In this document: in pieces, positions 1 to 43,248 of the stretch | How positions within the stretch are numbered: position 1 is the first letter of the stretch | How the letters are laid out: the number at the start of each line of letters is the position of its first letter | From: an uncultured Clostridium sp. | Lineage (GTDB): Bacteria; Bacillota; Clostridia; Lachnospirales; Lachnospiraceae | Direction: 5' to 3' | Length of the DNA: 43,248 bases | Assembly (NCBI GenBank): GCA_945915475.1 | Contig: CAMEFI010000025.1 | Location: 1 to 43,248, forward strand | The notes under the pieces: model-generated | Databases searched by the model: none | Told to the model about the DNA's origin: nothing | What the model saw: only the letters and a program-made list of their open reading frames with translations | Made by a program: the position numbers and the translations under genes

Positions 1-103
1 GAGCAATGAGAAAAGTAACCGGAGGTTACGAGCGAAGCATTGCGAGTAGAGCAATGAGAAAAGTAACCGGAGGTTACGAGCGAAGCATTGCGAGTAGAGC
101 AAT
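1..103. repeat. 48-bp tandem repeat upstream of pheT
   Basis: Two exact copies of a 48-bp unit (1-48 and 49-96) are followed by the first 7 bases of a third copy (97-103). Each unit holds an inverted repeat, GTAACC-GGA-GGTTAC, and an outer pair GCAATG...CATTGC, so each copy can fold as a hairpin. The array probably continues upstream of the window edge. It ends about 40 bp before the pheT start. It lacks the separate spacers of a CRISPR array and codes for nothing evident. It may be an intergenic palindromic repeat family. Confidence 0.85.
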
Positions 104-145
104 TTATTTAATATTAATTTTAGTATGAATGAAAGGAAATGAATT

Positions 146-2569
146 ATGAATACACCAATATCATGGATGAAAGCGTATGTCCCTGACCTTGACGTGGATG
201 TACAGGAATTTGTAGATAAAATGACATTATCCGGTTCGCATGTAGAAGGATATGAGAAGAAGGATAAAAATTTAGAGAAAATTGTGGTAGGACGGATTGA
301 AACGATGGAGAAGCATCCGAATGCGGATAAGCTGGTTGTCTGTCAGGTGAATATTGGTTCGCAGACACTTCAGATTGTAACCGGTGCTAAGAATGTGAAG
401 GTTGGAGATCGGATTCCGCTGGTATTAGATGGTGGTAAGGTAGCCGCTGCACATGGAGATGATAATGTGTATCCGGATGGAATTAAAATAAAAAAAGGTA
501 AACTTCGTGATGTTGAAAGTAACGGTATGATGTGTGGAATAGAGGAGTTAGGATCTTCTAGAGATTTCTATCCGGAAGCACCGGAAGATGGTGTCTATGT
601 ATTCCCGGAAGGTTCCGATGTGAAACCTGGCGATGATGCAGTTCATGCACTTGGGTTAGACGACACTGTCGTAGAGTATGAGATTACTTCCAACCGTGTG
701 GATTGTTTTTCTATGATTGGTATGGCAAGAGAGGTTGCGGTAACATTCCGTAAACCATTCTATCCTCCGGTTGTAACCGTTAAGGCAAATGACAAGGATG
801 TCAATGATTTCATTAAGGTTCGTGTAGAAGATCATGATTTGTGTTCCCGTTATTGTGCCAGAGTGGTAGAGAATATTAAGATTGGGCCTTCTCCAAAGTG
901 GATGCAGGATCGGTTGAAAGCAATGGGTATCCGTTCTATTAATAATCTGGTGGATATTACAAACTATGTTATGGAAGAATATGGACAACCAATGCATGCA
1001 TATGATTTAGATACCATTGCTAATCATGAGATTATTGTAAAACGGGCAAAGGATGGAGATACCTTTGTAACATTAGATGGACAGGAACGTACAATGGATT
1101 CCAACATTTTAATGATATGTGATGGAGAAAAGGAAGTTGGTATTGCCGGAATCATGGGTGGTGAGAATTCCATGATTACAGATAATGTTAAGACTGTATT
1201 ATTTGAGGCAGCCTGCTTTGATGGGACGAATATCCGTCTAGCCTCTAAAAGAATCGGTTTGCAGACAGATGCATCGTTCAAATTTACAAAGGGACTAGAC
1301 CCGAACACGGCAATGGAAGCAATCAACCGTGCCTGCCAGTTAGTAGAGGAAATGGGCTGTGGAGATGTGGTTGGTGGTGTTGTTGACATTTATCCGGAAC
1401 CAGTTGAAGAGAAAGTATTGCCATTTGAGCCGGAGCGTTATAATAAGCTGCTGGGAACAGATCTTTCACCGGAAGAGATGCTTACTTATCTTACAAAGTT
1501 AGAGTTAGTATATAATGAGAAAGAGAATACACTTACCATCCCAACTTTCCGTCAGGATTTAAATTGTGCTGCGGACATTGCAGAGGAAGTGGCAAGATTC
1601 TATGGATACGATAATATTCCGGTATCTCTTCCAAAGGGTGAGGCTACTGTGGGTAAAAAACCATTTGACCAGAGAGTACAGGATGTTGCCAGAGAGATTT
1701 GCGAACGCAATGGCTTCTCCGGTGGAATGACATATTCCTTTGAGAGTCCCAAGGTATTTGATAAATTGTTATTGCCGGAGGATGCAATGGAGCGTCAGGC
1801 GATTGTGATTGCAAATCCGTTAGGTGAGGATTTCTCGATTATGCGAACTCTTTCTTTAAATGGCATGTTGACATCACTTGCTACTAATTATAATAGAAGA
1901 AATAAAGTTGCAAGATTGTATGAACTTGGTAATATATACCTTCCAAAAGCATTACCGCTAACAGAGCTTCCAGATGAAAAAATGCGTTTGACGTTGGGCA
2001 TGTATGGTGCCGGCGATTTCTTTGATATGAAGGGTGTTGTGGAAGAAATCTTTGATAAGTTAGGTATAACCGGAGTGGAATGTGAGCCAAGTAATGATAT
2101 TCCATATTTACATCCGGGACGTCAGGCTCGTATTCAGAAAGGCAAACTGAATCTGGGTTTCCTTGGTCAGGTGCATCCGGAAGTTGGAGATAACTATAAT
2201 CTGAAGACGGAAGCCTATGTGGCTGTTCTGAATATGGAGACAATTACGATGCTTGCCAACTTTGACCGCAAGTATGAGGGTATCGCTAAGTTCCCTGCCA
2301 GTACAAGAGATTTGTCCATGGTAATGGATAAAGGTATGTTTGTTGGTCAGATTGAGCATGTGATTAAGAAAAATGCAGGTAAGATATTAGAAAGTTGCGA
2401 ACTGTTCGATGTATATGAAGGAGAGCAGGTAGGAGCAGGTAAGAAATCGGTTGCATTCTCCTTAATTTTCCGTGCAAAGGATCGTAATTTGGAGTCTGCA
2501 GAGATTGATAAGGCTGTTGACAAGGTTTTAAGTGCTTTGGGTGAACTTGGAATTGAGCTTAGAGCATAA
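146..2569 (+). CDS. pheT: Phenylalanine--tRNA ligase beta subunit
   Basis: This is the large subunit of the cytoplasmic (alpha-beta)2 phenylalanyl-tRNA synthetase, which charges tRNA-Phe. At 807 aa it has the usual bacterial length. Domains in order are an EMAP/OB-fold tRNA-binding domain (about 40-150, with VVGRIETMEKHPNADKLVVC), B3/B4 editing and core regions (about 210-385), B5 (about 410-480), a catalytic-like core, and the C-terminal ferredoxin-like anticodon-binding domain (about 710-807, starting near KFPASTRDLSMVMD). The start is set by GAAAGGAAAT just upstream of ATG. The partner pheS should lie before the window, with the 48-bp repeat array between the two genes or close to it. Family assignment is secure. 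Confidence 0.97.
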   Translation: MNTPISWMKAYVPDLDVDVQEFVDKMTLSGSHVEGYEKKDKNLEKIVVGRIETMEKHPNADKLVVCQVNIGSQTLQIVTGAKNVKVGDRIPLVLDGGKVAAAHGDDNVYPDGIKIKKGKLRDVESNGMMCGIEELGSSRDFYPEAPEDGVYVFPEGSDVKPGDDAVHALGLDDTVVEYEITSNRVDCFSMIGMAREVAVTFRKPFYPPVVTVKANDKDVNDFIKVRVEDHDLCSRYCARVVENIKIGPSPKWMQDRLKAMGIRSINNLVDITNYVMEEYGQPMHAYDLDTIANHEIIVKRAKDGDTFVTLDGQERTMDSNILMICDGEKEVGIAGIMGGENSMITDNVKTVLFEAACFDGTNIRLASKRIGLQTDASFKFTKGLDPNTAMEAINRACQLVEEMGCGDVVGGVVDIYPEPVEEKVLPFEPERYNKLLGTDLSPEEMLTYLTKLELVYNEKENTLTIPTFRQDLNCAADIAEEVARFYGYDNIPVSLPKGEATVGKKPFDQRVQDVAREICERNGFSGGMTYSFESPKVFDKLLLPEDAMERQAIVIANPLGEDFSIMRTLSLNGMLTSLATNYNRRNKVARLYELGNIYLPKALPLTELPDEKMRLTLGMYGAGDFFDMKGVVEEIFDKLGITGVECEPSNDIPYLHPGRQARIQKGKLNLGFLGQVHPEVGDNYNLKTEAYVAVLNMETITMLANFDRKYEGIAKFPASTRDLSMVMDKGMFVGQIEHVIKKNAGKILESCELFDVYEGEQVGAGKKSVAFSLIFRAKDRNLESAEIDKAVDKVLSALGELGIELRA

Positions 2570-2607
2570 AAGGATAGAGTCGTCCTATTTGTTATATGAT
2601 TATAATA

Positions 2608-2666
2608 AAAATACACAAATTGCCTGACACATTCTTTGTTGTCACCAATTTGTGTATTTTTTACTT
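2608..2666. terminator. Bidirectional intrinsic terminator between pheT and the EAL gene
   Basis: A 15-bp stem, AAAATACACAAATTG (2608-2622) with its exact complement (2646-2660), runs into a T tract on the plus strand and has an A tract before it, so it can stop transcription from both converging genes. The loop is about 23 nt. Confidence 0.85.
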
Positions 2667-2673
2667 TGGATAG

Positions 2674-4365
2674 TTATTGCCCGTTCTCGTGGATAACATC
2701 CGGATTCCACAGTTCCTCAAATTCAGAAATAGGAACTGGTTTGGAAAAGTAATATCCCTGGGATACCGAGCAGCCATGGTCAAATAGGAAATCAGCCTGC
2801 TCCTTTGTCTCCACACCTTCTGCAATGATGTCTAATCCTAAATCATTCGTCATGGAAATGACATGTGATACAATGGATTGCCCATTGGTATTTTCAAAGC
2901 AGGTATCTAGGAACATCCGATCCATCTTAAGAACATCAAAAGGTGTATTCTTTAACATGCTTAGGGAAGAAAAACCAGATCCAAAATCATCCATCATCAA
3001 TGTAAATCCTGCTTCTTTGAAATCGTTTGCGAATTGGATGGTTTCATCATTTTCTGCTGTTTCCGTAATCTCAATCTGTAATAAATGAATCGGAATCTGA
3101 TACTGCTCTAATAAATGTTTTATGTAGTTTACAACATTGATCTTATCCAGATAAGTCCGGGATACATTAATGGAAATCGGAATTGGTGTAATACCGGCAT
3201 CTAACCATTTCCGCAGCAATATACATACAGATTCCCACATAAACTGATCCAGCTTGAGAATAAAACCATTCTTTTCAAAAACAGGGATGAATTCAGAAGG
3301 GGGAATAATCTGTTTGTTATCCGGAATCCAACGCACCAACGCCTCGGCACCAATGATCTCGGAGTGCGTCTTGTTGTAGCGGCACTTTGGTTGTAAAAAT
3401 ACATGAAATTCACCATTGTTCAATGCATCTTCTTCAATATCTTCAATAATGGCAGTCTGTTTATGAATATCCTTTGGTATTTCATCGTAAAATGCCACCT
3501 TCTTAATAACAGAATTCTTAATGTATTCTCTTGCAATGCCGGCAAGATCTCCACTGGAACGAAAGCGTTTTGTGGTACCTGGTACAATGGCAATTCCATA
3601 GGACATACTGAACCGGATGTCACCGCAGCGGTGTAATCTCGCATCCAGATGCTCAATGAAATCCAGAATATCCTCCCTGCTGGTATAGTATGTCACAATT
3701 TCAAACACATCAGCAGACATACGGCAATAGATGTGATCCCGGTCGCACATGACTTTCAAAGTATCTAAAACATATTGCAGGATCTTATCGCCGATTTTAC
3801 TGCCGTGAGCTTCATTGATATAACGGAATTTGCGAATGTCAAATTGAATAAATGCATAATCCCGGTTGGGATTTTTACCTAAAAAATCTGCAATTTGATT
3901 AAAAAAAATAGAAGGATTTTTGTCATTTGTGAAAGACTGGACAATCTGGAGCGTTCGAAGTTCCTGTGTGTGGAATGCCCGTAACTTGCCAACATAAGAA
4001 CAAATACATCCCTGTTCGTCTAAATCCAGATAGCAGACAACACTGCATAATTTCCTGGAAGATGACTTACTTTGCAGATGCAGGTTAACAGATAGTTCAT
4101 TCATGTGAATTGGTTCCTGAATTCCCTGTTGCAAGCGTTCATATAAGTTAATGATCTTACCACGATCTTCCGGACATACCCGGGTACCGGAATATAGTTC
4201 TTTCAATATATCCTGAGAGGTCATTTCTGATAAATCACAAGTATATGGATTATTCTCTACAAAGCAGAAGCCGGTCTTTATATTTTTATAAAAATATATA
4301 GAATCAAAATGCTCCTGGCGAATTCTTGGTATATTGAGCATTTCTTCTCTTTGATTGGTATCCAT
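2674..4365 (-). CDS. EAL-domain c-di-GMP phosphodiesterase with degenerate GGDEF domain
   Basis: Predicted cytosolic 563-aa enzyme that linearises cyclic di-GMP. The N-terminal ~135 residues are an unassigned, possibly PAS-like sensory region. A GGDEF-type domain follows (about 140-300), but its signature reads RMSADVF (near 215-221) where RxGGDEF is expected, so cyclase activity is probably lost. The C-terminal EAL domain (about 305-555) is intact: EALVRW, the NVS asparagine, the EITE glutamate, DDFGSGFSS, KMDR, EGVE and QGYYFSKP are all present. No transmembrane segment is evident. The start at 4365 is preferred over an ATG nine bases upstream because AAAGG then sits 7 bases away. It is a single gene with its own terminator, converging on pheT. 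A role in the motility/adhesion switch is inference. Confidence 0.92.
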   Translation of the reverse strand: MDTNQREEMLNIPRIRQEHFDSIYFYKNIKTGFCFVENNPYTCDLSEMTSQDILKELYSGTRVCPEDRGKIINLYERLQQGIQEPIHMNELSVNLHLQSKSSSRKLCSVVCYLDLDEQGCICSYVGKLRAFHTQELRTLQIVQSFTNDKNPSIFFNQIADFLGKNPNRDYAFIQFDIRKFRYINEAHGSKIGDKILQYVLDTLKVMCDRDHIYCRMSADVFEIVTYYTSREDILDFIEHLDARLHRCGDIRFSMSYGIAIVPGTTKRFRSSGDLAGIAREYIKNSVIKKVAFYDEIPKDIHKQTAIIEDIEEDALNNGEFHVFLQPKCRYNKTHSEIIGAEALVRWIPDNKQIIPPSEFIPVFEKNGFILKLDQFMWESVCILLRKWLDAGITPIPISINVSRTYLDKINVVNYIKHLLEQYQIPIHLLQIEITETAENDETIQFANDFKEAGFTLMMDDFGSGFSSLSMLKNTPFDVLKMDRMFLDTCFENTNGQSIVSHVISMTNDLGLDIIAEGVETKEQADFLFDHGCSVSQGYYFSKPVPISEFEELWNPDVIHENGQ

Positions 4366-4415
4366 ATACATCATCCTTTCTATCAGAGGTCATCTATTCA
4401 TAAGTATAATAACAA

Positions 4416-4439
4416 ACTATTATCTGATTAGGTAATAGT
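4416..4439. promoter_or_regulatory. Inverted repeat upstream of the EAL gene
   Basis: Perfect 7-bp arms ACTATTA / TAATAGT are separated by 10 bases, about 50 bp upstream of the EAL start in the 270-bp divergent region with queA. The position fits an operator for the EAL gene. No regulator is identifiable. Confidence 0.35.
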
Positions 4440-4523
4440 ATAGCACATTAACTTAAGAAAAGACATAGTATTTTAGAAATAATTGGTATTTTGTAAGGAT
4501 TTATTTGGGGTGAAAAATAACGG

Positions 4524-4552
4524 CTGACAAGGATAGTGTATTGTGATATGAT
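4524..4552 (+). promoter_or_regulatory. Sigma-A promoter for queA
   Basis: CTGACA (4524-4529), a 17-base spacer, and TATGAT (4547-4552). The predicted start lies near 4560, giving a leader of about 80 nt before queA. Confidence 0.6.
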
Positions 4553-4637
4553 AATCAATTAGAGTTGAAATGCATTTGTGTAAATGCCGGATGCCGTATT
4601 ATCATATTGTACTATATAGAATATTAGGAGAAATAAG

Positions 4638-5675
4638 ATGAAACTAACTGATTTTAATTATGATTTACCGGAGGAATTGATTGCACAGGATCCGTTAGAG
4701 AAACGAAGTGATTCCCGATTAATGGTGGTGGGAAGAGAAGATGGTTCCATAGAACATAAACATTTTTATGATATCATTGATTATCTGAATCCGGGCGACT
4801 GCCTTGTGATCAATGACACCAAGGTAATCCCAGCCCGTTTAATGGGGGTAAAAGAGGATACCGGGGCATCCATTGAGGTGCTTTTATTAAAAAGAAAAGA
4901 AGAAAAAGTATGGGAAACTCTGGTAAAACCGGGGAAAAAGATGAAGATTGGAGCAAGGGTTACATTTGGTGATGGCTTACTCACCGGTGAGGTGATAGAT
5001 ATTGTAGAGGAGGGAAATCGCCTCATTCGTTTTGAATATGAAGGAATCTGGGAGGAACTGTTAGATCAGTTAGGACAGATGCCTCTTCCCCCATATATTA
5101 CCCATCAGTTAAAGGATAAGAACCGATATCAGACGGTATATGCAGAGCATGAGGGATCGGCTGCTGCGCCTACGGCGGGTCTGCATTTTACAAAGGAATT
5201 ATTACAGCAAATTAAAGATAAAGGAGTAGAGATTGCACATGTGACATTGCATGTGGGGTTAGGTACTTTCCGACCGGTAAAAGTTGATAATATATTAGAG
5301 CATCATATGCATTCGGAATTCTATATGGTAGAGCAGGAGGCTGCGGATAAGATGAATGCGGCAAAGGCCAGAGGCAATCAGGTTATTGCCGTTGGAACCA
5401 CCAGTACCAGAACCATAGAATCCGTGGCAGATGAGAATGGTGTCATGCGGGCAGCGAGTGGATGGACGGATATATTCATCTATCCGGGTTATCAGTTTAA
5501 GGTAGTGGATTCCCTAATCACAAATTTCCATTTGCCGGAATCCACGTTACTGATGTTGGTATCTGCCCTGTCAACCAGAGAGCATATGTTGCATGCTTAC
5601 GAGGTGGCTGTGCGGGAAAAATACCGGTTCTTCTCCTTTGGGGATGCTATGTTCATTCAGAAACGGGAAAAATAA
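4638..5675 (+). CDS. queA: S-adenosylmethionine:tRNA ribosyltransferase-isomerase
   Basis: QueA transfers and isomerises the ribosyl group of SAM onto preQ1-modified tRNA, making epoxyqueuosine at position 34. The 345-aa length is typical. Family stretches seen include the N-terminal [15 protein letters not shown] with [31 protein letters not shown], the HHMHSE segment, [26 protein letters not shown] and the C-terminal [17 protein letters not shown] sits 8 bases before the ATG. No other queuosine gene is in the window. The gene stands alone and converges on aroA with 50 bp between the stops. Confidence 0.97.
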
Positions 5676-5725
5676 GAAGAATATAAATTCTTGTTCCCAA
5701 TAAAGCAAAAACGCTCCGCTATGGA

Positions 5726-7009
5726 TTATAGGCACAATTTTTCTAAATCTGCATAGAAGGTCGGATAGGAAATGTTCACACATTCTGCGCCGGTAATTTC
5801 TGTGTCCCCTTCTGCAAGTCCTCCTGCAATGGCAAAGCTCATGGCGATGCGGTGGTCAAGCTTAGAATCGATGGTGGCACCATGGAGTGGCTTACCACCG
5901 TGGATAATCATACCATCGTCTGTTCCCTCAATCTCTACACCCATGGAGGAGAGATTGTGTACCATCACATCAATACGGTTGGATTCTTTGACTTTCAATT
6001 CCTGTGCGTCCTTGATGATAGTGGTGCCATCTGCAAAGGCAGCCATGATTGCAAGGACTGGAATCTCATCAATCAGTTTTGGAATGATATCCCCTTCAAT
6101 TGTACATCCGTGCAGGCTGCTTGTCCGGACAGTGATATCGGCAACCGGTTCCCCAACATCCTGTTTCACATTGGAAAGAGTGATGTCAGCCCCCATATTC
6201 TTACATACAGTTAAGATACCATCCCGTGTGGGGTTGATTCCCACGTTACGAATGGTAATCTCTGAGTTCGGTGTAATCAGTCCTGCCACAATGAAGTAGG
6301 CAGCAGAAGAAATGTCGCCGGGAACATCTATATGCTGTGCGTGCAGCTGGCTTGCAGGATGAACGGTTGCGGAGGTGCCTTCCCTTTTGATATCCACTCC
6401 GAAGGATTCAAACATCAATTCCGTATGATTTCTTGAAAGTGCCGGTTCCGTTACACTGGTCGTACCTTCTGCATATAAGCCTGCTAACAGGATTGCCGAT
6501 TTGACCTGTGCGGAAGCCACAGGAGATTCATAGTGAATTCCGTGTAATTGTCCGCCGGTAATGGTAAATGGTGCACATTGTTCCGCAGCAAGACTTTGAA
6601 AGTGGGCACCCATTTGTGTCAGTGGTTTCATAATACGTCCCATTGGACGTTTGCGGATAGAAGCATCTCCGTCAACCGTAGACAGGAATGGCTGGGCAGC
6701 AAGAATACCGGACATCAGTCTTGTAGTGGTACCGCTGTTGCCAACATCTAATGTAGAAGTTGGGTTGGTCAGTCCGTGTAATCCTTTTCCGTGAATCCGT
6801 ACCGTATTGGTTGCAATGTTATTCTCAATGTCAATTCCCATTTTCTGAAAACAGGAAATAGAAGATAAACAATCTGCCCCCTGTAGGAAGCCGGTTACTT
6901 CCGTGGTTCCTTTGGCAAGGGAGCCTAGCATAATGCTTCTGTGAGAAATGGATTTATCACCGGGCACGGTGAGTTCTCCACGTAATTGGTTAAAATGTCT
7001 GATCTGCAT
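5726..7009 (-). CDS. aroA: 3-phosphoshikimate 1-carboxyvinyltransferase (EPSP synthase)
   Basis: Sixth step of the shikimate pathway: joins shikimate-3-phosphate and phosphoenolpyruvate. The 427-aa protein has PGDKSISHR (K19, S20, R24), GNSGTTTRLMSG (90-101), the RPMGR segment and DEIPVLA with the catalytic aspartate D314. The SISHRS/NSGTTTRL pattern resembles the Firmicutes (class II-like) group rather than the enterobacterial enzyme; glyphosate response cannot be read from this alone. It follows tyrA by 9 bases, and the AGGAG ribosome site overlaps the tyrA stop codon, so the two are co-transcribed and probably translationally coupled. Confidence 0.97.
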   Translation of the reverse strand: MQIRHFNQLRGELTVPGDKSISHRSIMLGSLAKGTTEVTGFLQGADCLSSISCFQKMGIDIENNIATNTVRIHGKGLHGLTNPTSTLDVGNSGTTTRLMSGILAAQPFLSTVDGDASIRKRPMGRIMKPLTQMGAHFQSLAAEQCAPFTITGGQLHGIHYESPVASAQVKSAILLAGLYAEGTTSVTEPALSRNHTELMFESFGVDIKREGTSATVHPASQLHAQHIDVPGDISSAAYFIVAGLITPNSEITIRNVGINPTRDGILTVCKNMGADITLSNVKQDVGEPVADITVRTSSLHGCTIEGDIIPKLIDEIPVLAIMAAFADGTTIIKDAQELKVKESNRIDVMVHNLSSMGVEIEGTDDGMIIHGGKPLHGATIDSKLDHRIAMSFAIAGGLAEGDTEITGAECVNISYPTFYADLEKLCL

Positions 7010-7018
7010 AATATTCTC

Positions 7019-8122
7019 CTAACGTTTGTATACTGTATATAGATGTTGCTTTAATAATTCGGCTGCAGCAATTGCACTATCGTTATCATAGAAAGAAAGA
7101 CGAAGAACACCTTCGTTATCCTCCCGGTTATGGGTAATACCGATATTTTTCAGATTGATTCCGGCATTGCCGATAATAGAAACAGCTTTGGCAATGGCAT
7201 TTGGTTCATCCGGGATATCAATATATACTTCATAATTCATACGAATGACACCGGTTGCATGTTCCGGTACAGAATTGCGATAATCTTTTGCCTGATCAAA
7301 AAAGGTATAGATCTCCCGGGCATCTTCTGATTCAATGGCGCTGATCATGGTATCTAATTCTTTCTGAAAAGTACGAAGTCCTGCAATGACGTTATCAGGA
7401 TTGCTCAGTAATATATGCTCCCATACAACAGGATTGGAGGAGGCAATTCGTGTGATATCCTTGAAACCGCCAGCAGCTAACTGTTTTAACATTCCGTTCT
7501 CATCATCCTGTGCAGCCACCAGATTCACAAGGGAAGAGGCTATGACATGTGGAATGTGACTGATATATGCGGTGATCTCGTCATGTCGTTGCGGACTATA
7601 TAGAATGGGAATGGCACCCAGATCCTCAATAAATGTGCGGAAGGCAGACACTTTATCATCCTCTACCGTTTCAGAAGGCGTTATAAAATAGTAAGCATTT
7701 TCTATAAGACGGTCATGGGCCGCCTCGTAACCACTTCGTTCTGACCCCACCATGGGATGTCCACCAATAAAGTAATCATCTAATTGCTGGTCGTGGATTG
7801 CATTATAGATATCACTCTTGACACTTCCCACATCAGTAAGAATACAGGTGTCCTTCATGATACGCTTTAATATAGGAAGATATGCAATATTGTAATGAAC
7901 AGGGGCACATAAAAAAATGTAATCGCAATCATGCATGGCCTCAATCGAGGTAATGGTTTTTGACAGAGTATGGTCTTCTAAAGCGAAAGCTAATGCCTTT
8001 TGGTCTACATCATATCCAAGGATCTCAGTATCCGGAAAGATTCGGCGGATAGATTTGGCAATGGAACCTCCAATGAGACCAAGACCAATAAAACCGATAC
8101 GGAATTGTTCTTTTGTATTCAT
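7019..8122 (-). CDS. tyrA: Prephenate dehydrogenase with C-terminal ACT domain
   Basis: NAD(P)-dependent conversion of prephenate to 4-hydroxyphenylpyruvate in tyrosine synthesis. The N-terminal Rossmann fold has GLGLIGGS (G13, G15, G18 of the chosen start). HPMVGSERSG and the helical segment HDEITAYISHIPH are the prephenate dehydrogenase signatures. The last ~70 residues (YEVYIDIPDEPNAIAKAV onward) form an ACT domain, which usually gives tyrosine feedback control. The start at 8122 has GGAG 9 bases upstream and gives 367 aa. An in-frame ATG at 8158, with AGGGG upstream, would add 12 residues and cannot be excluded. First gene of the tyrA-aroA operon. Confidence 0.95.
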   Translation of the reverse strand: MNTKEQFRIGFIGLGLIGGSIAKSIRRIFPDTEILGYDVDQKALAFALEDHTLSKTITSIEAMHDCDYIFLCAPVHYNIAYLPILKRIMKDTCILTDVGSVKSDIYNAIHDQQLDDYFIGGHPMVGSERSGYEAAHDRLIENAYYFITPSETVEDDKVSAFRTFIEDLGAIPILYSPQRHDEITAYISHIPHVIASSLVNLVAAQDDENGMLKQLAAGGFKDITRIASSNPVVWEHILLSNPDNVIAGLRTFQKELDTMISAIESEDAREIYTFFDQAKDYRNSVPEHATGVIRMNYEVYIDIPDEPNAIAKAVSIIGNAGINLKNIGITHNREDNEGVLRLSFYDNDSAIAAAELLKQHLYTVYKR

Positions 8123-8187
8123 AGATTCATTCTCCATTTTCTTAATGTAAGCAGGCATTTGTACAACCCCTGCTTTGTATTATGCTT

Positions 8188-8216
8188 ATTGTAGTATGGG
8201 AAATCTGATATGTCAA
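8188..8216 (-). promoter_or_regulatory. Sigma-A promoter for tyrA-aroA
   Basis: On the minus strand TTGACA (8216-8211), a 17-base spacer and TACAAT (8193-8188). It begins 23 bp beyond the stop of the upstream pseudouridine synthase gene, so tyrA-aroA can be transcribed independently. The predicted leader is short, with no attenuator or riboswitch visible. Confidence 0.8.
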
Positions 8217-8238
8217 CACTTTAAATTGCTAAAGCGCC

Positions 8239-9027
8239 TTATGATTCCGCCAGCAGTGCATGCTCCTCCGGTGTCAGAGGACGGCTTTCTCCCGACATTA
8301 GATCTGTTGGCAGGGTAAGTGCACCAAATTGAATTCTTTTTAGGTAAAGGACCTCTTTGCCAACGGCATGAAACATACGTTTCACCTGATGAAATTTTCC
8401 TTCATGAAGTGTTACTTCTATAAAAGAAAGAGAGTCCGATATCTGTTCTAAGTCCAAACGTTTCATGCAGTCAGAAAGCCACGGATGATTCTTTATTGCC
8501 ACATCATATGTATAATAAGAAAGAACAGCCGGCAGTGCTACGTTGAGATCCTCATCGCCAATCTCCAGACCTTTCGCAAAAGCCTCAACGTCCTCATCAT
8601 TAACCTGTCCCCTTATAATGGAAAAGTAAGTTTTTGATACATGCCGTTTTGGGGAAAGAAGCCGATGAGACAGGGCACCATCGTTTGTAATAAGAAGAAA
8701 TCCTTCAGTGTCTTTATCCAACCGTCCTACTGGGAATAAGTCTTTCCTATGGCTGTTAATCAAAGACAGAACGGTGGGAGCCGTATTATCCTTTGTTGCA
8801 CTGACATAACCGGCAGGTTTGTTCAGAATATAATATTCATATTTGTCTAAATGAATGGTTTCTCCCTGATAAGTAATGATATCCATTGCAGGTTCAATTT
8901 TGTAATCCGGTTTCTGTATCATCTCGTTATTGACTGTAACATACCCTTTTTTGAGTTCCTTCTTAATAATAGAGCGAGTGCCAATACCGGCATCACACAG
9001 ATATTTATCAAGACGCATAAGTGCCAT
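8239..9027 (-). CDS. RsuA/RluB-family pseudouridine synthase
   Basis: Isomerises a uridine in rRNA to pseudouridine. The 262-aa protein has an N-terminal S4 RNA-binding domain (about 1-60, MRLDKYLCDAGIGTRS) and a catalytic domain with ILNKPAGYVSA and GRLDKDTEGFLL, where D104 is the catalytic aspartate. HEGKFHQVKRMF is the RsuA/RluB/E/F C-terminal signature. The DKDTEGFLLITNDG and KTY pattern is closest to RsuA (16S rRNA U516), but the exact target is not certain. AAGGAG lies 8 bases before the ATG. A 522-bp inserted element begins about 30 bp upstream of the start and must have separated the gene from its original promoter. Confidence 0.9.
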   Translation of the reverse strand: MALMRLDKYLCDAGIGTRSIIKKELKKGYVTVNNEMIQKPDYKIEPAMDIITYQGETIHLDKYEYYILNKPAGYVSATKDNTAPTVLSLINSHRKDLFPVGRLDKDTEGFLLITNDGALSHRLLSPKRHVSKTYFSIIRGQVNDEDVEAFAKGLEIGDEDLNVALPAVLSYYTYDVAIKNHPWLSDCMKRLDLEQISDSLSFIEVTLHEGKFHQVKRMFHAVGKEVLYLKRIQFGALTLPTDLMSGESRPLTPEEHALLAES

Positions 9028-9046
9028 ATAGATTCTCCTTTATATA

Positions 9047-9059
9047 TAATAAGTATATA
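9047..9059. repeat. Left copy of 13-bp target-site duplication
   Basis: TAATAAGTATATA immediately left of the palindromic element; the identical 13 bases occur in direct orientation at 9582-9594 on the other side. Confidence 0.75.
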
Positions 9060-9581
9060 GGCAATTGCGAAACACCTAATATGCAATTGTATGCTTTTTA
9101 AAACACATTGGATTTCTTAAAATGCTACAGGACGATGTTTCTATATTTTTTCTGCGCTGTTTTCGCCCTCTAAGAAATTCTACTGCTTTGCGGCTGGCGG
9201 CTTTGATTACGCATGCCTCCTATAAACTCAAGCGCGGCAAGAAAGGTTGTCTTGTATGACGGCAGGCACTTTGAGTACGCCGGTCCTTAGAATGTGCGCT
9301 CATTATTTACAATATACAAAGAATTAGATGCACATTCTTAGTACCGCTGCGTACGAGACGTAGCGCAAGCGTGCCTGCGTCAACAAGATACCTTTCTAAA
9401 CCGTGCTTTCAGACATATATCCGGCATGCGTTTTGCAGCCAGCCGAACAAAGCAGTGAATTTCTAAAAGGCCGCGCGTCAAGAAAAAATATTAGAAACAC
9501 GTTCCATGTAGCATCACTAAGGAAGAGTAAATGTGTTTAAAAAAGCATACAATCACATACTAGGTGTTTCGCAATTACTTG
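9060..9581. mobile_element. 522-bp near-palindromic MITE-like element
   Basis: The two halves are imperfect inverted copies of each other around 9298-9329. The ends match in 17 of 18 bases: GCAATTGCGAAACACCTA at 9061-9078 and the complement of 9561-9578. Further paired blocks include GTATGCTTTTT/AAACACATT, ATGCTACA, TTTCTA/ATTTTTTCT, AGAAATTC/ACTGCTTTG, CGGCTGGC, ACGCATGCC, AGAAAGGT, GCAGGCAC and a 9-bp inner stem AGAATGTGC (9289-9297) with GCACATTCT (9330-9338). No ORF of note lies inside. The 13-bp duplication at both edges argues for insertion by a transposase acting in trans. This accounts for most of the 862-bp gap between the pseudouridine synthase gene and the 3D-domain gene. Confidence 0.8.
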
Positions 9582-9594
9582 TAATAAGTATATA
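9582..9594. repeat. Right copy of 13-bp target-site duplication
   Basis: TAATAAGTATATA immediately right of the palindromic element, identical to 9047-9059. Confidence 0.75.
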
Positions 9595-9732
9595 TTTTTA
9601 TTTATGTATAAACTTGTAACGATATCTTAACATATTGGAGCCGGAAATCCTAGAGGCTTTATTCATTGAAATAAGTAAGGAAAATATACAAAAAGCCCTA
9701 AAAAGCGTATTAATAAGGTGAAAAATGACATA

Positions 9733-9761
9733 TTGACATTTATTTTGTTAAGTGTTATATT
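9733..9761 (+). promoter_or_regulatory. Promoter candidate 1 for the SH3/3D gene
   Basis: TTGACA (9733-9738), 17 bases, TATATT (9756-9761). This would start transcription around 9768, inside the WalR-like box, leaving a leader of about 120 nt. The rest of 9595-9732 holds no recognised gene. Confidence 0.6.
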
Positions 9762-9767
9762 ACATCT

Positions 9768-9805
9768 TGTAACAAGTTTGTAACATTTTGGTATGAAGTT
9801 ATAAT
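9768..9805 (+). promoter_or_regulatory. WalR-like box overlapping promoter candidate 2
   Basis: TGTAAC (9768-9773), five bases, TGTAAC (9779-9784) exactly fits the WalR consensus TGTWAH-N5-TGTWAH known from Bacillus and Staphylococcus. The second half-site overlaps a weak -35 (TTGTAA 9778-9783), which is 16 bases before a perfect -10 TATAAT (9800-9805). An activator box overlapping -35 is the usual layout for OmpR-family activation. A further TTGTAAC lies near 9614-9620. Confidence 0.6.
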
Positions 9806-9889
9806 AACGTATTACTATCATGAAGTTTAGAATATCAACAAGAGGATACAATATTAACAGAATTGTTTTGTTGATGGAGGAAAGATACT

Positions 9890-11503
9890 ATGCGACATAA
9901 CAGAAGAGCAGTAATGTCAGAACGCTATAAACTTTATATGAGAAAGAACATCTTTAACGGAAGATATTTTGTTCGGAATATGCAGATTATGTTCTGCGCA
10001 ATCGCATTGATTGCTATTGTGATTGGTGGAATCGTACTTGCTAATTCCGGCAATGAGGATAAGAAACAATTTGCAAAGAATGATAAAATCAGTGTAATGG
10101 ATGCACTTTTTGGAGAGAATGAGGAGATAACAGAGGCAACTACCGAGAAGGTAACGGAAGAAGTTGTCACAACAGAGGAAGTTCAAGTGGCAGTTGCTAC
10201 CGAGGCAGTTGCTACCGAGGCAGTTGTTACAGAGCAACCGACAACGGAACCCATTGTTGCATATACGGAACAGACAGTTGCAAGTCAGCCTGAGGGTGAG
10301 TTCGATGAGAAATGCATTGCTAATGTGGAAGAGACACTGAATATCAGAAGCATTCCAAGTACAGAGGGTGATTTCGTTGGCTCGATGAATGCAGGTGCCA
10401 TTGCAATTGTGGAAGGCACAGATGGTGACTGGACGAAGATTAAGTCCGGTGAAGTGGAAGGATATGTTTTAACACAGTATATATTAACCGGTAAGAGTGC
10501 AGAGGAATTTGCTAAGGATTATGTTACTTTACAGGGAACGATATTAGAGGATGGTGTGAATGTAAGAACAGAAGAATCCACCAGTTCGAATATTGTTACA
10601 GTATTGGATAAAGATGCTACAGTAATAGTTTTAGAGGATCCGAGAGAAGAGAATACAGAAGAGACAACAGAGATGGTGACTTCTACGGAGACAGCATCCA
10701 CAGAGGAAGTAATGACACAGGATACAGAGACTGCAACAAGTGAGACCCTCAGTACAGAAGTACAGACCCAGATGGAAGATACAGAAGAGGCAGTCAGTTC
10801 TGAGACTGCTTCATCAGAAAACGATACAGAAATCTCCACAGAAGCAGATTCAGAAGCATCCACAACACAGAAAACAAGTGAGGCTGTCGCTCAGGCAGCT
10901 GCAGAGAGTGCTGACACAGAGATTACCTGGCTTCCTGTTATGTTAGCAGATGGTCAGACTGGTTATGTGTCTGCGGATCTGGTAGATATTGATCGTTTAT
11001 ATGAGATTGCGGTATCCGCAGAAGAGTTGCAGAGAAGAGAAGAAGAGAGATTAGCAGCTGAGAAAGCAGCAGCAGAAGCTGCAGCCCTTGCAGCACAGCA
11101 ACAGACACAGGTAGTACAGAGCACAACAAGCACAAGTTCCAATAGTACAAGTTCTGATTCAAGTTCAAGTACAGAATATCAGGGAGCAACAACAACACCG
11201 GTTACGGCAACATCATCTGGCGAATGTATTGGTACATTTACGGTAACGGCATATTGTGGTTGTAAGAAATGTAGCGGTGGCAATGGTAAGACAGCAAGTG
11301 GCACGACTCCGACAGAGGGAAGAACTATTGCAGCAGATACCAGCGTGTTACCATATGGCTCTCAGGTTGTGATTGATGGAGTTGTCTATACGGTAGAGGA
11401 TTGTGGCAGCGGTGTCAGAGGGAATCATATAGACATTTTCTTTGCCACACATGAAAAGGCAGTTGCTTATGGTAGCAAGACTGTGAAGGTATATAAGTAT
11501 TAA
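9890..11503 (+). CDS. Membrane-anchored SH3b/3D-domain cell-wall protein
   Basis: Predicted cell-wall hydrolase (537 aa). A basic N-terminus and one transmembrane helix (about 31-51) anchor it, followed by a Thr/Glu/Val-rich spacer. An SH3b domain spans about 140-200 (ETLNIRSIPS...GYVLTQYI). A second SH3b starts at about 214 (GVNVRTEESTSSNIVTVL) but appears interrupted by about 90 Ser/Thr/Glu-rich residues (251-343) before resuming at WLPVMLADGQTGYVSADLV. An Ala/Glu-rich helix (375-405) and a Ser/Thr linker lead to a C-terminal 3D domain (about 447-537) with candidate key aspartates D483, D504 and D515; this fold is related to MltA lytic transglycosylases and is found in YocH and RpfB-like proteins. 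GGAGG lies upstream of the ATG. A WalR-like box precedes it. Substrate is inferred to be peptidoglycan. Confidence 0.88.
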   Translation: MRHNRRAVMSERYKLYMRKNIFNGRYFVRNMQIMFCAIALIAIVIGGIVLANSGNEDKKQFAKNDKISVMDALFGENEEITEATTEKVTEEVVTTEEVQVAVATEAVATEAVVTEQPTTEPIVAYTEQTVASQPEGEFDEKCIANVEETLNIRSIPSTEGDFVGSMNAGAIAIVEGTDGDWTKIKSGEVEGYVLTQYILTGKSAEEFAKDYVTLQGTILEDGVNVRTEESTSSNIVTVLDKDATVIVLEDPREENTEETTEMVTSTETASTEEVMTQDTETATSETLSTEVQTQMEDTEEAVSSETASSENDTEISTEADSEASTTQKTSEAVAQAAAESADTEITWLPVMLADGQTGYVSADLVDIDRLYEIAVSAEELQRREEERLAAEKAAAEAAALAAQQQTQVVQSTTSTSSNSTSSDSSSSTEYQGATTTPVTATSSGECIGTFTVTAYCGCKKCSGGNGKTASGTTPTEGRTIAADTSVLPYGSQVVIDGVVYTVEDCGSGVRGNHIDIFFATHEKAVAYGSKTVKVYKY

Positions 11504-11531
11504 GACATTGCAAAGATACAGAATATGACAT

Positions 11532-11567
11532 AAAAGCAACAGATGAGTACATCTGTTGCTTTTTATG
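11532..11567 (+). terminator. Intrinsic terminator after the SH3/3D gene
   Basis: Stem AAAAGCAACAGATG (11532-11545), 4-base loop, complementary arm 11550-11563 ending in TTTT. Perfect 14-bp stem. Confidence 0.92.
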
Positions 11568-11588
11568 TAAAAAAGATTAATCAAGATT

Positions 11589-11866
11589 ATGATGGGTATT
11601 CTCATCTTAATGACAATAGTATTGGTTGTACCAGCATGTTTTATGACAACGCAAGCGGCACAATATAAGAAAACCAAATTCAGATCATTTAGTGCAGTAC
11701 GGATGATTGCAGCAATACAACTGTGTATATCAAAAAAGGAAAGAAAATATTGGAAAAAGAGGATTATTCAGTATATTATGACAAGAAAAGAGAAAGGATG
11801 AAAAAACAATATGGCGTAGATAAGGAAAATATTGTTTACAATTACTTACCAGCAAAAAATAGATGA
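11589..11866 (+). pseudogene. Decayed small secreted-protein gene
   Basis: The first part reads as a signal-peptide-like sequence (MMGILILMTIVLVVPACF then MTTQAAQ) up to about 11690. The continuing coding sense then appears to shift frame, and a second segment from about 11689 (CSTDDCSNTTVYIKKGKK onward, rich in Lys, Glu and Tyr) runs to a stop at 11864-11866. Upstream, at 11566, an ATG is followed directly by TAA and then KRLIKI in the frame of the first part, suggesting that the original start was also damaged. No clear ribosome site is seen. No family recognised. It lies between two terminators. It could instead be two unrelated short ORFs or non-coding. Confidence 0.4.
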
Positions 11867-11912
11867 TATTCTTGTATGTGTAAAGTAATTACATTCGTGC
11901 AGATTTGTACAT

Positions 11913-11945
11913 AAAAACGGCAGATGATTACATCTGCCGTTTTTT
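11913..11945 (+). terminator. Intrinsic terminator
   Basis: Stem AAAAACGGCAGATG (11913-11926), loop ATTA, complementary arm 11931-11944 running into a T tract. It closes the decayed small gene and precedes the DUF3846-like ORF. Confidence 0.9.
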
Positions 11946-12000
11946 AGTGCCTGAATATGGTACAATTCAGTGGACTTGGAGACGGAAAGAGGGTGGACAT

Positions 12001-12363
12001 ATGATAATTCAGGCGTATTTCATGGAAGTAAATAAGAATGGAGTTGTGTACTCGGGAAGAATAGGCGAAATCAATAGCACATGTGAAGCAATGGAAGAGT
12101 ATATCGGCAGATATATGAGGGAAATTGATTTACAAGACGGAATTGTGGTATTGACAGAGAAGACACCACATTCTTCGAGGAATCGTGCACTGGTTTGCAA
12201 TGGAAAGATCGAGGAAATACTGACAGGCAATTTAATCTGTGTAAGAAAAGAGCAGGGAAAATACATTTCCATAAGAGAAGAGGATATACGAATTATCCGG
12301 GATTATCTAAAACCGGTGTTTGACTTGGATGGCAAACTTATCATACCACAGGAAGAAGCTTGA
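12001..12363 (+). CDS. Hypothetical protein, DUF3846-like
   Basis: A 120-aa soluble protein. The ATG at 12001 is preferred over an in-frame ATG at 11905 because GAGGGTGG lies just before it and the earlier start falls just before the terminator hairpin. The segment NRALVCNGKIEEILTGNLIC resembles the NRAL..G.I..I..G.F pattern of DUF3846, a family common on plasmids, phages and conjugative elements; the match is from memory and weak. No catalytic residues, signal peptide or membrane segment are seen. It converges on the XRE regulator gene (19 bp apart), and the pair could be a remnant of a mobile element. Confidence 0.55.
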   Translation: MIIQAYFMEVNKNGVVYSGRIGEINSTCEAMEEYIGRYMREIDLQDGIVVLTEKTPHSSRNRALVCNGKIEEILTGNLICVRKEQGKYISIREEDIRIIRDYLKPVFDLDGKLIIPQEEA

Positions 12364-12382
12364 TCCTATAAGAACCAAGGGG

Positions 12383-12622
12383 TTATTCCTGAAAGAATTC
12401 ATTAAAATCACAATGAAAGATGTCTGTTAACGCAATCAGCATTTCTACCGTTGGGTTATTCAGACCATGTTCCACTTTGCTGAAGATACCGGTATTCACT
12501 TTAATACCTTTTAACTGTAATTGAGCAATTACGTCAGTTGCCCGTAGGTTGCGTTCTTTGCGAAGACGTCGGATATTGGTTCCAATAATTGGATGACTGG
12601 TTTGTGTAAGGCGTTCAGACAT
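12383..12622 (-). CDS. XRE-family helix-turn-helix regulator
   Basis: A 79-aa Cro/C1-type DNA-binding protein, essentially a lone HTH_3 domain: IGTNIRRLRKERNLRATDVIAQL then the recognition helix region GIFSKVEHGLNNPTVEMLIALTDIF. AGGAGG lies 7 bases before the ATG. It is divergent from the BIG2 surface-protein gene, with 159 bp between the starts, and that gap contains two direct repeats that could be its operator. It may therefore control the surface-protein pair as well as itself; this is inference from position. Confidence 0.88.
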   Translation of the reverse strand: MSERLTQTSHPIIGTNIRRLRKERNLRATDVIAQLQLKGIKVNTGIFSKVEHGLNNPTVEMLIALTDIFHCDFNEFFQE

Positions 12623-12681
12623 GACGATTACCTCCTGGCGATTGTTGATAAAAGTAATATAACAACATTTATATTATTTTA

Positions 12682-12719
12682 TCCAAAATAGAAGTTATAT
12701 AGTGTCCAAAATGGAAGTT
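12682..12719. promoter_or_regulatory. Direct-repeat operator candidate between XRE and BIG2 genes
   Basis: TCCAAAATAGAAGTT (12682-12696) and TCCAAAATGGAAGTT (12705-12719) differ at one base and are spaced 23 bp start to start, about two helical turns. A possible -10, TAGAAT, lies just downstream (12725-12730) without a good -35. The position fits a site for the divergent XRE regulator. Confidence 0.5.
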
Positions 12720-12781
12720 TTGTGATAGAATGGGAAAGGATAAAAACCACATAATAAGTGGCTGGAAATAGGAGGAGACAT

Positions 12782-15598
12782 ATGAAAGAGAAAAACAAAA
12801 AAAATGCAGCAATGAAAAGAATTCTGTCAATGGTACTGGCAGTATCATTAGTACTTGGGTTCACACCTGCAATGGGAGAAACCTATGCAGCAAAGAAGAT
12901 GGCATTGAACAAGAAGAAAATTACGCTTCAGGTAGGTGCATCTGCAAAATTGAAAGTAAAGAACGCCAGAAAAAAAGTTACCTGGAAAACGTCCAATAAG
13001 AAGGTTGTTAAGGTAAGTAAAGCCGGAAAAGTAGTTGCATTAAGAAAAGGAAATGCGAAGATTACAGCAAAGGTTGCAGGTAAGAAATTTATCTGTAAGG
13101 TGAAAGTTGTTCCGAAGAACAAGTTGGCAACAACCACAGAGGCTGCGACAACACCGCCGGCTAATAATGAGAAGAATACACCGACGCCGGCAACACCGGG
13201 TAATATGGTGATACCTGGACCAGGTAACAACAATAATAATAAGCCGGGTTGGGATCACCAGGATGATGGTAATAAGGACCATGATGATAACAAGGACGAT
13301 AATACAGATGAAGATAATAGAAATGATACTGAAGAAGGTGAGAAGCTGGATCTCTCGAAGATTACCTTTGATAACAATGGATATTCTATGCGTTCATTTA
13401 TAGTGTCGTATTCTGTTAATGTGGAGGATTATACAGGTTTCCCATTGAGTGTAGATGCGGATGAAGATGGTGAGAATGATTCATGTAAAGGATTTACTTT
13501 TGTGAATGATTTTGGAGAAGAATATATAAGCTATTGGATGAGTAAAGCAGATACTCCATCCGGTGGGCATACTTTACAGGGAACAATCAGCCTGCCGTTA
13601 GGTCATTATATCGTGTTGTATAATGGATTTTATTGTGGAACGGTTACTGAGCAAGACTTTTCCAATATGATATATAATAGCAAACTACAATATAAAAAAA
13701 ATAAATATTTTGCAGATCTGGATCTGGGTACGATTCGTATGGAATCTGTTGCAGGAACACTGACAGTAGGCGGTAATGTTTTTCCAGACAGTTATGTAAC
13801 TGTAACCCAGAACGTGGATGGAAAAGAATATAGTTCATCCGTAAATGTAGATAAAGATGGAAATTATACGTTATATCTGCCAGAGGGATATGATTATAAG
13901 GTTCTTCCAATGGGATTAAAACGTGAGGCAATTTCTGTATCCGTTAAGGGAGGGAAAGCGGAACCTTCTTCCATTCAGACGAATGTGAGTACATCACTTC
14001 AGACAGTATTGGTTAACCTGGAGGGATTTGAGAACAATTCCTGGGATGATATCAATTATAATGAGATTGAATTAAGATCGGATTCCGTCATTGCAAAATT
14101 GCAGTGCCCTGGACATTATGATGAAGATGATGACTGGGTTATCGATGAATACAAGATTATTGCACCGTCAGGAACTTATGATGTATATTGCAACGGATAT
14201 CTTATTCAGAAGAATGTGGTGATTACGGAGAATATGGAAGAACTCACGATCAGTCAACCTCAATTTCATGTTTCCCTGAAACAGAATGGTGAGAAAGTAT
14301 CTCTTTCTGAATATGTCATCAGGAAAGTGGGAGAAATGACGGATGTTTCCATTCCGGATGATGGGGTCTTTGTTGACTTGGTGGCAGGTGATTATCAGAT
14401 ATATCAACATGGATGTAATCAGTTTGGGGAGATGACGGTGGGAACATCGATTGGTACTTATAGGGTAGATGCATCTTCTGCTGATGAGAATGGTAATATT
14501 GTACTGAATATTTCTACAGCTGCAGTCAGCCTGAAGAATTTTGATAGGGATCTGATGATTGGTGATTATATTATTGAAGATGTATGGGGAAATGAAATTG
14601 AGGTTGCTGCAGGGGCAGCCAGTGTGAACTTATGTGCAGGAACCTATGCATTATATGAAGAAACAGACGCGGAAACTATGAATAAGCTGGAAACCTTCCA
14701 GGTGACATTAAAAGAGGCAAAAGCAGGAACTGCAATCTGGAACCTGGAACTGGCAACTGTTACGGGAAAGGTGCAGATTCCCGCTGGTACATCGGAATGG
14801 TCGAAGGATTCCGCATTTGTTGTGAACGTATATAAAAAAGGAGATCGGACAAAAGAAATTGCAGAGTTTCCGTTAGAAAATGTGACTGAGGTAGAAGGGG
14901 TATATGATCCGGATAATTACCGGCGGGGATATTATGAAGCAGATTACAGTGTGAAATTAAAAAAGGGAGAATATAGATTTGAAGTAACCACCGGATTGCG
15001 TGTGATTTATTATGCGAATGTGCAAGTAGAAGAGGCAGAGGTAGAGAGAGAGTTAATAGGAGTTTATGCTAATATTAAGGTAATATGTCCGGAGGGATTG
15101 GATAGGAATAATATATATGTAGCCATGTATGACGGAGAAATAAGTTATTATTCAACTATAATTTTAAAGGACTTTTATGGAGCATATTATTTTTCTTATT
15201 ATTTAGACCGAGATTCTGTCTACAGCATTTATGTTAAGGATAGTGCAGGAAAACGTAAATTAGTAACGGATACATATTGCTATGGGACTGAGGAAAATGA
15301 TACGATATCTTTAGAGGGAACATTATCGAATATATATACTTATGAATTACCGTTCACAAGGGATGATATTTCAAATTTGCATATGTCAGATCAGGTTACA
15401 GTTGAGGATATTCAAAAAGGGGGTAATTTCCCGAATGCGTTTGAAAGAAGCATCTATTCTGTGAATGGAAAGTATGTTGTAAATTTGTTTGATGAGGGAA
15501 CCTATGCAATCTTTTATGGAAATTCTTCGGCTGCTCTTACGGCAGTAGGAACCCTCACCTTATCAAATGGAATATTTACATTTCAAACGGTGGAATAG
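12782..15598 (+). CDS. Large secreted protein with BIG2 domain
   Basis: Predicted exported surface protein of 938 aa from the ATG at 12782, which has AGGAGGAG close upstream (the ATG at 12758 has none). A signal peptide (about 1-36: basic start, hydrophobic core ILSMVLAVSLVLGFTPAMG, AYA-like end) precedes a very basic BIG2 domain (about 40-110: ITLQVGASAKLKVK, VTWKTSNKKVVKVS, GNAKITAKV). A Thr/Pro/Asn/Asp-rich spacer follows, and then about 740 residues of beta-rich sequence with recurring short motifs such as SVNVDKDGNYTLYLPEGYDY that resemble carboxypeptidase-regulatory-like or collagen-adhesin B folds. No LPXTG, SLH or enzyme motif is seen. It is 20 bp from the protease gene downstream, so the two likely form an operon. 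Specific function unknown. Confidence 0.82.
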   Translation: MKEKNKKNAAMKRILSMVLAVSLVLGFTPAMGETYAAKKMALNKKKITLQVGASAKLKVKNARKKVTWKTSNKKVVKVSKAGKVVALRKGNAKITAKVAGKKFICKVKVVPKNKLATTTEAATTPPANNEKNTPTPATPGNMVIPGPGNNNNNKPGWDHQDDGNKDHDDNKDDNTDEDNRNDTEEGEKLDLSKITFDNNGYSMRSFIVSYSVNVEDYTGFPLSVDADEDGENDSCKGFTFVNDFGEEYISYWMSKADTPSGGHTLQGTISLPLGHYIVLYNGFYCGTVTEQDFSNMIYNSKLQYKKNKYFADLDLGTIRMESVAGTLTVGGNVFPDSYVTVTQNVDGKEYSSSVNVDKDGNYTLYLPEGYDYKVLPMGLKREAISVSVKGGKAEPSSIQTNVSTSLQTVLVNLEGFENNSWDDINYNEIELRSDSVIAKLQCPGHYDEDDDWVIDEYKIIAPSGTYDVYCNGYLIQKNVVITENMEELTISQPQFHVSLKQNGEKVSLSEYVIRKVGEMTDVSIPDDGVFVDLVAGDYQIYQHGCNQFGEMTVGTSIGTYRVDASSADENGNIVLNISTAAVSLKNFDRDLMIGDYIIEDVWGNEIEVAAGAASVNLCAGTYALYEETDAETMNKLETFQVTLKEAKAGTAIWNLELATVTGKVQIPAGTSEWSKDSAFVVNVYKKGDRTKEIAEFPLENVTEVEGVYDPDNYRRGYYEADYSVKLKKGEYRFEVTTGLRVIYYANVQVEEAEVERELIGVYANIKVICPEGLDRNNIYVAMYDGEISYYSTIILKDFYGAYYFSYYLDRDSVYSIYVKDSAGKRKLVTDTYCYGTEENDTISLEGTLSNIYTYELPFTRDDISNLHMSDQVTVEDIQKGGNFPNAFERSIYSVNGKYVVNLFDEGTYAIFYGNSSAALTAVGTLTLSNGIFTFQTVE

Positions 15599-15618
15599 GC
15601 GACAGATAGGAGAATACA

Positions 15619-18600
15619 ATGAGAAAAACATGGAGAACATTGTTGTTTGCCGGAATATTGGGGGCTGCGTTGCTGCAGCCCTTTGATAATGTTGTGGCAG
15701 CAACAAAGAAAATGAACGAAAAAGAGTTTGAGGCAACGTTGAATGAGGAAGAGAAAAAAGCCTTTGAAATGACAAAAAAATATCAGAAAACGTTGATGGA
15801 TTCAGATATTGACATTCCATATCCACAGAAATATTTTGATTTAACAAAGAAAAGTATTCAGAGATCCCAAAGTGGATTGGTTCGGGCAAATGTGATTCCC
15901 ATTAGCTATGACAGTCGGGAACATGGTGTAGAGACGCCTGTAAAAAATCAGGGGTTACTAGGAACCTGCTGGGCACATGCTATTTTGGATGCTGCACAGG
16001 CGGGATATATAAAAAATAGCGGAAAAGCGTTAGATCTGTCCGAATGGCAGATGGCGTATTTTGCGTATCAGCAACCGGTGGATTTACTTTCGCTGACAGA
16101 AGGGGATACGGTTACGAGAATAGATGAGCAAACTGGAAAGGTACTGGAGTTAGGATCATCAGAATACTATGAGGGTGGTAATCGGTGGTTTTCTATGTTC
16201 AGTCTTGCAAAGGGCATTGGCATTGCAGAAGAATCAGACGCTTCTTATTCGGAACTAATGAAAACAATCAATCAGAATGGAAAGGCATTTCTAAATGAAG
16301 ATAAGGCTTATCTTGCAAATGACTATCGTTTGGAATCTGTAGATATTGTGTCTGTACAGCAGACAGAATTATTAAAGCAGATGATTATGCAGTACGGCGC
16401 AGGTGCCATATCTTATCAGAGTGATGCTGAGTGTTATGATTATGGAGAATTTAATTATTATAACCCGGAAAGTAGCGGTGCAGGACATACAGTTAGTATA
16501 GTAGGTTGGGATGATAATTATCCGAGAGAGAAATTTATATATGAGCCGGAGCATGATGGGGCATGGTTAATTAAGAATTCCTGGGGGGAGCAATGGGGAA
16601 ATGATGGTTATTTCTGGATGTCTTATGATGAATCGAGTATTCAGAACGAATCCGTTGCTTTTTTCAGTATTGAAGATGATGATCAGTATGAGAATGAATA
16701 TCAGTATGATGGTGCCATGGGATTAGAGGTAACACCGGCTGGACAGTATAGCAAAATGGCCAATATTTTTACTGCCCGGAAGAAGGATGAACAGTTAAAG
16801 GCTGTATCTTTTTTTACAGTGGAAAATGATACAGATTATGAGGTTACAGTGTATACAGATCTACAAGAGGAGGAAAATCCGGAAAGTGGAACAATGGTGG
16901 CAACATTATCAGGAAGTAAGCCGCTGCCGGGATATTGTACACTGGATCTGGAAGAAGTGGTTCCGCTAACTCAGGGAGAATGTTTTGCAGTTGTGGTCAA
17001 ACAACAAGTAAAAGGCAACAATACCCGGATGTATATTGACTGTGATGCAGATTACTCGTGGGTATATTCCCAATGTAAAGCTAAAAAAGGAGAATCATTT
17101 TTATACGGAGAGGATGGCTGGACTGATATTTCGGCAGATGGAGAAACAAACGTTAGAATAAAAGCGTTTACCACAGATGGAAATGAAACAGATGCGGGGG
17201 AGTTGAGGTTTGAACAGGAGCGGTATTCGGTTACTGCAAACTGTTCACAGCAGCTCAATATTCTCTCTGATGAGGAGGTAGTAAATGATCAGCTGAAATT
17301 GACATTTCAGGTAGAAGATTCGCTGATTGCGTCTGTTGATGGAATGGGAAGGGTTTATGGTAAGACAAACGGAGTGACCAAAGTGGTGGCATTCTGTGGT
17401 GAGGATAAGGCAGAATGTACGGTAGTTGTGAAGGAAGAGCCGATTACGCGTTTGATAAAAGAGGATAATTATGCAACGGCAGATATGCCGTTTGCGGCGA
17501 AGGTAGGTCAGGTGGTTACATTTCCTTATAAGAAAGAACCGGTGTATGGTGCCGGAGCGGTAGAGTGGAAGGTAACAGATGGCAATATGGCGGTACAAGG
17601 AGAATCATCGGCAATTTTGAAAGAAAATGGTACGTTTACAGCGACAAAACCAGGCAGCTATGTCATTACAGCAACTGCAGCAAGTGGAGCATTTGTACAG
17701 TATTATGTAGAAGCATCTTTGGATATTACGGATTGCAGCACAGATATATCGCTAATGCAGAGTCAGCATCCTTACGGAAAGAATGAAGTAAAGGTATATA
17801 CTTATAAGGGATCTTTAAAAGAGAAACCATTGAAAATACATTTTTCCAAGGACTCAAAATTACAGAAAAAAAACAGTTATGTGTATTTGTTTGAAGGAAC
17901 GACGGAGGTAGAGGAGGCGATATCAGAGTATCTGTTATCAGACTATGAGTATGGGTATGGCTATATGTATGCAGATAGTTTGATTGGTTCCTATACAGAT
18001 GTGGAATTATCGGATCAGACATTTTATGTGAGTAGTAGATCCTTTTCCATTGTTTTGATTACAAAGGATGAGGGGGATACAGAATATGGTTTTGATGTGG
18101 ATTCCGTGGAAAAGGTCAAACCTTTGACATATTTGAAGTATGAGCAATCACAGTATGTTTGGTCAGTGGGGGATGAAAATGTACAGTTACTTCCGGAAAC
18201 AGAACCGGCTGATGCAAATGAGGAAATTGAATATATCTCTTCCAAACCATCTGTGGTTGAGGTGAACCGTAATGGATCTGTAACAATTAAGAAAGCGGGA
18301 ACGGCGACCATAACTGCTCAGGGGGCATATGGTGAACTGGAAACCAGGACAGAGGTTGTCATACAGGAATCAGACACCTTTGAAGAGATATCGTTTACAC
18401 AGGATGCTATTACCATGGAACGAAATGAAGAACTGGATCTGGCATTTCAGCAGCCGGTGGAGGGATATGATGTTACATATTCTTCTTCTGCACCGGGAAA
18501 AGTCAGTGTTGATAAAAATGGTCATATTATTGCAGCAGGTGTGATAAATGATGCAATGATTACGGCAGAGGTGACCATGAATGGAAAATTGTGTCAGGCA

Positions 18601-20538
18601 ATCACACATGTTACGGTAAATGCCCCGGAATCCATGGAAGTTACAGATATGCAGTCGGTACATACTTATGTGGAAGGAATGGATGAATATTATACATACG
18701 TGGCTTCAGAGGATACAAAGGGTATACGTCTGTATTTTGATGAAAAATCTCGGCTGAAATGTTCAGAAGATTATATCGAAGTACTAGACGGCAATCAAAA
18801 TGTAATTAGAAAATGGCCGGATGAGAATGAATGGGATGAGTTTGGTGGACAGTCGGTAACGGTGCCGGGTAAGATTGCACAGATTCATTATGTTACACAT
18901 ACCGAAGAAGAAGAGGAGGATTCGGATTATGAATTACGGAGCCGTGAGGTAGAAACAGAAGCTGGTATGCAAAGATATGGATTCCGGGTAAAGCGGATTG
19001 TAACCGGTAATATAGCAGAAAAGATAGAACTCAGTGATATTACATTGGATCTTACGGAGTATACAAAAGATAGTGCAAGGTTAAAAGCAATATTATCACC
19101 ATCTGATGCAATTGATAACGTAACCTATACAGTAGAGAATGAGTCTGTTGCAACAATAGGATATAATGGACTGTTGTACGCAATAACGAATGGAGTAACC
19201 AAAGTTACGGCAATGACAGATTCAGGATTGCAGGCGACAGCCGTGGTTACTATTAAGGGAATTCCTATGACATCGCTGTCTGTAGAGGATAATGGGAATA
19301 AAGTTGAGAAGATTACAATGACTGGTGAGGAAGATATCAGTTATTCCATCATTACGGAACCATCGAATCAGACAGAAAAGATTATTGTAGAATCCAGCGA
19401 TGAATCTGTTGCATATGGATATATTAATGATGATGGAAGATTGTATATAGGTGCCTATCATGGTGGAGACACTGTATTAACACTTAAGACACCATCGGGA
19501 AGTTGTAGTCAGGAGATTTTGGTGCATGTAAATCCTAAAAATCCAGGGAAAAAATATAATATTTCTAATTGTAATGATTTTTCGGAGTATTCAGATGGTA
19601 ATAATGGAATTCCGGCGGAACAGATGACGGTAGAGAAGCTTCAGTCTGCCCATCCGTATGAGAGTAATTGTGTGATTGTGTGGAGTTATCGGAAACCGGG
19701 TGCAGAATCCGTTACCCTTACATTTGATGATAAGACTTATTTTGAAGAAGATTATGACAAATTGTATGTATATACATATGAAGGAAAAGGAATTGGAGGA
19801 TATACCCATGATTCTTTAATGAACCAGTCCATTACCATTCCGGATTGTGGATTCCGGTTAGTGCTGGTATCGGATGAAGGCATGGAATGTTATGGATTTG
19901 CTTTGAAAGATTTAACTGTGAAAATGAAAGATGGAACAACGAATCAGGATGCTGGAAATGAGGAATCCGGAACTTCTACAATTCCAGATTCAGGCAAACA
20001 GGAACAGAGTGATGTACAAATTCTGGATTCTGGTAATCAGACAACAACGCAACCGGGTACACAAATGCCGGATGCAGGTATACAGGAGAAAACGGTGGGC
20101 ACCGTTGTAACAAGTAGCAACGCACAGTACAAGATTACTGCACAGGCAGGAAATGCAACAGGTACGGTAACATTTGTGAAATCCATCCAGGATAAGAAGA
20201 AGCTTACCTCCCTTACCATTCCGGCTTCCATTACGATAGATGGCAAGACATACAATGTAACAGCCATTGAGAAAAATGCCTGCAAGAAGTATGCAAAGCT
20301 TAAGAAAGTGGTAATCGGTAAGAATGTGAAATCCGTTGGTGCCAATGCCTTTGCCGGATGCAAAGCATTGAAGAATGTGAAGATTCAGACTACACTCCTT
20401 ACAAAGAAGACAATCGGTAAGAAGGCATTTTCCGGAATTCATAAAAAGGCAGTGATTAAAGTACCGACGAAGAAAATAAAAGAATATCAGAAGGCATTGT
20501 ATGGAAAAGGTACAAGTAAGTCAGTGAAAATTAAATAA
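15619..20538 (+). CDS. Secreted C1A (papain-like) cysteine protease with BIG2, CUB-like and LRR_5 modules
   Basis: A 1639-aa exported protein. Signal peptide about 1-28. The peptidase domain (about 92-355) has the oxyanion Gln Q111 and nucleophile C117 in PVKNQGLLGTCWAH, H290 in GAGHTVSIVGWDD, and N320 in IKNSWG, so the papain triad is intact. Residues about 360-515 resemble the lectin-like domain found after clostridial C1A peptidases. BIG2-type repeats lie at about 530-605, 835-915 and 1135-1212. Three CUB-like modules start at 711, 1009 and 1339, each opening with an (M/L)QSxHxY motif and closing with YGF. A Thr/Gln-rich spacer (1437-1500) leads to a basic LRR_5-like C-terminal module (1501-1639) shared with the LRR_5 protein at 21611. 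Substrate unknown; host- or diet-derived protein is a guess. Confidence 0.9.
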   Translation: MRKTWRTLLFAGILGAALLQPFDNVVAATKKMNEKEFEATLNEEEKKAFEMTKKYQKTLMDSDIDIPYPQKYFDLTKKSIQRSQSGLVRANVIPISYDSREHGVETPVKNQGLLGTCWAHAILDAAQAGYIKNSGKALDLSEWQMAYFAYQQPVDLLSLTEGDTVTRIDEQTGKVLELGSSEYYEGGNRWFSMFSLAKGIGIAEESDASYSELMKTINQNGKAFLNEDKAYLANDYRLESVDIVSVQQTELLKQMIMQYGAGAISYQSDAECYDYGEFNYYNPESSGAGHTVSIVGWDDNYPREKFIYEPEHDGAWLIKNSWGEQWGNDGYFWMSYDESSIQNESVAFFSIEDDDQYENEYQYDGAMGLEVTPAGQYSKMANIFTARKKDEQLKAVSFFTVENDTDYEVTVYTDLQEEENPESGTMVATLSGSKPLPGYCTLDLEEVVPLTQGECFAVVVKQQVKGNNTRMYIDCDADYSWVYSQCKAKKGESFLYGEDGWTDISADGETNVRIKAFTTDGNETDAGELRFEQERYSVTANCSQQLNILSDEEVVNDQLKLTFQVEDSLIASVDGMGRVYGKTNGVTKVVAFCGEDKAECTVVVKEEPITRLIKEDNYATADMPFAAKVGQVVTFPYKKEPVYGAGAVEWKVTDGNMAVQGESSAILKENGTFTATKPGSYVITATAASGAFVQYYVEASLDITDCSTDISLMQSQHPYGKNEVKVYTYKGSLKEKPLKIHFSKDSKLQKKNSYVYLFEGTTEVEEAISEYLLSDYEYGYGYMYADSLIGSYTDVELSDQTFYVSSRSFSIVLITKDEGDTEYGFDVDSVEKVKPLTYLKYEQSQYVWSVGDENVQLLPETEPADANEEIEYISSKPSVVEVNRNGSVTIKKAGTATITAQGAYGELETRTEVVIQESDTFEEISFTQDAITMERNEELDLAFQQPVEGYDVTYSSSAPGKVSVDKNGHIIAAGVINDAMITAEVTMNGKLCQAITHVTVNAPESMEVTDMQSVHTYVEGMDEYYTYVASEDTKGIRLYFDEKSRLKCSEDYIEVLDGNQNVIRKWPDENEWDEFGGQSVTVPGKIAQIHYVTHTEEEEEDSDYELRSREVETEAGMQRYGFRVKRIVTGNIAEKIELSDITLDLTEYTKDSARLKAILSPSDAIDNVTYTVENESVATIGYNGLLYAITNGVTKVTAMTDSGLQATAVVTIKGIPMTSLSVEDNGNKVEKITMTGEEDISYSIITEPSNQTEKIIVESSDESVAYGYINDDGRLYIGAYHGGDTVLTLKTPSGSCSQEILVHVNPKNPGKKYNISNCNDFSEYSDGNNGIPAEQMTVEKLQSAHPYESNCVIVWSYRKPGAESVTLTFDDKTYFEEDYDKLYVYTYEGKGIGGYTHDSLMNQSITIPDCGFRLVLVSDEGMECYGFALKDLTVKMKDGTTNQDAGNEESGTSTIPDSGKQEQSDVQILDSGNQTTTQPGTQMPDAGIQEKTVGTVVTSSNAQYKITAQAGNATGTVTFVKSIQDKKKLTSLTIPASITIDGKTYNVTAIEKNACKKYAKLKKVVIGKNVKSVGANAFAGCKALKNVKIQTTLLTKKTIGKKAFSGIHKKAVIKVPTKKIKEYQKALYGKGTSKSVKIK

Positions 20539-20558
20539 AATAGTTGATGAGGACATGA

Positions 20559-20599
20559 AAAAAGAAAACATATCACACAATGTGGTATGTTTTCTTTTT
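20559..20599 (+). terminator. Intrinsic terminator after the C1A protease gene
   Basis: A-rich left arm 20559-20576 pairs with 20582-20599 (about 18 bp with one G-U type mismatch), ending in TTTTT. It closes the BIG2/protease operon. Confidence 0.85.
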
Positions 20600-20635
20600 G
20601 GGGATAATGTTATGATTCAATAATAGAATATAGAT

Positions 20636-21227
20636 CTATTCCTGATTCCAATAGGAATTAACCAGTTCCTGTGCGTCTTTTTCGGTTAATTCAAAATTCT
20701 CTATCAAATAGGCTTCTGCTTCTTTTTTTGTTTTGCCTAAATGCTGAAAGCATTTGACGCCTTCTTCTAAACGTCCTTCCGCACGACCTTCCGCGCGACC
20801 TTCCGCGCGACCTTCCGCACGGCTATCTTCCCGTTCCATCATCAATTGTCTGTCAAATGTGTAATCTAATTTCACCACTTTTACCACCTCCGAGCGGTGT
20901 TCCATTAAAAAATCCCGTAATATATTTTCTTCAATACACCGGTCAATTGCTGTTTCAATGGAATGCTCTAAATCATCAAATCCGTTTGCACGGTGATTTT
21001 GTCGTACATAATCTACGAAAGTCATATATACTCAAATTCATATCCAATACAAACGAAGCATCATTACGCACCGTAAGGGAAATTCCCTTTTCTAACACAC
21101 ATATCTCAACAAGGCCAGGATCTGTATAATCTGAATGGTTCATCGCATTATACAGGCTGAGGGCATTGTTAGGATCCTCCATTAACATACTAAACACATC
21201 ACTTTTGTACTCTCTGTTTCCAGACAT
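20636..21227 (-). pseudogene. Rpn-family recombination-promoting nuclease/transposase, internally deleted
   Basis: The 5' part (from 21227, GGAGG 7 bases upstream) encodes MSGNREYKSDVFSMLMEDP and ALSLYNAMNHSDY, the usual N-terminus of clostridial Rpn/PD-(D/E)XK transposase-like proteins, up to VLDMNLSIY. The 3' part, in another frame from about 21025, encodes the usual C-terminus: FVDYVRQN, AIDRCIEENILRDFL, HRSEVVKV, then an acidic/basic tail. The catalytic PD-(D/E)XK core between them, about 150 residues, is missing, and the two parts are joined out of frame. The protein cannot be a functional nuclease. The remaining C-terminal frame could still be translated as a 129-aa peptide. Confidence 0.8.
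20775..20822. repeat. 12-bp tandem repeat in the Rpn tail
   Basis: About four copies of a 12-bp unit CCTTCCGCRCGA encode the AEGR repeats (RAEGRAEGRAEGRAEGR) in the tail of the Rpn remnant. Such length-variable (R/A)EG tails are typical of the family. Confidence 0.85.
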
Positions 21228-21610
21228 TTTCATTCCTCCTTTGTTATAGCAGGAATAAAAAGTATGCACCAGAATACGTATCGTAAGCACCTGAAAATTC
21301 CTGCCTGATTCAATAATTGTTGGGATAATAAAAGCATGAATTTTCGGGATAATTGAAATAAACGTAAACTATAACGACAAGTATGCAGTACCTAAGACCA
21401 TACCGAATATGAAAATAAAGCTTTGCTAGAATTCTAACATTCCTATTCAATAAAAGCAAGAAAAATATATTTCGGTGATAATATAAGTTGATTGCAATCA
21501 ACTCTGCTTACATTTTGAGGCTCATTTTTCTTGTTATTTTCTCCATTGTGTGATACCTTAGAGAAAGACAGATTATCTTAGATTACACAAGAAGACAGGG
21601 AGAAATGATA
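21228..21610. other. Intergenic region before the LRR_5 gene
   Basis: About 380 AT-rich bases between the Rpn remnant and the LRR_5 gene. The only clear structure is the 18-bp palindrome at 21486-21503. No convincing ORF, RNA fold or strong promoter hexamer pair was found. Confidence 0.5.
21486..21503. promoter_or_regulatory. Perfect 18-bp palindrome upstream of the LRR_5 gene
   Basis: AGTTGATTGCAATCAACT is fully self-complementary with no central spacer and lies about 108 bp before the LRR_5 start. Its form suits a dimeric repressor operator. No regulator is assigned. Confidence 0.5.
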
Positions 21611-23392
21611 ATGATAAGAATGAGACAGATTGTGCTTGGAATATGCTTTGCAGCCTTGGTGTGTCTATTGTATCCTATAAGGAATGTGAGGGCGCAACAG
21701 GATACGACGGCTTATAGTATATTAGATGATGAGAATAATATTGAGTATGGTGTAATAGCGAATGGGAAATTAGATTATGTGAAAGGGGCCAGCGGAGGTC
21801 TTGATTTGACGTGGATTGTAGATGAGGCCAAGAAATATGATATTACCATTACATCTATCGGCTCCCATGCTTTTCAGAATAGTCCCGACATTACCGGTGT
21901 ATATCTTCCCTCTGATATCAGAAGGATAGAAGATGGGGCATTTCAGGATCTAGAAGCACTTACGACAATCCGGTATTGCACGGATTCTCAACTGGAATAT
22001 ATCGGAGATCATGCATTTATGGGAGCTGAGAAATTAAGAAGGTTTTTAGAGGAAGAGGAGGATTCCTCCGATATCTGTCATTTCCCGGATTCCCTTACTA
22101 CGCTTGGGGAATATGCTTTTAGTGGAACATTTATATCTGATTTTGTGGTGCCGGATAAAGTGACAGAGATTCGGAAAGGAACCTTTCGTAATTGTTTTTC
22201 TCTGAATAAGGTTACGTTGCCGGATACGCTGACTGACATTGGAGAACGGGCATTTGAAAATACCGGGTTAGGTATATTTATGATACCGGACAAAGTAACG
22301 ACTATTGGGGAAAGTGCATTTGAGGGTTCCGAAATATGGATGACATCTGTTCCGGACGGAGTGACGGAGATTGCGGACGGAGCGTTTCGCAATTCAAAAA
22401 TGTTGCAGATTACAATGCCGGAAACGATAACAAAAATCGGTGCCAACGCATTTGAAGGTACTCCTATGAAGTCTGTAATCATTCCGGATGCGGTGACTTC
22501 CATTGGAGATTGTGCATTTTTAAATGCTCATAATTTAGCCCAGCTTACACTACCAGACACCGGAGAATTTACAATTGGAAAACAGGCATTTTATGGTACG
22601 GCAATAGAAGATCTTACGATTCCACAAAACTGCAAGAAGATAAGTGAACAGGCATTTTCTGGTGACGAACAGGAACAAAGTACATTAGCAACAGTGAGAA
22701 TTGAGAATAGTACGGTGGTGATTGCCAACAATGCTTTCTCCAGGACTACGGTGATCTATGCGGAAACAGGCTCCACGGCATATATATATTCAACTAATAA
22801 TGGTAATACATTTGTGAGTACATCTGTGAATGTATCTGAAGACGATGATGTAGAAGGTGATAAAAAGGGAAATGATAATGCAACCACACAGGAGACAGGT
22901 AATACAAATGAGCAACAGAAAACCGGTCTTATGATTGGCAGACAATATACCATTGGAGGTCTGATCTATCAGGCGAAGGATGACAAGACGGTGATATTTG
23001 TGAAACCGGCGAAGAAGACCATTACCCGTCTGGTCATACCGGATACATTTACGATAGAAGGAATAAAGTATCCGGTTATCGGTGTGGAATCGAAAGCCTG
23101 TTATCGATGTAAAAAGTTGAAACAGGTAAAGTTAGGAAATCAGATACAGGATATTGGCAAACAGGCTTTTGCGGAATGTACGAAGCTGCAGAAGATAACT
23201 TTTGGGAAGGGATTGATTCACATTGGTGCAAAGTGCTTTGCCAAGGATAAGAAGCTTAAGACAGTGGTCATTCGCAGCAAACAGCTAAAGACAGTGGGAA
23301 AAGGCTGTATGAAAGGCACAAATCGTAAGAATATCGTTGTGCCTAAGAATAAAAAAGCAAAGTATCAGAAGCTATTTCAAAAGGCCGCATAA
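21611..23392 (+). CDS. Secreted BspA-like LRR_5 surface protein
   Basis: Exported protein of about 593 aa. The ATG at 21611 is favoured because AGGGAG sits 8 bases upstream; an ATG at 21605 is too close. Signal peptide about 1-28 (IVLGICFAALVCLLYPI, ending VRA). Residues about 45-395 are BspA-type leucine-rich repeats, each about 23 residues with the pattern IPDxVTxIGxxAFxx (for example KVTEIRKGTFRNCFSL, GVTEIADGAFRNSKML). An Asp/Asn/Thr/Gln-rich linker (about 400-440) precedes a basic module (about 440-593) with further LRR_5-like repeats and the ending KYQKLFQKAA, which matches the end of the 1639-aa protease. No LPXTG motif. BspA-like proteins of oral and gut bacteria can bind host proteins; no ligand is known here. 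Confidence 0.88.
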   Translation: MIRMRQIVLGICFAALVCLLYPIRNVRAQQDTTAYSILDDENNIEYGVIANGKLDYVKGASGGLDLTWIVDEAKKYDITITSIGSHAFQNSPDITGVYLPSDIRRIEDGAFQDLEALTTIRYCTDSQLEYIGDHAFMGAEKLRRFLEEEEDSSDICHFPDSLTTLGEYAFSGTFISDFVVPDKVTEIRKGTFRNCFSLNKVTLPDTLTDIGERAFENTGLGIFMIPDKVTTIGESAFEGSEIWMTSVPDGVTEIADGAFRNSKMLQITMPETITKIGANAFEGTPMKSVIIPDAVTSIGDCAFLNAHNLAQLTLPDTGEFTIGKQAFYGTAIEDLTIPQNCKKISEQAFSGDEQEQSTLATVRIENSTVVIANNAFSRTTVIYAETGSTAYIYSTNNGNTFVSTSVNVSEDDDVEGDKKGNDNATTQETGNTNEQQKTGLMIGRQYTIGGLIYQAKDDKTVIFVKPAKKTITRLVIPDTFTIEGIKYPVIGVESKACYRCKKLKQVKLGNQIQDIGKQAFAECTKLQKITFGKGLIHIGAKCFAKDKKLKTVVIRSKQLKTVGKGCMKGTNRKNIVVPKNKKAKYQKLFQKAA

Positions 23393-23394
23393 GA

Positions 23395-24819
23395 TTAATT
23401 GGTAAAGGAATCGTAGGAGTCATCCTCTGGAAGAGTGATAAAATGATCGCTTTGTTCAGAGGATTTCTTTTGGTTGCCTTCCTTTGAAGTCTGGATTTGT
23501 GTTGTCTGCTTTGTGGTAGTTTCGGTTGTGCTTTCTGTGGTGGCATGGGTGGTAGCCTGTGTAGTAGAAGAGTTCTCATTTGTACCAGAGTCTGTATTGG
23601 AACTTGACTCAGAGGTGGTACTGTTTCCGGTAGTTTCTGGGTTGTCCTTTGCAGAGATGCTCTCAGTATTCTTTTCAGTAGATGTATTGTGGGATGGAAC
23701 CCGGTGTTGTGGCCAGAATGGAACCGCTATGCCTGAGAATCCAAGTCCACAGTAGATAAAGAGCAAAAAAAGGGCAAGAAGAATCAGGGGGATAGCTTTC
23801 TTCTTTTGTAATTCTCCTGACATTATTCTTATGGAAGGATACTTTTTCTTTGAGACATAGGAAATAGAAGTGGGAAGCATGGTCTTCTCACTTTTGTAAG
23901 ACTGGTGAATTGCCTGTGCCCGTTGGCTGGTTATTGCCAGTGGCGGAATGCAGAGTGCCTGATACAGGGCCTCCATGGTGGGATAGCGGTCTCCGGCAGC
24001 AAGCTGTAAGCCGGTTGTTATGATATCTGCCTGCCAGGAGCGAATCTGTGCGTGATTTGTAAGAGGTGGTAACTTCGCACCCTGTAACCGTTCCAAAGCA
24101 TCTGTTGGAGGAAAGCCGGTCAAGGCAAAGTAGATAGTTCCGCAGATTCCGTAAACATCTGTCCATGCTCCCAGCTTTCCGGTTGCAAGATATTGTTCCG
24201 GTGGTGCATAGCCGGATTTTAGGATTATGGTTTTGTTGTCAGGAGTGGCATCGCTTTCAAATGCGGCAGAACCAAAATCAATGAGATGTAACTGGTTGTC
24301 TGTTCCAAGAATAACATTATCCGGGCTGATATCCCGGTGAAGTAATCCTTTTGCATGAACCTGGATTAAGTCACGGAGAACCGGAAGCATAAGCTTTGAT
24401 AATTCATCGAAGGAAAGTGGTTCATTGTCCGTAACATACTGTTTTAAAGTAATGCCCTCAATATATTCCATAACAAGATAAATGGTTCCGTTTGCCTCTA
24501 AAATATCCTTCACATTTACAATATGCTCCAAATTCTGGAATTCCAGTAAAATGCTGGCTTCTGTCAGAAAATGCCGGCGTTCCCGTTCAAACAGGTCGGC
24601 TTGGTGAGTATAGGGAAGTACCTTATTGTCAGATGCCCGGTATGCGATGTTGTCGGGAAAATATTCCTTGATGGCAACCTTTTCTTCGGTATGTAAAATG
24701 TTGCAGCAATAGGTGATTCCGAATCCACCTTCCCCGATAACACGGTCTGTTATGTAGTTGTGTGGAAGAATTGTTCCGGCGGCCAAAGCCCGCGTGAAAG
24801 CTTGTGTCTCTTTGTTCAT
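23395..24819 (-). CDS. Membrane-bound Hanks-type Ser/Thr protein kinase
   Basis: A 474-aa eukaryotic-like kinase. Kinase domain about 22-290: glycine loop GEGGFGITY (29-37), ATP lysine K51 in AIKEYFP, catalytic loop HRDISPDN with D163, DFGSA with D181, and GYAPPEQY in the activation segment. The HRD loop has Ser where most kinases have Lys (HRDxKxxN), seen in some bacterial subfamilies. A single transmembrane helix at about 342-366 is followed by about 105 external residues, almost all Thr/Ser/Glu/Asn with no PASTA repeats. Its start codon overlaps the stop of the FHA gene (ATGA), so the two are translationally coupled. No PP2C phosphatase gene is nearby. It ends 2 bp from the LRR_5 gene, tail to tail. 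Confidence 0.93.
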   Translation of the reverse strand: MNKETQAFTRALAAGTILPHNYITDRVIGEGGFGITYCCNILHTEEKVAIKEYFPDNIAYRASDNKVLPYTHQADLFERERRHFLTEASILLEFQNLEHIVNVKDILEANGTIYLVMEYIEGITLKQYVTDNEPLSFDELSKLMLPVLRDLIQVHAKGLLHRDISPDNVILGTDNQLHLIDFGSAAFESDATPDNKTIILKSGYAPPEQYLATGKLGAWTDVYGICGTIYFALTGFPPTDALERLQGAKLPPLTNHAQIRSWQADIITTGLQLAAGDRYPTMEALYQALCIPPLAITSQRAQAIHQSYKSEKTMLPTSISYVSKKKYPSIRIMSGELQKKKAIPLILLALFLLFIYCGLGFSGIAVPFWPQHRVPSHNTSTEKNTESISAKDNPETTGNSTTSESSSNTDSGTNENSSTTQATTHATTESTTETTTKQTTQIQTSKEGNQKKSSEQSDHFITLPEDDSYDSFTN

Positions 24820-25340
24820 GATTCACTCCAGTTAAAGTCAGGACCACATAGCGGGATGAAGATGAGGATGCAGTCTCCAATCTGAATATGGTCGTGATGG
24901 GAAAGGGTTACAGGTTGTTTTGCTGTGACGGGTACATGATTCAGCAATACGCCATTGCACTGGGTTGTCAGTGTAAATACTGCGGTGTCTGTGTCATAGT
25001 GGATAAGGGCATGGTTGTTGCGGGATACCGTTGGTTCTTTGAATAACATTACATTCATGCTGGTATCGCGACCGATGTGGTTGTTGCCGGTATATAATGA
25101 GAAACAATCGCCTTTCATGTTGCCTGCGATACATACAAGCCATCCGGAAACAAGGCGTTTGCTCATCTGTGAGTAGGTATCGGCAAGCTTATTGTCCGGT
25201 ACATAGGTGTCGATGTCCTTTTGCTTTGTGGCTGGGGCTGTGTCATTGGTAATATGTATCTTTTCGTTGGCACAGTGGGGACAGGTCTGTAATTTATCGG
25301 CGTTATAAAAGTGTCCGTTGGGACATTTGATAAGATTCAT
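24816..25340 (-). CDS. Zinc-ribbon FHA-domain protein
   Basis: A 174-aa cytosolic phosphothreonine reader. The N-terminus has a ribbon-like metal site, CPNGH then CPHC (C6, H10, C20, C23). A linker leads to a forkhead-associated domain (about 80-165) with IGRDTSMNV, VSRNNHALI and NGVLLN, keeping the Gly-Arg, Ser-x-x-His and Asn-Gly residues needed to bind phosphothreonine peptides. It overlaps the kinase gene by 4 bp and is probably a substrate or scaffold of that kinase. AAGGAG lies 12 bases before the ATG, a rather long spacing. It follows the LytTR-FHA gene by 59 bp in the same operon. Confidence 0.9.
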   Translation of the reverse strand: MNLIKCPNGHFYNADKLQTCPHCANEKIHITNDTAPATKQKDIDTYVPDNKLADTYSQMSKRLVSGWLVCIAGNMKGDCFSLYTGNNHIGRDTSMNVMLFKEPTVSRNNHALIHYDTDTAVFTLTTQCNGVLLNHVPVTAKQPVTLSHHDHIQIGDCILIFIPLCGPDFNWSES

Positions 25341-25399
25341 TGGTCTTGTATGCTCCTTGTATAGGGTTCTAATATACTACGTGAAAGATTGGTGTGCCA

Positions 25400-26044
25400 T
25401 TACAATAGTTGGAATACCGATGTCTGGTCACCAAAACACAGGTGGGTTCCTGGTTGCAACAGATATTCCTGCCTGGGAACCAGTCTTGTTCCTTCCTGGA
25501 CAAACGTTCCATTAGTGGAATCATCCACAATGGTATAAGTTCGTTCCTTCGCATGGTAGGTAATCTTGCAATGTACCCGGCTTACCATGGGAAGTTGTAT
25601 GATAATGTCAGCGGCTTCTTCGTCTCTGCCAATGAGCACAGGCTGTTCCTTTTGAAGGCGGATGATATAGTCAGAATAAATGCCGGATATCCCGATTAAA
25701 GTGCCGGCAGCAGAATCATTTTGCAGGAATTTCCGCATTTTTTTCTGGTATTGTCTGCTGACGGGAATTCCATCACTGGTATCCTTAAGCATCAGACACT
25801 GGTTATCATAACCGGTAATCTGGGAAATGGCTACTAAATAGCTTTGATGGCACCGGATAAAGGAATCCAGATGCTGTTCAATGGTAGAAAGCTTTTCGTA
25901 ACAGCTGTATGCATCCGATGCTGTATGTATCGTGATGACCCGATGATTGCTTTCAATATATAGTATGTCTTCAAGGGGGATTCGATGGGCTGCATCTCTT
26001 GTAGATACATGAATCGCATCTGCCCCAAACGATAATTCACTCAT
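25400..26044 (-). CDS. LytTR DNA-binding/FHA fusion regulator
   Basis: A 214-aa protein joining two domains that are rarely fused. Residues about 10-105 form a LytTR DNA-binding domain: RIPLEDILYIESNHRVITIH, then IRCHQSYLVAISQI and GIPVSRQYQKKMRKF, matching the hallmark ILYIES / RxHRSYLVN / IPVSRxY pattern. Residues about 127-212 form an FHA domain: IGRDEEAADIII, MVSRVHCKI and DDSTNGTFV. There is no receiver domain, so control by phosphoaspartate is not expected; binding of a phosphothreonine peptide through FHA is the likely input. The ATG at 26044 has GAGGTG upstream; an in-frame GTG at 26053 overlaps that ribosome site. It heads the operon with the FHA and kinase genes. Confidence 0.9.
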   Translation of the reverse strand: MSELSFGADAIHVSTRDAAHRIPLEDILYIESNHRVITIHTASDAYSCYEKLSTIEQHLDSFIRCHQSYLVAISQITGYDNQCLMLKDTSDGIPVSRQYQKKMRKFLQNDSAAGTLIGISGIYSDYIIRLQKEQPVLIGRDEEAADIIIQLPMVSRVHCKITYHAKERTYTIVDDSTNGTFVQEGTRLVPRQEYLLQPGTHLCFGDQTSVFQLL

Positions 26045-26081
26045 TTGTATCACCTCGGAAATTGGTAATCATACTTGGAAT

Positions 26082-26090
26082 ATTCTAGCA
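26082..26090 (-). promoter_or_regulatory. Extended -10 for the LytTR-FHA operon
   Basis: On the minus strand TGCTAGAAT is an extended -10 (TGN plus TAGAAT) without a good -35, about 40 bp before the LytTR-FHA start. This suggests an activator-dependent promoter, but the call rests on one element. Confidence 0.35.
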
Positions 26091-26144
26091 TATTTTCGTG
26101 GAAAAAGATATGACAAAATGCAGGAATCATATGCAGAATAAGTG

Positions 26145-26174
26145 TTGCCATAATCAGCCGGATGTTGTTATAAT
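26145..26174 (+). promoter_or_regulatory. Promoter for the two-component operon
   Basis: TTGCCA (26145-26150), 18 bases, TATAAT (26169-26174), about 30 bp before the response-regulator ATG, which is preceded by GGGAGAAGG. Confidence 0.65.
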
Positions 26175-26204
26175 TGAATATAGTACATTGGGAGAAGGTG
26201 GCAT

Positions 26205-26906
26205 ATGGCAGACAAGATATTATTAGTGGAAGATGATTACGCATTAGCCATGGGAACAGAATATGCATTGCGGGCAGAGGGTTATGAAGTGGTCAGTGCC
26301 GGGAAAATGGGACAGGCTTACCAGATGCAACAACAGGAGAAACCGGATCTGATCTTATTAGATGTGATGCTCCCGGATGGAAATGGCTTTGAGTTCTGCA
26401 GGAAGATTCGAGGGGAAGGTTGTCAGGTTCCTGTCATTTTTCTCACGGCAGTAGGAGAGGAAGTGAATATCGTACAGGGATTAGAGTGTGGTGCAGATGA
26501 TTATGTCACGAAACCGTACCGGGTGAAGGAACTGCTTTCCCGAATTGCAGCAAATCTTCGAAGATACCGGCTGACACAGAATAAGAAGGAGGAGAACTAT
26601 TTTTTCGGGGAGCATTGTTTTCACCCAAAGGAATTCCGGCTGTTCTGCAATGGTGAGGTGGTGGACTGTACGCCCAATGACCTCCGCCTTTTAGGGGAGC
26701 TTATTGCCCATGAAGGTCAGGTGTTGGAACGGGGACAGATCTTAGAACGGCTATTTGATGCGCAGGAATCCTTTGTAGATGACAATACTCTGTCTGTCTA
26801 TATGAAACGGTTACGAGGTAAATTAGGAAAGGATGCAGACTGTATTGAAACGGTAAGAGGTGTGGGTTACCGGTTTACCAGGAAAGGAGAGGGCAATGGA
26901 AAGTGA
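26205..26906 (+). CDS. OmpR-family response regulator
   Basis: A 233-aa two-component response regulator. The receiver domain (about 4-115) has acidic residues E9, D10 and D11, phosphoacceptor D53 in LLDVMLPDG, T81 and K103 in VTKPY. The C-terminal winged helix (about 135-228) ends with TVRGVGYRF, the OmpR/PhoB mark. The gene overlaps the histidine kinase start by 11 bp. The three phased TGTMA half-sites before the ABC transporter at 28535 are a plausible target. The pairing resembles BceRS/VanRS-like systems placed next to FtsX-type ABC transporters. Confidence 0.95.
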   Translation: MADKILLVEDDYALAMGTEYALRAEGYEVVSAGKMGQAYQMQQQEKPDLILLDVMLPDGNGFEFCRKIRGEGCQVPVIFLTAVGEEVNIVQGLECGADDYVTKPYRVKELLSRIAANLRRYRLTQNKKEENYFFGEHCFHPKEFRLFCNGEVVDCTPNDLRLLGELIAHEGQVLERGQILERLFDAQESFVDDNTLSVYMKRLRGKLGKDADCIETVRGVGYRFTRKGEGNGK

Positions 26907-27927
26907 TTATGAACGTAACAGATATAAGATACAATATATCGTTGGTTCCATTATCTGTATCTTTGCCCTGGTCATATGGTTATGGGTTTGCGACAACAGA
27001 ATCTCTTTTATGGGTGCCGGCTGCATTGGAATTGTTCTGCTCTTTTTACTGTTTTTTTACCTGCTGTCTGCTTCTAAGATGAACAGAATCTATCGGGAGA
27101 TGGAACAGCTCTCTACGTTAATGACGCAGGTGATGGAGCAGGGAGCGGATGTTGTGGAGGAGGAGTATCTGGAAGGAACTGTAGGAATCTTATATACAAA
27201 CTTCTACAAAATGGTTGGGGTACTGAAGGAAAGCCATGATCGTGAGTGGAAGGAGAAGATATTTTTAAGAGACATTATCTCAGATATTTCTCATCAGTTA
27301 AAGACACCACTGGCATCTCTTAATGTGTTTGTTGATCTGTTGCTAGAGGACAAGGTGGAGGATAAGGACAAGCAAAAGCAGATCCTTGCAGAGGCGGAGA
27401 ATCAGTTAAACCGTATGGAATGGATGGTATTATCGATGCTGAAGCTTGCAAGGATTGAGGCTGGATCCATTCAGTTTGAACAGGAAATGATACCGGTAGA
27501 CACCATTTTTTTGCAGGCGGAAAATGGTGTGAAACAGTTAATCCGAGACAAGCATCAGCATTTACTGATCGAAGGAGACAAAGACAGTATGTTAGAGTGT
27601 GATGCAGACTGGCTCACGGAGGCACTGATCAATCTTTTAAAAAATGCATCGGATTATTCCCAGGAAGGAAAAAGAATCTGGCTGAGGGTGGAGAGTAGCA
27701 ATGTCTATACCAGGATATATGTAGAGGATGAAGGGATGGGAATTCCGGAGGAAGAATTACCCAATATTTTTAGGCGGTTTTACCGCGTACACAATGAAGT
27801 GAATCCCAATAGCGTTGGGATTGGTCTGTCACTGGCAAAGTCCATTGTAGAGGGAATGGATGGACGGATTTCAGTGCGAAGCAAGGAGGGAAAGGGAACC
27901 TGTTTTATCCTGACATTTGTACAATAA
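26896..27927 (+). CDS. Sensor histidine kinase with minimal extracellular loop
   Basis: A 343-aa kinase from the ATG at 26896, chosen for GGAG 6 bases upstream and the short overlap with the regulator gene; an in-frame ATG at 26860 lies well inside that gene. Two transmembrane helices (about 13-32 and 37-59) are joined by only a few residues (CDNRIS), so there is no extracellular sensor domain. The HisKA domain has SDISHQLKTPLASL with H133; the ATPase domain has the N box (INLLKNASDYS), G1 (VEDEGMGIP), F box (FRRFYR) and G2 (GIGLSLAKSI). Intramembrane-sensing kinases of this shape often sense through an adjacent ABC permease, here the FtsX-type protein downstream. Confidence 0.94.
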   Translation: MESDYERNRYKIQYIVGSIICIFALVIWLWVCDNRISFMGAGCIGIVLLFLLFFYLLSASKMNRIYREMEQLSTLMTQVMEQGADVVEEEYLEGTVGILYTNFYKMVGVLKESHDREWKEKIFLRDIISDISHQLKTPLASLNVFVDLLLEDKVEDKDKQKQILAEAENQLNRMEWMVLSMLKLARIEAGSIQFEQEMIPVDTIFLQAENGVKQLIRDKHQHLLIEGDKDSMLECDADWLTEALINLLKNASDYSQEGKRIWLRVESSNVYTRIYVEDEGMGIPEEELPNIFRRFYRVHNEVNPNSVGIGLSLAKSIVEGMDGRISVRSKEGKGTCFILTFVQ

Positions 27928-27930
27928 GAA

Positions 27931-28410
27931 ATGTTGGCTTCGTACAAAGTAAGTGATCTGTTAGAGCTCATGTGTGCCTTGCTATTCGCGGTTCATATTC
28001 TTGTGATTGATCATTTTTCTCCATTGGTAGATGGGGTGCGGATGTCCTGCATACAATTTTTTGTATGTGGAATATTCAGTGCATTTCCCATGTTTTTCTT
28101 TGAAATGGGACATTCCATAGAGGGAATTTTAAGATGGCTGCCGAATCTGGCAACCATGGATGCGTGGATTCCAATTCTGTATGCCGGAGTCCTGTCAAGT
28201 GGTGTGGCATATACGTTGCAGATTATTGCACAAAATGGTCTGAATCCCACGGTTGCTTCCATGATCATGAGCCTTGAATCCGTCTTTTCTGTTCTTGCAG
28301 GCTGGGTGATATTAGGGCAGAGAATGGGACTGAGACAGTTGTCCGGATGTGCTCTTATTTTTGTAGCAATCGTGTTTGCACAGCTTCCAACCGGCAAAAA
28401 ATGTGACTAA
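27931..28410 (+). pseudogene. C-terminal half of an EamA/DMT-family transporter
   Basis: The 159-aa product matches only the second EamA repeat of a drug/metabolite transporter (normally about 300 aa, two repeats): LLELMCALLFAVHILVIDHFS at the start, then YAGVLSSGVAYTLQIIAQ, PTVASMIMSLESVFSVLAGW. Five hydrophobic segments remain. There is no good ribosome site before the first ATG, and the reading frame follows the histidine kinase stop codon in the same frame with one extra codon, which suggests a deletion junction. It is probably a remnant. A functional half-size transporter is possible, since short DMT proteins exist, but the sequence resembles the long type. Confidence 0.7.
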
Positions 28411-28429
28411 ATGGATGAATCCCCCTTAA

Positions 28430-28485
28430 TCTTACTAAACTGTAAGAATCTCTGTCACGGGATTGTAACCTTTCTGGTTTATAAT
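28430..28485 (+). promoter_or_regulatory. Activator-type promoter of the ABC transporter operon
   Basis: Three half-sites TGTAAG (28441), TGTCAC (28453) and TGTAAC (28464) are spaced 12 and 11 bp, one helical turn, as for OmpR-family regulators. The first also forms an inverted repeat TCTTAC-N6-GTAAGA (28430-28447). The -10 is perfect (TATAAT 28480-28485), but the 17-base-spaced -35 position is unlike consensus, consistent with activation by the adjacent response regulator. Confidence 0.6.
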
Positions 28486-28522
28486 GAGTATAATTCGAAG
28501 TGAATTATACTCATTTTTTTTT
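28484..28522 (+). terminator. Terminator overlapping the downstream promoter start
   Basis: Perfect 13-bp stem: ATGAGTATAATTC (28484-28496) pairs with 28502-28514, then a run of nine T. The left arm overlaps the end of the -10 and the predicted start near 28492, so RNA started here cannot form the full stem, whereas readthrough RNA from the two-component operon can. Confidence 0.88.
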
Positions 28523-28534
28523 GGAGGGAGAATC

Positions 28535-30964
28535 ATGGAAAACTACAGACAGCTTGCAATCCGGTATTTGACAATGAATAAGCGGCGGAGTCTGGTTACG
28601 ATTTTCGGTGTGATCGTTGCAACGACTGTGCTTTATGTGATGTTAAATCTGGGATGGAGTGCTTTATTAAAGTATAGGGATACCATTCGGGAAAAGGGAG
28701 ATTATGAGATTGTGTTATTTACGGAGACACAGACTCAGATTGATGAGATTCTTCAGGATGAAAGGGTGAAGAGTGCATATGTGGGCTCCTATTATTTTTA
28801 TGATTATCAGGAGCCGGTAACCTATAACAATGCTCTTTATATCAATACCAGTCAGCCTTATCGTATGGATTCCATTATGGAACAGCTAAAAAGCACCTAT
28901 GAAGTGGGAGGAGAAGAAAACTGGGAACTTGCATGGACTTATTTGCAGGGAGGAGAAGGAAATACTACAGTAATTATGATCTTGACGCTTTTGCTTGTTT
29001 CCTTTATCTTTGCCATTTTTGGGGTAGGGATCGTCAGAAATTCCATTCAGCTTTCTACCCTAGAGCAGATTAAAGATTATGGTAATCTTCGGTGTATAGG
29101 TGCCACGCAGAAAGAACTGAAATCCATCATATACATGGAGGGTGCGATTTTGGAAATTTCAGGAATGATAGCGGGAGTAATTGTGGGGACATTCTGTACC
29201 ATGGTAGCAGGGCATTTTATGAAACTGTCTGCCGGTTTCCATCTGGTTCCGGTTGTTCCCATTGCAGTGGCGTTTCTGGGGGATCTGATGTTTGCAATGG
29301 AAGAAAACTGTAAGATCATTACCAATATGTCACCCATCAGCGCAATTCGTGGAGAATACCGTATCCGCAAGGAAAAGATCAGGATAAGAAAGAGCAGGAT
29401 CTTTGGAAAACTATTCGGGGTAGAAGGGGATTATGCATATAAGAGTATTATGCGGAATCCGGGACGATTCTGGAAAACGGTATGGTCTATCGGAATTGGT
29501 ATGGGTGCATTTATTATGATGGCAGGGCTTGCCACATCTTTCAATGAAATCATAAAAGATAAACAAAAGCTGTGGAAATATTATCATGTATTTTATGAAT
29601 CCTATTTGGCACTGGACAAGACGATGGAAGAGGTACAAAGCGAGATACCGCCTACCACATTTTTGGAAAGAATATCGCAGCTGGATGGCCTTACGGAAGC
29701 AAAACGAATCTATTGCGCCACGGTAGCATTGACAGATCCGAAAGGTTTTTATGGACACTTGACGGAGGAGTTCATGACAAAATCTGAGTATGGCAGCTAT
29801 TTACAAACTATTATGGATAAGGAAGATAATGCAATGCTAAGTAATATATATTCAGAAATAGACTGCTATGGGTATGATGAGGAAGACTACCAGCGGTATG
29901 AAAAAGCCCTGGTTGCCGGTACCCTGGATGTCAGTGACCATGGAATCGTTTTGGTGAATCATGAAACAGTTCCGGTAAATGAAGATGTATTGTACGAAAG
30001 TGAAACAGCGGTAGCAGAATACATGGAGATGAAATATACCAATTTTAAGGTGGGAGATACCATTGATGTGATGGATATGGCTAAGCTGCGGCAACTGATT
30101 GCCGAAGAACGGTCAAAGCTTGATAAGGAATATAAGGAAGAGACAGAGAAGTTGTCAGAAGAGTTCCGGCTTAAGAACATTTCACAGGAGGAAAAGGATA
30201 CAAAAGAAACAGAGCTTATGAAAGAATACAATCTGCAAAAATATCAGATCGTGGCAGATGCAAGAGAAAAATTGCAGTCAGAAGGAGCTTACCAGACTTA
30301 TACCATTGAAGGAATTGTGAATGAAGATGTGAATACCTATTCGGTAGGTCCTCATTTTGTCCTTCCTTTGGATAAATATTATATCTTTACCGGGACAGAT
30401 GAAACCATGTCGGTGGGTATGCAGTATCATTTTGACCGGTTCCCCGCAAGGGAATATATGAAAATCCAGAATGATATATATGCAGCTGAAGCGGAGAATG
30501 ATACGTATTATCTGGAATCCGGTTATGCATTAACCATGTCCACGTTAGAAGGCTTCAAATATTTCATTGTGGGTGGAATGTTGGTGATTCTTTTTGTGGT
30601 GACCATGACAACCCTCAATATTATTAATACTACAGCAAGCAGCCTGTATTTAAGAAGGAAAGAATTTGCTCAGCTTCGTGTGATTGGAATATCAAAGAAG
30701 AGATTGATGAAAATGGTAATGTTAGAAGGGGTTATTGCTGTTATTGTTGCAAATATCATTGGGATTGGACTGGGTGCATTGTTAAGTTATGGTCTGTTCC
30801 GATTGGTTATGACCACTTTATATGGGTTCCAATATGCTTTTTCCGTGGCTGGAATGGTGATTGGAATGGTGATGTCGGTGCTGATTCTTTGCGGTTCCAT
30901 CTATATGCCCCTTAGAAGATTAAAACAGGATGTGGCAAGTGACCTTTCCGCAGGCGGGGATTGA
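28535..30964 (+). CDS. FtsX-family ABC transporter permease
   Basis: An 809-aa membrane protein from the ATG at 28535, with GGAGG 9 bases upstream; an in-frame ATG at 28484 lies in the terminator stem and is rejected. One N-terminal helix (about 20-42) precedes an extracellular segment and the first FtsX domain (about 145-250; QIKDYGNLRCIGATQKELKSI). A second core begins near 310 with an N-terminal-type helix and a large extracellular domain containing a Lys/Glu-rich coiled coil (about 525-600). The last FtsX domain (about 670-790) has LRRKEFAQLRVIGISKKRLMKMVMLEG. The layout of two FtsX units with a large external domain resembles BceB/MacB-type systems. It is first in the operon with the ATPase downstream. 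Substrate unknown; antimicrobial peptide or surface-protein release are options. Confidence 0.9.
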   Translation: MENYRQLAIRYLTMNKRRSLVTIFGVIVATTVLYVMLNLGWSALLKYRDTIREKGDYEIVLFTETQTQIDEILQDERVKSAYVGSYYFYDYQEPVTYNNALYINTSQPYRMDSIMEQLKSTYEVGGEENWELAWTYLQGGEGNTTVIMILTLLLVSFIFAIFGVGIVRNSIQLSTLEQIKDYGNLRCIGATQKELKSIIYMEGAILEISGMIAGVIVGTFCTMVAGHFMKLSAGFHLVPVVPIAVAFLGDLMFAMEENCKIITNMSPISAIRGEYRIRKEKIRIRKSRIFGKLFGVEGDYAYKSIMRNPGRFWKTVWSIGIGMGAFIMMAGLATSFNEIIKDKQKLWKYYHVFYESYLALDKTMEEVQSEIPPTTFLERISQLDGLTEAKRIYCATVALTDPKGFYGHLTEEFMTKSEYGSYLQTIMDKEDNAMLSNIYSEIDCYGYDEEDYQRYEKALVAGTLDVSDHGIVLVNHETVPVNEDVLYESETAVAEYMEMKYTNFKVGDTIDVMDMAKLRQLIAEERSKLDKEYKEETEKLSEEFRLKNISQEEKDTKETELMKEYNLQKYQIVADAREKLQSEGAYQTYTIEGIVNEDVNTYSVGPHFVLPLDKYYIFTGTDETMSVGMQYHFDRFPAREYMKIQNDIYAAEAENDTYYLESGYALTMSTLEGFKYFIVGGMLVILFVVTMTTLNIINTTASSLYLRRKEFAQLRVIGISKKRLMKMVMLEGVIAVIVANIIGIGLGALLSYGLFRLVMTTLYGFQYAFSVAGMVIGMVMSVLILCGSIYMPLRRLKQDVASDLSAGGD

Positions 30965-31053
30965 TAACGTTAACATAAGTTGGAATTTAATAAGTCAGAA
31001 TAGGAAGGATAGTACTGCATTGGCTGGAAAGAGAAAAGAAGGAGGATGAGACG

Positions 31054-31719
31054 ATGGATATTGTAACGATGGAAAATGTGACAAAGGTTTACGGAGAAAA
31101 TGAAACAAGAGTATGGGGTTTACATAATGTTGATTTGACGGTGGAGAAGGGAGAAACACTTGCTATTGTGGGTGCTTCCGGCTCCGGAAAGTCAACTTTG
31201 CTTCATGTAATGGGAGGAGTCGATACAGCTACCAGCGGTAAGATAGTGGTAGATGGTAAAGATATTACGAAAATGAATGATGAACAGATGGCTGTGTTCC
31301 GCAGAAGGAAGATTGGCTTTGTGTTTCAGGCATATCATCTGATTCCGGTATTGTCGGTGGAGGAAAATATTACTATGCCGATTCTTCTTGACCATAGAAA
31401 ACCGGATAAAGAATATGTAGAACATATTATGGAGTTATTAGGGCTTCAGGACAGAAGGAAACATCTTCCAAACCAGCTTTCCGGTGGACAACAGCAGCGT
31501 GCTGCCATTGCCAGAGCCCTTGCAAACCGTCCATCCCTGATTCTTGCAGATGAACCCACAGGAGCCTTGGATTCCAAAAACGGAAATGAGGTCATTACGT
31601 TGTTACAGAATTCGGTGAAACAGTTAAATCAGACTTTGGTGCTGATCACACACAACGTGGATTTAGCCAGAGAAGCGGATCGGATTGTAAAACTTGCGGA
31701 TGGTGAAATTGTGGAGTAA
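31054..31719 (+). CDS. MacB/LolD-type ABC transporter ATPase
   Basis: A 221-aa cytosolic nucleotide-binding subunit. Walker [10 protein letters not shown] (near 40-48), Q-loop [17 protein letters not shown], signature LSGGQQQR, Walker [13 protein letters not shown] and the H-loop ITHN are all intact. The ADEPTGALD variant and short length place it in the MacB/LolD/BceA group that drives FtsX-type permeases by mechanotransmission. GAAGGAGG lies before the ATG. It sits between one long FtsX permease and a MacB-type permease and could serve either or both. The 89 bp upstream hold no terminator. Confidence 0.96.
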
Positions 31720-31733
31720 AAGGGGGCGGAAGA

Positions 31734-33464
31734 ATGAGACGATGCAGAGGAATCATGGCAATGTTGTTGTGCCTGGTACTGTTGATGACTTTAGCGGAGC
31801 CTGGGATGGCTTCTGCAACGGAAATGAATACGGAAGAGAATAATCCCACTATCGGTCTGGATACAGATATTGTAATCGGTAGTGTAAATGTCAGTGGTGA
31901 GCAGGCGGGAGGAAATGTAACCATTCATTTTAATGTTAGTGCAGGGAAAGGTGACAGTCAGTACACGGTTTGTAATATTACAAAAATTTGTCCGGTATTA
32001 GAGGAAACATTTCCCTTTGAGACGGATAATGAAGCCTATAAAGTAGTAAATGCATCGGGAACTTCGGTGGAAGTAAGTTATAGTTTAACGGCTAAGGATA
32101 ATCTGGAAACAGCTTATTATCCGGTAAATTTTGCGATTACATATGAACGGCAATATGGTACAGGGGAGATTGATTCTTTTTGTATAACAAAGTCCATCAG
32201 TGTGAAGATTAACGCTAAAATGACGGAAGATACATCCGCCAAAGAGGACGATATCTCTTTGAAAGTGAAGAAGACACCAACCGGAACCTATGATAAAACC
32301 TGTAAGGTGAAATTTACGACCAAGGCAAAAAAAGGGGAAATCACCTGTGTTACTCCGGTTATTTCAGATGTTTTCCCTTTTGAAACACAGGGGGATGCTT
32401 ATCGGTCCACGACTTCTAAGGGAACAAAATCGTTAAAATGTGAGTATGATTTTAAAGTGCGAAGTGATGTAGCTACCGGTTATCAGATGGTATCTTTCAT
32501 GATTGTCTATAAAAAAGATGGGCAGACTTATGAAACAACACGTTCCATAAATGTAAAACTAACAGGAAAGAAGGGAGCAGCTTCCGGAGAAAACGGGTCG
32601 GGTGGTGCTACCGGCAACACTAGTACGCCGAGGCTGATGGTGGCTGGTTATGAAACAGGTAAGGATACCATTTATGCCAATGAGCCATTTACTTTAAATG
32701 TCCATATGCAAAATACCGCAAAGACTTCTATTTCTAATATAAAACTTACATTAGTGAGTGAGGAGAATAACTTTATTCCGGATGGAGGGGTTGGAAATGT
32801 ATTTATTGATGGTATGGAACCGGGAGAAGATAAAGATGTAACATTTCAATTGCGGGCGGCGGCTGGACTGGAAGAAAAAATTTATTCCGTGATAATGAAA
32901 GCAGAATATGAAAATGGAAAGGCGGAGGCATTTAGTTCAGAGGATGCATTGTATATTCCGGTTTCCCTAAGACAGAGGTTGTCCGTAACGGATATTTTTC
33001 TGGCGGAGGAGCAGGTGGAGGTAGGAGATACCGTGGAGATTAGCGGGGTTGTCAATAACTTAGGGGAGGGCAATCTTTATAATGTGGCAGCATATATTAC
33101 AGGGGATAATCTGAAGGAGACCGAGACTTATATAGGGAATATTGAGTCTGGAAAAAGCGGCACCATAGATGTACTGACGAAAGCAATCGTTGTAACAGAG
33201 GGGGAGCATATTATCAATGAAATGATGATTACTTATGAAGATAAAGATGGAAAAGTTTATGAACAAAAGACAAATATTGATGTAAGGGTGGTAGAACCGG
33301 TATATGAAAATTTGGAAAAGGTAAAGGAATCCAAAGATTACACGGGGACAGTGAAAAAGCTGGTGGAAATAATAGTGATGTTTGCGGTGCTGGCGGCCTG
33401 TGTCTGGTTGTATATCCGGAGAAAAAAGAAAAAGCAGAAGATGTTAGATGATTTTATCAATTAA
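31734..33464 (+). CDS. Secreted, C-terminally anchored CARDB-like protein of the ABC operon
   Basis: A 576-aa exported protein. A signal peptide (about 1-29) is followed by two related repeats of about 110 residues: the first near 75-155 (LEETFPFETDNEAYK, then TAYYPVNFAITY), the second near 190-275 (ISDVFPFETQGDAYR, then TGYQMVSFMIVY). A Gly/Ser linker leads to two CARDB-like/COG1361-type beta domains (about 300-410 and 420-520; VGDTVEISGVVNNLGEGN). A transmembrane helix (about 548-565) and a basic tail (RRKKKKQK) anchor it. It lies 14 bp from the ATPase gene and 45 bp before the MacB permease, the position held by the adaptor in MacA-MacB operons, so an extracellular partner role is likely but not shown. 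Confidence 0.82.
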   Translation: MRRCRGIMAMLLCLVLLMTLAEPGMASATEMNTEENNPTIGLDTDIVIGSVNVSGEQAGGNVTIHFNVSAGKGDSQYTVCNITKICPVLEETFPFETDNEAYKVVNASGTSVEVSYSLTAKDNLETAYYPVNFAITYERQYGTGEIDSFCITKSISVKINAKMTEDTSAKEDDISLKVKKTPTGTYDKTCKVKFTTKAKKGEITCVTPVISDVFPFETQGDAYRSTTSKGTKSLKCEYDFKVRSDVATGYQMVSFMIVYKKDGQTYETTRSINVKLTGKKGAASGENGSGGATGNTSTPRLMVAGYETGKDTIYANEPFTLNVHMQNTAKTSISNIKLTLVSEENNFIPDGGVGNVFIDGMEPGEDKDVTFQLRAAAGLEEKIYSVIMKAEYENGKAEAFSSEDALYIPVSLRQRLSVTDIFLAEEQVEVGDTVEISGVVNNLGEGNLYNVAAYITGDNLKETETYIGNIESGKSGTIDVLTKAIVVTEGEHIINEMMITYEDKDGKVYEQKTNIDVRVVEPVYENLEKVKESKDYTGTVKKLVEIIVMFAVLAACVWLYIRRKKKKQKMLDDFIN

Positions 33465-33509
33465 ACGGAAGATGATTGGGACGGTTGTGAAAGAAATGGA
33501 GACGAGTTT

Positions 33510-34775
33510 ATGGCTTGGATTTGGCATATGTGTTTCGCAAATATGAAGCAAAGAGGTGTGCGGACATTTCTAACGATTCTGGGTGTGGTGATTGGCGTAA
33601 TCTCCATTGTATCCCTTTTGGCGATTGGTATTGGGGTGAAAAAGGAACTGCTGTCAACGGTGGAATCCACAGGCAGTGTAACGGAGATTACTGCCTATGG
33701 CATTACCGAGGGGAAACGGAAAGATAAAATGTTGACAAACCGTAGGGTGGCAGAGATCGCTGAAATAGAGCATGTGGAAATGGTATATCCCAGATTGGAA
33801 ATCTCTACGGTTATGCAGTATGAGCGTTTTACCGGCTATGGACAGATTATAGGTGTGTCTGAGGAATATCTGAAGCAGATAAAGGTGAAAGAGGGAACAA
33901 TTCCCTCTTCTGACAGTAGAAAACCGGAATTGTTAATAGGGAACTATGCAATGGACATGTTCTTTAATATGAATACAGGATTGGGGTATATGGAAGCTTA
34001 TGATAAAGATGAGGATAAAAATAATCTGACAGGGGAAACCATGCAGGTGCAATTTGGTCTGGAGGAAGATGCTTTAGAGCATAGATTAAAAGTATCTGGG
34101 ATGACAGATACGATGTCATATGATATTTACTGCAATATAGAAGTACTAAAAAAATATCTAAAGCAGAATTCTGAGGAAGGGTTGATAGCGGGGCAGCCGG
34201 TGGATGCAAACGGAAACAATTACCAGGAGTGGATTTATGACAGTGTCATGGTAAAGGTGGATGATACAGAACATGTGGATCAGATTGTTAAAAAACTTCA
34301 GGATATGGGATTTCAGACTGAAAATAATAAGGAACTTTTAGATTCCATGCAGCGGGAAGTCAAAATTGTTCAGATACTCCTTGGTGGGATTGGGATGATT
34401 GCATTGATTGTAGCGGTAATTGGAATCGGAAATACCATGACAACATCTGTCTATGACAGGCTGAAGGAAATTGGTATATTGAAGGTGCTTGGATGCGACC
34501 CGGAGGAGCTGCTGTTCCTCTTTTTGTTAGAATCCGGGATATTAGGTGGACTGGGTGGATTGGTTGGAATCCTGTTGTCCTTTGGAATTACAGAGATTGG
34601 AATCAACCGGATCGCAATCCGTCTTCTGAATATGCCAAAAGGAACAGAACTTGCCATCATACCGCCATGGTTAGCAGTTGGTGCGTTTTTCTTTGCTGTG
34701 CTGCTTGGTATTCTGGCAGGGTTCTTCCCTGCAAGATGGGCAACAAAGCTTACGCCGATGCAGACCATGCGGTAA
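33510..34775 (+). CDS. MacB-type ABC transporter permease
   Basis: A 421-aa permease. Helix 1 (about 19-42, TFLTILGVVIGVISIVSLLAIGIG) is followed by a MacB-type periplasmic core domain (about 45-280) and a C-terminal FtsX domain with three helices (about 288-312, 336-362, 384-405): GNTMTTSVYDRLKEIGILKVLG and FFPARWATKLTPMQTMR, the latter being the usual MacB end. GGAG lies 8 bases before the ATG. It is last of the operon and ends 2 bp from the convergent tetR gene with no terminator seen. It probably pairs with the ATPase at 31054. Confidence 0.93.
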   Translation: MAWIWHMCFANMKQRGVRTFLTILGVVIGVISIVSLLAIGIGVKKELLSTVESTGSVTEITAYGITEGKRKDKMLTNRRVAEIAEIEHVEMVYPRLEISTVMQYERFTGYGQIIGVSEEYLKQIKVKEGTIPSSDSRKPELLIGNYAMDMFFNMNTGLGYMEAYDKDEDKNNLTGETMQVQFGLEEDALEHRLKVSGMTDTMSYDIYCNIEVLKKYLKQNSEEGLIAGQPVDANGNNYQEWIYDSVMVKVDDTEHVDQIVKKLQDMGFQTENNKELLDSMQREVKIVQILLGGIGMIALIVAVIGIGNTMTTSVYDRLKEIGILKVLGCDPEELLFLFLLESGILGGLGGLVGILLSFGITEIGINRIAIRLLNMPKGTELAIIPPWLAVGAFFFAVLLGILAGFFPARWATKLTPMQTMR

Positions 34776-34777
34776 GT

Positions 34778-35401
34778 TTATGAAACAGGTTCAATCAGTG
34801 TCAGATATTGAAGGGCTCCGGCTGGTACACCGGTGCCCTTTTCGAATAGGGCAATAAGACCATTTAAGGTGTCCCGTGTCTCTTCCGGAGTGGAAGGTAC
34901 TAAAAAATGATTCATCTTTTCTGTAATGATAATAAGTGCAATTTCGGCTAATGCAGCCGGATATTCAAAGTGGATTTCTCCGCGTTCAATTCCCTGGGAT
35001 ATGATATCGGTTAATACCGGTTTTAATTCTGTGATCAGATAATTGATATGTTTTTGCCGTAAGAGCGCGAGGCTCTGCACACTGGTATCCGAAGCATATT
35101 TCTGTTTGGCAAAAACAGCAGAAGAATCCCGGCAGGCTTGAAAAAGCATGGCCATCCGGGTAAAAGAAGAAATGTTGGTCTGGGATGACAGTGTCTTTGC
35201 AATCTGTAAAGGTTGTTCATAATTGCGTCGTATTAAGGCTTCTACAATGGCATCTTTGGAAGGAAAATAGTAATAGATACTTCCCTTTCCCATTCCTGCC
35301 CTGCTGGCAATTTCACTTACGGAAATATTCTGTATTGTCTTTTCTTCTAGCAGTTGTTGCAGTGCATCTAGAATCTGTTCGGATTTGTTCGGAGTCGACA
35401 T
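34778..35401 (-). CDS. TetR-family transcriptional regulator
   Basis: A 207-aa repressor. The N-terminal HTH (about 8-54) reads ILDALQQLLEEKTIQNISVSEIASRAGMGKGSIYYYFPSKDAIVEALI, the classic TetR pattern, and the C-terminal ~150 residues form a ligand-binding helical domain. It is divergent from the SCP2/hydrolase/condensation/ACP/ligase operon, and two matching palindromes lie in between, so it almost certainly represses that operon, most likely relieved by a lipid-like or hydrophobic ligand (inference). Its own promoter (TTGTTG, 17 bases, TACAAT on the minus strand) lies at 35471-35443. Confidence 0.93.
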   Translation of the reverse strand: MSTPNKSEQILDALQQLLEEKTIQNISVSEIASRAGMGKGSIYYYFPSKDAIVEALIRRNYEQPLQIAKTLSSQTNISSFTRMAMLFQACRDSSAVFAKQKYASDTSVQSLALLRQKHINYLITELKPVLTDIISQGIERGEIHFEYPAALAEIALIIITEKMNHFLVPSTPEETRDTLNGLIALFEKGTGVPAGALQYLTLIEPVS

Positions 35402-35442
35402 CGTATAATGTTACCTTTCTTTTGTCTGAATATATATGTTTC

Positions 35443-35471
35443 ATTGTATCACATTCACAAAATATCAACAA
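35443..35471 (-). promoter_or_regulatory. Promoter for the tetR gene
   Basis: Minus strand TTGTTG (35471-35466), 17 bases, TACAAT (35448-35443), about 40 bp before the tetR start. Confidence 0.55.
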
Positions 35472-35485
35472 TAGAGAATTGACAA

Positions 35486-35543
35486 TTGACCGCCGGTCGA
35501 ATTGGGTGATATAATAGAATAAAAATAATCGACCGTGGGTCGA
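35486..35543 (+). promoter_or_regulatory. Promoter with two TetR operators for the SCP2-ligase operon
   Basis: Operator 1, TTGACC-GCC-GGTCGA (35486-35500), doubles as the -35 (TTGACC). After 18 bases comes a perfect -10, TATAAT (35510-35515). Operator 2, TCGACC-GTG-GGTCGA (35529-35543), lies just after the predicted start (about 35522). Binding at both would block polymerase at -35 and at the start. The shared pattern is TYGACC-N3-GGTCGA. Confidence 0.82.
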
Positions 35544-35557
35544 AAAAGGAGGATAAT

Positions 35558-35923
35558 ATGACATACGCAGATTTCTTTTATGAGGTGAAGAACAGATTTA
35601 TGGGTGCTGATGTAAGTGATATTCATGAACATCTGGCCTATCAGTTTGATATTGAAGATGAGGAAGCTGGTGGCATATTTTATGTGGAAGTAAAAGAGGG
35701 ACAGCTTTTTGTGGAGCCATATGAATATTATGACAGAGATGCTGTGTTTATTTCAGATCCGGAAACCTTTATGAATATTGCGGAGGGAAAAGTGGATCCC
35801 ATATGGGCATTTACGACACAGAGGTTGAAAGTCGAAGGTAATATTGATAAAGCTCTGAAGTTAAAGGAGATTATTGATTCCAAGAAAAAACAGGCTAAGA
35901 AAGCAGCTAAGAGCAAAAAATAA
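35558..35923 (+). CDS. SCP2-like sterol/lipid-carrier domain protein
   Basis: A 121-aa soluble protein whose pattern (an N-terminal helix, FDIEDEEAGGIFYVEVKEGQLFVEP, DAVFISDPETFMNIAEGKVDPIWAFTTQRLKVEGN and a final helix) matches the SCP2/UbiJ-type lipid-binding fold; the GKxxPxxAFxxxxLKVEGN stretch is diagnostic. The last 15 residues are a Lys/Ala tail. It is the first gene after the TetR-controlled promoter, with AGGAGG before the ATG. A likely role is to hold or deliver a hydrophobic substrate or product of the pathway downstream. No enzymatic residue is evident. Confidence 0.85.
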   Translation: MTYADFFYEVKNRFMGADVSDIHEHLAYQFDIEDEEAGGIFYVEVKEGQLFVEPYEYYDRDAVFISDPETFMNIAEGKVDPIWAFTTQRLKVEGNIDKALKLKEIIDSKKKQAKKAAKSKK

Positions 35924-35956
35924 TTGTAGTTATCGTCATTAGGACATGGAGGAAAA

Positions 35957-36913
35957 ATGGGAATTTTCAAGATAGGATTGGGATGTGCCGGGACACTTGT
36001 TGCTGCCGGGGCAATTGAAATCACATATTTTTACAGACGAACCATGATCAGACAGAATGCCAAGGTGGAGCGTACCATGAAGATGGCTGGTACAGATTGG
36101 TCACAATATGCGGATTTTTTGGCACAGCGAAAAGCTTTTATGTTGGAGCAGCCACATGAGGATGTGTATCAGACTTCCTTTGACGGGTTGAAGTTACATG
36201 CAGTACATTTCCCTGCAATAGAAGAGACTTCCGGAAAGAAGAGAATCGTTATATGCTTCCATGGATATACCAGTAAAAGTCTGGCTGATTTTTCAGGTCT
36301 TACAGGCTATTATCTTAAGCAAGGATATGCCATGCTGCAGCCGGATGCCAGGGCACATGGGGACAGTGAAGGTAAATACATAGGGTTTGGCTGTCTGGAT
36401 CGACAGGATGCGATGGGATGGATTGACTGGGTGATTGAGAAATATGGAACGGATATTGAGATTTATCTGCACGGAATCTCTATGGGTGGAGCTACCGTAC
36501 TTATGGCGAGTGGAATGGAACTTCCACCACAGGTGAAAGGCATTATTTCGGATTGCGGATTTACTTCTCCGAAGGAGGTCTTTACCCATGTGTTACATAG
36601 TATGTATCATTTGCCGTCTTTTCCAATTATGCAGGGAGCAGATCTTGTGAACCGCAAACTGGCAGGCTATGGCATGGATGAGTGCAACGCCAAACGAGAA
36701 GTAGCAAAGGCTACGGTTCCCATTTTATTCATTCATGGATCGAAGGATACCTTTGTTCCAACCAGAATGTGTCAGGAACTGTATGACTGTTGTGCTTCAC
36801 CAAAGAAGATATTGATTGTAGAAGATGCAGCCCATGGAGAGAGTTATTATAAGAACAGGGCACTGTATGAAGAGAACCTGGATGCATTTATAGCCGATTG
36901 TGAAAAAGAATAG
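35957..36913 (+). CDS. Alpha/beta hydrolase with N-terminal membrane segment
   Basis: A 318-aa serine hydrolase. An N-terminal hydrophobic segment (about 4-26) could anchor it or act as an uncleaved signal. The fold starts with ICFHGYTS (oxyanion region, H102-G103), then DARAHGDSEG, the nucleophile elbow HGISMGG with S175, D264 in HGSKDTFVP and H293 in EDAAHGES, so the triad is complete. It resembles BEM46/YqkD-type hydrolases with broad ester or thioester activity. GGAGG lies before the ATG; 33 bp follow the SCP2 gene. In this operon it may release the product from the carrier protein or trim an ester; that is inference. Confidence 0.9.
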   Translation: MGIFKIGLGCAGTLVAAGAIEITYFYRRTMIRQNAKVERTMKMAGTDWSQYADFLAQRKAFMLEQPHEDVYQTSFDGLKLHAVHFPAIEETSGKKRIVICFHGYTSKSLADFSGLTGYYLKQGYAMLQPDARAHGDSEGKYIGFGCLDRQDAMGWIDWVIEKYGTDIEIYLHGISMGGATVLMASGMELPPQVKGIISDCGFTSPKEVFTHVLHSMYHLPSFPIMQGADLVNRKLAGYGMDECNAKREVAKATVPILFIHGSKDTFVPTRMCQELYDCCASPKKILIVEDAAHGESYYKNRALYEENLDAFIADCEKE

Positions 36914-36925
36914 GAGGGAAAAGGT

Positions 36926-38323
36926 ATGAAGACAAGAAAAGGTTACAAAACGTATCCACTTACAGTGGCACAGAAGTTCCATACGTATTATATGAATTTC
37001 TGTCCGAAAAAAGAGGTTGTGAATATTGGAACCAGTCTTACCATTGAACATGAGCTGGACGTGGATGTATTAAGACAGGCAATCTATAAAGCCTATGAGC
37101 GCTGCGAATCTATGCGTCTGCGGTTTGCATACGATAAGAAGGAAGAGCAGTGGTATCAGTATGTGGTGGACAAGGAAGAAAGAGAGATTGAGTATGTGGA
37201 TTTCTCTGGAAAGACCATGGAAGAAGCGGAAGCAATCATGACAGAATGGACACAGGTTCCGTTTAAAAGAGAAGATTCACCGATGAATCGGGTAGTCATT
37301 ATCAAGACGCCGGACGGCAATCAGGGAATCTATCTATTAGGAGACCATTTCACCATTGATGCACAGTCTCTGATCTGCTTTCTGAAGGATGTTATTCAGA
37401 TATATTGTAATACCATGTTTGAAGGTGTGGAATATCCGAAAGAGATGCGTTCTTACATTGAACAGTTGCAAAAGGATCTTGCTTATGAGGCAGGAAGCAA
37501 GGCGCAACAAAAGGACAGAGAATTTTTCTACAAGCTGATTGAACAGTCCGAACCGATCTATAATGGAATAGAAGGACCTCAGGCATTGATTGAGGAACGT
37601 AAGCATAATCCAAAGGCCAGAGCTGCGAAATTTATTTCCAAGAATGTTGACTCGGCGCTGGATATCTTTCATTTGGAGGAGGAACCGACAGCCCGGTTGA
37701 TGAAATTCTGTGAGGAACAGCATGTTTCGTTACAATGTCTTCTGATTATGGGAATCCGCACCTTTTTGCAGAAAATGAATGGAAATGATGATGTATCCAT
37801 CAATGTGGCATATGCAAGAAGAGCAACCTTGGCAGAGAAGAAGTCAGGTGGTACCAGAATTCATTCCTTCCCATTCCGAACCATTATTCCGGAGGACAAG
37901 ACGTTCCTTGAAGGAATTCATATGATCCGGGACGGACAGAATGAGATATTCCGCCATACCAATTTCGACCCGGTAGAGTATCGTGCGTACAGAAGCAAGG
38001 TATATCCGGTTGATCCGGGATGTTCCTATGAGCCAATGTCTTTGACCTACCAGCCAATGACCATGAAAGACCAGGGTTTAAGTAAATTAGGGGATATTAA
38101 GTACAAGACAAAATGGTATCCAAACGGGGCAACAACACAGGCAATGTACCTGACTGTTATGCACAGACCGGATGATAACGGACTGGATTTTAATTTTGAA
38201 CACCAGGTAGAGGCCATTTCAAGAGAAACCTTAGAGTATTTTTACTACTATATGTGCAAGATTATGTTCAAGGGCATAGAAAAGCCATATATGAGTATTG
38301 GAGATATTATTAAATTAATTTAG
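36926..38323 (+). CDS. Stand-alone condensation-domain-like acyltransferase
   Basis: A 465-aa protein with the outline of an NRPS condensation domain: N-terminal YPLTVAQKFHTYYMNF, SMRLRFAYD (the LR.F pattern of motif C2), GDHFTIDAQS in place of HHxxxDG (H141 is the catalytic second His and D145 the Asp; the first His is Asp), and a later NVAYARRATL segment. Such enzymes join a carrier-bound acyl group to an amine or alcohol. It stands alone, with no adenylation or carrier domain fused, and sits 12 bp before an acyl carrier protein gene. Substrates unknown. It might instead act as an acyltransferase of the WES/PapA type, which shares the fold and motif. Confidence 0.85.
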   Translation: MKTRKGYKTYPLTVAQKFHTYYMNFCPKKEVVNIGTSLTIEHELDVDVLRQAIYKAYERCESMRLRFAYDKKEEQWYQYVVDKEEREIEYVDFSGKTMEEAEAIMTEWTQVPFKREDSPMNRVVIIKTPDGNQGIYLLGDHFTIDAQSLICFLKDVIQIYCNTMFEGVEYPKEMRSYIEQLQKDLAYEAGSKAQQKDREFFYKLIEQSEPIYNGIEGPQALIEERKHNPKARAAKFISKNVDSALDIFHLEEEPTARLMKFCEEQHVSLQCLLIMGIRTFLQKMNGNDDVSINVAYARRATLAEKKSGGTRIHSFPFRTIIPEDKTFLEGIHMIRDGQNEIFRHTNFDPVEYRAYRSKVYPVDPGCSYEPMSLTYQPMTMKDQGLSKLGDIKYKTKWYPNGATTQAMYLTVMHRPDDNGLDFNFEHQVEAISRETLEYFYYYMCKIMFKGIEKPYMSIGDIIKLI

Positions 38324-38335
38324 GAGGATGAAGAT

Positions 38336-38563
38336 ATGTTTGAAAAATTAGCAGATATCATCGTGCAGTATGTTGAGGTGGACAAAGAGGATATTAAGCC
38401 GGAATCAAGATTTATGGAGGATCTGGGATTTACTTCTTTTGATTTTATGAGTATGTTAGGTGAGATTGAGGATGAACTGGATGTGGAGATTGACCAGGAG
38501 GAGGCAGCAGATATCCGCACGGTACAGGAGGCAGCAGATTATTTAGAGAAGATTTCAGCCTAG
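38336..38563 (+). CDS. Acyl/peptidyl carrier protein
   Basis: A 75-aa carrier protein: four-helix pattern with the phosphopantetheine site at S34 in EDLGFTSFDFMSM. The usual DSL is TSF here, a tolerated but uncommon change of the residue before the Ser. Strongly acidic, as expected. AGGAGG lies before the ATG. It lies between the condensation-like enzyme and the ligase gene, 18 bp from the latter. It is probably dedicated to this pathway rather than to fatty-acid synthesis. No phosphopantetheinyl transferase gene is in the window, so the housekeeping one must act. Confidence 0.93.
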   Translation: MFEKLADIIVQYVEVDKEDIKPESRFMEDLGFTSFDFMSMLGEIEDELDVEIDQEEAADIRTVQEAADYLEKISA

Positions 38564-38581
38564 ATAGCAGGAGGGGTTAAT

Positions 38582-40120
38582 ATGGATGTATTGAGCAGTA
38601 CGATTCGGGAGCTTTTAGTTAAGTCGGAAGCCACATATGGTTCATGGGATGCATTCCGGTATAAGGTTCGGAAACCGGATGGAGAAGGGAAAAAGGCGGT
38701 ACAAGTCGAAAACAAAACCTATACAGATCTGAAGAATGATTCAGAGTGTTTCTCTGCAATGTTAACTGGTTTGCAGGAAAACGGAAAACATATTGCCATT
38801 GTTGGTGCAACATCTTATGAATGGGTGGTTACATATATGGGAACTGTCAATAGTGGAAGTGTGGCGGTGCCTTTGGATGCACAGCTCCCGGTGGAAGATT
38901 TGTGTGATTTGATTAACCGTGCAGATGTGACTACACTGGTGTATGATGAAGGAAAAACACAATTAGCAAAAGAAGCCATGAATAATTGTCCGAAGTTACA
39001 GCATGCTATTTCCATGAAGGACGAGGGAATGGTAGAGGGTGCATTATCCTTCTGGAAATCGTTGAAGGAACAGCAGCCGGGGTACGATTATGCTCCAAAG
39101 CCTGAGGATCTGGCAACCATCATGTTTACATCCGGTACAACAGGAAAGAGCAAGGGCGTTATGCTGACACATCGTAATCTGGCAGAGAATGCAACCTGCC
39201 TGGATATGAAGATTGAACCGGGAACTGTCATTTTGTCTGTGTTACCAATACATCATGCTTATTGTATGAGCATGGATATTTTAAAAGGTCTTTCCTTAGG
39301 AATGGTAATCTGCATTAATGATTCCCTGTTAAGAGTTGCAAAGAATATCAAACTATTTGAGCCGAATATGATCCTGATGGTTCCCCTTATGATTGAGACC
39401 TTGGCAAAGAAATTAGAGGAAGCGGCCTGGATGCCTGCCGGAATTGTAAAAGCAAAGGTATTTGGTAAGCAGTTTCACACAATCTGCAGCGGTGGTGCCT
39501 ATTTGAATCCTGCATATCTGGATACCTTTAAAAAGTTTGGAATCACTATTTTGCAGGGATATGGAATGACAGAGTGTTCACCGGTTATCAGTACGAATCT
39601 CAGCTGGAACAGTAAAAAAGGTTCTGTTGGTAAACTTATGCCGAACTGTGAAGCAAAGACGGTAGACGAAGAGTTGTGGGTGAAGGGTTCTAGTGTTATG
39701 CAGGGATACTACCAAATGCCGGAGGAGACAGCTGATACCTTGGAGGATGGATGGCTTAAGACCGGAGATCTCGGCTATGTGGATGAAGATGGTTTTGTTT
39801 TCCTGACAGGAAGAAAGAAAAACCTCATCATTACAGCAAATGGCGAGAATATATCTCCGGAGGAAATCGAGAATAAGATTGGGGAAAACCGTATTGTCCA
39901 GGAGGTTTTGGTGCGCGATAATGAAGGTGTAATCGAAGCGGAGATTTTCCCGGATTATGAGTATGCAAAAAAGAAAAAGATTAAAGATATGAATAGTGAA
40001 CTTCAAGGCATCATTGATGCATATAACAAGACGGTTCCTCCTTATAAAAAAATCTTCAAACTGAAAATCCGTGAGGTGGAGTTTGAGAAGAACACAACGA
40101 AAAAGATTAAACGCTTTTAA
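38582..40120 (+). CDS. AMP-dependent acyl ligase (ANL superfamily)
   Basis: A 512-aa adenylate-forming enzyme. Motifs: TSGTTGKSKG (183-192) for ATP phosphate, GYGMTECSP, LKTGDLGYVDEDGFVFLTGRKKN (hinge region), ENISPEEIE and the C-terminal TTKKIKR with a catalytic lysine at about 507-508. The sequence is closest in feel to long-chain acyl-CoA ligases. With an adjacent carrier protein it probably activates a fatty or amino acid and loads it on that carrier. AGGAGGGG lies before the ATG. It is last in the TetR-controlled operon; no terminator separates it from leuS, 128 bp on. Confidence 0.92.
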   Translation: MDVLSSTIRELLVKSEATYGSWDAFRYKVRKPDGEGKKAVQVENKTYTDLKNDSECFSAMLTGLQENGKHIAIVGATSYEWVVTYMGTVNSGSVAVPLDAQLPVEDLCDLINRADVTTLVYDEGKTQLAKEAMNNCPKLQHAISMKDEGMVEGALSFWKSLKEQQPGYDYAPKPEDLATIMFTSGTTGKSKGVMLTHRNLAENATCLDMKIEPGTVILSVLPIHHAYCMSMDILKGLSLGMVICINDSLLRVAKNIKLFEPNMILMVPLMIETLAKKLEEAAWMPAGIVKAKVFGKQFHTICSGGAYLNPAYLDTFKKFGITILQGYGMTECSPVISTNLSWNSKKGSVGKLMPNCEAKTVDEELWVKGSSVMQGYYQMPEETADTLEDGWLKTGDLGYVDEDGFVFLTGRKKNLIITANGENISPEEIENKIGENRIVQEVLVRDNEGVIEAEIFPDYEYAKKKKIKDMNSELQGIIDAYNKTVPPYKKIFKLKIREVEFEKNTTKKIKRF

Positions 40121-40134
40121 AGATGCGGGAATCC

Positions 40135-40162
40135 TTGACAAAACAGGCTTGTATGGTAAAAT
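40135..40162 (+). promoter_or_regulatory. Promoter for leuS
   Basis: TTGACA (40135-40140), 16 bases, TAAAAT (40157-40162). The leader of about 80 nt holds one modest hairpin (TGTGCA 40184-40189 with TGCACA 40214-40219, inner ATTC/GAAT pairs). It has no T-box core, although leuS genes of Firmicutes are often T-box controlled. Confidence 0.7.
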
Positions 40163-40248
40163 GTACTAGTTAAAGACAAATATTGTGCACAGGGATTCTG
40201 ATGAGAGGAATGCTGCACATAATTATAGAAGCAGGAGGAACGAGAATC

Positions 40249-42678
40249 ATGGCAACAGCGTATAATCACAGGCTGATTGAAGGCAAATGGCGTAAGCAGT
40301 GGGAAGAACACCCGATTAATGTGGAAGATGGAAAGAAACCAAAGTATTATTGTCTGGATATGTTTCCATACCCATCCGGTAACGGACTTCATGTAGGACA
40401 TTGGAGAGGTTATGTTATTTCGGATGTATGGAGCCGTTACAAATTAATGCAGGGATATTATCTGATTCATCCAATGGGATGGGACGCATTTGGGCTTCCG
40501 GCAGAGAATTATGCCATTAAGAATGGCGTTCATCCTGCAATTTCTACAGCAGAGAATGTTGCAAATATCAAGAGACAGATTCAAGAGATCGCTGCGATTT
40601 ACGACTGGGACCGTGAGGTGAATACGACAGATCCTAAGTTCTATAAATGGACACAGTGGATTTTTGTTCAGATGTTCAAGAAAGGTCTTGCTTATGAGAA
40701 GGAAATGCCAATCAACTGGTGTCCATCCTGCAAGACGGGGCTTGCCAACGAAGAAGTTGTGGATGGTAAGTGTGAGCGTTGTCATTCAGAGGTAACCAAG
40801 AAGAATCTTAGACAGTGGATGCTTAAGATTACTGCGTATGCGGATCGTTTGCTGGAGGATTTGGATAAGCTTGACTGGCCTGAAAAGGTTAAGAAGATGC
40901 AGACAGACTGGATCGGAAGATCTTACGGAGCAGAGGTTAATTTCAAGGTAGATGGAATGGATGAGACCATTACCGTATATACAACCCGTCCGGATACCCT
41001 ATGGGGAGCTACCTTTATGGTATTGGCACCGGAACATGCATTGGCAACGAAACTTGCGACAGATGAGACAAGACAGGCTGTTGAGAAGTATATATATGAT
41101 GCATCCATGAAGTCTAATGTGGATCGTATGCAGGATAAGGAAAAGACGGGTGTGTTTACCGGTTCTTATGCAATCAATCCATTGAATGGTAAGAAGGTAC
41201 CAATCTGGTTATCTGATTATGTATTAGCAGATTACGGTACAGGCGCAATCATGTGTGTACCTGCTCATGATGACCGTGACTTTGAGTTTGCAAAGAAATT
41301 TGATCTCCCAATCATCCAGGTAATTGCTAAGGATGGAAAAGAGATTGAGAATATGACAGAAGCCTATACAGAGGCAAGCGGAACCATGATTAATTCCGGT
41401 GACTGGAATGGAATGGAATCTTCTATATTGAAGAAGGAAGCTCCGGAGATGATCGAGAAGATGGGATACGGTAAGAAGACGGTGAATTATAAGCTGCGTG
41501 ACTGGGTATTCTCCCGTCAGCGTTATTGGGGTGAACCAATCCCAATCATACATTGTCCGGATTGTGGAGCTGTTCCTGTTCCGGAAGACCAGTTACCGGT
41601 ATTGCTACCGGATGTTGAAAAATATGAACCTACCGGAACCGGTGAATCACCACTGGCAGCCATTGATTCCTGGGTGAATACCACATGTCCATGTTGTGGT
41701 AAGCCGGCTAAGAGAGAGACCAATACTATGCCGCAGTGGGCTGGATCTTCCTGGTATTTCTTACGTTATGTGGATAACAAGAATGATGAAGAACTGGTGA
41801 ATCGTGAGAAGGCAGATAAGTATTTGCCGGTGGATATGTATATCGGTGGTGTGGAGCATGCGGTATTGCATTTATTATATTCCCGTTTCTATACCAAGTT
41901 CCTGTATGATATTGGAGTCGTAGATTTTGATGAACCATTTAAGAAGCTGTTTAACCAGGGTATGATCTGTGGACGTGATCGGGAGACCGGAGCGGCTACG
42001 AAGATGAGTAAGTCACTTGGCAATATTGTTTCTCCGGATGATATGGTAAGGGATTATGGCTGTGATGCACTTAGATTATATGAGTTATTTATTGGACCAC
42101 CGGAGTTAGATTCCATCTGGGATGACCGCGGAATTGATGGTGTATATCGTTTCTTAAGCCGTTTTTATACAATGGTAACCAAGAACATTGAGAATCCGGG
42201 GAAAGAGACACCGGAGTTGGTCAAACTTCGTCATAAGATGGTATATGATATTACAACCCGTTTGGAGAGTTTCTCTTTGAACACCGTTGTTTCCGGTTTT
42301 ATGGAGTACAATAATAAGCTGGTTGACCTGACAAAGAAGGGCGGCGTGGATATCGAGACCTTGAAGACAGTGGTTCGCCTGATTGCACCGTTTGCACCAC
42401 ATATTGGTGAGGAGTTGTGGGAACAGTTAGGTGGCAGTTATACTGTATTTGATTACGGATGGCCTACTTATGAGGAAGAGGCAATGAAAGAGGACGAGAT
42501 TACGATTCCGGTACAGATTAATGGTAAGACAAAGGCAACCATTGATATTGCTGTAGATGAAGCAAAGGATGCAGTCATTGCCAAGGGAAAAGAGGCAATT
42601 GCTGATAAGCTTGCAGGCCTGAATGTGATCAAAGAGATTTATGTACCAGGTAAGATTGTAAATATCGTTGCAAAATAG
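40249..42678 (+). CDS. leuS: Leucine--tRNA ligase
   Basis: Class I synthetase charging tRNA-Leu; 809 aa from the ATG at 40249, which has AGGAGG 10 bases upstream (in-frame ATGs at 40183 and 40201 precede that site and lie in the leader). The HIGH motif appears as HVGH in YPSGNGLHVGHWRGY, KMSKS in KMSKSLGN. A zinc-like site (CPSCKTG, CERCHSE), the CP1 editing domain (TTRPDTLWGATFMVLAPEH, YGTGAIMCVPAHDDRDFEFA), WVFSRQRYWGEPIPIIHC and the C-terminal anticodon-binding and LeuS-specific parts are all in order. Full length and secure. Confidence 0.98.
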   Translation: MATAYNHRLIEGKWRKQWEEHPINVEDGKKPKYYCLDMFPYPSGNGLHVGHWRGYVISDVWSRYKLMQGYYLIHPMGWDAFGLPAENYAIKNGVHPAISTAENVANIKRQIQEIAAIYDWDREVNTTDPKFYKWTQWIFVQMFKKGLAYEKEMPINWCPSCKTGLANEEVVDGKCERCHSEVTKKNLRQWMLKITAYADRLLEDLDKLDWPEKVKKMQTDWIGRSYGAEVNFKVDGMDETITVYTTRPDTLWGATFMVLAPEHALATKLATDETRQAVEKYIYDASMKSNVDRMQDKEKTGVFTGSYAINPLNGKKVPIWLSDYVLADYGTGAIMCVPAHDDRDFEFAKKFDLPIIQVIAKDGKEIENMTEAYTEASGTMINSGDWNGMESSILKKEAPEMIEKMGYGKKTVNYKLRDWVFSRQRYWGEPIPIIHCPDCGAVPVPEDQLPVLLPDVEKYEPTGTGESPLAAIDSWVNTTCPCCGKPAKRETNTMPQWAGSSWYFLRYVDNKNDEELVNREKADKYLPVDMYIGGVEHAVLHLLYSRFYTKFLYDIGVVDFDEPFKKLFNQGMICGRDRETGAATKMSKSLGNIVSPDDMVRDYGCDALRLYELFIGPPELDSIWDDRGIDGVYRFLSRFYTMVTKNIENPGKETPELVKLRHKMVYDITTRLESFSLNTVVSGFMEYNNKLVDLTKKGGVDIETLKTVVRLIAPFAPHIGEELWEQLGGSYTVFDYGWPTYEEEAMKEDEITIPVQINGKTKATIDIAVDEAKDAVIAKGKEAIADKLAGLNVIKEIYVPGKIVNIVAK

Positions 42679-42690
42679 CAAGAAACAGAT

Positions 42691-42739
42691 ATGGAGTTGT
42701 CATTTTTGGATAGAATAATAAAATGACAACCCCATTTTT
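42691..42739 (+). terminator. Intrinsic terminator after leuS
   Basis: Left arm 42691-42706 pairs with 42720-42735 (GTTGTCATTTT with its complement, plus ATGG/CCAT across an A-C mismatch), followed by TTTTT. Confidence 0.82.
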
Positions 42740-42756
42740 GCGTATAGATATATGGA

Positions 42757-42793
42757 AACAGACAGAAGAAAGTAAGATAACGGGCTGTCTGTT
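42757..42793 (+). promoter_or_regulatory. Leader hairpin before prfC
   Basis: AACAGACAG (42757-42765) and CTGTCTGTT (42785-42793) form a perfect 9-bp stem with a 19-base loop, 7 bases before the ribosome site AAGGAG. It lacks a T tract, so it is not a terminator; it might be a protein-binding or mRNA-stability element. Confidence 0.45.
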
Positions 42794-42812
42794 GGTTATG
42801 AAGGAGTAAGAA

Positions 42813-43248
42813 ATGGCAGACTTAAAGAAAGAGATAGAGAAGAGAAGAACCTTTGCAATTATTTCCCATCCAGATGCAGGTAAGACCACACTGACAGAAA
42901 AATTCCTGTTGTTTGGAGGAGCCATTAATACGGCAGGTTCGGTAAAGGGAAAAGCAAATTCCAAATATGCAGTATCTGACTGGATGGATATTGAGAAGGA
43001 GAGAGGTATCTCAGTCACTTCTTCTGTATTACAGTTTCAGTATGACGGATATTGCATTAATATTCTGGATACGCCGGGACATCAGGATTTTTCAGAGGAT
43101 ACGTATCGTACTCTGATGGCAGCAGATTCTGCAGTTATGGTCATTGATGCGTCGAAGGGTGTGGAGGAACAGACCATTAAGTTGTTTAAAGTTTGTGTGA
43201 TGCGCCATATTCCTATTTTTACATTTATCAACAAGATGGACCGGGATG
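42813..43248 (+). CDS. prfC: Peptide chain release factor 3 (5' part)
   Basis: The first 145 residues of the GTPase that recycles RF1/RF2 from the ribosome; the gene runs past the window edge. Visible motifs are [20 protein letters not shown] (G1), the switch I region with [14 protein letters not shown] (G2), [14 protein letters not shown] (G3) and NKMDRD (G4). The [19 protein letters not shown] and [10 protein letters not shown] wording distinguishes RF3 from EF-G. AAGGAG lies 7 bases before the ATG. Confidence 0.96.

Follow-up and report, generated by a model that had tools for sequence, protein, structure and literature searches.

Bacterial genomes are usually described as encoding few Ser/Thr kinases of the kind considered here, each with pleiotropic effects, and in the PknH-EmbR system of Mycobacterium tuberculosis such a kinase controls a DNA-binding regulator with a C-terminal FHA domain (PMC4601284). 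EmbR carries an OmpR-type DNA-binding domain and a BTA domain rather than LytTR, and the system, as described in the sections of the article available to us, includes neither a zinc-ribbon FHA adaptor nor repeated cassettes beside surface-protein genes (PMC4601284). Control of a LytTR regulator by a Ser/Thr kinase has been reported for StkP, which acts on ComE of Streptococcus pneumoniae at Thr128 (PMC6010298). However, ComE combines a receiver with LytTR, its phosphosite lies in the receiver, and the consulted part of that report leaves FHA unmentioned and describes the relationship as crosstalk, not as one operon (PMC6010298). LytTR regulators without a phospho-receiver are known from the LytTR Regulatory Systems HdrRM and BrsRM, which, in the sections consulted, are described as autoregulated, with direct repeats 11 to 13 bp apart upstream of the operon's own promoter, and as partnered by a membrane inhibitor without a kinase domain (PMC6193735). 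A small FHA protein with a kinase-target threonine near its N terminus (Thr14) is described, in the portion of the article seen, for OdhI (PMC2784874).

We analyzed a locus within a 43,248-nucleotide stretch of DNA from an uncultured Clostridium sp. of the Lachnospiraceae; the whole stretch is called the window. The locus is like PknH-EmbR in its FHA-bearing regulator, like StkP-ComE in linking a Ser/Thr kinase to LytTR, and like HdrRM and BrsRM in the missing receiver, with a kinase and an FHA adaptor, the latter similar in type to OdhI, in place of the membrane inhibitor. The cassette and its neighbors are as follows.

25400..26044, minus strand: LytTR-FHA regulator, with LytTR at 25724-25990 and FHA at 25430-25639 (Pfam)
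24816..25340, minus strand: ZnR-FHA, a zinc-ribbon FHA protein of 174 aa, with the ribbon at ~25272-25325 and FHA at ~24843-25157 (Pfam)
23395..24819, minus strand: GGFGITY-type Hanks Ser/Thr kinase of 474 aa, with a predicted transmembrane stretch and then a Ser/Thr-rich tail (Pfam)
25206..25208, minus strand: codon of ZnR-FHA linker Thr45, a candidate phosphorylation site by conservation of the threonine
21605..23392, plus strand: BspA-type LRR_5 protein (LRR_5, 9.1e-93), tail-to-tail with the cassette and a candidate target
15619..20538, plus strand: surface-protein gene for a papain-like cysteine protease with lectin-like, Big_2 and LRR_5 domains (Pfam), a possible target
21508..21517, plus strand: single, weak TTACATTTTG half-site without a 21-bp partner, 97 bp upstream of the LRR gene

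The first-pass annotation had described three same-strand genes for these products, in one proposed operon, and the ORF calls and Pfam searches confirmed the genes. The kinase and ZnR-FHA ORFs, both on the minus strand, overlap by 4 bp, and the proteins matched Pkinase (3e-31), FHA (2.7e-10), and LytTR (3.8e-23) together with FHA (4e-16), respectively. The longest LytTR-FHA ORF spans 25400-26053 from a GTG start; the ATG at 26044, preceded by GAGGTG and already chosen in the annotation, is the likelier start. The tail-to-tail placement with a surface-protein gene also held, as 2 bp separate the 3' ends of the LRR_5 and kinase genes. The LytTR profile matched the AgrA and ComE chains, and Pfam searches of the window LytTR-FHA protein found no receiver, OmpR-type DNA-binding or BTA domain. 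An FHA-like family was also matched in this protein, below the cut-off.

A one-helix kinase with a Ser/Thr-rich tail had been predicted, and the best hydrophobic stretch past the kinase domain is indeed at residues 343-361, followed by 112 residues of which 39% are Ser/Thr. Catalytic residues K51, D163, N168 and D181-F182-G183 are invariant across the 37 cassette kinases. StkP is a PASTA-type kinase, and PASTA is present in 22 of the 37; Pfam did not match it in the window kinase at E values up to 0.1. A search with one PP2C family (PP2C_2) gave four matches in the genome, on contigs C2, C9, C18 and C66 and none on the window's contig, C25, in agreement with the earlier remark that no PP2C lies near the operon.

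Whether LytTR-FHA fusions keep a kinase neighbor was a question set in advance, a majority without one counting against the relay proposed in the annotation; the outcome went in the relay's favor. A same-strand kinase ORF lay within 5 kb of 39 of 47 distinct fusions, and the linkage stood at 41/52 once five fusions from other genera were added (kinase in two, L230 and L232; the locus of L234 runs into a contig edge). Among the 39, the kinase ORF at L074 is a 92-aa fragment and that at L170 encodes a kinase of another type. The eight fusions without a kinase within 5 kb in the sequence examined were L083 and L164, where the contig stops shortly downstream; L178 and L180, on short contigs where no cassette part was found; L089 and L167, of another subtype; L103, in a locus with WXG100-like genes; and L176, itself truncated. 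In the window's genome, each of the four LytTR-FHA genes has a kinase ORF at a distance of 29-619 bp, and the nine remaining LytTR matches include just one with such an ORF inside the 5-kb limit (C39, ~4.1 kb). Tree-distance correlations among the three genes were 0.77-0.79 in 37 cassettes, with LytTR-FHA correlating at r = 0.791 with ZnR-FHA and 0.788 with the kinase, and partner swaps among same-genome paralogues reached the real correlations in 0 of 5,000 tries. As judged from these trees, the three genes are co-inherited; because ZnR-FHA tracks LytTR-FHA as closely as the kinase does, it may be an adaptor in the same wire. Chance proximity was rejected on the basis of the 39/47 linkage and the within-genome swaps. 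Carriage on a mobile element was also rejected: tblastn with LytTR-FHA returned seven plasmid and six phage records, all partial single-domain matches and none covering 80% of the query.

The phosphothreonine pocket of FHA domains is marked by the motif Gly-Arg, Ser-Arg-x-His and Asn-Gly. The corresponding residues of the window LytTR-FHA protein (G142, R143, S158, R159, H161, N181 and G182) are all present and occur in 47, 47, 46, 47, 47, 47 and 47 of the 47 fusions, upholding the earlier statement that the key FHA residues are intact. The absence of a receiver, in contrast, stood for the window protein but does not extend to all fusions: 17 of the 47 fusion ORFs (the window's and 16 others) encode no receiver, and the other 30 have one, intact or decayed. 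Because so many relatives keep one, its absence in the window protein is the final stage of a series. Genes for REC-LytTR and a small FHA protein are directly adjacent in 10 loci, and ZnR-FHA sits between them in 2 more; since some relatives hold the two parts as adjacent genes, the fusion is derived. No paper on LytTR together with FHA came up in full-text literature searches.

Zinc-ribbon residues C6, H10, C20 and C23 of ZnR-FHA are kept in 43/43 homologues. Linker Thr45 is a threonine in 33 of 35 aligned cassette rows (the runner-up linker position, Q40, reaches 30/35 and all others at most 24), and the threonine is missing from ZnR-FHA in 2 of the 37 cassettes. We regard Thr45 as a candidate kinase target. 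The regulated threonine of GarA and OdhI lies in an ETTS motif, which is not there at the ZnR-FHA linker, and Thr14 of OdhI reportedly precedes the FHA domain. Unlike GarA and OdhI, ZnR-FHA has a zinc ribbon before the linker, a DTxxP-like motif and a DNA-binding partner in the same operon, and nothing here implies that it shares their role in 2-oxoglutarate metabolism.

The annotation had also pointed to surface-protein genes beside the operon, and this extends across the cassettes. BspA-type genes adjoin 28 of the 37, and LRR_5 was found in 31 of 76 neighbors, a count in which close relatives (e.g. L069-L071, L078/L081 and L088/L183) enter singly and are not independent, versus at most 1 of 76 control ORFs, LRR_5 being absent from the 25 listed of 173 control families, which reach down to one-member families. 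The control ORFs were 76 randomly drawn from 162 called by a greedy longest-ORF caller in 20 hand-picked regions (19 on fusion-bearing contigs, one on C2), and some of the tested cassettes are from genomes outside this coverage. The C23 cassette has no LRR neighbor, and that of C3 has one only ~5 kb off. The BspA-type LRR gene of the window is a candidate target of its cassette.

An exact TTACA-N16-TTACA pair, with LytTR-like spacing, occurred in 9/37 cassette upstreams, 3/30 LRR upstreams (one of 31 having been removed as too short) and 0/165 control upstreams. Closely related loci (L069-L071, L078/L081 and L088/L183) make these counts non-independent; with the nine promoter pairs taken as five groups by eye, Fisher's p was ~1e-4. 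With one mismatch allowed, the pair was found in 11/37, 5/30 and 3/165 upstreams, respectively; among the LRR upstreams, period 16 then outscored period 21 (7 regions versus 5). In cassette upstreams, period 21 alone, of 15-33, rose above its shuffles. In LRR upstreams, period 21 gave 25 matches versus a shuffle maximum of 16, and periods 15, 19, 20, 26, 27, 30 (30 matches) and 31 were likewise above their shuffle maxima. In the window's genome the exact pair is missing at all four cassettes, the best being one mismatch at C23, and scanning with a weight matrix revealed no convincing site around the C25, C3 and C12 cassettes. Half-site matches with up to one mismatch numbered seven in the window versus a chance mean of 6.99. 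By eye, aligned upstreams of other cassette groups had no common block like that of L069-L072. A -10-like box, taken as the best hexamer within 12-36 bp, lay 23-24 bp beyond the pair in all 8 gene-facing pairs, 4 pairs facing away being left out of the check.

These observations support the interpretation in the annotation and suggest, with a probability of roughly 60%, that the cassette is a self-contained phosphothreonine-to-DNA relay that is autoregulated and tied to adjacent surface proteins. The sequences show which domains are present, that catalytic and pocket residues are intact, that the genes are linked and inherited together, that receivers are lost or decayed, and that a subset of relatives has promoter repeats; the phosphorylation and binding steps, the phosphosite, the direction of regulation and the window's targets are inferred from them. 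The membrane kinase would sense a cell wall or surface signal through its outer part (PASTA in the 22 relatives, the Ser/Thr-rich tail here) and phosphorylate an intracellular threonine, most likely Thr45 of the ZnR-FHA linker. The FHA domain of LytTR-FHA would read a phosphothreonine carried by either the adaptor or the kinase, altering LytTR binding to the paired repeats and so switching, whether up or down, the cassette operon itself and, at some loci, the BspA-type gene next to it. The phosphothreonine/FHA input may have replaced, or joined, an older receiver-aspartate input.

A route closer to that of EmbR is unlikely in our judgment: LytTR-FHA would dock on the autophosphorylated kinase and be phosphorylated itself, and ZnR-FHA would be a separate GarA/OdhI-like switch that folds onto its own phosphorylated Thr45 and serves another target. 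The FHA part of ZnR-FHA matched EmbR, GarA and OdhI chains in profile searches, and, in the passages of these articles consulted, the PknH substrate EmbR is dependent on its own FHA domain (PMC4601284) and OdhI is phosphorylated at Thr14 (PMC2784874). However, ZnR-FHA tracks LytTR-FHA as closely as the kinase does (0.791 against 0.788), and the C23 copy of ZnR-FHA has leucine-proline in place of the FHA serine-arginine, so self-docking is unlikely there. Still less probable is a receiver-led regulator, in which a histidine kinase from elsewhere would drive the REC-LytTR-FHA form and FHA would merely tether it near the membrane kinase. About 20 of the 30 receivers, read by eye, do retain the phospho-aspartate and acidic pocket, but about 10 are damaged, and the lack of a receiver in the ORFs of the window protein and 16 other fusions further weakens the case for receiver or histidine-kinase input. 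The FHA pocket, in contrast, varies at a single position in a single protein. The families that occur in at least two of the 76 neighbors include no histidine kinase, and the window's divergent histidine kinase adjoins an OmpR-type regulator gene. That the three genes have unrelated roles, as neighbors left from a larger signaling locus, seems highly improbable: related loci do group several kinase, FHA, vWA and PP2C-like genes, but the partner shuffles, the 39/47 linkage and the fusion itself argue otherwise.

Beyond the relay itself, we tentatively propose a broader reading, somewhat short of an even chance, in which the cassettes form a duplicated, insulated phosphothreonine counterpart of two-component signaling. 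One genome would hold several private sets of kinase, adaptor and LytTR-FHA, often with their own surface protein, and in them FHA reading would have replaced receiver-aspartate phosphorylation at the LytTR regulator in evolution. With as many as four cassettes in a genome, the lineage seems to have evolved dedicated wires from kinase to promoter, in which a phosphothreonine reader became fused to the DNA-binding LytTR domain and the receiver was left to decay. If true, this would be a directly testable case of one signaling chemistry displacing another and would offer a way in which large BspA-type surface proteins may be controlled in some Lachnospiraceae; a cassette that works as it looks would give such bacteria a new way of switching genes.

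A large regulon of TTACA pairs was unsupported. Matches versus reversed control, on both strands of five genomes, were 25/18, 41/33, 21/22, 34/34 and 39/25, near the control, and with a -10 box and one mismatch there were 31 matches versus 20 control matches in 26 genomes. A TTACA pair common to four genomes by an ABC transporter gene was set aside. The pair at 9760/9781 of the window was rejected as a LytTR site: the same letters contain TGTAAC-N5-TGTAAC, which resembles a WalR box, upstream of an SH3_3/3D protein gene.

ORF calling located the three genes where the first-pass annotation had placed them, and Pfam assigned a protein kinase domain to one product, FHA to another, and both LytTR and FHA to the third (the fusion), with the kinase and FHA genes overlapping by 4 bp.

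21605-23392, plus strand: BspA-type LRR_5 gene (the LRR gene), tail-to-tail with the cassette
23395-26044, minus strand: kinase-FHA-LytTR cassette

As had been described, Pfam gave no receiver match ahead of LytTR in the fusion. Because GAGGTG precedes it, an ATG at 26044 is probably the start of the fusion gene, nine bases in from the GTG chosen by the ORF finder. A PP2C_2 family search agreed with the claim that no PP2C lies nearby, with all matches in the genome on contigs other than C25, that of the window.

Profile searches of the contigs of this 3.09-Mb genome gave 13 FHA, 10 kinase, and 13 LytTR matches. LytTR is followed by FHA in one ORF in 4 of the 13 (contigs C25, C23, C3, and C12), each with a kinase ORF 29 to 619 bp away. 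Nine LytTR matches lie outside fusions: for that on C39 the distance to a kinase ORF is about 4.1 kb, and for the other eight no kinase match falls inside 5 kb. The four loci share a LytTR-FHA gene with or without a receiver (REC), a zinc-ribbon FHA protein of 170 to 174 aa (ZnR-FHA, the adaptor), and a GGFGITY kinase. Pfam found PASTA in the C3 and C12 kinases and none in those of C25 and C23. The C3 fusion has a receiver match with Glu at the phospho-Asp position (by eye on the alignment), and that of C12 has a receiver-like N terminus unreported by Pfam.

A scan of named genomes, queried with an alignment of the four fusions, gave 262 relatives, and the best 80 of the 262 loci were kept; by title, many were MAGs of Lachnospiraceae or Clostridiales, with several from goat or deer rumen or gut. 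A further 40 regions were chosen among the matches listed from a 115-genome search, in which the full-length matches listed fell mostly in the window's own genus. After removal of 18 duplicates, 47 distinct fusions were obtained. The expectation that such fusions keep a kinase neighbor was borne out: a same-strand kinase ORF lay within 5 kb in 39 of the 47, a count that includes a 92-aa kinase fragment (L074), a kinase cut by the contig end (L084), and a kinase-FHA protein of another type (L170). Among the rest, L083 and L164 have a contig edge just downstream of the fusion; L178 and L180 are on short contigs of 5.1 and 6.7 kb, where no part of a cassette was seen and the neighbors are alike; in L089 and L167, which form a subtype, ZnR and FHA are split and LRR-type surface-protein genes come after them; and at L103 the fusion, set among WXG100-like genes (by eye), has just upstream of it a receiver encoded by a separate ORF. 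At L176:2901-4114 (genome G015), there was no kinase in the DNA examined and the LytTR-FHA gene is also truncated by a stop, as if, in this one case, both were decaying together. In a family draw of 397 genomes from 334 genera, with up to 7 candidates scored per genome, both domains lay in one stop-free frame in at least 5 genomes of 5 genera among the matches listed (G000, G354 twice, G216, G398, and G402). A phylum draw of 398 genomes gave a fusion in the window's own genome only. Five fusions come from other genera: a same-strand kinase and ZnR-FHA accompany L230 and L232 but not L231 or L233, and L234 stops at a contig edge. With these five included, kinase linkage holds for 41/52.

All three genes were present on the same strand within 5 kb, with a kinase of >300 aa, in 37 cassettes. 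Distances across the three gene trees correlated at 0.77 to 0.79, compared with at most 0.33 in 2,000 full label shuffles. When partners were shuffled only among within-genome paralogues, in the 8 genomes with two to four cassettes each (23 cassettes in total), the mean correlation dropped to 0.43 to 0.53, and none of 5,000 shuffles reached the observed correlation in any of the three pairings, which argues that the kinase, adaptor, and regulator stayed together and were inherited as units.

Twelve loci encode REC-LytTR and a small, free-standing FHA protein in separate genes; of these loci, L184 and L185 belong to the window's own genus.

Unfused loci: L090, L091, L092, L094 (Butyribacter intestini), L102, L130, L161, L184, L185, L235, L236, L237

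The two genes directly adjoin in 10 of the 12, a ZnR-FHA gene lies between them in L236 and L237, and kinases or further FHA genes are present in most. That the two parts are separate yet neighboring indicates that the fusion joined two genes that were already neighbors. At L161:1110-2189 (genome G065, from the family draw), REC-LytTR and FHA lie in one frame split by a single stop codon, which resembles a halfway state between two genes and a fusion. By profile, the receiver is kept in 30 of the 47 fusions and absent in 17. Inspection by eye of the aligned receivers showed Glu in place of the phospho-Asp in 3/30 (L026, L087, and L164), loss of acidic-pocket residues in 6/30 (L027, L079, L082, L084, L156, and L158), and an unusual receiver in L083. 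In contrast to this loss and damage, the FHA pocket residues G142, R143, S158, R159, H161, N181, and G182 are conserved in 47, 47, 46, 47, 47, 47, and 47 of the 47 fusions, respectively.

The linker of about 40 residues between the ribbon and FHA domain of ZnR-FHA is variable except at Thr45 (Thr in 33/35 aligned cassette rows) and Gln40 (Gln in 30/35), other positions reaching at most 24. L230 and L232, outside that alignment, also have the linker Thr, giving 35/37 cassettes, and it is found in 37/43 aligned ZnR-FHA proteins, cassette or not. Profile comparison matches the FHA part to chains of GarA, OdhI, and EmbR, and the position of Thr45 ahead of the FHA domain resembles the GarA/OdhI arrangement; the OdhI phosphorylation site is given as Thr14 (PMC2784874). 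We infer that Thr45 is a candidate phosphorylation site.

LytTR proteins typically bind paired 9-bp direct repeats 10 to 13 bp apart (PMC11347149), and in LytTR Regulatory System operons pairs of this kind lie immediately upstream of the operon's own -35 (PMC6193735). We searched 260 bp upstream of the 37 cassettes for 8-mer direct repeats at periods of 15 to 33, with 20 shuffles. The 21-bp period gave 44 matches (shuffle mean, 7.8; maximum, 16) in 12 upstream regions, compared with at most 8 regions in shuffles, and no other period from 15 to 33 exceeded its own shuffles. The core of this repeat is TTACA-N16-TTACA, which was found in exact form upstream of 9/37 cassettes, 0/165 controls, and 3/30 LRR genes, the last not a clean set, as seven other periods also exceeded their shuffles there and, with one mismatch allowed, pairs were commoner at period 16. 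At other periods from 15 to 30, the TTACA pair occurred in at most 2 cassette regions each. A hexamer with 5 to 6 matches to TATAAT lies 23 to 24 bp past the second repeat in 8/8 gene-facing pairs, three of which come from close relatives (L069 to L071); an activator site would be expected to have this layout. Because WalR, PhoP, and other OmpR-type regulators recognize comparable half-sites at an 11-bp period, assigning the TTACA pairs to LytTR depends on their 21-bp period and on where they lie. These observations provide good evidence that some cassette LytTR proteins regulate their own cassettes. The promoter evidence does not carry over directly to the window, because the exact pair is absent upstream of all four cassettes in its genome, the window's included, and its LRR gene has only a half-site upstream; the C23 cassette has a pair with one mismatch.

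Other repeats were noted. Window positions 9760-9790, upstream of an SH3_3/3D protein gene (9890-11503), read TTACATCTTGTAACAAGTTTGTAACATTTTG and contain TGTAAC-N5-TGTAAC, which we take to resemble a WalR box, and were set aside as a LytTR site for that reason. Upstream of the LRR gene, TACCTTAGA and TATCTTAGA (21554-21582) form a repeat of 20-bp period near the start codon, alike at 8/9 letters and about at chance level over the ten regions scanned. At L308 (G019:C12:46504-46563), exact TTACA-N16-TTACA-N28-TATAAT precedes a gene whose predicted secreted product looks, by eye, like surface proteins encoded close to the C3 and C12 cassettes of the window's genome. One-mismatch composite sites precede two genes that by eye are PP2C-like, within a kinase/FHA cluster lacking the fusion (L316, G004:C2:4593-4652), and LytTR-like (L309, G002:C22:62772-62831), a hint that this TTACA repeat also serves unfused relatives.

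Genes for surface proteins adjoin many cassettes. Among 76 neighbors of the 37 cassettes (nearest ORFs within 2.5 kb either side and ORFs between cassette genes), Pfam identified BspA-type LRR_5 in 31 and PP2C in 2; a local search using three LRR proteins as queries likewise marked 31, from 28/37 cassettes. As controls, 76 ORFs were sampled out of 162 in 20 other regions within the same genus, and at most one had LRR_5 (Fisher P of approximately 4e-10 with the control taken as one). Within the window's genome, the link is present at C25 and C12, loose at C3 (about 5 kb off), and absent at C23; LRR_5 genes also lie within one gene of two further kinases, on C39 and C7.

PASTA is present in 22/37 cassette kinases. 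The window kinase has in its place a 112-residue tail, 39% Ser/Thr, weakly likened to mucins by Pfam, below the cutoff. An acidic C-terminal tip (at least 4 acidic residues in the last 16) is found in 28/37 cassette kinases versus 13/76 neighboring proteins. These tips, encoded at window 23395-23445 and at the 3' ends of the sister genes, often include an aromatic residue and are presumed to lie on the outer side.

We propose that a wall or surface signal would reach the membrane kinase, which would place phosphothreonine on ZnR-FHA or on itself; the FHA domain of LytTR-FHA would read this mark, and its LytTR domain would act on paired repeats, controlling the cassette itself and the neighboring surface protein. 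We assign this relay as a whole a probability of about 0.6. The closest alternative is that LytTR-FHA docks directly on the kinase, for which EmbR-PknH is the precedent (PMC4601284). A Ser/Thr kinase is also able to control a LytTR protein in StkP-ComE, through phosphorylation of the ComE receiver, and the term FHA is absent from the text of that report (PMC6010298). Kinase control of an FHA transcription factor is already known. What is new, as far as literature searches go, is the LytTR-FHA protein, along with its adaptor and the repeated cassette. In the open-access full-text literature, a scope outside which subscription papers and preprints fall, no paper paired LytTR with FHA or forkhead-associated, and by title nothing like the cassette appeared in open-access work on LytTR architectures, FHA/PASTA neighborhoods in Clostridia, or BspA and Hanks-type kinases in Lachnospiraceae.

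A T7SS-like locus (by eye) on contig C9 of the window's genome (L028 and L029) holds a kinase, PP2C, FHA proteins, a large FHA-bearing protein, a LytTR gene, and several small WXG100-like genes, and loci of this type are possibly the wider setting in which kinase-FHA-LytTR modules originated. Elsewhere in the window (36926-40120), a condensation-domain protein adjoins an AMP-binding enzyme, perhaps a small peptide- or lipid-making pair.
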